A stretch of 64,000 nucleotides of DNA from Gudongella sp. (GTDB lineage Bacteria > Bacillota > Clostridia > Tissierellales > Tissierellaceae): positions 1 to 64,000 of the forward strand of contig JANKMX010000001.1 in the NCBI GenBank assembly GCA_024649995.1, given 5' to 3'. Below are positions 1 to 64,000 of this stretch, in pieces. Positions within the stretch are counted from its first letter, which is position 1; every line of letters begins with the position of its first letter. Position numbers and translations under genes: made by a program. Under the pieces are notes generated by a model that saw only the letters and a list, made by a program, of their open reading frames with translations, was not told the origin of the DNA and did no database searches.

Positions 1-55
1 GTGCACTTGTTATAGGGCGATTAGTTAATCTAACGTCAAATAGATTAAATTGCTC

Positions 56-1516
56 TTAGGATGCTTTTTCGGCTACTCTACCGTCTTGCTTAACCGGGTC
101 TCCATTATCACCCTCAAATTCTCTTCCCCAACCGGTGACAACTGAGTAGCTTAGTACCAAGAATAACACCAGTGGATAGAATGAAGAATATGCGATTTGT
201 ATCGGGCTGATATCCTCAATGAAGGAATATTCACCCTGCAGACCTTGAACGACTGTAAGGACTATGAATATAAAAGCACTTATAAAAGGCAGAACTGTTG
301 GAAGAGTGTTTGCAAATCCATCAATTAGATTTGCTCTTCTGTATGGATGTAGATTTTTTTCCTGGCCTAGTCTATTTGCAATAGGTCCAAACATTATTAT
401 TGCCGGTCCACTTGCTGCACCTAGGGTCAAACCGCTGAACATAACTCCAAGAGCCATAACAGCCTCTGTACCTGCAACTGAAGTGGCCATTTTACTAGTT
501 GATAACCCTTCGATAACTGCATCCATAGTACCACTGGCCTTCAATAATCCTATCAAGGAGAACAGTGAGATACTGAAGATTACCAGACCCATCATATTTT
601 TGACCCCGTCATAAATGAATCCTGAAAATACAAACTCCTCTAGCATTATTATGTCACTGAAGGAGATTATGTTAAATAGTATACCGACGACTGACCCAGA
701 AACTATACCCCAAGTTAGTGCAATAAATATATCCCTGGTCTTGATTGCTACATAAAGTAGTATTGCAACAGGTATTAGCATGATTAAACCTTTTGGATTG
801 CTGTATGTAGCTAGAATGTCTTCTGCTCCAGATCCTACTGAACCACCACCGCCAAATATGAAGAACAATACCATGGATATCAGAGCGGCAGTAATCGCAT
901 ATTTGAATCTAGATGCAACAACACCCCCAATATCTGCACTACCTTCCTTGTTTTGATATTGCTGGGTTGCAGCTGATGCTATTGTTGTGTCTGAAACGGG
1001 TGCTAGGTTATCCCCAAATATTGCACCACTCAGAATGGCACCAGCAAGTGTCAATGGATTAGCTCCAAGAAGTATACCTGAGGGGTATAATATTGGAAAA
1101 GCTGAAAATAAAGTTCCGATTGAGGTTCCTGTAGCTGTTGCAATAACACATGTTGCAACGAATGTGAAAGCTGTAAATAGTCCTCCGGTCAAGCCTATCA
1201 TATTTCCTAACCATACAAATCCCTGAGCGACACCACTTCTTGCCATAAGAGCAGTAAAAATACCTACGACAATCAAGATCATCATCAATACAGCATTCAT
1301 TGGATCTGATACGCCATCAAGAACTGCTTGCCAGTAATTTTTCCAATTCTTGGCAAACAAACTTCCTACAAGAAGACCGATGAATCCACCAGTTGCAAGT
1401 GCCTCCATCTCAAAAACCTTAAATACCACGAAGAACAAAACGCAAAATAAGATGAAGATTGCTAAAGGAATTAATGCCATAAACTTGCCACCATGAAACT
1501 TAACTTTGTAGTCCAT
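56..1516 (-). CDS. nhaC: NhaC-family Na+/H+ antiporter
   Basis: 486 aa multi-TM protein with NhaC-like glycine-rich motifs (GAIFGDNLAPVSDTTIASAA). Confidence 0.8.
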   Translation of the reverse strand: MDYKVKFHGGKFMALIPLAIFILFCVLFFVVFKVFEMEALATGGFIGLLVGSLFAKNWKNYWQAVLDGVSDPMNAVLMMILIVVGIFTALMARSGVAQGFVWLGNMIGLTGGLFTAFTFVATCVIATATGTSIGTLFSAFPILYPSGILLGANPLTLAGAILSGAIFGDNLAPVSDTTIASAATQQYQNKEGSADIGGVVASRFKYAITAALISMVLFFIFGGGGSVGSGAEDILATYSNPKGLIMLIPVAILLYVAIKTRDIFIALTWGIVSGSVVGILFNIISFSDIIMLEEFVFSGFIYDGVKNMMGLVIFSISLFSLIGLLKASGTMDAVIEGLSTSKMATSVAGTEAVMALGVMFSGLTLGAASGPAIIMFGPIANRLGQEKNLHPYRRANLIDGFANTLPTVLPFISAFIFIVLTVVQGLQGEYSFIEDISPIQIAYSSFYPLVLFLVLSYSVVTGWGREFEGDNGDPVKQDGRVAEKAS

Positions 1517-1581
1517 TAATTAATCCTCCCTTTCTTATATAGTAGTACAGCACTAAAATATCAGAAAATTAAGAACAAAGC

Positions 1582-1597
1582 TGTAAACCACTTTACA
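1582..1597. promoter_or_regulatory. Crp/Fnr-type operator TGTAA-ACCACT-TTACA upstream of nhaC
   Basis: Perfect 5-6-5 palindrome; same half-sites as 2393..2408. Confidence 0.6.
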
Positions 1598-1638
1598 AAA
1601 GTGCAATAAGGATACAAATAATGGATTAAATTATATTT

Positions 1639-2334
1639 TTATGTATAAAGTTTATGAATGTCATTAATAACTATTAAACCACCTTTTTTTTCTAAAATTT
1701 TTTTACTCAACATTTCACTCATAACATTGGAGACGGCAACTCTACTTAAGCCTGTCAGATTCGCCATCTCTTGGTGAGTAAATTTTTCTCTTAAACAGCA
1801 TTTATTGTCTAAAAAATCTCCATGTGCAAATGCAAATTTAAGCAGATAAGACTTTACCCTGGAACTTGCATCTGCAAAGTTTAGGTTCGTCAAATTGTTT
1901 GAAAGAACACGTACTTTTTTTGCAAATGAGTCAAGTACTAAACTATTTAGGGAGGGATTGGCAATTAGGTCTGATAAAAATCTTTCCTTAGGAACTCTTA
2001 AAACAATTGAATCAACTATACAGATGGCTCCTGCGTAATTTGGTAATCCATCTATTGCAGCCAAGTCACCGAACAAAACACCTCTCTCCACTATACATAA
2101 GCATTGTTCAGAGCCGTCCTTACTCGTCACGAATATTCTTACCCTTCCCTCCATCATTATATAAACGTAATCAACTATGCTACTTTGCAAATAAATTATT
2201 TCATTTTTCTTGAATGTTCTCTTAAACTCATCATAATTGAGTTTCTCAAAATTCACATCATCTACCCGTATCCAAGGAGAATAGTCTTTAATGTCATAAT
2301 CATAATCATAATCCATTGCCAAACATCCTTTCAT
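1639..2334 (-). CDS. Crp/Fnr family transcriptional regulator
   Basis: cNMP-binding fold (GVLFGDLAAIDGLPNYAGAICI) plus HTH (FTHQEMANLTGLSRVAVSNVMSEM). Confidence 0.85.
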   Translation of the reverse strand: MKGCLAMDYDYDYDIKDYSPWIRVDDVNFEKLNYDEFKRTFKKNEIIYLQSSIVDYVYIMMEGRVRIFVTSKDGSEQCLCIVERGVLFGDLAAIDGLPNYAGAICIVDSIVLRVPKERFLSDLIANPSLNSLVLDSFAKKVRVLSNNLTNLNFADASSRVKSYLLKFAFAHGDFLDNKCCLREKFTHQEMANLTGLSRVAVSNVMSEMLSKKILEKKGGLIVINDIHKLYT

Positions 2335-2392
2335 ATGGTGATGGGTATATTATATCAGAAATAATATAAAAATTATGAAAATTCGTTTAAAA

Positions 2393-2408
2393 TGTAAATC
2401 ACATTACA
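2393..2408. promoter_or_regulatory. Crp/Fnr-type operator TGTAA-ATCACA-TTACA in divergent crp/BMC promoter region
   Basis: Perfect 5-6-5 palindrome; TATATT -10-like hexamer at 2430..2435 puts its centre about 41.5 bp from the inferred TSS. Confidence 0.65.
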
Positions 2409-2481
2409 GATTATTACGAGCATCATGTGTATATTTATCATATAGGATGGAGTAATAATAAAATATAAAGGAGGATTGCAA

Positions 2482-2763
2482 ATGTCTGCATATGGATTTA
2501 TTGAGACAAAAGGATACGTGGCTTCTATAGAAGCTGCAGATACTATGGTAAAGGCAGCAAATATCGAGGTAGTGGATATTATCAAGATTGGAGCTGGCTA
2601 TTCCACAGTGGTAATCAAAGGAGATGTCGGAGCTGTGAAAGCCGCATTGGACTCGGGAGCTGAAGCAGCTAGATCAGTTGGTGAACTAGTTTCAGCACAT
2701 GTAATACCAAGACCGAACGAGGACTTGTTAAATTTATTTATTGACCTAAAGGATGTTCAATAA
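2482..2763 (+). CDS. BMC-H microcompartment shell protein (paralogue 1)
   Basis: GFIETKGYVASIEAADTMVKAANIEVV...[17 protein letters not shown] is the canonical BMC fold; ATG at 2482 follows AAAGGAGG. Confidence 0.95.
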   Translation: MSAYGFIETKGYVASIEAADTMVKAANIEVVDIIKIGAGYSTVVIKGDVGAVKAALDSGAEAARSVGELVSAHVIPRPNEDLLNLFIDLKDVQ

Positions 2764-2779
2764 GTGAGGAGGCATTAGT

Positions 2780-4177
2780 ATGAAAAAATTCTACACAGCA
2801 TATGATGTTGAATATGCGCTGTCTAGAGGTGAAAAGATAATTTATATCAACGAAGGTGATGTTATCACTGATATTGCTAAAGAAACTGCTGAAAAAAACG
2901 GAGTAAGTTTCTCGAGCTTAGCAAATGATGCTAGTATTGGTGATAATATGACAGATAGAAATGAATTATACAACAATGTCTCTAAGTTCAACAAGGTAAT
3001 AAGGGCTGACTACAAGAACTTGATGTCTGAAGACGAAATAAATAAGTGGAGAAACGAATTCCCAATCCTAAAAAACATAATACATGTTGGAAATTGCTCT
3101 CAAAGTGCACAAGCTGTAAGTGTTAGAAATTCCATAAACAAATATTTGGACAATTGGTTAACGGTGGGAATGGATTGGGAATCATGGGTGGAGGAAACAT
3201 ACAAAGCCAAAGTAGAGTTCGCTAAGCTTATTAATGCGGATCCTTCAGAGATTGCATTATCAACATCTGTATCAGAGGCTGTATCTACAATCGCCAGTTC
3301 GTTGGATTACACAGGGAAAAGGAAAAAAATACTTGTAACCGATGCAGAATTTCCAACTATAAATTATATATGGTTGGCTCAGCAAAAATATGGAGCTAAG
3401 GTGGATTTTGTTTCTGTTAACAAGGAGCATCAAATCGACATCGAGGAGTATGACAGATATATTGATGAGGATACCTTATTGACATCTGTTACCCAAGTGT
3501 ATTATCTGAATGGATTCAAGCAGGACATAGCCAAAATTGCTGAGAAGGCTCATAGAAAGGGATCATTAATACTAGTTGATGCATATCAGGGACTTGGGAC
3601 TGAACCAGTTGATGTTAAAAAGATGAACATTGATATACTTGTGTCTGGTAATCTAAAATACCTGTTTGGAATACCTGGTATAGCATTTATGTACGTAAAC
3701 CCAAATTTGACAAGTATGTTAAAACCATCTGTTACTGGTTGGTTTGCTCAAGAGAATCCTTTCCTTTTCCAGACAAGGTACATTGACTGGGCTAATGATG
3801 CAAGAAAATTTGACAACGGTACTCCTCCAGTCTTGACATCTTATGCCGCAAGAGCAGGCATGCAAATTACCAACGAGGTTGGAGTAGATAGGATAAAAGA
3901 CAGGATTGATATGTTGAGTGCTCATGCTTTACAAGGATGTCTGGATAGGGGGCTCAAATGCATAAGCCCATTTGATGTAAATAAAAAGGGTGGAACTACT
4001 GCGATTTGGGTTTCTGACAAGATTGACTCACATTCTATGGAAGTTGAGCTAAAATCAAGAAATATAATAGCATCTGCTAGAGGTGATGTCATAAGAGTAG
4101 CACCTCATTTCTACACAAAACCAGAAGAAATTGACTATGTGTTAGACCAAATACAGGATATTTATCTAAGGAAGTAG
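2780..4177 (+). CDS. Class V aminotransferase / cysteine desulfurase-like PLP enzyme with N-terminal BMC-associated domain
   Basis: Class V fold motifs (ILVDAYQGLGTEPVDVKKMNIDILVSGNLKYLFGIPGIAFMYV with candidate PLP Lys); about 85 aa N-terminal extension resembling EutQ-type N-terminal domains. Confidence 0.85.
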   Translation: MKKFYTAYDVEYALSRGEKIIYINEGDVITDIAKETAEKNGVSFSSLANDASIGDNMTDRNELYNNVSKFNKVIRADYKNLMSEDEINKWRNEFPILKNIIHVGNCSQSAQAVSVRNSINKYLDNWLTVGMDWESWVEETYKAKVEFAKLINADPSEIALSTSVSEAVSTIASSLDYTGKRKKILVTDAEFPTINYIWLAQQKYGAKVDFVSVNKEHQIDIEEYDRYIDEDTLLTSVTQVYYLNGFKQDIAKIAEKAHRKGSLILVDAYQGLGTEPVDVKKMNIDILVSGNLKYLFGIPGIAFMYVNPNLTSMLKPSVTGWFAQENPFLFQTRYIDWANDARKFDNGTPPVLTSYAARAGMQITNEVGVDRIKDRIDMLSAHALQGCLDRGLKCISPFDVNKKGGTTAIWVSDKIDSHSMEVELKSRNIIASARGDVIRVAPHFYTKPEEIDYVLDQIQDIYLRK

Positions 4178-4186
4178 GTGCAATTT

Positions 4187-4453
4187 ATGAATTTATGCAG
4201 AGTAAAAGGGAAATGCGTTTCAACTATTAAGGATGACAGCTTAAAAGGATATTCATTAGTTGTCATACAAATGATTGATTCCAAAGGGAATGATTATGGA
4301 GACATGATAATTGCAGTCGATAAGATAGGCTGCAGTATTGGAGAAGAGATAATTGCAGTAATAGGTAGTAATGCAAGGTATGGTCAAGATAGATCAGAAA
4401 CAGTCATTGATGCAGTGATTGTTGGTATAATTGATGAAGTAAATTATGAATAA
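4187..4453 (+). CDS. BMC-P (EutN/CcmL family) vertex protein
   Basis: About 90 aa, N-terminal [28 protein letters not shown] and C-terminal [12 protein letters not shown] typical of EutN/CcmL; GTG start at 4178 also possible. Confidence 0.9.
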
Positions 4454-4469
4454 AACGAGGAGGGATCAT

Positions 4470-4733
4470 ATGAAATCCAAAGGATTTATTGAAACTAAAG
4501 GTTTGGTAGCAGCAATTGAAGCTGCTGATACTATGCTTAAGGCAGCTAATGTTGAAATAGTGGGTAAGAAGATTATAGGTGGAGGCCTTGTCACAGTAAT
4601 AATTGAGGGGGACGTAGGTGCAGTAAAGGCAGCTTTAGATGCGGGCGCAGCGGCTGCGCAGAAGGTTGGAGAACTGGTTTCAGCACATGTCATTTCTAGA
4701 CCGAGCTCTGAAATAGAGGAATATCTAGATTAA
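4470..4733 (+). CDS. BMC-H microcompartment shell protein (paralogue 2)
   Basis: [63 protein letters not shown] 4470 after AGGAGGGA. Confidence 0.95.
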
Positions 4734-4818
4734 GATCCTTGCGTGGAAAGTACAAATTGTTTTATCAGGAGCAATAATGCAAGAAAAACTGAACAATCTT
4801 GCAGTGAGGGGTGATTGA

Positions 4819-5445
4819 ATGACGGATAATATTGCTTTAAGAACATATATAATTGTTGATCGTATGCAGCCTCAGTATTCAAGTATTACCGGAACAGTTG
4901 TAAAGGGGGATGTATGTTTGCCTGGAATGTCCCAATTATATATTGAGGTTGAACCAGGTAGTGAAGTGTATAGGATGCTTGACATAGCGGTGAAAAGCAC
5001 AAATGCCAAGCCTGGATTTCAGATAGTTGAAAGAGAATATGGAGAGATTGAACTGCACTCAAACTCAATAGAGGAAGTGACACAGGCAGGAGAGGCTATT
5101 CTCAACGAATACGGTCTGAGGATCAATGATAGAATCAAACCAAGGATTATTTCTGAACAAGTTATAACAAATATTGATGCTTTACAGGCACAGCTTATCA
5201 ACAGAGATAATCGACTTGGCTCTATACTGGTGCCAGGTGAAACGGTTTATGTTTGCGAAGTTGAACCAGCTGCATATATATCTATAATAGTAAATGAGGC
5301 AGAGAAAAACTCTGATATTAAAATAATCAATTTCGATCCTGTGGGCAGATATGGAAGAATGTATGTATCAGGAACGGAGTCCAATATTAGAACTGTCAAA
5401 GAAGTGGTAAAATCAGTCCTGGACAGAATAGAAGGTAGGGATTGA
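4819..5445 (+). CDS. Tandem-domain BMC-T shell protein (divergent)
   Basis: 208 aa; two related halves (LPGMSQLYIEVEPGSEV / VPGETVYVCEVEPAAYI), located in a shell gene cluster. Confidence 0.75.
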   Translation: MTDNIALRTYIIVDRMQPQYSSITGTVVKGDVCLPGMSQLYIEVEPGSEVYRMLDIAVKSTNAKPGFQIVEREYGEIELHSNSIEEVTQAGEAILNEYGLRINDRIKPRIISEQVITNIDALQAQLINRDNRLGSILVPGETVYVCEVEPAAYISIIVNEAEKNSDIKIINFDPVGRYGRMYVSGTESNIRTVKEVVKSVLDRIEGRD

Positions 5446-5446
5446 T

Positions 5447-6943
5447 ATGAGTTATGACAGGTTTGAGTCCTATATCAAGAAGTTGGAGAATAATGATAAA
5501 GGATATTTTGATGTTCAATCTGAGATATACAATAATGAGAATATTAATGTGTTGAAAAAATCAAATAAACTAGATATTATGAAGCCTAGTGAAAATGATG
5601 AATATGATTTGGCAATAATAAACGGATCATTAGTAATACCTGATGAAGGTATTGTTAAGGAGAATGTGTACATCAGGGATGGTATCATTTTGAGTATTGG
5701 GAAAGATAACAAAAAAATAGCTACAAAGACAATTGATGCTCAAGGTAGGTATGTCATCCCTGGAATTGTTGACCCACATGTGCATTTGGGTATTTATGAA
5801 TCCTTCGAAAAAGAGATTGAAACTGAGACTAGAGCAGCCCTGCATGGAGGAATAACAACAATGGGAGTTTACTTTGGAGGTCAACACTCACATTTTAAGA
5901 CATATCCTTCAATACAGGATTTTACAGATTCAAAATCTTATGTTGATATAATACCTCATTTTGTGATTTCAACAAACGAACAGGCATATGAAATGGGAGA
6001 TTACAATAAGTATTTTGGTGTTAACTCTTTTAAGGTGTACATGAATGGTATCCCTGAAATGATTCCAGATGTTAATGATGACTTTATAATTAATGTGTAT
6101 GAGAAGATAAGAAGCATGGACAAGGATGCAATTTTATGTGTACATGCTGAGAATAACAGCATTATCAAATGGGCATACAAGAAAGTTAAGAAGGAAAAAG
6201 GTGATGCCGCGTCAATTTCCGATTGGACCGACACACATCCTGCTGAAGCAGAAGTTGAGGCTATCCAAAGGATTGCGGAGTATGCAAAAATGTTCCAAAT
6301 AAAGACATACGTTGTTCATATATCTTCTTTGGAGGGCATAGAAACCCTAATCAGACTTAAGGGAAACAATCCATACATTTATGGTGAGACAACTTCACCA
6401 TATCTATCAATCACAAGAGATTGTTGCAATAAGAATATTCTAATGGAGCCACCTGTTCGTGACAAAAAAGATGTGGAAGGTCTTTGGAAAGCAGTTGGAG
6501 AAGGTAAAGTTGATACCATAGGCACAGACAATGTTTCTTTAACACAGGATGAAAAGAAAATCAATAGTCCTGTATGGGAAATGCTCCCAGGTTACAGTGT
6601 TTTGGAGACACATTTGGCATCAATTTTAAATGAAGGTTATCACAAAAGAGGTATATGTTTAGAAAAGTTGGTCCCTCTTATTACAAAGAATCCGGCTAAA
6701 ATATTTGGTGTTTATCCAAGAAAAGGTACGATTGCAGTTGGTAGTGATGCTGACGTGGTAATATTGGATATAAACAAGGAATCAAAGGTTAGTGGGAGCA
6801 AGCTCATATCGAGAACGGATTTTTCTCCATATGAAGGAAAAACTTTGAAAGGATGGGCGAGTTTGGTCATTAAGGATGGCGTGATAGTAGTAGAAGATGG
6901 AGTTTCATCAGTTAAAACCTCTTCTGGAAAGGTTTTGAAGTAA
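5447..6943 (+). CDS. Dihydropyrimidinase/hydantoinase/allantoinase-family amidohydrolase
   Basis: Metal-ligand motifs retained: DPHVHLG, SFKVYMNG (carbamylated Lys candidate), CVHAEN, VVHISS, IGTDN. Confidence 0.88.
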   Translation: MSYDRFESYIKKLENNDKGYFDVQSEIYNNENINVLKKSNKLDIMKPSENDEYDLAIINGSLVIPDEGIVKENVYIRDGIILSIGKDNKKIATKTIDAQGRYVIPGIVDPHVHLGIYESFEKEIETETRAALHGGITTMGVYFGGQHSHFKTYPSIQDFTDSKSYVDIIPHFVISTNEQAYEMGDYNKYFGVNSFKVYMNGIPEMIPDVNDDFIINVYEKIRSMDKDAILCVHAENNSIIKWAYKKVKKEKGDAASISDWTDTHPAEAEVEAIQRIAEYAKMFQIKTYVVHISSLEGIETLIRLKGNNPYIYGETTSPYLSITRDCCNKNILMEPPVRDKKDVEGLWKAVGEGKVDTIGTDNVSLTQDEKKINSPVWEMLPGYSVLETHLASILNEGYHKRGICLEKLVPLITKNPAKIFGVYPRKGTIAVGSDADVVILDINKESKVSGSKLISRTDFSPYEGKTLKGWASLVIKDGVIVVEDGVSSVKTSSGKVLK

Positions 6944-6944
6944 T

Positions 6945-6985
6945 AAAAATACCCTGACATTAGCATTGAGTGTCAGGGTATTTTT
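6945..6985. terminator. Bidirectional terminator between convergent BMC operon and ptb
   Basis: AAAAATACCCTGACA / TGTCAGGGTATTTTT perfect 15-bp stem. Confidence 0.9.
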
Positions 6986-7028
6986 ATGGAGAAATCATAT
7001 TGTGGATTATTCTATTTCGAGTAATTGG

Positions 7029-7934
7029 CTAACTTTGACTACTAAGATAACTAGAAGCAGCAATAGAAATTAGCTTGTCCTCAACAGAATCAGACCTTGA
7101 TGTCATAACCAGTGGGCTGCTAGTGCCTATTATAACAGAGCCTATTCTTTTTTGTGCAAAATAAGTTATTGCCTTGTGTAAAACATTCCCCATCCTAATA
7201 TCTGATACAGCTAGTATATCAGCCATTCCTGCCACAGGGCCAGTTACACCTTTGTGCTCAGCAGAAGTTCTAGAAATCGCATTATCCAATGCGAAAGGCC
7301 CATCGACAATGCAGTTCTTAATCTGACCCCTGTCGTTCATTTTACTAAGTGCAGCCGCATCAAGAGTTTCTTGCATATTTGGATTTACGGTCTCCAAAGC
7401 CGTCAGCATTGCAACTTTTGGGCAGTCATACCCAAATTTTCTCGCCAGGTAGACTGCATTGTTTACTATGCTTATTTTATCCTCCAAAGTCGGATTTATG
7501 TTCATGGCACAGTCAGTAATAAAATTCAAACCGGTTCCATCGATTTTATCTGTGATAGTTATTTGGGAGATCAGAGATCCGGTTCTAAGTCCCTTTTCCT
7601 TATCCAAAACTGCTCGCATAAAGGTTGCAGTGGACAGCAGACCCTTCATGGGCATTTGAGCTTTACCGGATGTTACAAGCTCAACAGCCATTATTGCACA
7701 GGCTTTATCATCGAAGGCTTCGACAATTGGTACCTTTTCAAGCTTGTAATTACCCTCAGAAATATACTTCCTAATTGTATCAGGGTTCCCAACAAATATA
7801 AAGTTGGAGATTCCTTTTTCCAAAGCTATATTAGCTACACTTAGAATATCGTGATCTGCTGCCTGAGCTACTGCAATGGTATTTTTTGGAAGATACTTAA
7901 CCTTCTCAAGTATTTCATCAAGTGACTTTATCAT
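7029..7934 (-). CDS. ptb: Phosphate butyryltransferase-family phosphotransacylase
   Basis: MPMKGLLSTATFMRAVLDKEKGLR, DGPFALDNAIS motifs; adjacent to butyrate kinase. Confidence 0.88.
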   Translation of the reverse strand: MIKSLDEILEKVKYLPKNTIAVAQAADHDILSVANIALEKGISNFIFVGNPDTIRKYISEGNYKLEKVPIVEAFDDKACAIMAVELVTSGKAQMPMKGLLSTATFMRAVLDKEKGLRTGSLISQITITDKIDGTGLNFITDCAMNINPTLEDKISIVNNAVYLARKFGYDCPKVAMLTALETVNPNMQETLDAAALSKMNDRGQIKNCIVDGPFALDNAISRTSAEHKGVTGPVAGMADILAVSDIRMGNVLHKAITYFAQKRIGSVIIGTSSPLVMTSRSDSVEDKLISIAASSYLSSQS

Positions 7935-7952
7935 AAAACGCTCCTTTCAATT

Positions 7953-9032
7953 TTATTCGTATTCCTGGATTGGCCACTTTCCAGTTACAGCATTCATTGC
8001 TCCATCAACTAGTGATGCAAGCTCATCTTCACCAGGGTAAAGGTGAATTGGAGCAATAAACTCACACCATTCAGTTAGTCCTTTTACTATATAGTCAGAG
8101 TAAGCCAATCCCCCAGTAAATGCAATAGCATCAACTTTTCCCTTCAGTGTTACTGCTGCGGATCCGATACTTTTTGCAATCTGATAGATCATGGAATCAT
8201 AGACTTCCTTAGCTTTTTGGTCTCCTTGTTCGATTAGCTTTTCAACTTCCTTACCGTCTTTTGTTCCAAGGTGGGCAAAAAGTCCGCCTTTTCCGTTAAC
8301 TTTCCTGTATAGTTCATTATATGTGTATTCTCCGGAGTAAGCGGCTTTCAATACTTCTCCAATAGGGAGTGTTCCTGCTCTTTCCGGAGCCATTGGGCCG
8401 TCCCCGTCAAGTCCGTTGTTCACATCCTCAACCTTGCCTTTGTTATGGGCTGCTATAGACATTCCACCGCCCATGTGAATTATAATGGCGTTGATTTCAT
8501 CATACTCTCTTCCTAGTTCAGCAGCAAGCTTTCTGCCGACAGATTTTTGATTAAGAGCCTGATACCAGCTTTTTCTATAAATATCTTTCCAGCCTGTGTA
8601 TCTTGCTTCTGCTATTAATTCATCAATGCAAGGAGCATCTACGGTGTATGCTTCCACATTTAACTCTTTGGCCATATCATGGGCAAGTGCACAGCCAACT
8701 CCACAAGGGTGATTTCCGTACTTTCTACTTCTAGCATCAGCGACCATATTATCGTTGATTCTGTATGTACCACTGTTCATGGGTTTTATTGGAGCCCCTC
8801 TTGAGACAAGAAAATCAAAGTCTGTCATCTTGTAGCCATGGCTACTGACAAAATCTTCTATGGCGTTTTTTCTGAAGTCGTATTGTTCCCAGATGTCGTT
8901 GAATTTAATGAAGGAATCATCTGTTTCATGGCGGATTGTCTCCTGGTGCAAGCAATTTCTGTCCTGGAATATAGCAACTTTGGTTGAAGTGCTACCTAGG
9001 TTTAATACAAGTATTTTATTTGTGCCTGACAT
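7953..9032 (-). CDS. buk: Butyrate kinase-family acyl kinase
   Basis: ILVLNLGSTSTKVAIF, IIHMGGGMSIAAHNKG, DGDGPMAPERAG, AFTGG motifs. Confidence 0.93.
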   Translation of the reverse strand: MSGTNKILVLNLGSTSTKVAIFQDRNCLHQETIRHETDDSFIKFNDIWEQYDFRKNAIEDFVSSHGYKMTDFDFLVSRGAPIKPMNSGTYRINDNMVADARSRKYGNHPCGVGCALAHDMAKELNVEAYTVDAPCIDELIAEARYTGWKDIYRKSWYQALNQKSVGRKLAAELGREYDEINAIIIHMGGGMSIAAHNKGKVEDVNNGLDGDGPMAPERAGTLPIGEVLKAAYSGEYTYNELYRKVNGKGGLFAHLGTKDGKEVEKLIEQGDQKAKEVYDSMIYQIAKSIGSAAVTLKGKVDAIAFTGGLAYSDYIVKGLTEWCEFIAPIHLYPGEDELASLVDGAMNAVTGKWPIQEYE

Positions 9033-9075
9033 TATTTCGCCTCCTTTATTTACTTATTTTTAATTTATCCCAGAA

Positions 9076-9111
9076 CAAAAAAGAAAACTGTGTGAAAAAG
9101 CACAGTTTTCT
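9076..9111 (-). terminator. Terminator for the second crp gene (minus strand)
   Basis: AGAAAACTGTG/CACAGTTTTCT stem followed by T-run on minus strand. Confidence 0.75.
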
Positions 9112-9148
9112 GAATAATGACATGAGATAATGGATTTAATTCAGAATG

Positions 9149-9874
9149 CTATTCTGATTCTGAAAGAAAATCATTTAATTTATGTAAGTCAGGACAACAA
9201 ATGGTACGCTTGTGTTTACATATTAGCTTTTGTTTTTTAAGTTTATTAATTGCTTTTGTGACAGCTTCTCTTCTAGTACCGATCATATCAGCGATTTCTT
9301 GGTCGGTAATATTAATCTCAAGGTGTTGGCCATCATCGCATACACCATTATAAGTACAATTTTCAGAGGGGATAGTACTGTTTATTGAACATTTCCGTCC
9401 AAAAGAATCAAATAGGCTAAGTAATAAAACAGCTACTCTTTGCTCTATCTTTAAAAAGGACATATACTCAACTTGGAATGAAAGTAGTCTTATTTTTCGG
9501 CCCATAGACTCGAATACCTGGAATACGATTTCAGGGTAGTCTTTGAATAATTTGATTAATTGATCTTTTGAGAAAAATAAAATTACCGAGTCCTTTAAAG
9601 CTTGTGCATTTGTGAAGCTTGGATGCTGGTCAAAAAAAGCAGTTTCGCCAAAAAAGGAGCCTGGTTCATGTATTGCTAATGTCTTTTCTGAACCACTTGA
9701 ATCAATTAAGTTGACTTTGATTCTACCACTGATGAGGAAGTGAAGATATTTTTGTACATCATCCTGTTGGTAAATGAGGCTACCCTCAGTATAGGATTTT
9801 TTTATATTTGAATAACTGAGCAATAATTCATTAATATCTGTATCGTCAATGACCCAAAGTGATTTATACAGCAT
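9149..9874 (-). CDS. Crp/Fnr family transcriptional regulator (second paralogue, Cys-rich C-terminal half)
   Basis: cNMP-like domain (EPGSFFGETAFFDQHPSFTNAQAL) and HTH (ITDQEIADMIGTRREAVTKAINKL). Confidence 0.85.
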   Translation of the reverse strand: MLYKSLWVIDDTDINELLLSYSNIKKSYTEGSLIYQQDDVQKYLHFLISGRIKVNLIDSSGSEKTLAIHEPGSFFGETAFFDQHPSFTNAQALKDSVILFFSKDQLIKLFKDYPEIVFQVFESMGRKIRLLSFQVEYMSFLKIEQRVAVLLLSLFDSFGRKCSINSTIPSENCTYNGVCDDGQHLEINITDQEIADMIGTRREAVTKAINKLKKQKLICKHKRTICCPDLHKLNDFLSESE

Positions 9875-10019
9875 TTAGAGACCTCCTTTTATAAACTTTG
9901 ATTAATTAACACTATATCACAGATTCAAAATTAATTGAAGTAAAGGTACTATGGGAGGTTTAGAGGCTGTTAGATAAAGAAGTTGTTCATACATTGTTAA
10001 AAAATAGGGAGGGATAAAT

Positions 10020-10577
10020 ATGAAAGAAATTAGAATTCATGGTAGGGGAGGTCAAGGTGCTGTAACTACATCTGAGATTATTGTCTACGCAGCAGTTGAA
10101 GATGGTAAATATGGTGCTTGTTTTCCTTATTTCGGTTTTGAGAAAAAAGGAGGTCCGGTTAGTGCATTTGTGAGAATTGACGAGAATAAGATTAGAGAGA
10201 AGAATCAAGTTTATAACCCAAACTGTGTAATGGTAATAGATCCAACACTATTAAGCAGTGTGGACGTATTTGTGGGTGCAAAAGAAGAGTCCATATTGGT
10301 TATAAACACAAAATCAATTGAGGATATAGAAATCCCAGAAAACATAACAAAAGTAGCATATGTGGATGCTAACGCTGCGTCGATGGATATATTTGGACGA
10401 TTACTTCCTAATACTATCGTATTAGGTGCCTTTGTTAAAGCTACGAACTGGGTTAGCTTCGATAAGGTAAGTGAAAAGACTCAAGCAATTTGGGGTCCAA
10501 AGAATATAGAAGCATTAGAGTATGGTTACAATAATGTTGTTATTGTTGATGTGAATGGAGGGGTCAATCGTGACTAA
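10020..10577 (+). CDS. 2-oxoacid:ferredoxin oxidoreductase gamma subunit
   Basis: EIRIHGRGGQGAVTTSEIIVYAA...YGACFPYFGFEKKGGPVSAFVRID. Confidence 0.92.
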   Translation: MKEIRIHGRGGQGAVTTSEIIVYAAVEDGKYGACFPYFGFEKKGGPVSAFVRIDENKIREKNQVYNPNCVMVIDPTLLSSVDVFVGAKEESILVINTKSIEDIEIPENITKVAYVDANAASMDIFGRLLPNTIVLGAFVKATNWVSFDKVSEKTQAIWGPKNIEALEYGYNNVVIVDVNGGVNRD

Positions 10578-10824
10578 GACTGAATTTATATGTGCAGTAG
10601 GTAAGGAACTAAATATCATCAATACTGGAGATTGGAAGATGTATCCGGTAGTTATAGATCAGGAAAAATGCGTTAAATGTAGTATGTGCTTCCAGTATTG
10701 TCCAACAAAATCTGTAAAATATGTTGATGGAACGTACTTCATAAACCCTGATTTTTGTAAAGGCTGTGGAGTTTGCATAGAAGAATGTCGATCTAATGCC
10801 ATCGATTTTGTTAAGGGGGAATAA
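10570..10824 (+). CDS. 2-oxoacid:ferredoxin oxidoreductase delta (2x[4Fe-4S]) subunit
   Basis: CVKCSMCFQYCP and CKGCGVCIEECR; GTG start at 10570, or ATG 10555. Confidence 0.9.
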   Translation: MTKTEFICAVGKELNIINTGDWKMYPVVIDQEKCVKCSMCFQYCPTKSVKYVDGTYFINPDFCKGCGVCIEECRSNAIDFVKGE

Positions 10825-10826
10825 CT

Positions 10827-12014
10827 ATGAGTAAAAAACAAGTGTTAAACGGAAACCATGCAGCAGCTATAGGAGCACTTTTAGCAAAACCAGATGTTGT
10901 AGCTGCTTATCCAATAACCCCACAGACTCCTTTGGTTGAATACTTTAGCCAATATGTAGCTGATGGTGTTATGGATTCTACCATTGTGGAACCAGAGTCA
11001 GAGCACTCAGCAATGAGTGTATTGACAGGTGCATCACTGGCCGGGGCGAGAACATTTACTGCAACTTCATCACAGGGGCTATCATTGATGTTTGAGCCTT
11101 ACTTTAGAGCATCCACTATGAGGTTGCCCATAGTAATGAACATTGTTAATAGAGAAATGATATCGCCTCAAACAGTATGGGGTGGACCTCAGGATTCATT
11201 AACAGTTAGAGATGCTGGTTGGCTTCAGATTTACGTGGAAGATAATCAAGAAATTTTGGACATGAATATTCAAGCATTTAAGATTGCTGAACATAAAGAT
11301 GTATTACTTCCAATTAACATCTGTTACGATGGTTTTTACTTATCTCATATGACAGAGGGAGTAGAAGTTCCAGATCAAGAGGATGTTGCAAATTTCATTC
11401 CACCATATAAGCCAACACATGTTAAGCTAGATCCTGAGACACCTATGGCAGTGGATCCACTAACACCAGGAGACTACCTTCAGTATTATAGGGAGTTACA
11501 TATGGAAGCAATGGATAATGCAAAGAAGGTCATCAAGGAAGTAAATGATGAATTTGCTGCAAAATTCGGGAGAGATTACTTTGGTCTAGTTGAACCATAC
11601 AAAATGGAAGATGCTGAATATGTACTAGTAACACTCGGTTCATTAACTGGGTCAGCTAGAATTGCAGTAGATTTGGCAAGAGAGAAGGGCGTAAAGGTAG
11701 GATTAGTAAAAATTAGATGTTTAAGACCGTTCCCTAAAGACGAAATTGTAGAACTATTAAGAGACAGAAAAGCTATTGGTGTTATAGATAGAAATGTAAG
11801 CTTTGGTTGGCATACAGGAATTGTATATCAGGAAATAAAGTCAGCTACAAGCACTCTTGAAGCTGTCCCAACTATTCCATTTGTTGGTGGTCTTGGTGGA
11901 GAGGACTTGACCACTGATCTTATGAGTGAGGCAATTGAAAAAGTTTTGGAAGTTGCCGATAACGGAAGCATTGAGAATAAAGCATATTGGCTTATAAATA
12001 CAAAGGGGAGATAA
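10827..12014 (+). CDS. 2-oxoacid:ferredoxin oxidoreductase alpha subunit
   Basis: GNHAAAIGALLAKPDVVAAYPITPQTPLVEYFS...EPESEHSAMS; PorA-like. Confidence 0.93.
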   Translation: MSKKQVLNGNHAAAIGALLAKPDVVAAYPITPQTPLVEYFSQYVADGVMDSTIVEPESEHSAMSVLTGASLAGARTFTATSSQGLSLMFEPYFRASTMRLPIVMNIVNREMISPQTVWGGPQDSLTVRDAGWLQIYVEDNQEILDMNIQAFKIAEHKDVLLPINICYDGFYLSHMTEGVEVPDQEDVANFIPPYKPTHVKLDPETPMAVDPLTPGDYLQYYRELHMEAMDNAKKVIKEVNDEFAAKFGRDYFGLVEPYKMEDAEYVLVTLGSLTGSARIAVDLAREKGVKVGLVKIRCLRPFPKDEIVELLRDRKAIGVIDRNVSFGWHTGIVYQEIKSATSTLEAVPTIPFVGGLGGEDLTTDLMSEAIEKVLEVADNGSIENKAYWLINTKGR

Positions 12015-12017
12015 TCT

Positions 12018-12923
12018 ATGAAACTAGCTGAGAGAATGTCATCTTATGAAGATATGGTTGGTCCTGGAATAACAGCATGTTCAGGATGTAATGTTGAGCT
12101 TTCAATGAGGACCGCTCTTCAGATACTTGGACCAAATACTATTGTAGCTGTTCCTCCTGGATGTATGGGAGGAGTTCAAAGTGTAGGGTGGGCAGATAAA
12201 ACTGGGATGAAAATACCTGTTTTCTTTCCACTGCTAGATAATACTGCATCTATGTTAAGCGGGATCAAGAAATATTATGAAAGAATAGGTAGAGATGTAA
12301 ATGTAGTTGCTTTTGCAGGGGATGGCGCAAGTGTTGATGCAGGTTTCCAAGCACTTTCAGGAGCTGCCGAAAGAGGAGATAATATAATTTACATTTGCTA
12401 TGACAATGAAGGATATATGAATACAGGCTTTCAGAGAAGTAGTTCAACATCATTGGGATCTTGGACATCGACTACACCAGTTGGAGATGCCTCACACGGT
12501 AAGTCTTCTCATAAGAAAGATATGCCAATGATTATGGCGATGCATGATATCGCATATATGGCTACTGCATCACCAGCATACATGCCTGACCTAATTAGAA
12601 AAATTGAAAAGGCTAAGACTATCAAGGATGGATTAGTGTACATTCACATATATAATAGCTGTACAACAGGTTGGGGTTATCCTTCCGAGAAAAGTATAGA
12701 TATTGTAAGAAAAGGTGTTAAATCTAGATTTATGCCAATATACGAAGTGGATCATGGAAAATTCAAGTTAAATGTTGATATTAAGGATCCAATACCTCTA
12801 ATGGATTACTTGTCATCAATGAAGAAGTATAAACATCTTAGTGAGCAACAAATTGAAGAGCTACAAAAATATGTAGACGATAAATGGAAGAATCTTAAAA
12901 CCCTATGTGAAGTAATGGGCTAA
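12018..12923 (+). CDS. 2-oxoacid:ferredoxin oxidoreductase beta (TPP) subunit
   Basis: CSGCNVELSMRTAL...FAGDGASVDAGFQALSGAAERGDNIIYICYDNEGYMNTG TPP motif. Confidence 0.93.
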   Translation: MKLAERMSSYEDMVGPGITACSGCNVELSMRTALQILGPNTIVAVPPGCMGGVQSVGWADKTGMKIPVFFPLLDNTASMLSGIKKYYERIGRDVNVVAFAGDGASVDAGFQALSGAAERGDNIIYICYDNEGYMNTGFQRSSSTSLGSWTSTTPVGDASHGKSSHKKDMPMIMAMHDIAYMATASPAYMPDLIRKIEKAKTIKDGLVYIHIYNSCTTGWGYPSEKSIDIVRKGVKSRFMPIYEVDHGKFKLNVDIKDPIPLMDYLSSMKKYKHLSEQQIEELQKYVDDKWKNLKTLCEVMG

Positions 12924-13000
12924 CAATGTAATTTACTACGGAGTTAATAATTACAGAAAGTTATTGGATGAAAATAATTTACGGGAAATAGGGTGAAGAT

Positions 13001-13495
13001 ATGAAGACAATTAACAACGTGATTGATGTTTGTATGAAAATTCTTTCGCTTATTGCAGCTCTTGCTTTAGGATTTCTATTGCTTGGAATTTGTTATTCGA
13101 CTTTATCAAGAGTGGCATTTAACAAGCCCCTCACAAACTTGGTAGAATATTCTACCTATAGTCTTATATATGTTACCTTTTTTGGTGCACCAGAAATACT
13201 TAAGAAAAAAGGTCACATTAATCTGGATATCATAACTACTATGATACCAGAGAAGGCAAATAGAGTTTTATCAATGGTTGTTAACATTGTTGGGGCAGCA
13301 ATTTCTGCGGTAATGACTTACTACGGGGCTCTTGTAGCAATAGATAATTTTGTTAACAAGATTAAGATTATGGACTCGATGGGAACTCCTCAGTTCCTAT
13401 TGACAGCAACGATACCCATAGGTATGTTTTTTATGACCATTCAATTTATCAGAAACTTCTATGGGGATTATAAGGAGAAAAACAGCATTGCATAA
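13001..13495 (+). CDS. dctQ: TRAP transporter small permease (DctQ family)
   Basis: 4-TM, about 165 aa protein preceding DctM. Confidence 0.85.
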   Translation: MKTINNVIDVCMKILSLIAALALGFLLLGICYSTLSRVAFNKPLTNLVEYSTYSLIYVTFFGAPEILKKKGHINLDIITTMIPEKANRVLSMVVNIVGAAISAVMTYYGALVAIDNFVNKIKIMDSMGTPQFLLTATIPIGMFFMTIQFIRNFYGDYKEKNSIA

Positions 13496-13534
13496 CAATC
13501 TAGTGGCGTTTAAAGTGAGAGAGAGGTGGAATGT

Positions 13535-14839
13535 ATGGAGTGGTATGTAGTTTTATTACTCATCTTCTTTGTACTACTGGCAATCATGTTTACGGGACTC
13601 CCCATAGCATTTAGCTTTATGGTTGTATCAGCAGTAGTTATGTTTTACATGCAAGGTGAGTTTGGAATTAGACAATTAATATTGGGGATGTATGATCAAG
13701 TTGCAAAGTTCTCCCTGACCCCGATTCCTTTTTTCATGATAATGGGCGAAGTATTCTATCAATCTGGATTAGTATCAAGGACTTTGGATTCATTATCAAA
13801 ATTTGTTAAGAAAGTTCCTGGACGTCTTAGCATAATAACATTACTTGCTGGTGGTGTGTTTGCAGCTTTATCAGGATCAGTTGTTGCTAATACTGCAATG
13901 TTTGGTTCACTAATGCTTCCTGACATGATGAAAAGAGGTTATAATAAATCACTGATTGCTGGTACTATCATGGCTTCAGGAGCTTTGGCCATGGTAATCC
14001 CACCAAGTGCATTAGCTGTATTACTTGGATCAATCTCAGGAATATCAGTAGGTAAAATCCTTATAGGAGCTATCCTACCTGGGGTTCTACTAATGCTTAT
14101 GTATATAGTTTATGTAATGGCAGTTTGCATAATAAAACCAGAATATGCACCATCATATGAAGTTGAAAAGACCCCATTAAAAGAGGCTCTATTGACGGCT
14201 TTGAGAGATCTAGTTCCATTAGTGTTCATTTTCTTAGCAGTAATGGGAATTATATTTACAGGTGTAGGAACACCTACTGAAGCAGCTGCGATTGGAGCAT
14301 TAGCTTCATATGTATTGACTGCATTTTATGGGAAATTGTCTTTAAGATTAATTACCAGTACACTGGTGGATTCCCTTAAGGTAACATCTATGGTCCTAAT
14401 AATCATTGCAGGGTCTGCAGGCTTTAGTCAAATACTTGCAATGACAGGTGCAAGTAGAGAGGCGGTAATGGCAATCATGAGTTTGTCGGTCTCACCTTTC
14501 TTGATTTTAAGCTTGATGCTATTCATTATCATAATATTAGGCTTCTTTATGGAGCAGACTGCGATTATGATGATAACATTACCGATTATGATGCCTGTAA
14601 TCATAAATATGGAAGTGAATACAATTTGGTTTGCGGTAATGTATCTAATCTGTTTACAAATTGGACAGTTGACACCGCCTGTTGGACTTGCACTGTTTAC
14701 AATGAAGGGAGTATCACCTCCGGAAGTTAAAATGACAGATATTTATAGAGGTGCAGTACCTTTCTTGGCAATGGATGTTTTAGCATTATTTGTTATAGCA
14801 TTAATACCTGCCTTGGTAACTTGGTTGCCGAGTCTGTGA
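13535..14839 (+). CDS. dctM: TRAP transporter large permease (DctM family)
   Basis: FSLTPIPFFMIMGE, LSGSVVANTAMFGSLMLPDM, PPSALAVLLGSISGISVGKIL. Confidence 0.95.
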   Translation: MEWYVVLLLIFFVLLAIMFTGLPIAFSFMVVSAVVMFYMQGEFGIRQLILGMYDQVAKFSLTPIPFFMIMGEVFYQSGLVSRTLDSLSKFVKKVPGRLSIITLLAGGVFAALSGSVVANTAMFGSLMLPDMMKRGYNKSLIAGTIMASGALAMVIPPSALAVLLGSISGISVGKILIGAILPGVLLMLMYIVYVMAVCIIKPEYAPSYEVEKTPLKEALLTALRDLVPLVFIFLAVMGIIFTGVGTPTEAAAIGALASYVLTAFYGKLSLRLITSTLVDSLKVTSMVLIIIAGSAGFSQILAMTGASREAVMAIMSLSVSPFLILSLMLFIIIILGFFMEQTAIMMITLPIMMPVIINMEVNTIWFAVMYLICLQIGQLTPPVGLALFTMKGVSPPEVKMTDIYRGAVPFLAMDVLALFVIALIPALVTWLPSL

Positions 14840-14901
14840 TGAATTTTATATGAATCAAATGGCTTTAATTAAAGTAAGATAAAATAAAGGGAGGTAGGAC
14901 A

Positions 14902-15909
14902 ATGAATATTAGAAAGATTATGATGTTAATGTTAGTGTTCGTTATTAGTATGAGCCTAATTGCATGTGGTGGTGGAGCCTCAGAGCCATCTGAATCTGGA
15001 GAAGAGCAAGAAGTTGTATTAAAGGTTAACTCAGCTTGGGCAGAGGGTAACAGCTTGCTTTGGAACATGGATGATTTTGTTCAAAAAGTAGAAGAAAAGT
15101 CAAATGGAACCGTGAAAATTGAGTGGGGTGGAGGACCTGAATCAATACCTACATATCAACTAGTTGAAGCATTGAAAAATGGGATTGTTGATATAGCTTG
15201 GACAGCTCATACCTACAATGTATCCAATGTACCGGTATTAGAAGCTATGAAGTTAACAGATGCTGCTACTATGAGAGAGACTGGAGGATTTGAGTTTGTA
15301 AATGAGCTTTATAATGAAAAATTAAATAGTCATTATATATCCGCATCTACTGATGGATTAACATATAATCTCTATACAAAAAAAGAAATTACAAGTCTAG
15401 ACGATTTTAAAGGCATGACAATCAGAGCTACCCCAGCATATCAACCATTTGTTGAAGCATTGGGTGCTGGTGTTGTAAACATGGATCCAGGTGAAGCATA
15501 TCAGGCTCTAGAGAGAAATGTTATTCAAGGATATGGATGGCCAAGTGTAGGTGTTACAGACTTTGGGTGGCAGGAAGTATCTGAGTATCTCATCCAACCA
15601 CAATTTTATACTGTTGATGTTGCAATTCTAATGAGCGATGAAGCTTGGAGTCAGTTAAGTGAAAGCCAAAGAGCCGCAATCCTTGAGGCTGGAGAGGAGC
15701 TTGAATCAGAAGCTAGAGCATATTATGAAGGAAAGATTAATGAAGAAAATGAGTTCCTTAAGAGTGAAGGAATGAAGGAAATTGTTCTAGATGGCGCAGA
15801 AGCTGAGGAGTATCTGAAACTAGCATATGAAAAAGGCTGGGAAAGCGCAGTCAAAGTTGATGAAGAAAATGCTTTGAAATTGCAGGAATTTACAGGTTAT
15901 TCTAAGTAA
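14902..15909 (+). CDS. dctP: TRAP transporter solute-binding lipoprotein (DctP family)
   Basis: Lipobox LIACGGG; GMTIRATPAYQPFVEALGA carboxylate-binding Arg motif. Confidence 0.92.
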   Translation: MNIRKIMMLMLVFVISMSLIACGGGASEPSESGEEQEVVLKVNSAWAEGNSLLWNMDDFVQKVEEKSNGTVKIEWGGGPESIPTYQLVEALKNGIVDIAWTAHTYNVSNVPVLEAMKLTDAATMRETGGFEFVNELYNEKLNSHYISASTDGLTYNLYTKKEITSLDDFKGMTIRATPAYQPFVEALGAGVVNMDPGEAYQALERNVIQGYGWPSVGVTDFGWQEVSEYLIQPQFYTVDVAILMSDEAWSQLSESQRAAILEAGEELESEARAYYEGKINEENEFLKSEGMKEIVLDGAEAEEYLKLAYEKGWESAVKVDEENALKLQEFTGYSK

Positions 15910-15943
15910 TTTAGAATATAGTTTATAGAGATTTACCCCCTTA

Positions 15944-15974
15944 TACACCCTGGAAGTAATTATTCTAGGGTGTA
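15944..15974 (+). terminator. Hairpin downstream of dctP
   Basis: TACACCCT/AGGGTGTA stem. Confidence 0.6.
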
Positions 15975-16020
15975 TTATTATTGAATCAATTATTGAAATA
16001 GACTCTTTCTATCCTTATAA

Positions 16021-16050
16021 AAAAGCTGCCAGAAATCTTGTTCTGACAGC
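16021..16050 (-). terminator. Terminator for DUF302 gene (minus)
   Basis: GCTGTCAGAA/TTCTGGCAGC then T-run on minus strand. Confidence 0.75.
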
Positions 16051-16088
16051 CTAGTAAACATCATATTAAGTTATTTATTAAGGGGAAT

Positions 16089-16475
16089 CTATTTTGCCTC
16101 TTCCATTGCAGCCATCAACTCATGCTCAATTCTTGAACCAATCTCAGATAGCTTGTCATCCTTAAATACTCCCATAAGTTCTTTTGGACTTACCAGGCCA
16201 ATAAACATTTGACCCTTATCCTCAAATATCGCCATCTTGCAAGGAAGGAATAGTCCTGCTTCCATGTTTATCGTTAGGATTTCCTTGGCCTGCTTTGGAT
16301 TACAGACTTCAAGGATCTTGAAATTTCCTTCAAATTCCAACCCTTTGCTCTTAAGCGTCTCCTCGAAATCCAGCTCCCATAAAACTCCAAAACTTTTTTC
16401 CTTTAGACTTTTCTTTAATGCTTCCAATGCTTCCTCATAGCTTTTCTCGGTCTTTACTTTATATTTGATATCCAT
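16089..16475 (-). CDS. DUF302 domain-containing protein
   Basis: FGVLWELDFEETLKSKGLEFEGNFKILEVCNPKQAKEIL...LPCKMAIFEDKG. Confidence 0.85.
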   Translation of the reverse strand: MDIKYKVKTEKSYEEALEALKKSLKEKSFGVLWELDFEETLKSKGLEFEGNFKILEVCNPKQAKEILTINMEAGLFLPCKMAIFEDKGQMFIGLVSPKELMGVFKDDKLSEIGSRIEHELMAAMEEAK

Positions 16476-16746
16476 CTAAATCCTCCTTTGAGTATTATTT
16501 CGTCTAAAGAATACATACCCCAACTAGGTATATTTATTCAGTATGGATTCAGGATTTAAATATTTTCTGTAGATAGGGAAAGGATTTAGTTCCAAATCAG
16601 GAACTACAACACTTATTTCAAATTATATTCCCATATTTTAATTAATTGCCCTTAGAATGAGTTTTATTGTGACAAGTTTATGGTATATGAGTAATGGCGA
16701 GTATTTTTTAGTTTAGCGTAATAATGTGATAAGGAGAGTGGTGCTA

Positions 16747-17958
16747 ATGAAAACCGTTGCCGTTGCAGGTACATACGACAGCAAGGCAAAGGAGCTAATG
16801 TTTGTTAAGGAGGTTCTTGAGGGTGTAGGTCTCAATACTCTGACAATCAACTGTGGGGTGTTCAGACCAGAGGTTCACACAGATATCAAGAGCATTGATA
16901 TCGCTGCTGACATAGGTGAGGACCTTGTGGAGATTGCAGGAAAGAAGGACAGGGCTCTGGGAACTGAGGTTATGGCAAGAGCTATGGAGGTGGCAATCCC
17001 AAGGCTGTATTCTGAAGGCAAGTTTGATGGAATAATATCCCTTGGTGGATCTGGAGGAACTTCTCTTGTCACTCCCGGAATGAGGGCTCTTCCCGTTGGG
17101 GTTCCAAAGGTAATGGTCTCAACAGTGGCTTCAGGAAATGTATCCCAGTACGTTGGTACGAGCGATATCATGATGATGCCTTCAATTGTTGATGTATCCG
17201 GTCTTAATTCAATATCAACAAGAATATTCACAAACGCTGCTTTGGCAGTCGCAGGTATGGTTAACATGGAGCATGAGGAGAAATCATTGGCTAAGAAGCC
17301 CCTTATTGCAGCTACTATGTTTGGCGTCACAACTCCATGTGTCAACATGGCAAGGGAGTATCTTGAGGAGAAGGGCTACGAGGTGCTTGTCTTCCACGCT
17401 ACGGGAACCGGTGGAAAGACAATGGAGAGGCTGATCGAGGAAGGATACTTTGTGGGAGTTCTAGACCTGACCACAACCGAGTGGTGCGACGAGCTGGTTG
17501 GTGGGGTTCTAGCAGCAGGACCGACCAGACTTGAGGCGGCTGGGAAGGCCAAGGTTCCCCAGGTTGTTTCAGTGGGGGCTCTTGATATGGTCAACTTTGG
17601 TCCCATTGATACAGTTCCTGTTGAATTCAAGGATAGGAACCTCTACAAGCACAACCCAACAGTTACGCTTATGAGAACAACTGTAGAAGATAACAAGAAG
17701 CTTGGTGAGATAATTGCAGAAAAGCTTAATATGACGGAGGGGCCTACAGCACTGATGATTCCACTAAAGGGAGTTTCAATGATAGATGCAGAGGGCCAGC
17801 CTTTCCACGGGCCTGCAGAGGATCAGATGCTCTTTGATATACTAAGGGAGAATGTTGACAGGACAAAGGTTGAGCTGATTGAAATGGACAACAATATCAA
17901 TGATGAGGAGTTTGCCCTGGCAGCTGCCAAGAAGCTGGTTGAACTTATTGAGGAGTGA
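16747..17958 (+). CDS. Tm-1-like ATP-binding domain protein (UPF0261)
   Basis: VAVAGTYDSKAKELMFVKEVLEGVGL...GIISLGGSGGTSLVTPGMRALPVGVPKVMVSTVASGN; ATG 16747 fits RBS better than upstream GTG. Confidence 0.9.
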   Translation: MKTVAVAGTYDSKAKELMFVKEVLEGVGLNTLTINCGVFRPEVHTDIKSIDIAADIGEDLVEIAGKKDRALGTEVMARAMEVAIPRLYSEGKFDGIISLGGSGGTSLVTPGMRALPVGVPKVMVSTVASGNVSQYVGTSDIMMMPSIVDVSGLNSISTRIFTNAALAVAGMVNMEHEEKSLAKKPLIAATMFGVTTPCVNMAREYLEEKGYEVLVFHATGTGGKTMERLIEEGYFVGVLDLTTTEWCDELVGGVLAAGPTRLEAAGKAKVPQVVSVGALDMVNFGPIDTVPVEFKDRNLYKHNPTVTLMRTTVEDNKKLGEIIAEKLNMTEGPTALMIPLKGVSMIDAEGQPFHGPAEDQMLFDILRENVDRTKVELIEMDNNINDEEFALAAAKKLVELIEE

Positions 17959-17961
17959 TGA

Positions 17962-18786
17962 ATGATGGATAGACAAGAGGTACTTAAGAGACTTAAGGCA
18001 CAGGTTGATAGCGGCAAGGCAATAATAGGTGCAGGGGCCGGAACAGGAATTTCTGCAAAGAGTGCTGAAAAGGGTGGAGTTGACCTTATTATCATCTACA
18101 ACTCCGGAAGGTACAGAATGGCAGGACGTGGATCTTTGGCAGGATTACTTCCTTATGGGGATGCAAACCAGATTGTTGTTGACATGGGTAGTGAGGTTCT
18201 TCCAATTGTAAAGAACACTCCTGTACTTGCTGGCGTCTGTGGAACTGACCCCTTCAGGGTTATGGACAAGTTTCTTGAGCAATTGAAAGCTCAGGGCTTT
18301 GCAGGCGTTCAGAACTTCCCAACGGTTGGCCTGATTGACGGTGTCTTCAGACAGAATCTTGAGGAGACTGGCATGGGCTATGACCTTGAGGTTGAGATGA
18401 TCAGAAAGGCTCATGAGATTGGCCTTGTGACAACTCCCTACGTTTTTGACACAGACCAGGCCAAGAAGATGGCAGAGGCAGGAGCGGATGTTGTAGTTGC
18501 ACATATGGGCTTGACAACAAAGGGGTCAATCGGGGCACAGACTGCTTTGACCCTGGATGAATCAGTCGTAAGGGTCCAGGAGATATGTGATGCTGCCAAG
18601 GAGGTAAATCCGGACATAATGGTAATTTGTCATGGAGGGCCAATTGCAATGCCTGAGGATGCAAAGTATGTCCTAGAAAGGACTAAGGGAGTATGCGGCT
18701 TCTTCGGTGCATCAAGCATTGAAAGGCTACCTACCGAGGTTGCAATCAGAGAACAGGTAGAGGATTTCAAGAAGATAGAAGTATAG
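17962..18786 (+). CDS. Phosphoenolpyruvate hydrolase-family (TIM-barrel) protein
   Basis: [49 protein letters not shown]; follows UPF0261 partner. Confidence 0.9.
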
Positions 18787-18810
18787 GATCAAATAGCAAT
18801 GCAATATAGT

Positions 18811-18846
18811 GCAGGCAGGCTGAAATTCAGTCTGCTTGCTTTTTTT
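18811..18846 (+). terminator. Rho-independent terminator
   Basis: GCAGGCAGGCTGAAATTCAGTCTGCTTGC + T7. Confidence 0.85.
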
Positions 18847-19003
18847 GCGGATAAATAATTAATGGTGTTAACTATGAAGGCATCTGTTGTTTTCAAATTA
18901 AGTAGGTATATTTAGCTTACAATGTTGCATGAAAAACATTACAATATAGTTATAAAGTGTATACTGAAGTTTGAATCCATAAACAACAAGAAGGAGGGCA
19001 AGC

Positions 19004-20020
19004 ATGCAAAGGGTAAGACTGGGAAAAACTAGCATAGTCGCAAACAAGAATGGCTTTGGGGCTCTGCCCATACAAAGAATTTCAAGTGAGGATGCCAAGA
19101 GAATATTATTACGAGCATATGAAGGAGGCATAAACTTTTTCGATACCTCACGAGCATATAGCGACAGTGAGGAGAAGATTGGAATGGCACTGTCCCATGT
19201 GAGGGAGAAAATATATATTGCAACAAAAACCAAAGCCAAAAATGCAGATGATTTTTGGATGGATCTGAAAGAATCCCTTAAAGCATTAAAGACAGATTAC
19301 ATTGACATATATCAGTTTCATAACCCTTCCTTTTGTCCAAAGCCTGGGGATGGAACAGGGCTTTATGAAGCCATGCTGGAGGCTAAGGAAAAGGGACTGA
19401 TAAGGCACATTGGAATTACGAATCACAGGATGAAAGTGGCAGTGGAAGCTGTGGAATCAGGATTATATGAGACCATACAGTTCCCTTTCAGCTACTTGGC
19501 AACAGAGGAGGAGCTTGGCCTTGTCGAGATATGCAGGGAGAGAGAGGTTGGCTTCATTGCAATGAAATCACTGGCCGGTGGTTTAATCAACAACTCGAGG
19601 GCAGCCTATGCCCATCAATCACTTTTTGAAAATGTTTTGCCGATTTGGGGAGTACAAAGGCTGGAAGAGCTTGATGAGTTCCTTGAGTACGGGACCAATC
19701 CTCCTGAGATGACACCTGAAATGCTTGATTTGATTGAGAAAGACAAGATGATCCTTTCAGGTGATTTTTGCAGAGGCTGTGGCTACTGTTTGCCATGCCC
19801 GGTTGACATTGATATTCCAAATGCCGCAAGGATGTCCCTCTTGATAAGAAGAGCCCCAACAAAGGTCTTTTTCAGCGAAGATTGGCAGATTAAGATGAAA
19901 AAGATCAAAGACTGCATAGAATGCCACCATTGTTCAGATAACTGTCCATACGGACTTGATACTCATAACCTATTGAAGAGAAACCTAAAGGATTATGAGG
20001 AATCCATTCAGAAAGCATAA
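19004..20020 (+). CDS. Aldo/keto reductase with C-terminal 4Fe-4S domain
   Basis: GKTSIVANKNGFGALPIQRIS...FCRGCGYCLPCPVDIDIP, CIECHHCSDNCPYGLDT. Confidence 0.93.
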   Translation: MQRVRLGKTSIVANKNGFGALPIQRISSEDAKRILLRAYEGGINFFDTSRAYSDSEEKIGMALSHVREKIYIATKTKAKNADDFWMDLKESLKALKTDYIDIYQFHNPSFCPKPGDGTGLYEAMLEAKEKGLIRHIGITNHRMKVAVEAVESGLYETIQFPFSYLATEEELGLVEICREREVGFIAMKSLAGGLINNSRAAYAHQSLFENVLPIWGVQRLEELDEFLEYGTNPPEMTPEMLDLIEKDKMILSGDFCRGCGYCLPCPVDIDIPNAARMSLLIRRAPTKVFFSEDWQIKMKKIKDCIECHHCSDNCPYGLDTHNLLKRNLKDYEESIQKA

Positions 20021-20174
20021 TAACCCATATTTCATTAATGTATGGATTAGAAGATCTAAAAGGAAGTGAAATCCGACTGCAATTGTGCAAAGTGTACATT
20101 TATACATTACGGGTATAAATAAATATGTGGGAACAGATAAATACACTGGAACACTAACAAATAGGGGGTTTACT

Positions 20175-21062
20175 ATGAACGATAAACAAAGAGATATCAT
20201 GAAAAACGGCAAGGGTTTTGTGGCTGCATTGGACCAGAGTGGTGGAAGCACTCCTAAAGCCTTGTTGGGCTATGGTGTAACTGAGGACAAGTATAAGAAT
20301 GATGAAGAGATGTTTGATCTGGTCCATGAAATGAGGACCAGAATCATTACTAGTCCAGGGTTTAATTCAGACCATATACTGGCAGCAATACTTTTTGAGC
20401 AGACCATGGACCGAAAGATTGAGGGCAAGTTTACTTCTGACTATTTATGGGAGGAAAAGGGAATAGTTCCGATTCTTAAGGTTGATAAGGGTCTTGCCGA
20501 TGAGGAGGATGGTGTCCAGCTCATGAAGCCAATTCCTGAGCTGCGGGAGCTCCTTGACAGGGCGGTTGAAAAAGGGATTTATGGCACAAAAATGAGATCG
20601 GTCATTAAAAAGGCCAATCCGGAATCCATTAAAAGAATCGTTCAGCAGCAATTTGAGATTGGAATTCAAATAATGGCAAATAGCCTGGTCCCAATTATAG
20701 AACCTGAAGTGGACATCAACAGCTCAGATAAAAGGGAATCCGAGGAAATACTCAAGAAGGAAATCTTGGAGCAATTGAACACACTTAAGGAAGGCCAAGA
20801 GGTTATGCTGAAGCTTTCAATACCTAGCGAGGCAGGCTTTTACACTGAATTGATAGAACATCCAAGGGTTATGCGTGTGGTAGCATTGTCTGGTGGCTAC
20901 AGTAGAGAGGATGCTGTTAGGCTTCTTTATGAAAACCCAGGTCTGATTGCAAGCTTTTCAAGAGCCCTGGTGGAGGGTTTAAGTGTTGACCAAAGTGATG
21001 AAGAGTTCAATGATATGCTCAGTAACTCAATTTCCCAGATATACAATGCATCCATAGCGTAA
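20175..21062 (+). CDS. fda: Class I fructose-bisphosphate aldolase
   Basis: [23 protein letters not shown]...[13 protein letters not shown] 20175 after AGGGGG. Confidence 0.92.
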
Positions 21063-21160
21063 AGGTGGAATAGTTGGCCAAGAAGTTGGCAAAAGTAAAA
21101 GAGAGATAGTAAGCGAAGTAACATTTAGGATTTTATAATGATTGAGCTGTAAATGTTAGA

Positions 21161-21195
21161 GCAGGCAGACTGATACTTTGGTCTGCTTGTTTTTG
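21161..21195 (+). terminator. Rho-independent terminator
   Basis: GCAGGCAGACTGATACTTTGGTCTGCTTG + T5. Confidence 0.8.
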
Positions 21196-21309
21196 TGTAT
21201 AGATGTGAGGCTAGTAAAAAAATCAAATGAATCATTTCCAATTCATTAAGTAAAACGATATAATTGAAAAGATGTATGTATTTCAAGTTTTGGGAGACGG
21301 GAGAAATCT

Positions 21310-22887
21310 ATGAAAAAGTTTGTTTTGATGTTTTGCATGATAATAGGGATTACAATGACTATACCTGCCTATGCTGATGCTACAGTTTACAAAGTCGCTG
21401 GGGACAGAGATTTTCCTCCTTATGAGTATGTCGATAAGGATGGAAATTTCAAGGGATTTAACGTTGACCTGCTTAGGGCTATTAGTCTTGTTACGGGTAT
21501 GGAATTTGAGTTTATTCCTATGAAGTGGGAAGATGCATATGTTTCAGTTCATCAAGGCAAGGCAGACATCATTCAGGGGATGAAGGAATCTGAAGAAAGA
21601 AAAAACAAGTTTCTGTTTTCGGAATCGCTTTTGCTTAACTCTCAGTCAATATTTGTCCTGGATGATAATCAGGATATAAGGAATGAGAAGGATCTTGAAG
21701 GTAAGCTGGTGGCCCTTAACAAGGAGGACACAGTTATTGAGGAGATAAATAATATCAATGATGCAGAGATAGTTGAATACGACACACTAGGGGAAGCACT
21801 GGATAGTTTGATAAATGGAGATGTCGATGCATTAGTGGGTAATACCCTCACTGTTAATTATCTCTGCAAGGAGAAGAATTCGATTGAGCTTGTGAAAATA
21901 GTTGGAGATGCAATTAATGAGCAAAAATACTCTATTGCAGTACATAAGACAAACACTCCACTTATGGTGAATCTGAATGAAGGAATAAAGGAAATACAGG
22001 AAAACGGAATGTATGACTCACTGTACAGAAAATGGTTTGGGACACCAATCAAAAACACCAAGACAAACTACGAGTTTTTGTGGAAAATGACTTTGGGAAT
22101 TTTAGGAGCTTTTGTCACATTGGTTTTTATAATAAAAAGCGCTAACAAAAAGCTAAAGGAGATAATCGATACTAAAACGGAGGAACAAAAGACTCTTATG
22201 TATGAACTTAGGCACTATGATAAGCTTCAATTCATGAACCAGATTATAGCTTCAATAGCTCATGAGATAAGAAATCCTTTGACTTCCATAAAGATTTATA
22301 CTGACCAGATAAAGGACAAGCTTGATAACAGGGAGTTTTTGCTTGCAGCTTCGGAGGATATCCCTGTTGAAATAAATAGAATAGATGGCTTAATTAAGGA
22401 ATTTATGGAGTACGCATCACCCAGGAGGCCAGTAGCAGCATATATTAATCTACATGATGAGGTGATGAACTCCATCAAGTTGGTCAAGTTTCATATCAAT
22501 GAAATAAAGATTGATGTTGATATTGATAAATCCCTCTATGTTGTATTTGATTTGAGCCAATTCAAACAGATAATCATAAACATACTTTTAAACAGCAATG
22601 ATGCAGTCAAGGATATTGACGATCCTTACATTGAAATATCTGCACAAGAGCATGTCAGTGAAGTTGAATTGGTGTTTAGGGACAACGGATACGGCATGGG
22701 CAAGGATGATTTGCAATATATTTTCGAGCCTTTTTACACCACAAAGGAATATGGGAATGGTGTTGGGATGTTTGTCGTAAAACAGATTATTGATGATAAT
22801 GGTGGCAGCATAGTTGCTGAAAGCGAAGGGGAAAATAAGGGTATGTGCATTACACTGAAGCTGGGAAGAGGTGAAAAGGTTGAGTAA
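21310..22887 (+). CDS. Sensor histidine kinase with periplasmic SBP_bac_3 sensor domain
   Basis: Signal peptide, YKVAGDRDFPPYEYVDKDGNFKGFNVDLLRAI, TM helix, HEIRNPLTSIKIY, DNGYGMGKDDL. Confidence 0.92.
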   Translation: MKKFVLMFCMIIGITMTIPAYADATVYKVAGDRDFPPYEYVDKDGNFKGFNVDLLRAISLVTGMEFEFIPMKWEDAYVSVHQGKADIIQGMKESEERKNKFLFSESLLLNSQSIFVLDDNQDIRNEKDLEGKLVALNKEDTVIEEINNINDAEIVEYDTLGEALDSLINGDVDALVGNTLTVNYLCKEKNSIELVKIVGDAINEQKYSIAVHKTNTPLMVNLNEGIKEIQENGMYDSLYRKWFGTPIKNTKTNYEFLWKMTLGILGAFVTLVFIIKSANKKLKEIIDTKTEEQKTLMYELRHYDKLQFMNQIIASIAHEIRNPLTSIKIYTDQIKDKLDNREFLLAASEDIPVEINRIDGLIKEFMEYASPRRPVAAYINLHDEVMNSIKLVKFHINEIKIDVDIDKSLYVVFDLSQFKQIIINILLNSNDAVKDIDDPYIEISAQEHVSEVELVFRDNGYGMGKDDLQYIFEPFYTTKEYGNGVGMFVVKQIIDDNGGSIVAESEGENKGMCITLKLGRGEKVE

Positions 22888-24223
22888 CAAGCTATTGATT
22901 ATTGACGATGAGCCAAAAATACTTAGGTCTCTTAAGTTTCTTTTGGAAGATGACTTCAAGGTGTATACAAGTGAAAATTCAAGTGATGCATTGGATATTT
23001 TCAGAAGGGAAGAAATTAGACTTGTTCTTCTGGATTTAAGACTTAAGGAGGTAAGTGGAATAAACTTAATGAGGCAACTGCTTGAGATTGAGTCAAAGGC
23101 CATTATAATAATAATGACCGCATACTCAACCCTTGATAACTCGATCAAGGCTATCAAGTCTGGAGCCTACTACTTTATTACCAAGCCCATTGATAATGAG
23201 CAGTTAAAGCTGTTGTTAAACACTGCAAATGAGAAATTGGATATGGCAAATAAGATCAGGAGTCTACAGGGCCATTTAAAGAAGGATATAATTGGAAATT
23301 CACCTAGAATAAGGGAAATAAATGAAGTGATTAATAGGGTCAAGGATACAAATGCCACAATACTAATAACGGGGGAGAGTGGAACTGGAAAGGAGCTGAT
23401 TGCTCAGAAAATACATGGTACCAGCAATAGGTCAGATAAGCCCTATGTAGCCATAAACTGTGCTGCAATGCCTGGAGAGCTTCTAGAGAGTGAACTATTT
23501 GGCTACAAGAAAGGTTCCTTCACAGGTGCTCAGAAGGATGAAATAGGAGTTATAAGGAGAGCGGACAGAGGAACCTTAATCCTGGATGAAATTGGAGAAA
23601 TGGATTTGAGGCTACAATCAAAACTCCTGAGGTTTCTACAGGACAAAGAAGTAAGACCAATCGGTGATGCTGCCAGCTACAAGGTTGACGTAAGAATTAT
23701 CTGCATAACCAACAGAAATCTTAGAGAAGAAGTTGAAAAAGGCAATTTTAGGGAGGATCTATACTATAGGATCAATGTAATCAATATTGTTACACCACTT
23801 CTTAGAGAGAGGATTGATGATTTACAATATCTTGTACCACATTTTATTGACAAGTATAGAATTTCCTTTGATAAGAACGTTGAAGGTATAACTGACGAAG
23901 CATACTCCATACTCACAAAATATCAATTTCAAGGCAATATTAGGGAGCTTGAGAACATAATACAGAGGGCTGTGCTTTTAAGCACATCAAACTTAATTGA
24001 TGCTGACTCGCTGCATTTAAGTCCTCAGAGGGTCACACATACTAAAGATCAAGAATCTGATAAATTTGTGAAGATATTTAATGGTGATAGTATGAAGGAG
24101 ATTGAAAGAAAGGTAATTGAATTTGCGCTTAAGAACAATGGCGGCAATAGAAAGTGGACCGCTGAAAGCCTTGGTATTGGTGAGAGAACACTGAGATACA
24201 AAATAAAGGAGTACAATTTATAA
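22871..24223 (+). CDS. Sigma-54-dependent response regulator (NtrC family)
   Basis: REC domain (LLIIDDEPKILRSL), GESGTGKELIAQKIH, ELFGYKKGSFTGA, C-terminal Fis-like HTH. Confidence 0.95.
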   Translation: MKRLSNKLLIIDDEPKILRSLKFLLEDDFKVYTSENSSDALDIFRREEIRLVLLDLRLKEVSGINLMRQLLEIESKAIIIIMTAYSTLDNSIKAIKSGAYYFITKPIDNEQLKLLLNTANEKLDMANKIRSLQGHLKKDIIGNSPRIREINEVINRVKDTNATILITGESGTGKELIAQKIHGTSNRSDKPYVAINCAAMPGELLESELFGYKKGSFTGAQKDEIGVIRRADRGTLILDEIGEMDLRLQSKLLRFLQDKEVRPIGDAASYKVDVRIICITNRNLREEVEKGNFREDLYYRINVINIVTPLLRERIDDLQYLVPHFIDKYRISFDKNVEGITDEAYSILTKYQFQGNIRELENIIQRAVLLSTSNLIDADSLHLSPQRVTHTKDQESDKFVKIFNGDSMKEIERKVIEFALKNNGGNRKWTAESLGIGERTLRYKIKEYNL

Positions 24224-24231
24224 AATTAGAT

Positions 24232-24280
24232 AACAACCCTGCAAAATCTGCACCCTGCAAATTATGCAGGGTTGTTTTAT
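24232..24280 (+). terminator. Terminator after response regulator
   Basis: AACAACCCTGCA/TGCAGGGTTGTT + T-rich. Confidence 0.75.
24252..24272. promoter_or_regulatory. Candidate enhancer (UAS) dyad ACCCTGCA-AATTA-TGCAGGGT
   Basis: Perfect 8-bp-arm palindrome about 119 bp upstream of the inferred sigma-54 TSS. Confidence 0.4.
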
Positions 24281-24353
24281 GTCTTTTTTTAAACTATAAA
24301 TCAAGAGAAATTTTAAAACCTAGTAATAAACACATATTTTTATATTGTTTAAT

Positions 24354-24370
24354 TTGGCATAAGTCTTGCA
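24354..24370 (+). promoter_or_regulatory. Sigma-54 promoter TTGGCATAAGTCTTGCA
   Basis: GG-N10-GC spacing, close match to YTGGCACRNNNNTTGCW. Confidence 0.8.
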
Positions 24371-24484
24371 AATGTATAGACTTGAAATTATTAAATATTT
24401 CGTGAATTTTGGTAAGGGAGGGAAACGTTAGGAAGAATAAGGTATGCGGATAATTACTAAAAAAACACAAACAAGGAGGATGTC

Positions 24485-25723
24485 ATGAATTTTGAACTGA
24501 TCGATGGAATTTCTACAATCAATGTCAATTCAGCTGTAACTTTGGCATTTGCTGCATCATTATTGCTTTTAGGTTATTTTGTTAAAAATAAGGTAACTCT
24601 TCTGGACAAATATTGTATTCCTGCACCAGTAATCGGGGGATTTATATTTATGTTTATTACTTGGGTAGGTCACCTTACTGGGTCATTTGCATTTAGCTTT
24701 GACAACATATTCCAAAATACATTTATGCTTGCCTTCTTTACAACTGTTGGTCTTGGAGCCAGCTACAAGCTTCTTGTAAAGGGAGGAAAACTACTTATTG
24801 TTTACTGGCTAATTGCCGGTGTTGTATCAATACTTCAGAATACTTTGGGGATAGGACTTTCCATGGTATTGAACTTGGAGGCACCATATGCGCTTTTGGC
24901 AAGTGCCATTTCCATGATAGGCGGTCACGGAGCAGCTCTTTCCTATGGTACTACATTTGGAGAGATGGGTTATGAGGCTGGACCACTTGTTGGAGCTGCG
25001 GCAGCGACATTCGGTCTTATATCTGCAGTTCTAATCGGTGGACCACTGGGTAGAAGGTTGATTGTAAAAAACAATCTTACCCCTGATGAAGATTCAATAT
25101 TTGATGCATCGGTTACTGATATCAACGTTGCTACAGGCGAAAAGCTAAGCTCACTTGATATTATGAAAAATGTATCTGTGATTTTTATATGCATGGCTTT
25201 TGGTACAATAATAGCTGGCTGGATCGGTAATCTGATCAATATGGGATTCCCTACATACGTAGGTGCGATGTTCGTAGCAGTAATTGTCAGAAACATAAAT
25301 GAAAAATTACATATGTACAGATTTGACTTTGGTTTGGTTGATGAAATCGGAAATGTTACCCTTAACATCTACTTGTCACTGGCTCTTATGACATTGAAGC
25401 TTTGGGAGCTGTCAGGACTGATTGGTGGAGTGTTTATTGTAGTTATGTCACAGGTACTGTTGGTTTCACTTCTGGCATACTTTGTAGTCTTTAGAATCCT
25501 TGGTAAGAACTATGATGCAGCTGTTATGTGTGCAGGTCTTTGTGGTCACGGTCTTGGAGCGACTCCTTCAGCGATAGTCAACATGACTGCAGTAAACGAA
25601 AAATATGGAATGAGTAGAAAGGCAATGATGATTGTTCCAATAGTAGGAGCTTTTCTAGTGGATGTCATCTACCAACCTCAGACAATATGGTTCATCAAGA
25701 CATTTGTTGAAAGTCTAGTTTAA
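24485..25723 (+). CDS. gltS: Sodium/glutamate symporter
   Basis: GltS-family motifs: GYFVKNKVTLLDKYCIPAPVIGGF, GGHGAALSYG, CGHGLGATPSAIVNM. Confidence 0.92.
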   Translation: MNFELIDGISTINVNSAVTLAFAASLLLLGYFVKNKVTLLDKYCIPAPVIGGFIFMFITWVGHLTGSFAFSFDNIFQNTFMLAFFTTVGLGASYKLLVKGGKLLIVYWLIAGVVSILQNTLGIGLSMVLNLEAPYALLASAISMIGGHGAALSYGTTFGEMGYEAGPLVGAAAATFGLISAVLIGGPLGRRLIVKNNLTPDEDSIFDASVTDINVATGEKLSSLDIMKNVSVIFICMAFGTIIAGWIGNLINMGFPTYVGAMFVAVIVRNINEKLHMYRFDFGLVDEIGNVTLNIYLSLALMTLKLWELSGLIGGVFIVVMSQVLLVSLLAYFVVFRILGKNYDAAVMCAGLCGHGLGATPSAIVNMTAVNEKYGMSRKAMMIVPIVGAFLVDVIYQPQTIWFIKTFVESLV

Positions 25724-25744
25724 AATTTATAGGAGGAGATAATT

Positions 25745-26644
25745 ATGAGAAAACTAATGGAATGTGTACCAAATTTTAGTGAAGGTAGAGATCAAGACAT
25801 AGTTGAAAAGATAATAGACGAAGTAAGAAAAATTGAAGGAATAACCATTCTTGATTATTCGTCAGACAAGGATCATAACAGAACTGTTCTTACAATGATC
25901 GGTTCACCAGAAAAGATTAAGGAAGCTGCAATAAACACTGCAAAAAAAGCTGCTGAATTAATCGATATGTCCAAGCATGAAGGAGCGCACCCCAGAATGG
26001 GAGCTACTGATGTAATACCATTTACTCCTGTTTCAAATGTTACAATTGAGGAGTGTAAGGAAGTGGCAAATGAAGTTGCTGCTGAGATTGGTGGTTGGGG
26101 AATTCCAGTTTACATGTATGAGGATTCAGCTACAAAACCTGAAAGACAAAACCTAGCCAAGGTAAGAAAAGGGCAATATGAAGGATTTTTTGACAAGATT
26201 AAGGAAGAAGAGTGGAAGCCAGATTTCGGGCCTCAGGAAATGAACGAAAAAAGCGGATGTACTGCAGTGGGCGCAAGGGTTCCTCTAGTTGCCTTTAACA
26301 TCAACCTTGATACTCCAGATGTGGAGATTGCAAATGCAATTGCCAAGAAGGTAAGACACATTGGCGGAGGCTTAAGATTTGTTAAGGGAATTGGTCTTAA
26401 GCTTGAGGAGAGAAATCAGACACAGGTATCAATGAATCTTGTAAACTATGAAAAAACATCGGTCTACCAGGCGTTTGAAATGGTAAAGATGGAAGCCAGA
26501 AGATATGGTGTTAAGGTAGTAGGTAGTGAGGTTATTGGAACAATTCCAATGAAATCTCTTCTTGATGTAGCAGAGTACTACCTACAGATTGAGAATTTCG
26601 GAATTGACCAAATTCTTGAAAAAAGATTGTTGGATGAACAATAG
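25745..26644 (+). CDS. ftcD: Glutamate formimidoyltransferase
   Basis: MECVPNFSEGRDQDIVEKI...HEGAHPRMGATDVIPFTPV. Confidence 0.95.
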   Translation: MRKLMECVPNFSEGRDQDIVEKIIDEVRKIEGITILDYSSDKDHNRTVLTMIGSPEKIKEAAINTAKKAAELIDMSKHEGAHPRMGATDVIPFTPVSNVTIEECKEVANEVAAEIGGWGIPVYMYEDSATKPERQNLAKVRKGQYEGFFDKIKEEEWKPDFGPQEMNEKSGCTAVGARVPLVAFNINLDTPDVEIANAIAKKVRHIGGGLRFVKGIGLKLEERNQTQVSMNLVNYEKTSVYQAFEMVKMEARRYGVKVVGSEVIGTIPMKSLLDVAEYYLQIENFGIDQILEKRLLDEQ

Positions 26645-26669
26645 AAGTAATAGGGCTTAACGGCTTGGG

Positions 26670-26693
26670 GGCTCGCTTGATGCGGGCCTTTTG
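26670..26693 (+). terminator. Intra-operon hairpin with T tract between ftcD and fchA
   Basis: GGCTCGC-TTGAT-GCGGGCC followed by TTTTGATT. Confidence 0.5.
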
Positions 26694-26736
26694 ATTAGAT
26701 TTAATGATAATAATACATACTATTAGGAGGTTTGGA

Positions 26737-27300
26737 ATGGATTACAAGGATATAATGGAATTAATGCTGGATACAGATGATGTTACAGTGGGTGGAGGAA
26801 GCGCATCTGCTTTATCAGGTGCCTTAGCTTGTGGATTAATAGGTATGGTATGCAAGCTTTCAACAAAGAAGGATTATGGGATTGCCCCAGAGAGACAATT
26901 GGAAATCGCTAAAGAGCTGGAAGAAATAAGAAATGAATTATTGTCAGGTATTGTTGAGGATGCAAATGCCTATGGTGTAATAATTGATGCTTATAAGTTG
27001 CCCAAGGGAACCGATGAAGAAAAGGAAGCCAGAAAGCAGGCAATTGCAAATGCAGGAATTGTTGGGGCAACAGCTCCAATGAAAAATGCAAAGCTTTGTA
27101 GAAGGGTATATGAAATCGGTCTTGAGCTGGACGGGAAAACTAATCCAAACTGCCATTCGGACCTGGTTATCGGCTACGAGCTGGCAAAGGATGGAGCCAA
27201 TGGCTGTGTTATGAACATTGAAGCTAATCTTCCGCTAGTAAAGGATGAAGCTAAAATTAAGGAATTCAACAATGCCATAAGGGATCTCAAGGTTGATTAA
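26737..27300 (+). CDS. fchA: Formimidoyltetrahydrofolate cyclodeaminase
   Basis: VGGGSASALSGALACGLIGMV; ATG 26737 after AGGAGG. Confidence 0.92.
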   Translation: MDYKDIMELMLDTDDVTVGGGSASALSGALACGLIGMVCKLSTKKDYGIAPERQLEIAKELEEIRNELLSGIVEDANAYGVIIDAYKLPKGTDEEKEARKQAIANAGIVGATAPMKNAKLCRRVYEIGLELDGKTNPNCHSDLVIGYELAKDGANGCVMNIEANLPLVKDEAKIKEFNNAIRDLKVD

Positions 27301-27350
27301 TTGGGTATAGAATAATCAGCTACAGATAAGACTACATTAATAGGACCAAG

Positions 27351-27938
27351 GTGATCAAAGTGAAAGAAAAGATTATAACTAAAGAAGACTTTGTAACAAC
27401 AAAATGGGCTGAAGGAGAAACAACCCAGTTGGCCATCTATACGGAGGATGCAGATTTTGCAGACAGGGATTTTCTATGGAGAATTTCATCGGCAACCTTC
27501 ACAGGTAGGGAATCAACCTTTTCAGATTTCAGTGGATATCAGAGATACCTTCTTCCACTTGAGGGAGAGCTTTTCGTATCCCACAAGGGGTTATATTCCA
27601 GGGAACTGAAAAAGTATGAGGTTGAATACTTTGATGGTGGCTGGGAGACAAGCTCAAAAAACTCACTGGATTGCAGGGACTACAACTTTATTGTAAAGAG
27701 TGGATATCCCGCCAAGCTACAGATCCTTGGTGAAGGTGATAAATATGACTTGAAACCATCGACCATGGTAACATTGTTTTCCACAGAGAATTTTGTTGTT
27801 GAGCTTGGAATGGAGAGGGAGAAGCGTGAAATTGATGGATTCTCACTCTATATTCTGGACATCGATCTGGAAACGGACATCAGACTAACCAGTGCTTCTG
27901 ACCCAGTTATCATAACTGAGTTTGCTGCTGATAAATAA
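27351..27938 (+). CDS. hutD: HutD family protein
   Basis: TTQLAIYTEDADFADRDFLWRISSATFTGRESTFSDFSGYQRYLLPLEGE. Confidence 0.85.
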   Translation: MIKVKEKIITKEDFVTTKWAEGETTQLAIYTEDADFADRDFLWRISSATFTGRESTFSDFSGYQRYLLPLEGELFVSHKGLYSRELKKYEVEYFDGGWETSSKNSLDCRDYNFIVKSGYPAKLQILGEGDKYDLKPSTMVTLFSTENFVVELGMEREKREIDGFSLYILDIDLETDIRLTSASDPVIITEFAADK

Positions 27939-28033
27939 ATTCCAAATAAATGATCAGTTCTGAGAATTTTAGTTTGATAAGGGTATTAGATTACTGCAGG
28001 ATAGTACTTTGTTAAGAGTTGGAGGTGTCTTAA

Positions 28034-28504
28034 ATGCCAAGGATGACAGATATGATTCTGGTTGATGCAAACACTCAGCCGGCCTTGGTTATCCGAGAGA
28101 CGACATCAATTGACAGGCTCCCAAAGGTGATTGGAGATAGCTACGGAAAGCTGGAGGCTTATATGGAGGAGATGGGGGTTTTACCTTCGGGTGTTCCCTT
28201 CATTGCCTATCATAATATGGATATGCAGAATCTGGAGGTTGAAATCGGATTTCCGCTGAAGGATCTACTGCCTGAAAAGAATGAACTGAAGCTTGGAAGC
28301 ATTCCAGGCGGATTAAGGATATTCTGCATGTACAGGGGAGCCTATGACAAGATGGAGGAAACCTACGGAGAGATGTCCCGGTGGATTGGGGAGAATGGAT
28401 TTGTACCAGCGGGACCAGTGTATGAGGAGTATTACAATGATCCAGGATTCCCAGAGGATCAGCTTCTGACAAGGATTGTAATGCTTATAGAGAAAAAGGA
28501 ATAG
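28034..28504 (+). CDS. GyrI-like / effector-binding domain protein
   Basis: About 156 aa GyrI-like small-molecule binding fold pattern, no HTH. Confidence 0.65.
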   Translation: MPRMTDMILVDANTQPALVIRETTSIDRLPKVIGDSYGKLEAYMEEMGVLPSGVPFIAYHNMDMQNLEVEIGFPLKDLLPEKNELKLGSIPGGLRIFCMYRGAYDKMEETYGEMSRWIGENGFVPAGPVYEEYYNDPGFPEDQLLTRIVMLIEKKE

Positions 28505-28516
28505 AATCAAATGAGA

Positions 28517-28556
28517 AGGCTGCAGGATGATAATTTCTGCAGCCTGAATTTTTTTG
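28517..28556 (+). terminator. Rho-independent terminator
   Basis: AGGCTGCAG/CTGCAGCCT + T7. Confidence 0.85.
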
Positions 28557-28675
28557 CAATAAAACCAGTTAAAAAGGAAAAATATTTCATTATCTATTGC
28601 CTTTTAAAGTACTATGGTGTAATTGGAAAAATGGATAAAGCTCATACTGATTTAAAAAAGGAAAGGGGAGATGTG

Positions 28676-29860
28676 ATGAGTACTGAAAAGATCAAGGAGC
28701 TTGCTGAAAAATATTACCCTGAGGTTGTGGAACTGAGGCATTATTTCCATATGTACCCTGAATTGGCATTTGAGGAGGTCAAGACTGCTGCCAAGGTTGC
28801 TGAGACACTGGAGAGGCTTGGAATTGAAGTCCAGACAGGAGTTGCGAAAACAGGTGTCGTCGGACTTATAAGGGGCGGCAAGCCTGGCAAGACAGTGCTC
28901 CTTAGGGCAGATATGGATGCCTTGAAGGTTCAGGAGACAGCAGATGTTCCCTACAAGTCAAAGGTTCCCGGAGTCATGCACTCTTGTGGACACGATGGGC
29001 ATACTGCCGGACTCTTGGGCGCGGCAATGGTACTTAATGATATGAAGGAAGAACTACCCGGGAATGTAAAGCTTGTCTTTCAACCTGCTGAAGAGGAGGA
29101 TGGGGGAGCCCTTCCCATGATTGAGGAGGGCGTTATGGAAAATCCCAAGGTTGACGCGGCCTTTGGATGTCACCTTTGGGGAAATCTTTTGGAGGGGAAG
29201 CTCCAGTTCAAGAAGGGATCCCTTATGGCATCCCCTGATGCATTTGACATTACAATCATAGGCAAGGGAGGACATGCAGCAATGCCCCACCTCTCAATTG
29301 ACCCGGTAGTGATGGCTGCCCAGGTTATCGACCAGACCCAGGCAGTGGTTTCAAGAAGGAAAAGTCCCCTTGCTCCCGCTGTTGTTTCCTTTACAATGGT
29401 TCATGGCGGGGATGCCTACAATGTAATTCCCAATGAGGTCAAGCTGGCCGGTACAATCAGGACCATTGACCACCAGACCAGAAAATGGATCCCAGAGGCC
29501 ATGGAGGCTGTGGTCAAGGGGGTTACAGAGGCTGGTGGAGGAAGCTATGAGTTTTCAGTCAAGAAGAGGTTCCCGCCACTTATAAATGATGATGAAATGA
29601 CTGATGTAGCCATTGATTCCGCTGAAAAGATTGTGGGCAGGGATAATATCACGGTTTCCAAGGAGCCCAACATGGGAGGCGAGGATTTTGCATACTTCGC
29701 ACAGGAAGTGCCATCCTGCTACTTCTTTGTGGGAATAGCAAAGAGCGAAGACGAGCCGGTAAGTCACCACCATCCGGAGTTCCAGTGGAATGACAGGAAC
29801 ATGATCCTATCCATGGAAGCCCTGGCTCAAGTGGCGGTTGATTATTTGAATAGGGATTAA
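28676..29860 (+). CDS. M20 family amidohydrolase/peptidase
   Basis: HYFHMYPELAFEE, LRADMDALKVQE, HSCGHDGHTAGLLGAA, GGEDFAYF. Confidence 0.93.
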   Translation: MSTEKIKELAEKYYPEVVELRHYFHMYPELAFEEVKTAAKVAETLERLGIEVQTGVAKTGVVGLIRGGKPGKTVLLRADMDALKVQETADVPYKSKVPGVMHSCGHDGHTAGLLGAAMVLNDMKEELPGNVKLVFQPAEEEDGGALPMIEEGVMENPKVDAAFGCHLWGNLLEGKLQFKKGSLMASPDAFDITIIGKGGHAAMPHLSIDPVVMAAQVIDQTQAVVSRRKSPLAPAVVSFTMVHGGDAYNVIPNEVKLAGTIRTIDHQTRKWIPEAMEAVVKGVTEAGGGSYEFSVKKRFPPLINDDEMTDVAIDSAEKIVGRDNITVSKEPNMGGEDFAYFAQEVPSCYFFVGIAKSEDEPVSHHHPEFQWNDRNMILSMEALAQVAVDYLNRD

Positions 29861-29876
29861 TTAAGGGGGTTAATTA

Positions 29877-31421
29877 ATGGAAAAAGAGATTAAAAAGACC
29901 AGTCTCATTGAAAGGGTTCTGGATAAGATTGAGAAGGCTGGAAACGCCCTTCCCGACCCTGTAACAATATTCTTTATAATAAGTGTAGCAGTACTACTTA
30001 TTTCGTGGATTGCATCCCGTGCAGGTGTCTCTGTTGTACACCCTTCAACCCAGGAAACAGTTCATGTTGTGAATCTTATTACAAAAGAGGGACTACAGAG
30101 GGTGTTTATGAATGTGGTTGGAAACTTCCAAGGCTATCCACCACTAGGTCTTGTTTTGGTCGTTATGCTTGGTGCAGGAGTTGCTGAAAAATCAGGCTTG
30201 ATTGGCGCAGCCATGAGACACTCCATCAAGAAGATACCGCCAAGTATGGTATCTGTTGCAATAATAGCAATTGGTGTTATAGCAAACGCATTTGGCGATG
30301 CCGGACTTATCGTTCTTCCTCCTCTTGCAGGTCTTGTGTTCCTTATGATTGGGAGACATCCACTCATTGGTATGTTTGCAGCCTATGCGGGGGTGGCAGG
30401 AGGTTTTGCAGCCAATATCATGGTTAACATGTCCGATGTTCTGGCAGCAAGCTTTACTATCCCAGCAGCACAGGTAATAGACCCAAGCTATCAGGGAACT
30501 CCTGCAATGAATCTATACTTTATAATGGCCTCAGTGCCAATGCTGGTTGTCTTGGGAGCCCTGGTTACTGAGAAGGTTGTTGCTCCAAGATTTCCTTCCT
30601 ATGAGCCCACTGAGGAGCTTGCCATGGAGATGGAGGTTGAGGAGAATGAAAAGGAGCCAAAGGGTCTGAAATGGGCAGGGATATCATTTCTTGCAATGCT
30701 TCTTGCAATAGTTCTTTTAAGTATAGGTGAGAATGCATTCATGGCAGATCCGACAACTGGTTCCATACTTGCCTATGCATCACCCCTTATGCAGGGAATT
30801 GTTCCATTGATTACTGTAATATTTTTTGTTCCTGGCATTGTATATGGAAAAATCACCGGATCCATCAAGAATGACAAGGAAGCTGCAAAGATGATGGGAG
30901 AATCAATGAGGGACATGGGACCATACATAGTCCTTGCCTTTGTGGCATCTCAGTTCCTTGCCTACTTCAACTGGAGCAACCTGGGAATTGTACTTTCAGT
31001 CAAGGGAGCGGAATCTCTTAAGGCAGCAGGTCTTACAGGAATCGGACTTATCGTTGGTTTTATTGTGATCTCGTCCCTGATAAACATTTTTGTCGGAAGT
31101 GCATCTGCTAAATGGGCCATCATGGCACCAATATTTGTGCCAATGTTCATGCTTCTTGAGTTTGATCCGGCACTATCACAGATGGCATACAGGATAGGTG
31201 ACTCAATAACAAATCCACTAACACCTCTGCTACCATACTTTCCAATCCTTCTTGCATTTGCCAAGAAGTATGACAAGAATGTGGGAATGGGGACCATGAT
31301 TTCTAACATGCTTCCTTACTCTGTGGTGTTTTTCGTAATGTGGACCGTACTTTTGATCATTTTCATGCTATTCAACATTCCACTTGGACCAGGTGGGGGA
31401 ATATACTATACAATTCCATAG
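29877..31421 (+). CDS. AbgT family transporter
   Basis: GNALPDPVTIFFIIS, AYAGVAGGFAANIMVNMSDVLAASFT, GSASAKWAIMAPIFVPM. Confidence 0.92.
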   Translation: MEKEIKKTSLIERVLDKIEKAGNALPDPVTIFFIISVAVLLISWIASRAGVSVVHPSTQETVHVVNLITKEGLQRVFMNVVGNFQGYPPLGLVLVVMLGAGVAEKSGLIGAAMRHSIKKIPPSMVSVAIIAIGVIANAFGDAGLIVLPPLAGLVFLMIGRHPLIGMFAAYAGVAGGFAANIMVNMSDVLAASFTIPAAQVIDPSYQGTPAMNLYFIMASVPMLVVLGALVTEKVVAPRFPSYEPTEELAMEMEVEENEKEPKGLKWAGISFLAMLLAIVLLSIGENAFMADPTTGSILAYASPLMQGIVPLITVIFFVPGIVYGKITGSIKNDKEAAKMMGESMRDMGPYIVLAFVASQFLAYFNWSNLGIVLSVKGAESLKAAGLTGIGLIVGFIVISSLINIFVGSASAKWAIMAPIFVPMFMLLEFDPALSQMAYRIGDSITNPLTPLLPYFPILLAFAKKYDKNVGMGTMISNMLPYSVVFFVMWTVLLIIFMLFNIPLGPGGGIYYTIP

Positions 31422-31427
31422 GAACAA

Positions 31428-31465
31428 AAAATCCGTACCTTCCAGCTGTTGAAGGTACGGTTTTT
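31428..31465. terminator. Bidirectional terminator
   Basis: CCGTACCTTC/GAAGGTACGG with flanking A/T tracts. Confidence 0.85.
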
Positions 31466-31467
31466 CT

Positions 31468-31803
31468 TTAAAGCTTGTCTATTTTTGCTGCAAGGATAAA
31501 GTCATTCTCGTGAAGTCCCTTGATCTTGTGGGTCATAAGCTTAACCTTAAGCTTGCCCCAGGATACAGTAAGGGTAGGGTGATGGCCCTCCTCCTCTGCA
31601 AGCTCTGCAATCCTGTTTGCAAAGTTCATTGCTCCCATGAAGTCGTCGAACTTGAAGGTTTTCTGGATGGACTTGTCATCCTCGCTGCTCCAGTCTTCCT
31701 CAAGGTCCTTAAGCATGTTCTTTATCTCCTCTGGCTGAAGGGGAATTGCTCCAACTTCACAGGGGGTACATTTTTTATTTGAAAGATCGCTCAAACTGAA
31801 CAC
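31468..31803 (-). CDS. 4a-hydroxytetrahydrobiopterin dehydratase (pterin carbinolamine dehydratase)
   Basis: FKFDDFMGAMNFANRIAELAEEEGHHPTLTVSWGKLKVKLMTH. Confidence 0.92.
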   Translation of the reverse strand: MFSLSDLSNKKCTPCEVGAIPLQPEEIKNMLKDLEEDWSSEDDKSIQKTFKFDDFMGAMNFANRIAELAEEEGHHPTLTVSWGKLKVKLMTHKIKGLHENDFILAAKIDKL

Positions 31804-31920
31804 CTCCTTTGTCCTCTAAACCATACTTACCCAGAAATGGTCTGAATTATTGAAATAGTGTTCATTTACTCTGCCAATTAGGCTCACCCTTGTGATATAA
31901 TCTACTTAATTGAGTAATAA

Positions 31921-32442
31921 TTGAGAGGAGATGGCTTGATGGATAGAATAGAAACGAGAATAGAAGATGTTACACTGAGATTGGCAAAGGAAGAGGACCT
32001 TTCCTTGATACTTAGGTTCATTAAGGAGCTGGCTGACTACGAGAAGCTGCTTCACGAGGTTATTGCCACTGAGGAGATATTGAGGGAGAGCCTTTTTGTA
32101 AGGAAAGCTGCTGAGGTTGTCATTGCAGAATACAAGGATGAGCCTGTGGGCTTTGCCCTTTTTTTCCATAATTTCTCAACCTTCCTTGGAAGACCGGGAC
32201 TCTATCTTGAGGATTTATACGTCAGACCTGAGATGAGGGGAAAAGGCATAGGAAAGCTACTCCTTTCATACCTTGCAAAGCTTGCCCTTGATAGGGGCTG
32301 TGGCCGATTTGAGTGGTGGTGCCTGGACTGGAACAAATCATCCATAGACTTTTACAAGAGCATCGGAGCCATTCCAATGGACGAGTGGACGGTATACAGA
32401 GTCTGCGACAAGGCCCTTGAGGACCTGGCAGAGGAATTTTAG
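31921..32442 (+). CDS. GNAT family N-acetyltransferase
   Basis: LEDLYVRPEMRGKGIGKLLLSYLAKLALDRGCGRFEWWCLDWN. Confidence 0.92.
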   Translation: MRGDGLMDRIETRIEDVTLRLAKEEDLSLILRFIKELADYEKLLHEVIATEEILRESLFVRKAAEVVIAEYKDEPVGFALFFHNFSTFLGRPGLYLEDLYVRPEMRGKGIGKLLLSYLAKLALDRGCGRFEWWCLDWNKSSIDFYKSIGAIPMDEWTVYRVCDKALEDLAEEF

Positions 32443-32457
32443 CAGGGAGGAGAAGAA

Positions 32458-33063
32458 TTGAGACTATATATAACAAGACACGGACAGACCCAGTGGAACA
32501 CCGAGGGTAGGCTTCAGGGCTGGATGAATTCACCCTTGACACCAAGAGGGTTGAAGGGGGCAGAACAGCTTAGGGACGAATTGAAGGGCATTGATTTTGA
32601 CGCCATTTTCACCAGCGACCAGTACAGGGCGGTTAAGACCGCGGAGATTGTAGCTGGAGATAGAGATATTGAGATAAACAAGATCATGGAGTTCAGGGAG
32701 ATTGGCTTTGGACAGTGGGAAGGAATGAAGCTTGTGGACATCAAGAAGAAGTATGCCAGGGAGTTTGACAACTACATGAACAAGCCTATGGAGTATAAAT
32801 CCTACGGCGGAGAATCCATTGACCAGCTCTTTGAAAGGGTAGAAAAGGGACTTCAGATTGTTGTTGATTCAGGTTTTGAAAATGCTCTGATTGTAGCCCA
32901 CGGTGTAACCATAAAGGCCTTGGTTACAGTACTTAAGGGATTGCCAAGGGCTTCAATCTCAAAGCTTCCAGTCTTTCCTGGGACATCACTGAGCATCTTT
33001 CATAGGATCGGAGAGGTCTGGGAAGTGGAGCTTGAAGGTGACACATCGCATTTCGGAAATTGA
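32458..33063 (+). CDS. Histidine phosphatase family protein
   Basis: LYITRHGQTQWNTEGRLQGWMNSPLT...ALIVAHGVTI. Confidence 0.93.
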   Translation: MRLYITRHGQTQWNTEGRLQGWMNSPLTPRGLKGAEQLRDELKGIDFDAIFTSDQYRAVKTAEIVAGDRDIEINKIMEFREIGFGQWEGMKLVDIKKKYAREFDNYMNKPMEYKSYGGESIDQLFERVEKGLQIVVDSGFENALIVAHGVTIKALVTVLKGLPRASISKLPVFPGTSLSIFHRIGEVWEVELEGDTSHFGN

Positions 33064-33080
33064 TGTAAGGGGGTAACAAT

Positions 33081-33476
33081 ATGGATGCTTTCAATATAAT
33101 CAGTATGGTTTTCTTTCTGTTTCCCTTCCTTTTTTTCGTATTTTTTGTGGTAGTGGTTATTAGGATAATCAAGAGTTTTTCCCATTTGAATACAAGCACA
33201 AGGCAGCCTACCCTGAACGTAAATGCAAGGGTGGTAGGTAAGAGGGAAGACTACAGAAGATTTTCCAAAGGAAACAGAAGCCATCCGCTGGATACAGGAC
33301 GATCCATATATTTTGTAACCTTTGAATTTGACAGCGGAGACAGGCTGGAGTTTCGGGTAAGCAGGGAGGAATATGAGCTGATGTATGAAGGTGACGAAGG
33401 TATCCTCGTGTTTCAAGGGATTATTTTTCACAGCTTTGACAGATATAGCGATTATAACGGAAGGGATGGAAGGTAA
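33081..33476 (+). CDS. DUF2500-like membrane protein
   Basis: N-terminal TM then ARVVGKREDYRR...YFVTFEFDSGDRLEFRVSREEYELMYEGDEG. Confidence 0.75.
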   Translation: MDAFNIISMVFFLFPFLFFVFFVVVVIRIIKSFSHLNTSTRQPTLNVNARVVGKREDYRRFSKGNRSHPLDTGRSIYFVTFEFDSGDRLEFRVSREEYELMYEGDEGILVFQGIIFHSFDRYSDYNGRDGR

Positions 33477-34084
33477 TGAAAAACGGAAACAGCATAATGG
33501 GGGAGATTTTCAGCTGGATATTGTCCCTTGGAGTGGCGCTTTTAGTGGCTTTGTTTATAATATCAAACATAGTCTCCATGACTATGGTCATGGAGCAGTC
33601 AATGGAGCCAACCTTCAGTCAGGGAGACAGGCTTATTGTAAACAGGGTGGGGTACTTCTTTACAGACCCTGAAAGGGGTGAAGTGGTAATATTTGACAAG
33701 AATCCAATAGAAAAGGGAATCATAAGGAATATGCTAAACGAGATAGATGACATCAGAAACAGCCTGAAGTTCAGGCTTACTGGAAGCGCGGAGAAGAATC
33801 TGCTTATCAAGAGAGTTATTGCAGTTGGTGGAAACCAGGTTGAGCTGGTTGAAGGTCAAGTTTTTGTAAACGGAGAGAAGCTGGCGGAGCCATATCTTGA
33901 TACAATGACCTACTCAAGGGGAGAGACAAGCTGGAACGTGCCTGAAGGCAAGCTGTTTGTTCTTGGGGACAACAGGGAAAACAGCCTTGACAGCCGTGTG
34001 CTTGGTTTTATTGACACCCAGCAGGTAAAGGGCAAGGTTGTCTTTAGAATATTTCCATTCAGCGAAATTGGTTCAATAGATTAA
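33476..34084 (+). CDS. lepB: Signal peptidase I
   Basis: VMEQSMEPTFSQGDRLIVNRV, LIKRVIAVGGNQVEL, LGDNRENSLDSR. Confidence 0.92.
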   Translation: MKNGNSIMGEIFSWILSLGVALLVALFIISNIVSMTMVMEQSMEPTFSQGDRLIVNRVGYFFTDPERGEVVIFDKNPIEKGIIRNMLNEIDDIRNSLKFRLTGSAEKNLLIKRVIAVGGNQVELVEGQVFVNGEKLAEPYLDTMTYSRGETSWNVPEGKLFVLGDNRENSLDSRVLGFIDTQQVKGKVVFRIFPFSEIGSID

Positions 34085-34104
34085 AATATCCAGGGGGTAT
34101 CGTT

Positions 34105-35085
34105 ATGAAAATGCCTGAAAGAATAAGATTGGCAAATCTGCCGACAAAAATTGAAAAGCTGGAAAGACTTAGCCAGAATCTGGGCAAGAACATCTGGATA
34201 AAACGGGATGACCAGACTGGAATGGAGGTATCTGGAAACAAGGTAAGAAAGCTTGAGTTTGCAGTTAGGGAAGCTCTTGACCAGGACTGCAACCATCTAA
34301 TCACCTGTGGGGGAATCCAATCAAACCACGCCAGGGCAACTGCAGCGGTTGCTGCAAAGCTTGGAATGGGCTGCACCCTCGTCCTAAGAGGCGAGGATGG
34401 GGAGGACCGGGAAGGAAATCTTTTCCTTGAGACCCTTATGGGTGCAGAGGTTGTCTTTATAACCCCAGAGGAGTTTGAGGAGTCTCTTGATGGGATAATG
34501 GAGGGAATAAGGGATGACCTTGCCCGGGATGGGAAAAAGGGCTACATACTTCCCGTAGGTTCATCAAATGGAATAGGCTCATTTGGATACCTTAATGCAT
34601 ACCAGGAGATAGAAGACCAGGAAAGAGACCTGGGATTCAGTTTTGATGCAATTGTTGCGACCGTGGGTTCAGGTGGAACCTTTGCAGGCCTTTATGCGGG
34701 AAACCTGCTTAGTGGAGATAAAAGGGACGTTCTTGGAATCAACATCTCCTCAACGGCAGAGTATTTCAGGGAAAGGGTTTGTGATCTTCTCCATGAGATG
34801 AAGGAATACACTGAAATACCATTTGTGATTAAGGAAGAGGACATACAGATAATTGACGGCTATCCTGGTCTTGGCTATGCGATGAGCAGGGACGAGGAGC
34901 TGGAGTTCATCAAGTGGCTTGCAAGGCTTGAGGGACTTGTCCTTGATCCTGTCTACACCGGGAAGGCCATGTATGGTCTGGTTCAGGAGATAAGAATGGG
35001 AAATCTGGACAAGTATGATAACATACTGTTCATTCACACAGGGGGCATCTTTGGTTGGACACGGGAGGGGAGAGGCAGAGTATGA
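34105..35085 (+). CDS. D-cysteine desulfhydrase / ACC deaminase family PLP enzyme
   Basis: IWIKRDDQTGMEVSGNKVRKLEF, CGGIQSNHARATAAVAAKLG. Confidence 0.88.
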   Translation: MKMPERIRLANLPTKIEKLERLSQNLGKNIWIKRDDQTGMEVSGNKVRKLEFAVREALDQDCNHLITCGGIQSNHARATAAVAAKLGMGCTLVLRGEDGEDREGNLFLETLMGAEVVFITPEEFEESLDGIMEGIRDDLARDGKKGYILPVGSSNGIGSFGYLNAYQEIEDQERDLGFSFDAIVATVGSGGTFAGLYAGNLLSGDKRDVLGINISSTAEYFRERVCDLLHEMKEYTEIPFVIKEEDIQIIDGYPGLGYAMSRDEELEFIKWLARLEGLVLDPVYTGKAMYGLVQEIRMGNLDKYDNILFIHTGGIFGWTREGRGRV

Positions 35086-36245
35086 GGATAGAGTGGAATA
35101 TTAGATATCTTACCATAGCTGCTTATTCACTGGTGGTCATATGCCTTAGCATAGTCTTTTATCTGATTGCTTCTGATATCACCGTGTTCGGTGAAAAGGT
35201 GTCGGCTTTTATGGGCTCACTGCATCCAATAATAATCGGTGCTGTAATGGCATACCTCTTCAATTTCATCCTTGAGATAATTGAAAGGCATATCACAGGA
35301 CCAATCATGAAAAAGAGCAAGATGAAAAAGCTCGGACGGGCATTGGGAATAATAATAACCTATGCAATAATTGGAACACTGGGCTATCTTTTTGCAATAA
35401 TTGTGATGCCCCAGCTAATAGCATCAATTGCTAGGCTCGTAACCCTTGTAACAGACAATTTTGACAACATATCAATGTGGGTGACTGACCAGATTCAAAG
35501 CCTGCACATCAGGGAGGACTACCTCCAATATATCGTAGACTGGTGGAACGGAGTGCTTGACAATGCTTTGGGATTTGTGACAGGGCTGATTCCGGTAATC
35601 GGAAGTATAGTTGGCGTCGTGCTTGAGAGTATTTGGAATATTGCAATCGGTCTTGTGGTATCCGTCTACCTGCTATTTGACAAGGACAGGTTCAGGGCTC
35701 TCGGAAGAAAGGTTACCTATTCCATCTTCCATGGACCCAGGGCAAACAGGACCCTGGAGCTGGCAAGAAGGGCTGATACAATATTCGGTAGGTTTCTTAG
35801 CGGGAAAATCCTGGATTCATTTATTATTGGGATTCTGACCTATATAATCCTGTTGATTTTCCACATGCCATTTCCGATCCTTGTATCCTTTATTATAGGG
35901 GTCACAAACATCATACCTTTCTTTGGACCATTTATTGGAGCGGTGCCTGCAGTTTTCATAATAGCAATTGTTTCACCAATTCAGGCACTTTGGTTTATAG
36001 TTATAGTAATCTTGATCCAGCAGTTTGACGGGAATATCCTTGGTCCTAAGATTCTTGGGGACTCCCTTGGGATATCGGCATTCTGGATACTTTTCTCACT
36101 TCTAGTTGCAGGAAAGCTTCTGGGCTTTGTGGGACTGATAATAGGAGTACCTCTCTTTGTGTTCATCTACTCGGTTATAAAAGACAATGTGGAGAGACGT
36201 TTGGCAAAGAAGGGTCTTCCAATAGAGACCAGGGAGTACTTCTAG
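35082..36245 (+). CDS. AI-2E family transporter
   Basis: Multi-TM; GVTNIIPFFGPFIGAVPAVFI, QQFDGNILGPKILGDSLGISAFWILFSLLVAG; ATGA overlap with preceding stop. Confidence 0.9.
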   Translation: MRIEWNIRYLTIAAYSLVVICLSIVFYLIASDITVFGEKVSAFMGSLHPIIIGAVMAYLFNFILEIIERHITGPIMKKSKMKKLGRALGIIITYAIIGTLGYLFAIIVMPQLIASIARLVTLVTDNFDNISMWVTDQIQSLHIREDYLQYIVDWWNGVLDNALGFVTGLIPVIGSIVGVVLESIWNIAIGLVVSVYLLFDKDRFRALGRKVTYSIFHGPRANRTLELARRADTIFGRFLSGKILDSFIIGILTYIILLIFHMPFPILVSFIIGVTNIIPFFGPFIGAVPAVFIIAIVSPIQALWFIVIVILIQQFDGNILGPKILGDSLGISAFWILFSLLVAGKLLGFVGLIIGVPLFVFIYSVIKDNVERRLAKKGLPIETREYF

Positions 36246-36562
36246 GACCTTTTCAGGGATGCCAGGGTGTGTCTTAGCATCATCACTGGATGGTAAAATA
36301 GCATCCTTGGGGCTGAATGCCTCATGACTAGCCGAATCTTTTCCCGGTGGTCCCCATCGTAGCAGTGGACCTGGCAGGAGGAGCAGAAGGTCTTGTCTTC
36401 ACCGAAGGGACAGGAATCCAATCTTTCCATGGAGTATTCCTTAATGTCAAGGTACTCTTCCATGGTCAGGGTGTTTTCCCCTCCTTTATGGTAGAGGTCA
36501 ATCATAAGTGATACTATTTCCTTTTCTCTTGAGATCTTCTTGTTTGTGGACTTGTTTTCCAT
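36242..36562 (-). CDS. Nitrous oxide-stimulated promoter (YgbA) family protein
   Basis: EKEIVSLMIDLYHKGGE...CPFGEDKTFCSSCQVHCYDGDHREKIRLVMRHSAPRMLFYHPVM. Confidence 0.85.
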   Translation of the reverse strand: MENKSTNKKISREKEIVSLMIDLYHKGGENTLTMEEYLDIKEYSMERLDSCPFGEDKTFCSSCQVHCYDGDHREKIRLVMRHSAPRMLFYHPVMMLRHTLASLKRS

Positions 36563-36640
36563 GAGAACACCTCCTGGGTAACGGATATATGATTATTATA
36601 GCATTTTAACAGACTAAATTGAACATAGAAGGAGCAAGGA

Positions 36641-37243
36641 ATGGAATATTTCAAGTACGGAAATGAGGAAAAGGAGTATCTGGCAGCCAGGGATTCAATT
36701 ATGAAGGGCTTGATAGAAAAGTACGGTCACATTGAAAGGGAGGTAAATCCAGATCCCTTCTCTGCCCTTGTGGGAAGCATAGTCAGTCAGCAGATTTCAA
36801 CCAAGGCAGCAGAGACAGTGGAGCGTAGGCTGGTTCAACGGGCAGGGCAGCTGTCGGCGAAAAAACTGGATGGACTCAGTCTGGAGGAGATTCAGGAATG
36901 TGGATTATCCTTCAGGAAAGCAGGGTATATCAAGGGCATAGCTGAGGCTGCCATTGACGGGGCTGTGGACTTTGAGGCCCTTAAGAGCCTTCCCGATGAA
37001 GAGATAGTAAGGAGCCTAGTGGGCCTTAAGGGAGTTGGAAGATGGACAGCAGAAATGATGCTTATTTTCTCCTTTGGAAGAAAGGACGTTTTGAGCTTTG
37101 ACGATCTTGGAATAAGAAGGGGGCTTATGAGGGCCTATGGTCTGGAGGAGATCAGTAAGGATCAGCATCCACATTTCAGAGACCTTTTCAGTCCATACGG
37201 AACGGTTGCATCCCTCTATCTTTGGGAGGAAGCCTCAAACTAG
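36641..37243 (+). CDS. DNA-3-methyladenine glycosylase (HhH-GPD superfamily)
   Basis: ALVGSIVSQQISTKAAETV...LVGLKGVGRWTAEMMLIFSFGRKDVLSFDDLGIRRG. Confidence 0.92.
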   Translation: MEYFKYGNEEKEYLAARDSIMKGLIEKYGHIEREVNPDPFSALVGSIVSQQISTKAAETVERRLVQRAGQLSAKKLDGLSLEEIQECGLSFRKAGYIKGIAEAAIDGAVDFEALKSLPDEEIVRSLVGLKGVGRWTAEMMLIFSFGRKDVLSFDDLGIRRGLMRAYGLEEISKDQHPHFRDLFSPYGTVASLYLWEEASN

Positions 37244-37267
37244 GAATGTTTGAAAGGAGTGAAACAT

Positions 37268-37606
37268 ATGAGAAAGATAGCATTTTTTGCATTCAGAGGG
37301 GATGATATGTGTTTTATGCACCTGGTCCTTAATGCTTTGGACCTTCACAAGAAGGGATATCCCGTTAAGATTATCATGAAGGGTGAAGCGGTAACCATTA
37401 TAGAGAAGCTTGAGAAGGGTGAGAACAAACCATACCTCAAGGCAAAGGAGCTGGGATTGTTTGACTGCATCTGCAAGGCATGCTCTGCAAAGCTGGGGGT
37501 ACTTGAGTTCAACCAGACGGTGGGAATACCTTTGAAGGGAAATCTGGAGGGTCATCCGGCCATGGAGGACTACATAAGGGAAGGCTATGAAATCATTACA
37601 CTTTAA
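37268..37606 (+). CDS. DsrE-like cytoplasmic protein
   Basis: KIAFFAFRGDDMCFMHLVLNALDLHKKGY...CICKACSAKLG. Confidence 0.65.
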   Translation: MRKIAFFAFRGDDMCFMHLVLNALDLHKKGYPVKIIMKGEAVTIIEKLEKGENKPYLKAKELGLFDCICKACSAKLGVLEFNQTVGIPLKGNLEGHPAMEDYIREGYEIITL

Positions 37607-37620
37607 ACTTGAAAAACGCT

Positions 37621-37647
37621 AAAAAGCGCCCCTTTGGGGTGCTTTTT
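37621..37647 (+). terminator. Rho-independent terminator
   Basis: AAAAAGCGCCCCTTTGGGGTGCTTTTT. Confidence 0.9.
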
Positions 37648-37782
37648 CACATTCAAATATATTTTGATTAAAGAAAAGATTCATGTTATAATGAATAGGT
37701 GTAGAATTAAGACTTGTTTGAAAATTGCAGTAATTGAAAAGGTTATAATATCTTTTAAAATTCTAGTTAGGGGGAATGTATC

Positions 37783-39852
37783 TTGAAAGCGTATTCAACG
37801 GAAAAGATCAGAAACGTAGCCCTTCTCGGGCACAGCAGTAACGGAAAGACCACTTTAACAGAAGCAATGCTATTTGCAACAGGTGTAACTACAAGACAGG
37901 GAAAGGTAACAGATGGAAATACAATGTCAGACTTTGACAAGCAGGAGATTGCCAGACACGTCTCAATCGGAACATCAGTTATCCCGGTGGAATGGAACAA
38001 TACAAAATTCAATATACTGGACACACCAGGATATTTCGACTTTATCGGTGAAATGTATGGGGCCAAGAGGGCAAGTGAAGGCTCAGTGCTTCTAGTGGAC
38101 GCTTCTTCGGGAATTGAGGTTGGAACTGAGAAGGCATGGAAAAACCTTGAGAAGTATGACACACCAAGAATCATATTCGTAAATAAAATGGACAAGGAAA
38201 ATATCAACTTTGATAAGTTGCTTGAAGATCTGATAGGCCAGTTTGGGGACAAGATAGTTCCTTTCGCATACCCAAATGCAACAGGTGAGGGTTTCAACGG
38301 CTTTGCAAATCTTATAGATGAAGTTGCTTATGAATACGATGGAAAGAACAGAAAGGAAGTTCCCTTAAACGATGCCCAAAAGGCAAAGATTGATGAATAC
38401 AGGGAGCTGTTCCTGGAAAGGATTGCCCTTTCCGAAGAGGCTCTAATGGAGAAGTATTTTGAGGGGGAGGAGTTCACCCAGGAAGAGATAACAAGGGGAA
38501 TAAGGGGAAGCGTTTCAAACGGAACCCTGGTACCACTTGTTGTAGGCTGTGCTGAAAAGGCGATTGGAGCAGATTTCCTTCTTGACCTTATTCAAAGATA
38601 CATTCCGTCTCCAGCTGATGTTGGAAGCGTAGAGGGAACCAAGGACGGAGAGGAGATCATCAGAAAGGTGGATGTAAACGAGCCATTCTCAGCTGTTGTC
38701 TTCAAGACCGTAGTTGACCCCTTCGTAGGAAAGCTGACCCTGTTCAAGGTTGTTTCAGGTAAGCTGACAAGAGATACCGAGGTTTACAACTCAACCAAGG
38801 AAAAGGCGGAGAAGCTGGGCGGCCTGTTTATCCTTAGGGGTAAGAACCAGGTTGATGTATCGGAGATCATGGCAGGGGATATTGGGGCGACTTCAAAGCT
38901 TGCCTACACCCAGACCGGTGACACCCTTTGCGACAAGAACAACCAGACACTTTATGAGACAATAAAGTATCCTCAGCCAACACTGTTCATGGCTGTTGAG
39001 CCAAAGAACAAGGGCGACGAGGAAAAGATAGGTACATCCCTAAACAAGATGATAGATGAGGATCCAACCTTTGTAATAGAGAGAAACACAGAGACCAAGC
39101 AGCTGCTAATCGGTGGACAGGGCAACATGCAGCTTACTGTTATTGTTGACAAGCTGAAGACAAACTTTGGGGTTGAAGTAGTTCTCAAGAGTCCAAAGAT
39201 TGCCTTTAGGGAGACCATAAAAGGCACAGCAACCGTACAGGGCAAGCACAAGAAACAGTCAGGTGGAGCAGGCCAGTATGGTGATGTCCATATGAGATTT
39301 GAGCCATGCGAGGAGGAGTTTGTCTTCCAGGAGGAGATATTCGGTGGATCCGTTCCAAGAAATTTCTGGCCGGCTGTTGAAAAGGGAGTCAGGGAATCCC
39401 TTGAGCACGGAGTTCTGGCAGGCTATCCTGTAGTAAACATCAAGGCTACACTATTTGATGGTTCATACCATGACGTTGACTCAAACGAGATGGCATTCAA
39501 GATTGCAGCCTCCGTTGCCTTCAAGAAGGGTATGGAGGAGGCAAAGCCAATTCTTCTTGAGCCCATCGTAAAGGTTGAGGTGAAGATTCCTGAGGACTAC
39601 ATGGGCGATGTAATGGGAGACATGAACAAAAGAAGAGGCAGGATTTTGGGTATGGAGCAGCAGGCTGACGGAAGCCAGAAGATCATAGCAGAAGCTCCCC
39701 ATACTGAGATGTTTGAGTACGCAATTGACCTTAGGGCTATGACCCAGGCAAGAGGAAGCTTCACAATGGAATTTGTAAGATATGAAGAAGTTCCTCAAAT
39801 GATAGCGGAAAAAATCATTGCAGAGGCAAAGGCAGAAAAAGAGAATAATTAG
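37783..39852 (+). CDS. Elongation factor G-like GTPase (EF-G paralogue)
   Basis: VALLGHSSNGKTTLTEAMLF, LDTPGYFDFIGE, FVNKMDKE; TTG start. Confidence 0.88.
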   Translation: MKAYSTEKIRNVALLGHSSNGKTTLTEAMLFATGVTTRQGKVTDGNTMSDFDKQEIARHVSIGTSVIPVEWNNTKFNILDTPGYFDFIGEMYGAKRASEGSVLLVDASSGIEVGTEKAWKNLEKYDTPRIIFVNKMDKENINFDKLLEDLIGQFGDKIVPFAYPNATGEGFNGFANLIDEVAYEYDGKNRKEVPLNDAQKAKIDEYRELFLERIALSEEALMEKYFEGEEFTQEEITRGIRGSVSNGTLVPLVVGCAEKAIGADFLLDLIQRYIPSPADVGSVEGTKDGEEIIRKVDVNEPFSAVVFKTVVDPFVGKLTLFKVVSGKLTRDTEVYNSTKEKAEKLGGLFILRGKNQVDVSEIMAGDIGATSKLAYTQTGDTLCDKNNQTLYETIKYPQPTLFMAVEPKNKGDEEKIGTSLNKMIDEDPTFVIERNTETKQLLIGGQGNMQLTVIVDKLKTNFGVEVVLKSPKIAFRETIKGTATVQGKHKKQSGGAGQYGDVHMRFEPCEEEFVFQEEIFGGSVPRNFWPAVEKGVRESLEHGVLAGYPVVNIKATLFDGSYHDVDSNEMAFKIAASVAFKKGMEEAKPILLEPIVKVEVKIPEDYMGDVMGDMNKRRGRILGMEQQADGSQKIIAEAPHTEMFEYAIDLRAMTQARGSFTMEFVRYEEVPQMIAEKIIAEAKAEKENN

Positions 39853-39859
39853 TCAATTG

Positions 39860-39891
39860 TTCAGCCCGGTTTTAAACCGGGCTGAAATTTT
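39860..39891 (+). terminator. Rho-independent terminator
   Basis: TCAGCCCGGTTTTAAACCGGGCTGA. Confidence 0.85.
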
Positions 39892-39914
39892 ATGTAACTA
39901 TTGCAAAATAATGG

Positions 39915-39942
39915 TTTACATGGAATTATATTGTGGTATAAT
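39915..39942 (+). promoter_or_regulatory. SigA-type promoter TTTACA-N16-TATAAT
   Basis: Near-consensus hexamers upstream of riboswitch. Confidence 0.7.
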
Positions 39943-40007
39943 GACTATATAAATCAATATGTACAAGAATGTTTGGTATGACAAATGCAAGAAGGTGATT
40001 CCTTTTT

Positions 40008-40100
40008 GTGTACTGTCAAACGACAAAGGCAAACCTATCGAAAGGTAGGGACGCAAAGCTATAGGGCCTGAAAAGGCAGCCAGCTACCGAAAGGAGAGTT
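40008..40100 (+). ncRNA. c-di-GMP-I (GEMM-I) riboswitch
   Basis: GGCAAACCTATCGAAAGGTAGGGACGCAAAGCTATAGGGCCTGAAAAGGCAGCCAGCTACCGA matches GEMM-I consensus (GCAAACC, GNRA tetraloop, GGGACGCAAAGC, AGGTACCGA-like). Confidence 0.9.
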
Positions 40101-40105
40101 TACAC

Positions 40106-40888
40106 GTGAAAAGGAGAATATTGAGCCTTTTAATGGCATTTGTTTTTTTATTTGGAATAGTTGGGACATCAAACGCTGCTGAAAGCTTCGGCGTTACAAC
40201 CATAGATAACAATCAGCTTATGATTAACAGCGTGGCATATGGAAACAATATGAGAGTCATGGTGGAAAAGGGTACCGAGAAGTACTTCTACAGCATGAAC
40301 AATACCCAGGAATTCATTCCTCTTCAGCTAGGAGATGGAGTCTACACCGTGAAGCTTCTTAAGAACATCGAGGGGAACAAGTACCAGGTTCTGGGAAAAT
40401 CAGAAGCCAATATATCCCAGTGGAATGAGAATGTATACCTGACATCAAGCCAACCTGTATACTGGAGCGAGCAGACAGCCATGGAAGGCTTGGCAGCAAG
40501 CCTGTTTGCTGAGACGGATTCTGATTACCAGAAGATGCTGAAGGCATACAAGTACATGGTTAACAACATTAAATATGACTATGAGAAGATAAACTACCTA
40601 AGCGATTCCTACATACCGTCAATCGATGAGACCATAACAAGTGGTCAGGGAATCTGCTACGATTATTCGGCACTTTTCGCAGGTCTGTTAAGATCCCAGG
40701 GGATCCCGACCAAACTGGTAAAGGGATACGCTGCTGGAGTTGACGTTTACCACGCATGGAATGAGGTATATGTAAACGGAAGCTGGATAATAATCGACAC
40801 AACATTTGATGCAGCTTACTACCAGAATGACATGACTGTCAAGATGGCAAAGAGCCAATTGGAATACCAAAAAGTTCGAGAATATTAA
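40106..40888 (+). CDS. Secreted transglutaminase-like (cysteine protease fold) protein
   Basis: Signal peptide; GQGICYDYSALFAGLLRSQGIPTKLVKGY, VYHAWNEVYVNGSWIIIDTTFD Cys-His-Asp triad; GTG start. Confidence 0.9.
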   Translation: MKRRILSLLMAFVFLFGIVGTSNAAESFGVTTIDNNQLMINSVAYGNNMRVMVEKGTEKYFYSMNNTQEFIPLQLGDGVYTVKLLKNIEGNKYQVLGKSEANISQWNENVYLTSSQPVYWSEQTAMEGLAASLFAETDSDYQKMLKAYKYMVNNIKYDYEKINYLSDSYIPSIDETITSGQGICYDYSALFAGLLRSQGIPTKLVKGYAAGVDVYHAWNEVYVNGSWIIIDTTFDAAYYQNDMTVKMAKSQLEYQKVREY

Positions 40889-40916
40889 ATTAAGCCTGTT
40901 AGGGCTTAATTTTTTT
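40889..40916 (+). terminator. Rho-independent terminator
   Basis: TTAAGCCTGTTAGGGCTTAATTTTTTT. Confidence 0.8.
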
Positions 40917-40923
40917 GGGTAAA

Positions 40924-40940
40924 AGACAAAGAAAGTCAAA
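40924..40940 (+). promoter_or_regulatory. CtsR operator AGACAAA-GAA-AGTCAAA
   Basis: Tandem heptad with 3-nt spacer, 1 mismatch to (A/G)GTCAAANAN(A/G)GTCAAA, directly upstream of ctsR. Confidence 0.7.
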
Positions 40941-40960
40941 GTCAGAAGGAAGGGATTAGC

Positions 40961-41416
40961 ATGGCTGGATTGAGCAACCTCATCGAACAGTTTATAAAGG
41001 AACTGATCGATGAGATGGACGGTGTGGTTGAAATACAGAGAAATGAGCTGGCAAGCCAATTTGAATGCGCACCCTCTCAGATAAACTATGTCCTGAGCAC
41101 AAGATTTACCCCATATAAAGGCTACTATATCGAGAGTAGAAGAGGTGGCGGTGGGTATATTAAAATAGTAAAAGTGAAGCTCCAGGAGGATCTGAGTCTT
41201 AACAATATAATCCAGAATATAGTTGGGGAATCACTGACAGAAAACAAGGCATATGAGATTGTTGCGGCCCTAGGGGAGGAAGAGGTAATATCCCCGAGGG
41301 AGGCTGAGATCATAAAGGCTGCCGTAAGTGACAGGGCCTTCAATTGTGACCCTGGAGAGAGAAATGTAATTAGAGCATCTGTCCTAAGGAACATACTGCT
41401 GGTTCTTGTAAAATAG
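40961..41416 (+). CDS. ctsR: CtsR transcriptional repressor
   Basis: SNLIEQFIKELIDEMDGVVEIQRNELASQFECAPSQINYVLSTRFT...RGGGGYIKIVK. Confidence 0.97.
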   Translation: MAGLSNLIEQFIKELIDEMDGVVEIQRNELASQFECAPSQINYVLSTRFTPYKGYYIESRRGGGGYIKIVKVKLQEDLSLNNIIQNIVGESLTENKAYEIVAALGEEEVISPREAEIIKAAVSDRAFNCDPGERNVIRASVLRNILLVLVK

Positions 41417-41422
41417 ATTGGA

Positions 41423-41914
41423 GTGAGACAGACTATGAAATGCGAATCCTGCAATGAAAGGGAAGCCAAGATTCACTACACCAGCATAATAAACGGAGTC
41501 ATGGAAGACCATCATCTCTGTGAAATATGTGCTGCGGGCATACAGAAGGACATCCAGGAGAATTTCCCCCTGCACAAGCTCTTTGAGGGAGTTACGGTTG
41601 ATACCAAATGCCCCAGTTGTGGATTGAGCTACGAGAAGTTCAGGTCCACAGGCAAGCTTGGATGCTCAAGATGCTATGACGCATTTGGAAAGGAGCTGTC
41701 AAATGTCATCCGTGGAATCCATGGGCACACAAAGCATAGCGGAAAGATTCCAAAGAGAGGCTACTCGATGGTAAGGCACCAGGAGGATATAGACAGCCTT
41801 GACAAGGAGCTCCAGGAAGCCGTAAAACAGGAGGAGTATGAGAGGGCTGCTGTCCTACGGGATGAAATAAAGAGGATCAGAAACATAATGGATTCAGACA
41901 AAAGAGGTGAGTAG
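41423..41914 (+). CDS. mcsA: McsA protein arginine kinase activator
   Basis: CESCNEREAKIHYT, CPSCGLSYEKFRSTGKLGCSRCYDAF. Confidence 0.95.
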   Translation: MRQTMKCESCNEREAKIHYTSIINGVMEDHHLCEICAAGIQKDIQENFPLHKLFEGVTVDTKCPSCGLSYEKFRSTGKLGCSRCYDAFGKELSNVIRGIHGHTKHSGKIPKRGYSMVRHQEDIDSLDKELQEAVKQEEYERAAVLRDEIKRIRNIMDSDKRGE

Positions 41915-41915
41915 G

Positions 41916-42932
41916 ATGACAATTTGGCTAGATCCGCAGGAATACGACCCAGTGGTTGTAAGCACTAGACTAAGGGTGGCGAGAAATCTCCGGGAAGAGG
42001 TATTTCCTCTTTATTCTACCAGAGACCAGGCCCAGGAAACTGCAGATGAGATTATAAATGCCGTTGATGAGAAATTCCCCGAGGGTGATTACAGGCTTTA
42101 CCGATTAAGGGAAATGGAAAGCCGTGAAAGGGTCAGGTTTATGGAGAACCACATCATAAGCCCGGGACTTCTTGAGCATATAGACAAGGGCTGCTTTTTC
42201 ATGCGTGAGGATGAGAGGGTAACCATCATGATCAATGAGGAGGATCACATCAGGCTTCAGACATTGTTGCCAGGCTTGGACCTAATGGGTGGCTGGGAGC
42301 TGTGCTCCCAGATTGATGACCTTCTGGAGGAAAAGCTTGATTTTGCATATCACGCAGAGTACGGTTATCTGACAGCCTGTCCCACAAACACGGGAACGGG
42401 ACTCAGGGCTTCTGTGATGCTTCATCTGCCAGGTGTGACAATGACCGGGCACATTGGTAGCATAATCAACGCCCTAAGAAAGATAGGCCTTACCATAAGG
42501 GGACTCTATGGCGAAGGTACCGAGGCTGTAGGGGACCTTTACCAGGTATCAAACCAGCTTACCCTTGGCGAGTCCGAGGAGGAGATAATCGAGAAGCTCA
42601 ACAGGGTTGTCCAGCAGCTGATCAAGAGGGAAAAGAGCACAAGGACATACTTTATGGAAAAGAAGGAAACGGAGCTTGAGGACAAGGTCTACAGGTCTCT
42701 GGGAATTCTCAGAAGTGCAAGGATACTTTCCTCAAAGGAGGCCATGAAGCATATATCAATGGTTAAGCTTGGCTCTGACATCGGAATACTGAAGGATTTC
42801 AGGGGCAGCGACCTTATCAGGCTGATGATATGGATCAAGCCCGGGAATGTTCAGGTTTCAGAAAAAAGGGCCATGGACAAGAAGGAGAGAGACAAGGTCA
42901 GGGCGGACCTGACTAGAGAATATTTCAAGTGA
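41916..42932 (+). CDS. mcsB: McsB protein arginine kinase
   Basis: VVVSTRLRVARNLREEVFP; CPTNTGTGLRASVMLHLPG. Confidence 0.97.
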   Translation: MTIWLDPQEYDPVVVSTRLRVARNLREEVFPLYSTRDQAQETADEIINAVDEKFPEGDYRLYRLREMESRERVRFMENHIISPGLLEHIDKGCFFMREDERVTIMINEEDHIRLQTLLPGLDLMGGWELCSQIDDLLEEKLDFAYHAEYGYLTACPTNTGTGLRASVMLHLPGVTMTGHIGSIINALRKIGLTIRGLYGEGTEAVGDLYQVSNQLTLGESEEEIIEKLNRVVQQLIKREKSTRTYFMEKKETELEDKVYRSLGILRSARILSSKEAMKHISMVKLGSDIGILKDFRGSDLIRLMIWIKPGNVQVSEKRAMDKKERDKVRADLTREYFK

Positions 42933-42944
42933 TGGAGGTATATT

Positions 42945-45383
42945 ATGGGAATGTTTGGTAGATTCACTGAAAGGGCACAGAAATCAATTTTGCTTGCCCA
43001 GGAGGAGGCAAAGAAGTTCAATCACAACTATGTGGGAACAGAGCATCTTCTGCTGGGTCTTATTGCTGAGGAACAGGGCATAGCAGCCTTGAGCCTCAAG
43101 GAGATGGGGGTTACCCTGGACAATGCAAGAAAGCAGGTTTATGACATTGTGGGAATGGGTGAAGAGACAGTGGAGCTGGTTGGATTTACCCCAAGGACCA
43201 AGAAGATATTTGAGCTTGCAGTGAGTGAGGCAAGAAACCTGGGACACAACTACGTTAGCACGGAGCACCTGATCCTTGGCCTTATTGGGGAAGGAGAGGG
43301 AATAGCTGTAACCATCCTAAGGAGGATGGGAGTTGACCCTGCCAAGCTGGCGGAGTCCGTTGCAAAGAAGCTTACCCAGGCAACACCAAAGCAGCAGCAG
43401 GCTCAGCAGCAACAGCAAAATGGGAAAAAGGGTCAATCAAACCTTGAAAAATACAGTATAGATCTTAACAAGATGGCACAGGATGGGGAAATCGACCCAG
43501 TAATAGGACGGATGAAGGAAATCGAAAGGGTTGTACAGGTCCTGAGCAGAAGAACCAAGAATAATCCTGTCCTTATAGGGGAGCCTGGAGTGGGTAAGAC
43601 CGCCATAGCGGAGGGACTTGCCCAGAAGATAGTTGAAGGGGATGTCCCTGAAATCATAAAGGACAAGAGGATTGTGACCCTGGATCTGCCTGGCATGATT
43701 GCAGGTGCTAAGTACAGGGGTGAGTTTGAGGAGAGACTCAAGTCCGTGATGAAGGAGCTGAAGGATGCAGGTGATGTGATCCTCTTTATTGACGAGCTGC
43801 ACACAATAGTCGGAGCCGGAGCTGCAGAGGGGGCAATCGACGCCTCCAACATACTGAAGCCTACTCTTGCAAGAGGTGAGCTACAGATAATTGGAGCCAC
43901 CACAATAGACGAGTACAGGAAGCATATTGAAAAGGATACGGCCCTTGAAAGAAGGCTTCAGCCAATAATGGTTGAGGAGCCCAACATACAGGATACAATC
44001 AAGATCCTGGAGGGTCTGAGGGATAGGTACGAAGCCCACCATGGCGTGAAGATACTTGATGATGCCCTTGAGGCTGCAGCAGAGCTTTCCCACAGGTATA
44101 TCGCAGACAGGTTCCTGCCTGACAAGGCAATCGACCTGATAGATGAGGCTGCGTCGAAGATAAGGGTTAACACCTACGTTGCCCCGGATGACCTGAAGGA
44201 CCTTGAGGAAAGGCTGGAGGAGCTGGAGCATGAGAAGGAAGAGGCCATCAACACCCAAAACTTCGAGAAGGCGGCCAATATAAGGGACAAGGAAAAGGAT
44301 ATAAAGGAGCAGATTGAAAGCAGGAAGATTAAGTGGCAGAAGCAAAAGCAGGAGAATAACCTTGTTGTTGGCTACGATGAGATAGCTGAGATCGTATCCA
44401 ATTGGACCGGGGTTCCTGTAAGCAGAATGACCACTGAGGAAAGTGAAAGGCTCTTGAAGCTTGAGGAGGTTCTCCACAGAAAGGTGGTAGGCCAGGACCA
44501 GGCTGTCAAGGCAGTTTCAGCTGCGGTTAGAAGGGCAAGGGTAGGGCTCAAGGATCCAAGGAAGCCAATTGGAAGCTTTATCTTTGTGGGACCAACGGGA
44601 GTTGGAAAAACCCACCTTGCCAAGGCTCTTGCCGAAGCCCTCTTTGGTGAGGAGGATGCAATGATAAGGATTGACATGAGTGAGTATATGGAGAAGCACT
44701 CCGTGTCAAGACTTGTGGGGTCTCCTCCAGGATATGTTGGCTATGACGAGGGTGGTCAGTTGACGGAAGCGGTTAGAAGAAAGCCATATTCAGTTGTTCT
44801 TTTCGATGAAATAGAAAAGGCACACCCGGATGTCTTCAACATGCTTCTCCAGATTCTTGATGACGGCAGGCTCACGGATAACAAGGGGAGGACAGTTGAC
44901 TTCAAGAATACAGTCATAATCATGACCTCCAATGCCGGAGCGACCTCCATCAAGAAACAGAATGTACTGGGCTTTGCAGCTGCAGAGGACAAGGACGTCC
45001 AGGAATATGACAGAATGAAGGATATCATAACTGAGGAGCTTAAAAGGACCTTCAGACCGGAGTTTCTCAACAGGCTGGATGAGGTTATTGTATTCCACGG
45101 CCTTAAGGAAGACCAGGTTGAGGAGATTGTTGATATAATGGTAAGGGATCTTGAGAAGAGAATGGAGAAGATTGGTGTCAACATAAGGATTTCCGATGAA
45201 ACCAAGAAATATATTTCAAAGCACGGCTTTGACGCTGTGTTTGGGGCAAGACCTCTTGAAAGGACCATCAGAAAGATGATTGAGGATCAGCTTGCTGAGG
45301 AGATCCTTAAGGGTACGGTTTCCAAGGACGAAAGGATTAATGTTGAGTATGACGGAGAGAAGCTGACCTTCAACAAGGCATAA
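42945..45383 (+). CDS. clpC: ATP-dependent Clp protease ATP-binding subunit ClpC
   Basis: [50 protein letters not shown]. Confidence 0.98.
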
Positions 45384-45414
45384 GAATACACTAAGGTCCC
45401 GGGAGGAGAAATTA

Positions 45415-46782
45415 TTGGCTAAGAAAAGCAAGATAAACAGATGCAGTGAATGTGGATACGAAATGGTTGGATTTATGGGAAGGTGTCCTGAATGTGGCGC
45501 ATTCGGATCCTTTCAGGAAGTTGAAAGGGCTGAAACCTCCTCCGGTAGAAAGGTAAAGACCGCAACCACTGCAGAAAGACTAAACAGGATACAGGCAACA
45601 AACAGTATGAGGATAAAGACCTCCATAAATGAGTTTGACAGGGTTATGGGTGGCGGAATCATAAAGGATTCCGTCACAATACTAACTGCCAAGCCAGGTG
45701 CGGGAAAATCCACCCTGCTTCTCCAGGTTGCAAACGACCTGGCAAGACAGGGAATCAAGACCCTCTATGCCTCGGGAGAGGAGTCAACCTCCCAGATCAA
45801 GTCAAGGGCTGACAGAATCCTCAAGCAGATTCATGACGATCTTCATGTTGTTTCGGACAACAGCCTGAACTCCATTCTTGATATCATAGAGAAGACAGAT
45901 GCTAGATTCATCATTGTTGACAGCATCCAGACCTTCACATTGGATGAGTTTCCAACATCCAGGGCAGGCTCTCCCACCCAGACCATGGAATGTGCATACG
46001 AGCTTGTAAAGATTGCAAAAAGACCTGAAAAGCCCAGGATCGTCTTCATAGTCGGTCAGATGACAAAGGATGACGAATTGGCAGGTGTTAGGGCTCTTGA
46101 GCATTTGGTGGATACTGTTCTTGTGATCGAGGGAGAAAGTGGCGAGGAGCTGAGAAGCCTGGTCTCAACAAAGAACAGGTATGGGTCTACAGGCGAAATG
46201 GGTTTTTTCAATATGACAGAGGATGGAATGGTTTCAATAGACAACCCATCTGAGTACTTCATGACAAAAAGGTCTGAGGAGAACCAGGTCTCAGGAAGCG
46301 CCCTGACTGTTGTAAGGGAGGGAACAAGACCAATACTCCTTGAGGTGGAGTCTCTTGTATCCCCATCATTCACCCCATACCCGGCAAGGATTGGGGAATC
46401 CATGAAGCGTGAGCAGATGAACACCCTTGTGTCAATACTGGAGCAAAGGGGAGGAATGCCCCTATATGATAAGAATGTTGTAATAAAAACAACTGGAGGA
46501 ATCAAGCTAAAGGAGCATTCGGCAAACCTGGCCGTTATTGTCAGCATAGTTTCCTCAGTTCATGACAGAGCGGTGGGTAGTGATATGGTATTCCTGGCTG
46601 ATGTTGGCTTGACTGGGGAGCTCAAGAAGGTTCCTTCCCTGGATGCCAGGCTTAGGGAGGCAGACAGGATGGGAATTAGGACTGCCTTTGTATCCGCAGA
46701 CTACGGAAGGGGAACCAAGCTTGAGAATCTCAAGGTTGTAAGGCTCAGAACCCTGAAGGATGTTCTTGGAAAGGTATTTTAG
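45415..46782 (+). CDS. radA: DNA repair protein RadA
   Basis: CSECGYEMVGFMGRCPECGAFGSF; KNRYGSTGEMGFF; TTG start. Confidence 0.97.
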   Translation: MAKKSKINRCSECGYEMVGFMGRCPECGAFGSFQEVERAETSSGRKVKTATTAERLNRIQATNSMRIKTSINEFDRVMGGGIIKDSVTILTAKPGAGKSTLLLQVANDLARQGIKTLYASGEESTSQIKSRADRILKQIHDDLHVVSDNSLNSILDIIEKTDARFIIVDSIQTFTLDEFPTSRAGSPTQTMECAYELVKIAKRPEKPRIVFIVGQMTKDDELAGVRALEHLVDTVLVIEGESGEELRSLVSTKNRYGSTGEMGFFNMTEDGMVSIDNPSEYFMTKRSEENQVSGSALTVVREGTRPILLEVESLVSPSFTPYPARIGESMKREQMNTLVSILEQRGGMPLYDKNVVIKTTGGIKLKEHSANLAVIVSIVSSVHDRAVGSDMVFLADVGLTGELKKVPSLDARLREADRMGIRTAFVSADYGRGTKLENLKVVRLRTLKDVLGKVF

Positions 46783-46800
46783 ATTGAATTTAGAATAAAA

Positions 46801-46840
46801 AAGACACTCTGAAAACTGTTCCTTGTTTTCAGAGTGTCTT
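46801..46840. terminator. Bidirectional terminator
   Basis: AAGACACTCTGAAAAC/GTTTTCAGAGTGTCTT. Confidence 0.85.
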
Positions 46841-46944
46841 GTATTCTTTTTAATACGAATAGGAAATTTCTACTTTTTTAGATCATGAAATTTCCGTGCA
46901 TGAGTATCATAAAAAGCTTCCTTAATACGCTACAGATGCTTTTT

Positions 46945-47352
46945 TTATTTCATGCCGTATACGCCCAGGGTCTTGGTTCTGTCCAGTTCCTTCTTTACAG
47001 TGTCCTTTAATCTGAAGTCCAGGGTGTTTGCAAGGGATGCCAGAAAATAGATGTAGGCTCCTATCTCTTGCTCCAGGACCTCCTTACAGTTGGGGCAGAT
47101 GTCACCAACTACGTGTGAGTCCACCTTGGCAAGTGCGTCTGTAAGTGTTTCGGAATTGAAATCCTGCCTTTGAGCGTCTATTTCTATACAGCCACAGGAT
47201 GTAACTGATTTTGCCACAGCCCTGTTGATTCTGGCGTTGTACTCATCCAGCTTGGTCATAATGTCCAGGATGCTCTTGTGTCTTACAAGTGTTCCAGATA
47301 CCTGATTCTGCAATTCTTCTATTAGATTTTCCTGATTTGTCCCGTTAACCAT
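46945..47352 (-). CDS. DUF1573-like hypothetical protein with Cys motifs
   Basis: SCGCIEIDAQRQDF and CPNCKEVLEQEIG; clostridial-type protein next to radA. Confidence 0.55.
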   Translation of the reverse strand: MVNGTNQENLIEELQNQVSGTLVRHKSILDIMTKLDEYNARINRAVAKSVTSCGCIEIDAQRQDFNSETLTDALAKVDSHVVGDICPNCKEVLEQEIGAYIYFLASLANTLDFRLKDTVKKELDRTKTLGVYGMK

Positions 47353-47471
47353 ATGAACCTCCTCTTGTTAAGTTCTCAACTTAATTATACGGTTTAATGC
47401 ATCAGGTTGTCAAACCGAAATGGGGTCGATTTGTCTACATATTAAGTTATGGTCATTAATTTAAAATATTA

Positions 47472-47501
47472 TTGACACGATTTACACTTCTATGGTAATA
47501 T
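47472..47501 (+). promoter_or_regulatory. SigA-type promoter TTGACA-N18-TAATAT for carD
   Basis: Consensus -35 and near-consensus -10. Confidence 0.6.
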
Positions 47502-47571
47502 ATTAACTTTACTTATTGGCTTTTCTACGCTATAATAATATAATGAGGGAATACTATGGGGAGGTTTTGAT

Positions 47572-48096
47572 ATGTTCAAAATTGGCGATAAGATTGTTTA
47601 TCCTATGCATGGCGCTGGAGTGATTGAAAAGCTTGAAACAAAGGAAATATTAGGTGAGAAGAGAGAGTACTTCATCATCAAGATGCCCATTGGGGATATG
47701 AAGGTTATGGTTCCAGTATCAAATGTTGAAGAGGTAGGAGTGAGGGAGATAATTTCCCCTGATGAAATAGAAGACATCATGTCCATCCTTAGGGGGCACA
47801 AGACGAAGATGCCTCAGAACTGGAACAGAAGATACAGAATAAACATGGATAGGATCAAGACAGGAGACATCCATGAGATTGCATCTGTAGTGAGAAATCT
47901 TACCATACTTGACAACGAGAAGGGTCTGTCCACTGGAGAGAGAAAAATGCTGAGCAATGCAAAGCAGATGCTTCTTTCAGAGCTTGTTTTGGTTACAGGG
48001 GATCCCTATGAAGATATTGAGAAGCTTGTTGACAAGGAAATCATGGAGAATGAGGGTATCGATGAGGATGAGGATGGGGATGAGACGGAAGAATAA
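47572..48096 (+). CDS. CarD family transcriptional regulator
   Basis: FKIGDKIVYPMHGAGVIEKLETKEILGEKREYFIIKMP. Confidence 0.95.
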   Translation: MFKIGDKIVYPMHGAGVIEKLETKEILGEKREYFIIKMPIGDMKVMVPVSNVEEVGVREIISPDEIEDIMSILRGHKTKMPQNWNRRYRINMDRIKTGDIHEIASVVRNLTILDNEKGLSTGERKMLSNAKQMLLSELVLVTGDPYEDIEKLVDKEIMENEGIDEDEDGDETEE

Positions 48097-48165
48097 ACTT
48101 ATACTGGCATTACATTGCCAATAGGTTTATAATGGAGACTATGGGAAAAAACAGGAGGTGGAATT

Positions 48166-49272
48166 ATGGTTAAGAAAATAGCCAGGGTTCTTATCGGACT
48201 CTTTGGTATGCTTCTGGGTTATCTGGCATACACTGGGTTCAAGGGCCTTGAGTTGGTCAATGTCACTGGCATGGCAGAGCTTGTTGCGATCGTTATTTTT
48301 ATATCTGTATTTGGAATTATATTTTTTATTTTTTCTTCTAAGATCATCAAGCAAGGCCAGAACATTGCAAAAGTAATTGAAGGGGAGCTGCAAAGATTCT
48401 CCATCCAGAATATTGCACTGGGAGCGGTTGGACTTATCATAGGGCTAATAATTGCCTATCTGCTGAGCCAACCACTTTACAGACTGGAAATACCTTATGT
48501 TGGAGTTGTTGCATCCATAATACTCTATGGATTGTTGGGTTATCTTGGAGTGACCATACCCAACAGGAACATAGAGGATATAACAACCACACTTGGGAAT
48601 TTCACAGGAAATATCGGAACGGGGAAGAAGAACCACAAGGAAAAGAATGGCGAGAGGGGTGCCTGCCCAAAGATTCTCGATACCAGTGTAATAATCGACG
48701 GTAGAATTGCTGATATTGTGAAGACGGGATTCATTGAGGGACCATTGGTAATTCCTGTATTTGTGCTGGAGGAGCTTCAGCATATTGCTGACTCATCTGA
48801 CGGACTGAAGAGAAACAGGGGTAGACGCGGTCTGGATATACTGAATAGGATCCAGAACGAGCTGGATACTGAAATTATAATCCATGAGAAGGAATTCGAC
48901 GAGGTAAGCGAGGTTGATTCAAAGCTATTGAAGCTTACCCAGTATATGAAGGGTAAAATCATCACCAACGACTATAACCTCAACAAGGTGGCCGAGGTTC
49001 ACAGAATCGAGGTCCTAAACATCAACGAGCTTGCAAATGCTGTCAAGCCTGTTGTTTTACCAGGGGAAGAGATGGTTGTGCAGGTTGTCAAGGATGGTAA
49101 GGAAGCAGGCCAGGGTCTTGCATATCTTGACGACGGGACCATGATAGTAGTAGAATCAGGTAGAAAATATATTGGAGAAACCATAGATGTGATAGTCACA
49201 TCTGTTCTCCAGACCTCTGCTGGAAGAATGATATTTGCAAAGCCCAAGGCATTGTATGACAAGGCGGTATAG
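48166..49272 (+). CDS. PIN/TRAM domain-containing membrane protein
   Basis: N-terminal TMs, ILDTSVIIDGRIADIVKTGFIEG, C-terminal TRAM. Confidence 0.95.
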   Translation: MVKKIARVLIGLFGMLLGYLAYTGFKGLELVNVTGMAELVAIVIFISVFGIIFFIFSSKIIKQGQNIAKVIEGELQRFSIQNIALGAVGLIIGLIIAYLLSQPLYRLEIPYVGVVASIILYGLLGYLGVTIPNRNIEDITTTLGNFTGNIGTGKKNHKEKNGERGACPKILDTSVIIDGRIADIVKTGFIEGPLVIPVFVLEELQHIADSSDGLKRNRGRRGLDILNRIQNELDTEIIIHEKEFDEVSEVDSKLLKLTQYMKGKIITNDYNLNKVAEVHRIEVLNINELANAVKPVVLPGEEMVVQVVKDGKEAGQGLAYLDDGTMIVVESGRKYIGETIDVIVTSVLQTSAGRMIFAKPKALYDKAV

Positions 49273-49312
49273 AAGTTGAGCATAGGTAATAAAAGTTTGT
49301 TGAGGTGGTCTA

Positions 49313-50035
49313 ATGTATAAGGGAAATTTCGTGTCAGTGATAATAGCTGCCGCTGGTATGAGCAACCGGATGGGAAGCAAAATTAACAAGCAGTTCATCG
49401 TCATTGACAATAAGCCGATACTTGCCCACACGATCGAGAAATTCGAAGCCTGCAAATATGTGGATGAGATTATTGTCGTGTCAAAGGAGCAGGAGGTTGA
49501 GTACTGTCGCAAGGAAATTGTGAGAAAGTACGGCTATAGAAAGGTAACCAACATCATAAAGGGTGGAAGGGAAAGGCAGGATTCCATATACAATGGAATC
49601 ATGGCACTTAATGAGGGGACAGACATTGTACTTACCCACGATGGAGCAAGACCCTTTGTAAGGATGGAATCAATAATAAATGGAATAAAGGGCGCCCTTG
49701 AGCATGGTGCGTGTGTGATTGGGGTTCCCCTTAAGGATACCATAAAGGTAATAGAGGAGAACAACCAGGTTCACCATACACCAAACAGAGCGCTTTTGTG
49801 GGCTGCACAGACTCCCCAGTGCTTCAGGATCGAACTTCTGAAGGAGGGCTACGAATATGCAATCGCTGAGGGAATCCTCGGGACTGACGACAGCTCACTG
49901 GTGGAGAAGACGGGTTATCCCGTCAAGATGATCATGGGAACCTATGACAATATTAAAATAACTACGCCTGAGGATCTTGTGGTGGCAGAATCAATTGCCA
50001 AGGAGAAGACTCTTAGCATCTCGGGCAGAGACTAG
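49313..50035 (+). CDS. ispD: 2-C-methyl-D-erythritol 4-phosphate cytidylyltransferase
   Basis: VIIAAAGMSNRMGSKINKQFIVI...HDGARPFV. Confidence 0.95.
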   Translation: MYKGNFVSVIIAAAGMSNRMGSKINKQFIVIDNKPILAHTIEKFEACKYVDEIIVVSKEQEVEYCRKEIVRKYGYRKVTNIIKGGRERQDSIYNGIMALNEGTDIVLTHDGARPFVRMESIINGIKGALEHGACVIGVPLKDTIKVIEENNQVHHTPNRALLWAAQTPQCFRIELLKEGYEYAIAEGILGTDDSSLVEKTGYPVKMIMGTYDNIKITTPEDLVVAESIAKEKTLSISGRD

Positions 50036-50045
50036 GAAGTGAAGC

Positions 50046-50534
50046 TTGATGAGAGTTGGAATAGGATATGATGTCCACAAGCTGGTGGAGGGAAGAAAGC
50101 TTATAATCGGAGGGGTCCAGGTTCCCCATGAAATGGGACTACTGGGTCACTCTGATGCGGATGTCCTGGTCCACAGCCTTATGGATGCAATATTGGGCGC
50201 AATGAGTGCAGGAGATATTGGGAAGCACTTTCCCGATACGGATATGGACTACAAGGACATATCCAGCATGATCCTACTTGAAAGGGTATTCCAGGTAATG
50301 AGGGAGAAGGGCTACAGGCTTGTCAATGCAGACAATGTAATAGCTGCACAAAGGCCAAAGCTTGCCCCCTATATAGATCAGATGAGAGAGAACATTGCCA
50401 GGGTTCTCCAGGTTCCTGTAGAGGATATTGGAGTCAAGGCAACCACAACTGAGAGACTCGGCTTTGAAGGTCGAGAGGAGGGAATATCCTCCTATAGCAC
50501 ATGTCTGCTGGAAAAATCAATTGACAATAGGTAG
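50046..50534 (+). CDS. ispF: 2-C-methyl-D-erythritol 2,4-cyclodiphosphate synthase
   Basis: [49 protein letters not shown]. Confidence 0.97.
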
Positions 50535-50775
50535 GGTTTTGTGTAAACTTATTTGTGTCAGCTTCGATGGGAGCTAGTATTGTATCACGGTCCAAGAGAG
50601 GAGATCCAAGGCTGGAAGATTTCCGTCCCTCTGATATGAGAACCTGTCCCGGAGCATTCCGCAAAAACGGAACGTTTGGCTACGTTAAAGCCCTTAAAGT
50701 GAACCCTGTGGGTTTATAAGAGTGGTACCGCGGAATATACCTTTCGTCTCTTGGAGAGACGAAGGGTTTTTTTGT
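50535..50775 (+). ncRNA. T-box leader (predicted proline-responsive) upstream of proS
   Basis: GAGTGGTACCGCGG T-box motif followed by terminator CGTCTCTTGGAGAGACG + T7. Confidence 0.88.
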
Positions 50776-50805
50776 TATTTAAATATAAAATTTGGGGTGA
50801 AAAGT

Positions 50806-52530
50806 ATGAGAATGTCAAAAATGTATATGCCTACCTTGAGGGAAACACCCTCTGAGGCAGAGATACCAAGTCATCAGCTGCTTTTGAGGGCTGGGATGAT
50901 CAGAAAGCTAGTAAGTGGAGTCTATTCATATCTTCCACTTGGCTACAGGGCCATCAAGAAGGTGGAGAAGGTTGTAAGGGAAGAGATGGATGCAGCAGGT
51001 TCACAGGAGCTTCTAATGTCGGCAATACAGCCAAGGGAGCTTTGGGAGTCATCGGGAAGATGGGCCAACTTCGGTCCGGAAATGTGGAGGCTAAAGGACA
51101 GGAACGACCGTGAATTCTGCCTTGGACCGACACACGAGGAGTATTTCACAGACCTTATAAAGGATGAGATAAAGTCCTACAAGCAGCTTCCACTTAGCAT
51201 CTATCAGATCCAGACCAAGTACAGGGATGAAAAGAGACCAAGATTTGGCCTTATGAGATGCAGGGAGTTTATCATGAAGGATGCCTACAGCTTTGATACC
51301 GATGAGGAAGCCATGAAGGTGGCCTACCAGAAAATGTGGGATGCCTATGACAGGGTATTTACCAGACTTAAGCTTAATTACAAGGTGGTACAGGGAGATA
51401 CAGGTGCTATGGGAGGTAAGGTTTCCCATGAGTTCACCGCCATGAGTGAGGTTGGAGAGGGCGTCATAGCCTACTGTAATAGCTGTGACTTTGCCGCAAC
51501 GGATGAGAAGGCACAGGTTATTTATTCAATTCCTCAAAAGGATGAGGAGGAGAGGGCAGTGGAGAAGGTTCTGACTCCTGAAGTCAAGACCATTGACGGA
51601 CTTGTTGACTTCTTCAGCATTGAAAGATACAGATTCGGCAAGGCCCTTGTATTCCTTGCCCAGGGCGAGCCTGTTGTGGTAGTGATCCCGGGAGACCGTG
51701 AGCTAAATGAGACAAAGCTTGCCAACTACCTGATGGTTCCAGGACATGAGCTTGAGATGGCGGATGAGGATACAATCAAGAAGATTTCAGGTGCAAACAA
51801 GGGCTTTACAGGTCCCGTTGGGCTTGCAGAAGGCACAAGACTCCTTGTGGACCAGCGTGTCACAACCCTTAAGAATATTGTAGTTGGTGGAAACGAGACG
51901 GATTATCACCTCATAAACGTCAATTACGGAAGGGACTTCCAGGGAGAGGTTGTTGAGGATCTTCTGATGGTCCAGGAAGGCGACACCTGCCCGACCTGTG
52001 GTGAAAAGCTTTCCCTTGACAGGGGGATTGAGGTGGGAAACATATTCCAGCTTGGAACCAAATACAGCGAGAGCCTAAAAGCTACCTACCTTGACGTCAA
52101 TGGCAAGGAGCAGCCCTTTGTAATGGGAAGCTACGGAATAGGAGTTTCCAGAAGTGTGGCTGCAGTGGTTGAGCAATACCACGATGAGAAGGGTATAATT
52201 TGGCCATTTGTTGTTGCTCCATACCATGCTGTTGTTACTATTGTAAACACCAAGAAGGATGAGCAGAACCAGCTGGGAGAAAAAATATACCAAGACCTTA
52301 AAAAGATGGGCGTCGAGGTTCTCCTTGACGACCGTAATGAAAGACCTGGGGTCAAGTTTACCGACAGGGAGCTTGTCGGAATACCGGTACAGATAACAGT
52401 TGGCAAGCTGGCTGGCGATGGAATCATTGAGTTTTCCCTAAGAAAGAGGGAAGGCAAGCAGGAGATAACTGCTGACAAGATTGAGGGACTGATTCTTGAG
52501 GCATTTGAAGAGGAAGGATTTTCTCTTTAA
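50806..52530 (+). CDS. proS: Prolyl-tRNA synthetase
   Basis: [41 protein letters not shown]. Confidence 0.97.
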
Positions 52531-52590
52531 GCGCCTCCATAAAGGGTATTAGTTTACAGAGGATTGATATAAATTCAGGAGGTGTGAGAA

Positions 52591-54072
52591 TTGAGTGATG
52601 TAAGAGTTAGATTTGCCCCCAGTCCCACGGGATATCTTCATATTGGAGGCTTGAGAACTGCTTTGTACAATTACCTTTTCGCCAAGAAGAACGGCGGTAA
52701 GTTTGTACTGAGGATTGAGGATACGGATCAGACCAGATTCGTTGAAGGTGCCATAGAAAACCTTATTGATTCCCTGCACTGGGCTGGCGTCCAGTATGAC
52801 GAGGGCGTGTTCGTTGAGGATGGCAAGATTGTGGAGAAGGGGGATTTCGGGCCCTATGTACAGTCAAAGAGGCTTGATATATACAGAAGGTATGTTGACG
52901 AGCTGATAGAAAACGGTCACGCATACTACTGCTTCTGCTCAAAGGAAAGACTGGAAGCAGTAAGGGAAGAGCAGAAGATGAAGGGCATGGTTCCCAAATA
53001 TGACGGCTTTTGCAGGAACGTATCCCTTGAGGATGCCAAGAAGAGGGTTGCCGCTGGAGAAGACCATGTCGTAAGACTGAAGCTCCCCCACAACAGGGAC
53101 ATCCACTTCCATGACCTTGTCAGGGGTGACATAACAATAAATACCAACGATATAGACGACCAGGTATTGCTTAAGTCTGACGGCTTTCCCACCTACCATA
53201 TGGCGGTTGTTGTGGATGACCACCTTATGGGGATAAGCCACATTGTAAGGGGAGAGGAATGGCTTCCATCCACTCCAAAGCATGTGTACATGTATGAGGC
53301 CTTTGGTTGGGAGAAGCCAACCTATGTGCACCTGCCAACCGTCCTTAACAAGGAGAGGAAGAAGCTTTCCAAAAGACATGGGGACGTATCCGTTGACGAT
53401 TTCAGAACCAAGGGATATCTTCCTGAGGGTCTTGTGAACTACCTTGCTCTTGTAGGATGGAGCCCGGAGGGTAATGAGGAAATACTGTCCATGGAGGAAA
53501 TGGTGGACAAGTTCTCCTTTGACAGGGTTTCGAAAACAGGTGGAATCTTTGACAAGGACAAGCTTGACTGGGTTAACAGCCACTATATAAGGAGTGAAAG
53601 CCTTCAAAGGATAAAGGATATGACCCTGCCTTACCTGATTGAAGCGGGCTACATGGATGAGGATTTTGCCAGGGAGAATTCCCACTGGGTGGATGTCCTC
53701 ATTGAGACCGTAAGGGAAGGTCTTGCAACCGTAAATGAGGTTGTTGAGAAGGTGGAGTTCATATTCCAGGAGAATCCAGTGTATGAAGCTGAAGCCTATG
53801 ATGAGTTTTTGAACAACGAAAACGGGAAAACCCTTATGGAGGCAATCATAAAGGAAGCTGGGGAATCAGACCAGATAAGCCTGGAGAATGCAAAGGACTT
53901 CATGAAGAGGATTCAGAAGAACACCGGAATAAAGGGCAAGAATCTCTTCATGCCCACAAGGGTTGCCTTGACTGGAAGTGCACATGGACCTGAGCTTGTG
54001 AATGTGCTTTATCTCCTTGGTAACGAAAAGATAGCTGAACGGGCTCAAAAGGTACTGGATATAATTGACTGA
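52591..54072 (+). CDS. gltX: Glutamyl-tRNA synthetase
   Basis: VRFAPSPTGYLHIGGLRTALYNYLFA; KLSKRHGD; TTG start. Confidence 0.97.
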   Translation: MSDVRVRFAPSPTGYLHIGGLRTALYNYLFAKKNGGKFVLRIEDTDQTRFVEGAIENLIDSLHWAGVQYDEGVFVEDGKIVEKGDFGPYVQSKRLDIYRRYVDELIENGHAYYCFCSKERLEAVREEQKMKGMVPKYDGFCRNVSLEDAKKRVAAGEDHVVRLKLPHNRDIHFHDLVRGDITINTNDIDDQVLLKSDGFPTYHMAVVVDDHLMGISHIVRGEEWLPSTPKHVYMYEAFGWEKPTYVHLPTVLNKERKKLSKRHGDVSVDDFRTKGYLPEGLVNYLALVGWSPEGNEEILSMEEMVDKFSFDRVSKTGGIFDKDKLDWVNSHYIRSESLQRIKDMTLPYLIEAGYMDEDFARENSHWVDVLIETVREGLATVNEVVEKVEFIFQENPVYEAEAYDEFLNNENGKTLMEAIIKEAGESDQISLENAKDFMKRIQKNTGIKGKNLFMPTRVALTGSAHGPELVNVLYLLGNEKIAERAQKVLDIID

Positions 54073-54206
54073 TGGCTGCTTCATATAATAGAATGAGAGT
54101 AGCATAGACTGGTTTTGACCCTTGCGTTGGACCATTATTCAGGTTGAAGATCGTCTCTGCTCAGATCAGGGGCGATTTTTGTTTAGTAATGTTAAGGAGG
54201 ACTCAT

Positions 54207-55601
54207 ATGAAGCTATTTAATTCATTGACAAGAAAAAAGGAAGACTTTGTTCCACTGGTGGAGGGGCAGGTTAGCATGTACAACTGCGGACCCACGGTTT
54301 ATAACTTTATCCACGTCGGAAATGCAAGACCGCTTGTTACCTTTGACACCCTCAGAAGATACTTCATATACAAGGGCTATGACGTAAGGTTTGTACTGAA
54401 TTTCACGGATATCGACGACAAGCTTATAAACAAGGCCAAGGAGGAGAACATAACAGTCAAGGAGGTTGCCGACAGATACATCGAAGCCTTCAAGGAGGAT
54501 GCTGGGGCCCTGGGGATATACCAGTACAACACCATCAATCCCAAGGCCACCGACTATATATCCCAGATGGTTGACTTCATAAAGGCCCTGGAGGAAAAGG
54601 GAGCGGCCTACGAGGTTGACGGGAATGTCTACTTCAGCATCGAGAGTGCCAAGGATTATGGGAAATTGAGCAAGAAGAACATAGATGAGCTGGTAAGTGG
54701 TGCCAGAATAGATGTGAACGAGGACAAGAGGAACCCAATGGATTTCGTCCTTTGGAAAAAGGAGAAGCCTGGGGAACCATCATGGGATAGCCCATGGGGA
54801 AAGGGAAGACCCGGCTGGCACATTGAGTGCTCTGTAATGGCAAAGGCACTTCTGGGTGAAACCATAGACATTCACTCTGGAGGAGAGGACCTTCAGTTCC
54901 CACACCACGAGAATGAGATTGCACAATCTGAGACCCTTTCAGGAAAGCCATTTGCAAAATACTGGCTCCATAATGGCATGCTGTTTGTTGACAATCAGAA
55001 GATGTCCAAATCCCTTGGAAACTTCTTCACTCTGAAGGAAATCCAGGAGGAATATGAAATGGAGGTCCTGAGGTTCTTTCTCCTTTCAGCCCACTACAGA
55101 AAGCCAATCAACTTCAGTAGGGAGATCATGGACCAGAACAGGAACGGTCTGGAAAGGCTCTACAGTGCCAAGAAGAATCTGGAATTCCTCTTGGGCAAGG
55201 ACCTTCCCGAGAGCCTGGGAGATGATGATTCAGTCATGGCAGAAATCGACGCCTTCAAAAGAAGCTTCGAGGACAGCATGGATGACGACTTGAACACTGC
55301 GGATGCAGTTGCGGCAATATTTGACCTTGTCAAGTACACAAATTCAAATTTCTTGGAGGAACCATCCAGAAAAACAGTTCAGCACTCATATGATACACTT
55401 ATGAAGCTGGCCAGGGTTCTGGGAATTCTTACAAGGAAGGAAGAGATCCTTGATGAGGAGATACAAAGGCTGATTGAAGACAGGAATGAGGCAAGAAGGA
55501 ACAAGGATTTTGCAAAGGCAGACCAGATAAGGGATGAACTGCTGGATCAGGGAATCGTTCTTGAGGACACGAGAGACGGTGTAAAATGGAAAAGAGTATA
55601 G
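54207..55601 (+). CDS. cysS: Cysteinyl-tRNA synthetase
   Basis: MYNCGPTVYNFIHVGNARPLVTFDTLRRY; KMSKSLGNF. Confidence 0.97.
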   Translation: MKLFNSLTRKKEDFVPLVEGQVSMYNCGPTVYNFIHVGNARPLVTFDTLRRYFIYKGYDVRFVLNFTDIDDKLINKAKEENITVKEVADRYIEAFKEDAGALGIYQYNTINPKATDYISQMVDFIKALEEKGAAYEVDGNVYFSIESAKDYGKLSKKNIDELVSGARIDVNEDKRNPMDFVLWKKEKPGEPSWDSPWGKGRPGWHIECSVMAKALLGETIDIHSGGEDLQFPHHENEIAQSETLSGKPFAKYWLHNGMLFVDNQKMSKSLGNFFTLKEIQEEYEMEVLRFFLLSAHYRKPINFSREIMDQNRNGLERLYSAKKNLEFLLGKDLPESLGDDDSVMAEIDAFKRSFEDSMDDDLNTADAVAAIFDLVKYTNSNFLEEPSRKTVQHSYDTLMKLARVLGILTRKEEILDEEIQRLIEDRNEARRNKDFAKADQIRDELLDQGIVLEDTRDGVKWKRV

Positions 55602-56032
55602 CTGTCAAATCCTTCAGGGACGTCAATGAGGGCTTGAAGGGTGAGGACCTTAGGATGATGTCTCCCCTGCAGCTGGCATATATTGGCGATGCTGTTTTTG
55701 AACTGCTTGTTAGAACTGCAATCATGTCCAGGGATGTGAATGTTAACAAGCTCCACAAGGAGGCGACAAAGTACGTGAAGGCCAATGCCCAGGCAGAGTC
55801 AGTACTAAAGCTGGATGAGCTGCTTACTGATGAGGAAAAATCCTTCATACGAAGAGGGAGAAACGCAAGGATAAACTCCTCTCCAAAGAATGTTGATCTG
55901 AGGGATTACAAGTATGCCACAGGCTTTGAATGCCTCTTGGGCTATTTATACCTGTCGGGAAATGAAGAAAGGCTGTTGGAGCTTTTCAGGCACATATACC
56001 TGCATGATACAGAAGGGGGAAATGACAAATGA
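55586..56032 (+). CDS. mrnC: Mini-ribonuclease III
   Basis: [19 protein letters not shown]...IRRGRNA; downstream of cysS. Confidence 0.95.
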
Positions 56033-56820
56033 AGGTTGAATTGTTGAGATATACTCCAGAGGGTGAGAAACTGGTTGCCTCAGCTGCAAAGCTGTGCTAT
56101 TCCCCTGTGGGAATAAGTGACATTGAGGAGGGGCAGGATGACAAGAAGGTTGCTTCATTTCTTAAGCTCCTTATGGATCTGGGACACGAAAGTCCCATTG
56201 AACATGTCAGCTTTACATTTGGTATAGAGGGAGTATCAAGGACCTTGACCCACCAGCTGGTGAGACATAGGATAGCCAGCTTTTCACAGCAGTCGCAAAG
56301 ATATGTAAGGCTTAACCAATTTGAGTATGTCATACCTCCTCACATCGAATCAGACCCTGAGTCAAGGAGTATTTTCATCCAGGCCATGGAGGCTGACCAA
56401 AAGGCATATGACGAGATTTCAAAGCGTTTGTTTGAGAAGCATTACAAGAGGTACCTTGATGAGGGCAGGAAAGAGAAGGATGCTAGGCAAAGAGCTGAGA
56501 AGGAAGCCATCGAGGATGCAAGATACGTGTTCCCCAATGCCTGTGAGACGAAAATCGTTGTGACCATGAATGCAAGAAGCCTGATGAACTTCTTTGCACT
56601 TAGAACCTGCAACAGGGCCCAGTGGGAGATCAGAGACCTGGCAATCCAGATGCTAAGGGAAGTCAAGAAGGTTTATCCTGTCCTGTTCAGTCATGCAGGC
56701 CCAGGCTGTGTTAACGGTCCTTGCCCTGAAGGGGAGATGACCTGTGGAAGAATTGTGGAGGTCAGGGAGTTTTTCAAGGACCTTGATGAGAAAATAGCAG
56801 CTGAGGCTGCGGTTGAATAG
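56029..56820 (+). CDS. thyX: Flavin-dependent thymidylate synthase
   Basis: [17 protein letters not shown] ThyX motif. Confidence 0.96.
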
Positions 56821-56832
56821 AGGAGAGTTTAT

Positions 56833-57576
56833 ATGAAAGAAATGTATGTATCCGGGAGAAATCCCGTTATGGAGCTTCTGAAATCGGATAAGCAGGTGGA
56901 TAAGCTGTATGTCCTCAAGGGAGACCTGAAGGGCTCCATCAACAAGATTATGGGAAAGGCCAAGGACATGGGAATAGTCATACAGCAGGTTGACAAGAAC
57001 AAGCTTGATTCCATGGCGGATGGCAATGCCCATCAGGGGGTTGTTGCCCTTGTAACTGGCTATGAGTATTCAGAGGTGAAGGATATGCTTCAACTTGCAA
57101 AGGGCAGGAATGAGTCCCCCTTTATCCTAGTACTTGATGGCATAGAGGACACACATAACCTGGGAGCCATAATAAGGACCGCAGAGTGCGCGGGAGTGCA
57201 TGGAGTGGTCATACCCAAGAGACGGGCTGCAATGGTGAACCAGACCGTGTACAAGAGCTCTGCAGGGGCTGTAGAGCACATGATGGTGGCACAGGTGGGT
57301 AACATCTCTCAAACCATCGAAGACCTAAAGAAGGAAGGCCTGTGGGTATATGGTGCTGATATGGATGGAGAGAACCAGTACTTCAGGACTGAACTAAAGG
57401 GGGCAATTGCCCTTGTGATCGGAAATGAAGGTAAGGGTCTTTCCAGACTTGTAAAGGAAAAGTGCGATGTTCTTGTAAAGATTCCAATGACCGGGAAGGT
57501 TGGCTCACTGAATGCTTCCAATGCTGCATCGATTCTCATTTATGAGGTTGTGAGGCAGTCCTATGAAGGGAAATAA
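56833..57576 (+). CDS. rlmB: 23S rRNA (guanosine-2'-O-)-methyltransferase RlmB
   Basis: VSGRNPVMELLKSD; LDGIEDTHNLGAIIRTAECAGVHGVVIPKRRAA; VGSLNASNAASILIYE. Confidence 0.95.
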   Translation: MKEMYVSGRNPVMELLKSDKQVDKLYVLKGDLKGSINKIMGKAKDMGIVIQQVDKNKLDSMADGNAHQGVVALVTGYEYSEVKDMLQLAKGRNESPFILVLDGIEDTHNLGAIIRTAECAGVHGVVIPKRRAAMVNQTVYKSSAGAVEHMMVAQVGNISQTIEDLKKEGLWVYGADMDGENQYFRTELKGAIALVIGNEGKGLSRLVKEKCDVLVKIPMTGKVGSLNASNAASILIYEVVRQSYEGK

Positions 57577-58087
57577 AAAGCCCAAGGAGTACCTTTTCGT
57601 GGATGGCTACAACATCATCAATTCCTGGGAAAACCTTAAGGAAATTTCAAAGGTGGACCTAGAACAGGCCAGGATGACCCTTGTTGAAATTCTGGCGGAA
57701 TACAAGCATTACTCTGGGATTGAAATATTTGTGGTGTTTGATGCCTACATGGTTAAGGGTAACAACAGGAGTGAAGAGGAGTACAAGGGTATAAGGATAA
57801 TATATACAAAGGAAAATGAACTGGCAGACCACTACATTGAAAAGGCTCTTGATGAAATGGGCCGTGAAATGCGGGTAAGGGTTGCAACCTCTGACTGGGT
57901 TGAACAGCAGATAATACTTTCAAGAGGTGGGATCAGGATTTCTGCCAGGGAGCTTCAGGCGGAAATAGAGGATGAAATGAGAATGGTCAACAGAAAAAGG
58001 AAAAGACTCAATACAAGAAACGACATATCAATCGGCAGGCTGGAGGATCAGGTTATGCACAAGCTTAAGGACTGGAAGGGAAAATAG
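57563..58087 (+). CDS. NYN domain (YacP/Rae1-like) endoribonuclease
   Basis: EYLFVDGYNIINSWENLKEISKVDLEQARMTLVEILAEY. Confidence 0.92.
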   Translation: MKGNKKPKEYLFVDGYNIINSWENLKEISKVDLEQARMTLVEILAEYKHYSGIEIFVVFDAYMVKGNNRSEEEYKGIRIIYTKENELADHYIEKALDEMGREMRVRVATSDWVEQQIILSRGGIRISARELQAEIEDEMRMVNRKRKRLNTRNDISIGRLEDQVMHKLKDWKGK

Positions 58088-58112
58088 TCATAATCATCAG
58101 GGAGGTTTCACA

Positions 58113-58760
58113 ATGGTCTTCAAGGGACAAGATTCAGTAAGCGGACTAATTTATGACAAGATGTCGGACGAGGAGATTGTAAAGCTGGCCAACGGTGGGG
58201 ACCTGCTGGCCTTGGAACACCTTATATACAAATATAAGGACCTTATAAAGGTAAAGGCCAAGGTCTACTACATTGTTGGAGCCGACCGGGATGACATTAT
58301 CCAGGAGGGCATGATCGGACTCTATAAGGCCATAAGGGATTTCAGGGATGAGAAAACATCATCCTTTAGAAATTTTGCGGATATCTGTGTCACCAGGCAG
58401 ATGATCACTGCCATCAAAACCGCTACGAGACAGAAGCATTTGCCCCTGAATGGCTATATATCCCTGAACAAGCCTATTTACAGCGACGGGACATCAACCA
58501 TGGCTGAAACCGTAAGCAGCGACGGAGCCACAGACCCAATGGAGCTGTTCATCGGAAAGGAAGATCTTGATGAGACAGAGGAGAAGATAAACAGCATGCT
58601 AAGCAGTCTTGAACGGCAGGTTCTCACCTATTATGTGGAGGGGAGAAGCTACGAGGAAATAGCCCTTGACCTCAACAGACGGGTCAAAAGCATAGACAAT
58701 GCCCTTCAGCGAATCAAGAAGAAGATTGAAAGATATTTGATCAATAATAAAATCACCTAA
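58113..58760 (+). CDS. sigH: RNA polymerase sporulation sigma factor SigH
   Basis: LEHLIYKYKDLIKVKAKVYYIVGADRDDIIQEGMIGLYKAIRDF. Confidence 0.95.
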   Translation: MVFKGQDSVSGLIYDKMSDEEIVKLANGGDLLALEHLIYKYKDLIKVKAKVYYIVGADRDDIIQEGMIGLYKAIRDFRDEKTSSFRNFADICVTRQMITAIKTATRQKHLPLNGYISLNKPIYSDGTSTMAETVSSDGATDPMELFIGKEDLDETEEKINSMLSSLERQVLTYYVEGRSYEEIALDLNRRVKSIDNALQRIKKKIERYLINNKIT

Positions 58761-58848
58761 AGATGGAGGGGGAAGCTCTTCCATGCTCAAGTATGGAAAC
58801 TGCAGGAGTGAAAAGTATAAATTTCCTCAACGCAATGCAGAATGAGTA

Positions 58849-58877
58849 TTGACAAGGGTATTAATCAATAGTAAAAT
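58849..58877 (+). promoter_or_regulatory. SigA promoter TTGACA-N17-TAAAAT for tRNA-Thr/tuf
   Basis: Consensus -35, near-consensus -10, 17-nt spacer. Confidence 0.75.
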
Positions 58878-58889
58878 ATCTTATTGTAA

Positions 58890-58965
58890 GCCCACGTAGC
58901 TCAGGAGGTAGAGCACTTGCATGGTAAGCAAGAGGTCACCGGTTCAAATCCGGTCGTGGGCTCCA
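58890..58965 (+). tRNA. tRNA-Thr (GGT anticodon)
   Basis: Cloverleaf GCCCACG...CGTGGGC-TCCA; anticodon stem CTTGC/GCAAG with loop ATGGTAA. Confidence 0.95.
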
Positions 58966-59031
58966 TATAAGACTAGAAACACCCGGACAAGTTTTCTTAA
59001 GCCATGGATAATTCAAGGGAGGAATCGAGAA

Positions 59032-60225
59032 ATGGGAAAAGCTAAGTTTGAAAGAACGAAACCACATGTTAACGTAGGAACAATCGGTCACGTAGACCAC
59101 GGTAAGACAACTCTAACGGCAGCGATAACATTTGTACTGAACAAGAGATTCGGTTCAGGAGAATTCGTAAGCTATGACAACATAGACAAGGCACCAGAGG
59201 AGAGAGAAAGAGGAATCACAATCTCAACAGCACACGTTGAGTACGAAACAGATGCAAGACACTACGCACACGTAGACTGCCCAGGCCATGCTGACTATGT
59301 AAAGAACATGATCACAGGAGCAGCACAGATGGACGGAGCAATCCTAGTAGTAAGTGCAGCAGACGGTCCAATGCCACAGACAAGAGAGCACATTCTGCTT
59401 TCAAGGCAGGTAGGGGTACCTAAGATAGTAGTATTCCTAAACAAAGAGGACATGGTAGACGATCCAGAACTGATCGAGCTTGTAGAGATGGAAGTAAGAG
59501 AGCTTCTAAGCGAATATGAATTCGACGGAGACAACACTCCAATAGTAGTGGGATCAGCCCTTAAGGCACTTGAAGATCCAGACGGCCCATGGGGAGACAA
59601 GATAGTTGCTCTAATGAAAGAAGTAGACGAGTACATCCCACAGCCAGAGAGAGACATAGAGAAGCCATTCCTAATGCCGGTTGAGGACGTATTCTCAATC
59701 ACAGGTAGAGGAACAGTAGCAACAGGAAGAGTAGAAAGAGGAATCGTAAAGACTGGAGACAACGTAGAGATAGTTGGACTTACAGAAGAAGCGAGAACAG
59801 TAGTAGTAACAGGAGTAGAGATGTTCAGAAAGCTTCTTGACGAGGCGCAGGCAGGAGACAACATCGGAGTACTGCTAAGGGGAGTACAGAGAACTGAAAT
59901 CGAAAGAGGTCAGGTACTTGCAAAGCCAGGATCAATCAAGCCACATACAAAGTTTGATTCAGAGGTATACGTACTGAGCAAGGAAGAGGGAGGAAGACAC
60001 ACACCATTCTTCAACGGCTACAGACCACAGTTCTACTTCAGGACAACAGACGTAACAGGAGACATCCAGCTTGAGGAAGGCATCGAAATGGTAATGCCAG
60101 GGGACAATGCAAGATTCTCAATTGAACTGATCACACCAATCGCGATGGAAGAGGGACTAAGATTCGCCATCAGAGAAGGTGGAAGAACAGTAGGAGCAGG
60201 CGTTGTAACAAAGGTTTACGAATAA
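59032..60225 (+). CDS. tuf: Elongation factor Tu
   Basis: [36 protein letters not shown] 59032. Confidence 0.99.
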
Positions 60226-60230
60226 GAGTG

Positions 60231-60260
60231 AAAGACTGGGTCTTTTGACCCGGTCTTTTT
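60231..60260 (+). terminator. Terminator after tuf
   Basis: AAAGACTGGGTCTTTTGACCCGGTCTTTTT. Confidence 0.9.
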
Positions 60261-60420
60261 ATGACATGGCCGAGCTTGGGTATGTTGAATTATTTATTGA
60301 CACAAATAATGATTTGTGATAGGTTATATTAGTAGTGCATTAATAATGGGAGATTGTGCCCAAATTAGTTGATTTCATATATAGAGATAACACCATGGGT
60401 GAAAGTAGGAGGTGTGATAG

Positions 60421-60570
60421 ATGAGAGACAGAGTCACATTGGCGTGTACAGAGTGCAAGCAGAGAAATTATGTAACCAAAAAGAACAAGAAAAACACAAC
60501 TGAGAGAATCGAGCTTAAGAAATACTGTAAGTTCTGCAAGGCGCACACGAATCACAAGGAAACAAAATAA
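60421..60570 (+). CDS. rpmG: 50S ribosomal protein L33
   Basis: [49 protein letters not shown], 49 aa (absent from supplied ORF track). Confidence 0.97.
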
Positions 60571-60594
60571 CTGTTAAAGTAAGGATGTGAAATG

Positions 60595-60807
60595 ATGGCA
60601 GGAGCAAACACAGGATCTGTGAGTACAAAGGATAAGATGTCCACTTACTTTAGAGGAGTTAGATCAGAGCTTAAGAAGGTTATATGGCCTGACAGGAAAG
60701 AGCTTATGAACTATACCGGAGTTGTAATATTCATCAGCGTACTGGTTGCAGTTATAGTTTATATTCTTGACCTGTTTCTAGGTGGAGTTTTATCGTTTAT
60801 TATTTAG
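60595..60807 (+). CDS. secE: Preprotein translocase subunit SecE
   Basis: YFRGVRSELKKVIWPDRKELMNYTGVVIFISVLVAVIVYILDLFLG. Confidence 0.96.
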   Translation: MAGANTGSVSTKDKMSTYFRGVRSELKKVIWPDRKELMNYTGVVIFISVLVAVIVYILDLFLGGVLSFII

Positions 60808-60846
60808 TAATACAAGGGAGGGAAGGGCCCAAGTGGTCCCTGAATT

Positions 60847-61401
60847 ATGACGGATAAGGATATGAGTAGGGAAGAAAGAGCCAAGGATGCCAAGTGGTAT
60901 GTGGTGCATACTTATTCTGGTCATGAAAATAAAGTAAAGGCCAACCTTGAGAAAATGGTAGAGAACAGGGGAATGAAGGATGATATCTTCGAAGTCGCTG
61001 TTCCAACTGAAGAATACATTGACAACAAATCCGGGAAAAAGAAGCTCAAGGAGCGAAAGATGTTTCCTGGATATGTTCTTGTTAAAATGATTATCAATGA
61101 TGAGTCATGGTATTTGGTCCGAAACACCCGAGGCGTAACAGGCTTCGTTGGGCCGTCATCAAAACCGGTACCTCTTTCTGACAAGGAAGTCAGAGCACTG
61201 GGAGTACAGGAGAAGATGGTATTGCCGGCTGTTGACTTCAAGGTCAAGGACCCTGTAAAGGTTGTAGCAGGTCCTTTCGAGAACTTTATTGGAACCATTG
61301 ACAGCATCAATATGGAAAAACGCAAGGTCAAGGTATATGTTTCCATGTTCGGCAGGGAAACATTGGTTGAGCTTGAGTTCGATCAGATAGAGAGAGTGTA
61401 G
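60847..61401 (+). CDS. nusG: Transcription termination/antitermination protein NusG
   Basis: AKWYVVHTYSGHENKVKANLE...MFPGYVLVKM...VRNTRGVTGFVG. Confidence 0.98.
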   Translation: MTDKDMSREERAKDAKWYVVHTYSGHENKVKANLEKMVENRGMKDDIFEVAVPTEEYIDNKSGKKKLKERKMFPGYVLVKMIINDESWYLVRNTRGVTGFVGPSSKPVPLSDKEVRALGVQEKMVLPAVDFKVKDPVKVVAGPFENFIGTIDSINMEKRKVKVYVSMFGRETLVELEFDQIERV

Positions 61402-61465
61402 CCCGGGAGGAATGTCCCGGGATGGATTGATTTATAAGCAATGATGCTTTATAAATAGAAGTGCA

Positions 61466-61492
61466 GTGGGAGGGATTATCCCGCTAAACCAC
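61466..61492 (+). promoter_or_regulatory. Candidate L1-binding mRNA site upstream of rplK
   Basis: GTGG-GA-GGGA-TTA-TCCC-GCTAAA-CCAC. Confidence 0.6.
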
Positions 61493-61514
61493 AATGAAAT
61501 GAGGAGGTGGAATT

Positions 61515-61940
61515 ATGGCAAAAAAAGTCATAGCTCTAGTTAAATTACAAATTCCAGCTGGAAAGGCAACACCAGCTCCACCTGTAGGTACTGCGTTGGG
61601 ACCTCACGGAGTAAACATCATGCAGTTTACTAAAGAGTTCAACGCCAAGACTGCAGACCAGGCAGGAATGATCATACCTGTAGTATTGACTGTATATGCA
61701 GACAGATCATTTACATTTATCACAAAGACACCACCAGCACCAGTTCTTATTAAGAAGGCTGTTGGAATTGACTCAGGTTCAGGAGAACCAAACAAGAAGA
61801 AAGTTGCTAAAATATCAAAGGCTGATCTTGAAGAGATAGCTAAGATTAAAATGCCAGACCTTAATGCAGGTTCAATTGAGGCAGCCATGAGCATGGTAGC
61901 TGGAACTGCAAGAAGCATGGGCGTTGAAGTAGAAGAATAA
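61515..61940 (+). CDS. rplK: 50S ribosomal protein L11
   Basis: [34 protein letters not shown]. Confidence 0.99.
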
Positions 61941-61946
61941 TAAATA

Positions 61947-61973
61947 GTGGGAGAAATTTTTCGTTAATACCAC
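61947..61973 (+). promoter_or_regulatory. Second candidate L1-binding mRNA site upstream of rplA
   Basis: GTGG-GA-GAA-ATTT-TTC-GTTAATA-CCAC, same architecture as 61466..61492. Confidence 0.5.
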
Positions 61974-61989
61974 AAGGAGGTTTTTTAGT

Positions 61990-62688
61990 ATGCCAAAGAG
62001 AGGTAAGAATTATCAAGAGAGCATAAAACTTGTTGACAGAAGCAAGCTTTATGATACATTGGATGCTATTGAGCTGGTACAGCAGACTTCAAAAGCCAAG
62101 TTCGACGAAACAATTGAGCTTGCAGTAAGACTTGGAGTAGACCCAAGACATGCAGACCAGCAGGTAAGAGGCGCTGTTGTTTTGCCACATGGTACTGGTA
62201 AGACAAGCAGGGTTCTTGTAATAGCAAAAGGTGAAAAGGTTAAGGAAGCAGAGGATGCTGGAGCTGATTTCGTCGGTGGCGATGAAATGGTTGCAAGAAT
62301 CCAGAATGAAGGTTGGATGGATTTCGACGTTGTAGTTGCAACTCCAGACATGATGGGTGTTGTAGGTAGAATAGGTAGAATCCTTGGACCTAAGGGTCTT
62401 ATGCCTAACCCTAAATCAGGAACTGTTACTTTTGAGGTTGAAAAGGCAGTTAATGAGATCAAGGCAGGTAAGGTTGAGTACAGAGTTGACAAGGCTAGTA
62501 TCGTACACGTGCCAATAGGCAAGGTGTCATTTGGTACTGAGAAGCTTAGAGAAAACTTCATGGCAATCATGGATGCCCTTAACAAGGCAAGACCAGCCGC
62601 TGCAAAGGGTAGATACATGAGAACAGTAACAATCTCAAGCACAATGGGTCCTGGAATCAAATTAAATCCAGGAAAACTGACTGACTAG
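61990..62688 (+). CDS. rplA: 50S ribosomal protein L1
   Basis: [61 protein letters not shown]. Confidence 0.99.
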
Positions 62689-62717
62689 TTGACAAGAGCA
62701 GTTGTTGCTGATATAAT
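62689..62717 (+). promoter_or_regulatory. Perfect SigA promoter TTGACA-N17-TATAAT
   Basis: Exact consensus hexamers and spacer, immediately after rplA stop. Confidence 0.85.
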
Positions 62718-62742
62718 CATCAATGTTAATTAAATAAAGAAC

Positions 62743-62826
62743 CGCAGACAGTAGGAGCCCATAGGCTTAATACCCTACCGAGGTGAGAAATATCTAATCT
62801 GGAATTAGGGTCTCTGCGTGTCTGCG
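62743..62826 (+). ncRNA. Ribosomal protein L10 leader
   Basis: CGCAGACAGTAGGAGCCC...TTAATACCCTACCGAGGT...TGTCTGCG closing stem. Confidence 0.85.
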
Positions 62827-62869
62827 TATGAGACCTTTATTTTATACCCGTACAGGAGGTGAAGATAAT

Positions 62870-63397
62870 ATGAAGGAACATACCCTTCAAGCCAAATCAA
62901 AGATAGTTGAGGAGATTAAGGAAAAGATCGAATCATCACAATCAATGATTTTGGTTGACTACAGAGGACTTGACGTAGCGGAGTTGACCGAGCTTAGAAA
63001 GCAATACAGAGAGGCTGGAGTTGACTACAAGGTATATAAGAACACAATGATGAGATTTGCATTCAAGGACTTGGGCCTGGAAGAATTCAATGAATTCCTT
63101 AAAGGACCTTCAGCTGTGGCTTTCGGATTGGATGATCCAGTGGCTGCGGCAAAAGTTACATCAGAATTCGCCAAGAAAAACGACAAGCTTGAGATTAAAG
63201 CCGGAATCGTTGATGGAAAGATAATTGATGTCAACGGAGTCAAGAGTCTGGCAGACCTACCATCAAAAGAGGTACTTGTTGCACAGGTACTTGCTGGTAT
63301 GAACGCGCCAGTTCAAGGATTCGCAAACGTACTTCAAGGTACAGTAAGAAGTCTTGCTATAGTACTAAATGCTATAGCTGAAGAGAAGGCAGCATAA
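62870..63397 (+). CDS. rplJ: 50S ribosomal protein L10
   Basis: MILVDYRGLDVAELTELRKQYREAGVDYKVYKNTMMRFA; ATG 62870 after AGGAGG. Confidence 0.98.
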   Translation: MKEHTLQAKSKIVEEIKEKIESSQSMILVDYRGLDVAELTELRKQYREAGVDYKVYKNTMMRFAFKDLGLEEFNEFLKGPSAVAFGLDDPVAAAKVTSEFAKKNDKLEIKAGIVDGKIIDVNGVKSLADLPSKEVLVAQVLAGMNAPVQGFANVLQGTVRSLAIVLNAIAEEKAA

Positions 63398-63430
63398 ATA
63401 AAATAAAAAAATTCGGAGGGATAAATAAAA

Positions 63431-63811
63431 ATGGCAAGTGAAAAAGTATTAAACCTAATTGAAGAAGTAAAAAGCTTAACAGTATTGGAGCTTTCAGAAG
63501 TAGTAAAGGCTCTAGAGGAAGAGTTCGGAGTAAGCGCAGCAGCTCCAATGGCAGTGGCAGCAGCTCCTGCAGCAGCAGCTGAAGCAGCAGCTGAAGAGCA
63601 GACTGAGTTCGATGTAATCCTTTCATCAGCTGGTGGAGAGAAAATCAAGGTTATCAAGGCTGTAAGAGAGATCACAGGTCTTGGACTTAAAGAAGCAAAA
63701 GAGCTTGTAGACAATGCACCAAAGCCAGTTAAGGAAGGCGCAAGCAAAGAAGAAGCTGAAGAGCTAAAAGCTAAGCTTGAAGAAGTAGGAGCATCTGTAG
63801 AAGTTAAGTAA
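63431..63811 (+). CDS. rplL: 50S ribosomal protein L7/L12
   Basis: [39 protein letters not shown]...[17 protein letters not shown]. Confidence 0.99.
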
Positions 63812-63822
63812 TTGAAGAATAG

Positions 63823-63855
63823 AAAGTGGCTTTCATCATGAAGGCCACTTTTTTT
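63823..63855 (+). terminator. Terminator/attenuator after rplL
   Basis: AAAGTGGCTTTCATC ATGAAGGCCACTTT + T-run. Confidence 0.85.
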
Positions 63856-64000
63856 CACTAAAAACGACTTAAAAAATTTGACATGACTCCAGGTGTATGA
63901 TAGTATAATATATTGCATAATAATGATTATAATGGGCGTACTATACTGACATTTAGAACCTGTTATTTTCAGTTGACCGATGAGTTGGTACCACCAAAAG

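Follow-up and report, generated by a model that had tools for sequence, protein, structure and literature searches.

In the Eut compartments of Salmonella, the shell and the cargo are associated through EutQ, and all four of its helices, H1-H4, are required for this association (PMC12487888). EutQ lacking residues 9-41 (H1/H2) no longer associates with the shell but is still found with the cargo, whereas EutQ lacking residues 62-99 stays with the shell and loses its association with the cargo; the segment 1-99 is enough to direct sfGFP to Eut BMCs (PMC12487888). Binding of EutM by the first 100 residues of EutQ has also been described in vitro (PMC4827028). In that study the cytosolic face of EutM was assumed to be the docking face, whereas EutQ was placed inside the compartment in the later analysis (PMC12487888). 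In Pdu compartments, the loss of PduM partly separates the shell from the core, and no sequence homology to PduM was known outside these compartments (PMC12108088).

The window analyzed here is a stretch of 64,000 nucleotides of DNA from Gudongella sp., in which a class V PLP enzyme is encoded among shell genes. A sequence-only reading of this stretch had proposed that the N-terminal segment of the enzyme resembles the N-terminal domain of EutQ and of other BMC enzymes, and that it either targets the enzyme to the shell or forms the enzymatic core.

The locus and its putative compartment type

The PLP enzyme is encoded by an open reading frame of 465 aa (2780-4177, +), located directly downstream of a gene for an EutM-like BMC-H shell protein (2476..2763, +; likely start ATG 2482) that matched PF00936 with an E of 1e-27 and the NCBIfam EutM model with an E of 2e-29. 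The start ATG of the enzyme lies 16 bp past the stop codon of this BMC-H gene and 7 bp 3' of a GAGGAGG ribosome-binding site (2766-2772). The genes that follow encode an EutN/CcmL-type pentameric vertex protein (4178..4453, +; PF03319, E 4e-24), a second EutM-like BMC-H protein (4446..4733, +; likely start ATG 4470; PF00936, E 2.6e-28), a CcmP-like double-BMC (BMC-T) shell protein (4819..5445, +; NCBIfam CcmP, E 3e-68) and a hydantoinase/dihydropyrimidinase-like amidohydrolase (5447..6943, +), matched over residues 57-497 by the NCBIfam D-hydantoinase model (E 3e-80). A full shell set (BMC-H, BMC-T and EutN) was thus found, and no aldehyde dehydrogenase was detected among the genes scanned (56-12923 and 14902-15909). 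In both respects the locus resembles the BUF-type BMCs (PMC4207490, PMC8217296), and the PLP enzyme is probably the signature cargo of a microcompartment of this type, which lacks an aldehyde dehydrogenase.

The hydantoinase-like amidohydrolase is likely a second cargo enzyme. Comparison among orthologues showed that it is extended at the N-terminus by some 50 aa or more, and that this extension differs from the EutQ-N module described below. At its start, the extension (window 5447-5600, +; loci L004-L009) has a DIFxxYIKxL-like motif that is conserved and reads MSYDRFESYIKKLENN in the window; a second stretch, similar to INILREISSKLDKL, is conserved as well. The extension may be the encapsulation peptide of the amidohydrolase itself; its amphipathicity was clearly above that of shuffled sequences in only some of the orthologues.

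A four-gene 2-oxoacid:ferredoxin oxidoreductase set (window 10020-12923, +) follows the BMC genes, as it also does in the orthologous loci L004, L006, L007 and L009; this arrangement suggests a pathway in which a 2-oxoacid is formed and then converted to acyl-CoA. Phosphotransbutyrylase-like and acetate/butyrate-kinase-like genes (window 7029-9032, -) are located between the BMC genes and this set, and their products could lead from acyl-CoA to ATP. The locus also contains two Crp-like regulators and a DctP-type solute-binding protein.

The class V PLP core

The core of the PLP enzyme begins at about residue 84 (residues 84-465 plus the stop codon, 3029..4177, +), and it was modelled with confidence by AlphaFold2. 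Pfam Aminotran_5 covers residues 141-435 with an E of 2e-41, and K293, which is invariant in the 26 family members compared, is likely the PLP lysine. With this fold and this lysine the enzyme falls among the class V PLP enzymes. All of the curated class V equivalogs of NCBIfam scored far under their cut-offs, including the cysteine desulfurases (IscS/SufS), the best of which, SufS, reached 111.8 bits where 475 is the cut-off, and for this reason the reaction of the enzyme cannot be named. The fold family of the core and the likely PLP lysine are shared with the ordinary members of class V (cysteine desulfurase, kynureninase and their relatives), but these do not have the N-terminal module and the linker that precede the core in the window enzyme.

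Architecture of the N-terminal region

In the AlphaFold2 model, residues 1-46 of the enzyme (2780..2917, +), assigned to the EutQ-N type by hhalign, form a compact strand-helix-strand-helix-strand fold with a pLDDT of about 77-93. The fold was unchanged from the full-length prediction when the first 56 residues were modelled alone, and this segment is predicted to be an autonomous alpha/beta module capable of independent folding. The module is followed by a variable linker (residues 47-83; 2918..3028, +) in which residues 50-68 have a pLDDT below 50 and are predicted to be disordered; its length ranges from 32 to 53 residues across the domain-bearing orthologues. Mean pairwise identity among 11 domain-bearing orthologues was 55% for residues 1-46, 12.9% for residues 47-77, 68% for residues 78-100 and 74% for the rest of the protein. 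The last stretch of the linker, from about residue 78, is therefore conserved and belongs to the start of the PLP core.

The sequence-only reading had placed about 85 aa ahead of the class V core and had named an AlphaFold model among the means of checking its proposal; the model obtained predicts a separate fold for residues 1-46, a disordered linker and a confident core. The extra N-terminus is real, but the folded domain comprises only residues 1-46 and the remainder is linker. The presence of a linker was also correctly anticipated, but it is rich in N, D and S in the window, and not strictly low-complexity as had been described; in two orthologues it is rich in Pro and Ala. The 'TPLAKDYAKEKGI' motif that had been pointed out is present in a degenerate form, ITDIAKETAEKNGV, in which Thr30 and Ala33 are kept but the Pro is lost.

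Homology with the N-terminus of EutQ

Residues 1-85 were compared with Pfam and no family was found above the cut-off. The same residues alone were searched against the PDB, and the only match, to DnaC, was judged to be due to chance. The NCBIfam EutQ model (NF012001) aligned colinearly with the window protein, pairing residues 1-51 with profile positions 1-52, with a weak E of 0.02. A much stronger relationship was obtained when the profile of the module family was compared with 14 EutQ N-termini by hhalign: 46 columns aligned colinearly, with a probability of 98.2% and an E of 3e-14. Since these 14 N-termini had been retrieved with the window profile, an independent set of EutQ frames, picked by their cupin domain, was added. 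The module was found at the N-terminus of 26 of these 30 frames, and each of the four frames without a match was under 180 aa. A chance match was excluded, because 3,232 shuffled or reversed control sequences reached a maximum of 7.2 bits, below the 9.7-33.5 bits of the real EutQ N-termini. The proposed resemblance to the EutQ N-terminal domain was borne out by this HMM-HMM comparison: at the level of sequence, homology links the window module to the EutQ N-terminus, where the shell-binding helices H1/H2 lie.

The likeness between the two proteins comprises the 46 colinear homologous residues, their N-terminal position, the flexible linker after them and the location in BMC loci. However, EutQ goes on to helices H3/H4, which bind cargo, and then to a cupin, whereas in the window protein the module is attached to a class V PLP enzyme. 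The EutQ cupin (PF06249) is absent from the window protein, whose C-terminal part is Aminotran_5, and no counterpart of H3/H4 was recognised, with the match to the NCBIfam EutQ model reaching only profile position 52. One orthologue aligned to positions 2-85 of this model (E 0.008), and the stretch past the module may be an alignment of the linker. Pfam and NCBIfam contain no family dedicated to the module, and neither the module nor its fusion to a PLP enzyme was named in any paper found in the open-licence literature searched. The fusion is new, and the module is a known but unnamed part.

Association of the module with shell genes

A search of 399 genomes drawn from the phylum with the module profile yielded 32 matches at an E of 0.01 or better. 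For 28 of them, shell genes were present in the stretch of about 20 kb or less around the match; the other four matches were partial, covering 15-33 of the 47 columns, and the proteins concerned included an AAA ATPase and a TetR-like regulator. All of the near-full-length matches were within BMC loci.

The same association was observed for the PLP enzymes. Shell genes were adjacent to the enzyme in all of the 11 genomes in which it carries the module, and in none of the 11 genomes with module-less homologues, where 6.5-20 kb of sequence around the gene was examined. Since at least three of these module-less genomes have BMC genes elsewhere, the module is associated with adjacent shell genes and not simply with their occurrence in the genome. 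The naive p of about 1.4e-6 (1/C(22,11)) for this association treats the 22 genomes as independent; on the tree, the domain-bearing enzymes fall into a single group, so the independent events are fewer than the 22 genomes suggest. The sequence-only reading would have been refuted if the N-terminal segment were integral to ordinary class V enzymes away from BMC loci; this was not the case, as all 11 homologues without adjacent shell genes lacked it.

The single most telling case was found in the genome G199, in which an enzyme with 73% identity has neither the module nor the linker, and no BMC-domain match was detected in this genome (91% complete). The G199 enzyme starts with MKKYYS and shares the sequence IIAPEYKGLI, which suggests a deletion of the module. 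A secondary loss in G199 was not retained as a conclusion because the trees disagree: the enzyme was nested weakly among the domain-bearing ones (80/83) or placed outside them (79/97).

The module on other microcompartment proteins

The module was also detected at the N-terminus of EutQ and of an EutE-type aldehyde dehydrogenase, and at the C-terminus of eut_hyp (TIGR02536) proteins, one of which has a recognisable flavoprotein domain. The dehydrogenase with the N-terminal EutQ-N module, an EutE-type acetaldehyde dehydrogenase, is encoded by a 639-aa frame in the BMC locus L106 (G291:C56).

In E. coli, 425 reading frames of the eut and pdu regions were searched with a profile from which the rows of E. 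coli EutQ and EutT had been removed. The top three distinct proteins were EutQ (8e-10), EutT (0.002) and PduM (0.024, third of the 425 frames), each of them matched at the expected end. According to these alignments, EutT likely carries the module N-terminally, on a catalytic domain (cobalamin adenosyltransferase) unrelated to the PLP core. In the eut_hyp proteins the module is C-terminal, and the flavoprotein domain is likewise unrelated to the PLP core.

The C-terminal 40 residues of E. coli PduM (L232:44625-45116) resemble the module. The NCBIfam PduM model also matched the eut_hyp flavoprotein at its module (E 1.5e-5), and these matches are suggestive of homology between the PduM C-terminus and the module. 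A search for the PduM family in 30 BMC genomes gave no PduM above the cut-off, only C-terminal module matches. PduM differs from the window enzyme in the C-terminal position of the module, in an N-terminus that is a core-binding encapsulation peptide, and in having no known enzyme domain. The likeness could account for the shell-core coupling by PduM.

The module looks like a shared cargo-to-shell anchor because it recurs on several unrelated organelle proteins. A general, unnamed metabolosome shell-tether, present on EutQ, EutT, PduM, eut_hyp proteins, some EutE-type enzymes and the PLP enzyme, with the latter acting in this BUF-type organelle, which has no EutQ, as the scaffold between core and shell, is a wider reading that is slightly less likely than not. 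If this were true, PduM would combine an encapsulation peptide and a tether.

Proposed role in shell docking and alternative explanations

By analogy with EutQ, the module would tether the PLP enzyme to the shell. Its most likely docking partners would be hexamers of the two EutM-like BMC-H proteins whose genes flank that of the enzyme, and the enzyme would thereby be held to the shell during assembly and after it, with the flexible linker joining the module to the core. EutM K53 and D57 are conserved in both of the BMC-H proteins of the window, and Q64 is kept besides them in the second one; the conservation of K53 and D57 is permissive only, both residues being common in BMC-H proteins. Neither an EutQ match nor a second copy of the module was found in the window genome, and for this reason the PLP enzyme may itself provide the shell-cargo link that EutQ provides in Eut organelles. 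However, the adaptor role of EutQ may not transfer, since EutQ needs H1-H4 and no counterpart of H3/H4 was recognised here. The present analysis shows the homology, the domain architecture, the predicted independent folding and the association with shell genes; from the comparison with EutQ we infer the binding to the shell, the face and the partner involved, and the scaffold role. Overall, the PLP enzyme, as the probable signature cargo of a BUF-type compartment, is probably docked by the module on EutM-like BMC-H proteins, where it may replace the link made by EutQ.

Of the two roles that had been proposed from the sequence, targeting to the shell has more support than formation of the core, since the module matches the shell-binding half of EutQ (H1/H2) and nothing recognisable here corresponds to H3/H4, the half that binds cargo. 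A core-targeting encapsulation signal, which would coalesce with other cargo such as the hydantoinase and make no direct contact with the shell, is unlikely. Many BMC cargo tags work in this way, including residues 1-23 of PduM (PMC12108088), and a flexible linker is typical of encapsulation tags (PMC12339742), but the two EutQ deletions, 62-99 and 9-41, identify the counterpart of the module as the half that binds the shell (PMC12487888). Moreover, short encapsulation peptides are terminal amphipathic helices of roughly 15-20 residues, whereas residues 1-46 are predicted to be a folded alpha/beta domain. N-terminal regulatory domains are common on enzymes, and the module could accordingly be regarded as a regulatory or assembly domain (an allosteric site or an oligomerisation element) with no role in targeting. 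This is quite improbable for a module that occurs on unrelated enzymes, at either end, and in BMC loci only, that is separated from the core by a linker predicted to be disordered, and that is missing from an enzyme 73% identical.

The module was also compared with the peripheral subunit-binding domain of 2-oxoacid dehydrogenase E2 (PF02817), to which it shows weak motif-level matches. As a relative of this domain, perhaps circularly permuted, it would bind another enzyme and not the shell. Nine of 26 module sequences matched Pfam E3_binding (best E 1.5e-4), and the best PDB match of the profile was 1w4i, a binding domain of PDH E2, with the two halves in swapped order (E 0.016), improving to an E of 0.0035 with a permuted profile. 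Nevertheless, the likeness is limited to short helix motifs, permuted sequences gave no better Pfam score, and the fold search of the module gave no PDB match at an E of 0.001 or better and no E2 domain among the 50 matches listed; the published binding data for EutQ H1/H2 also indicate the shell. This explanation is very improbable. As an observation in its own right, the module resembles the PDH E2 subunit-binding domain at a TPAARxLAxELGV helix, with the halves possibly swapped, and a relation by circular permutation is a suggestive lead.

Significance

Docking on the shell, the preferred explanation, bears on the way in which cargo is fixed to microcompartment shells, an open question beyond a few model systems. 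A portable module of 46 residues on unrelated proteins is a testable candidate for a general tether, and it could be used as a shell tag for engineering. In BMC loci without an assigned function the module is a marker for hidden cargo, and in this locus it marks a class V PLP enzyme as the probable cargo of a BUF-type BMC.
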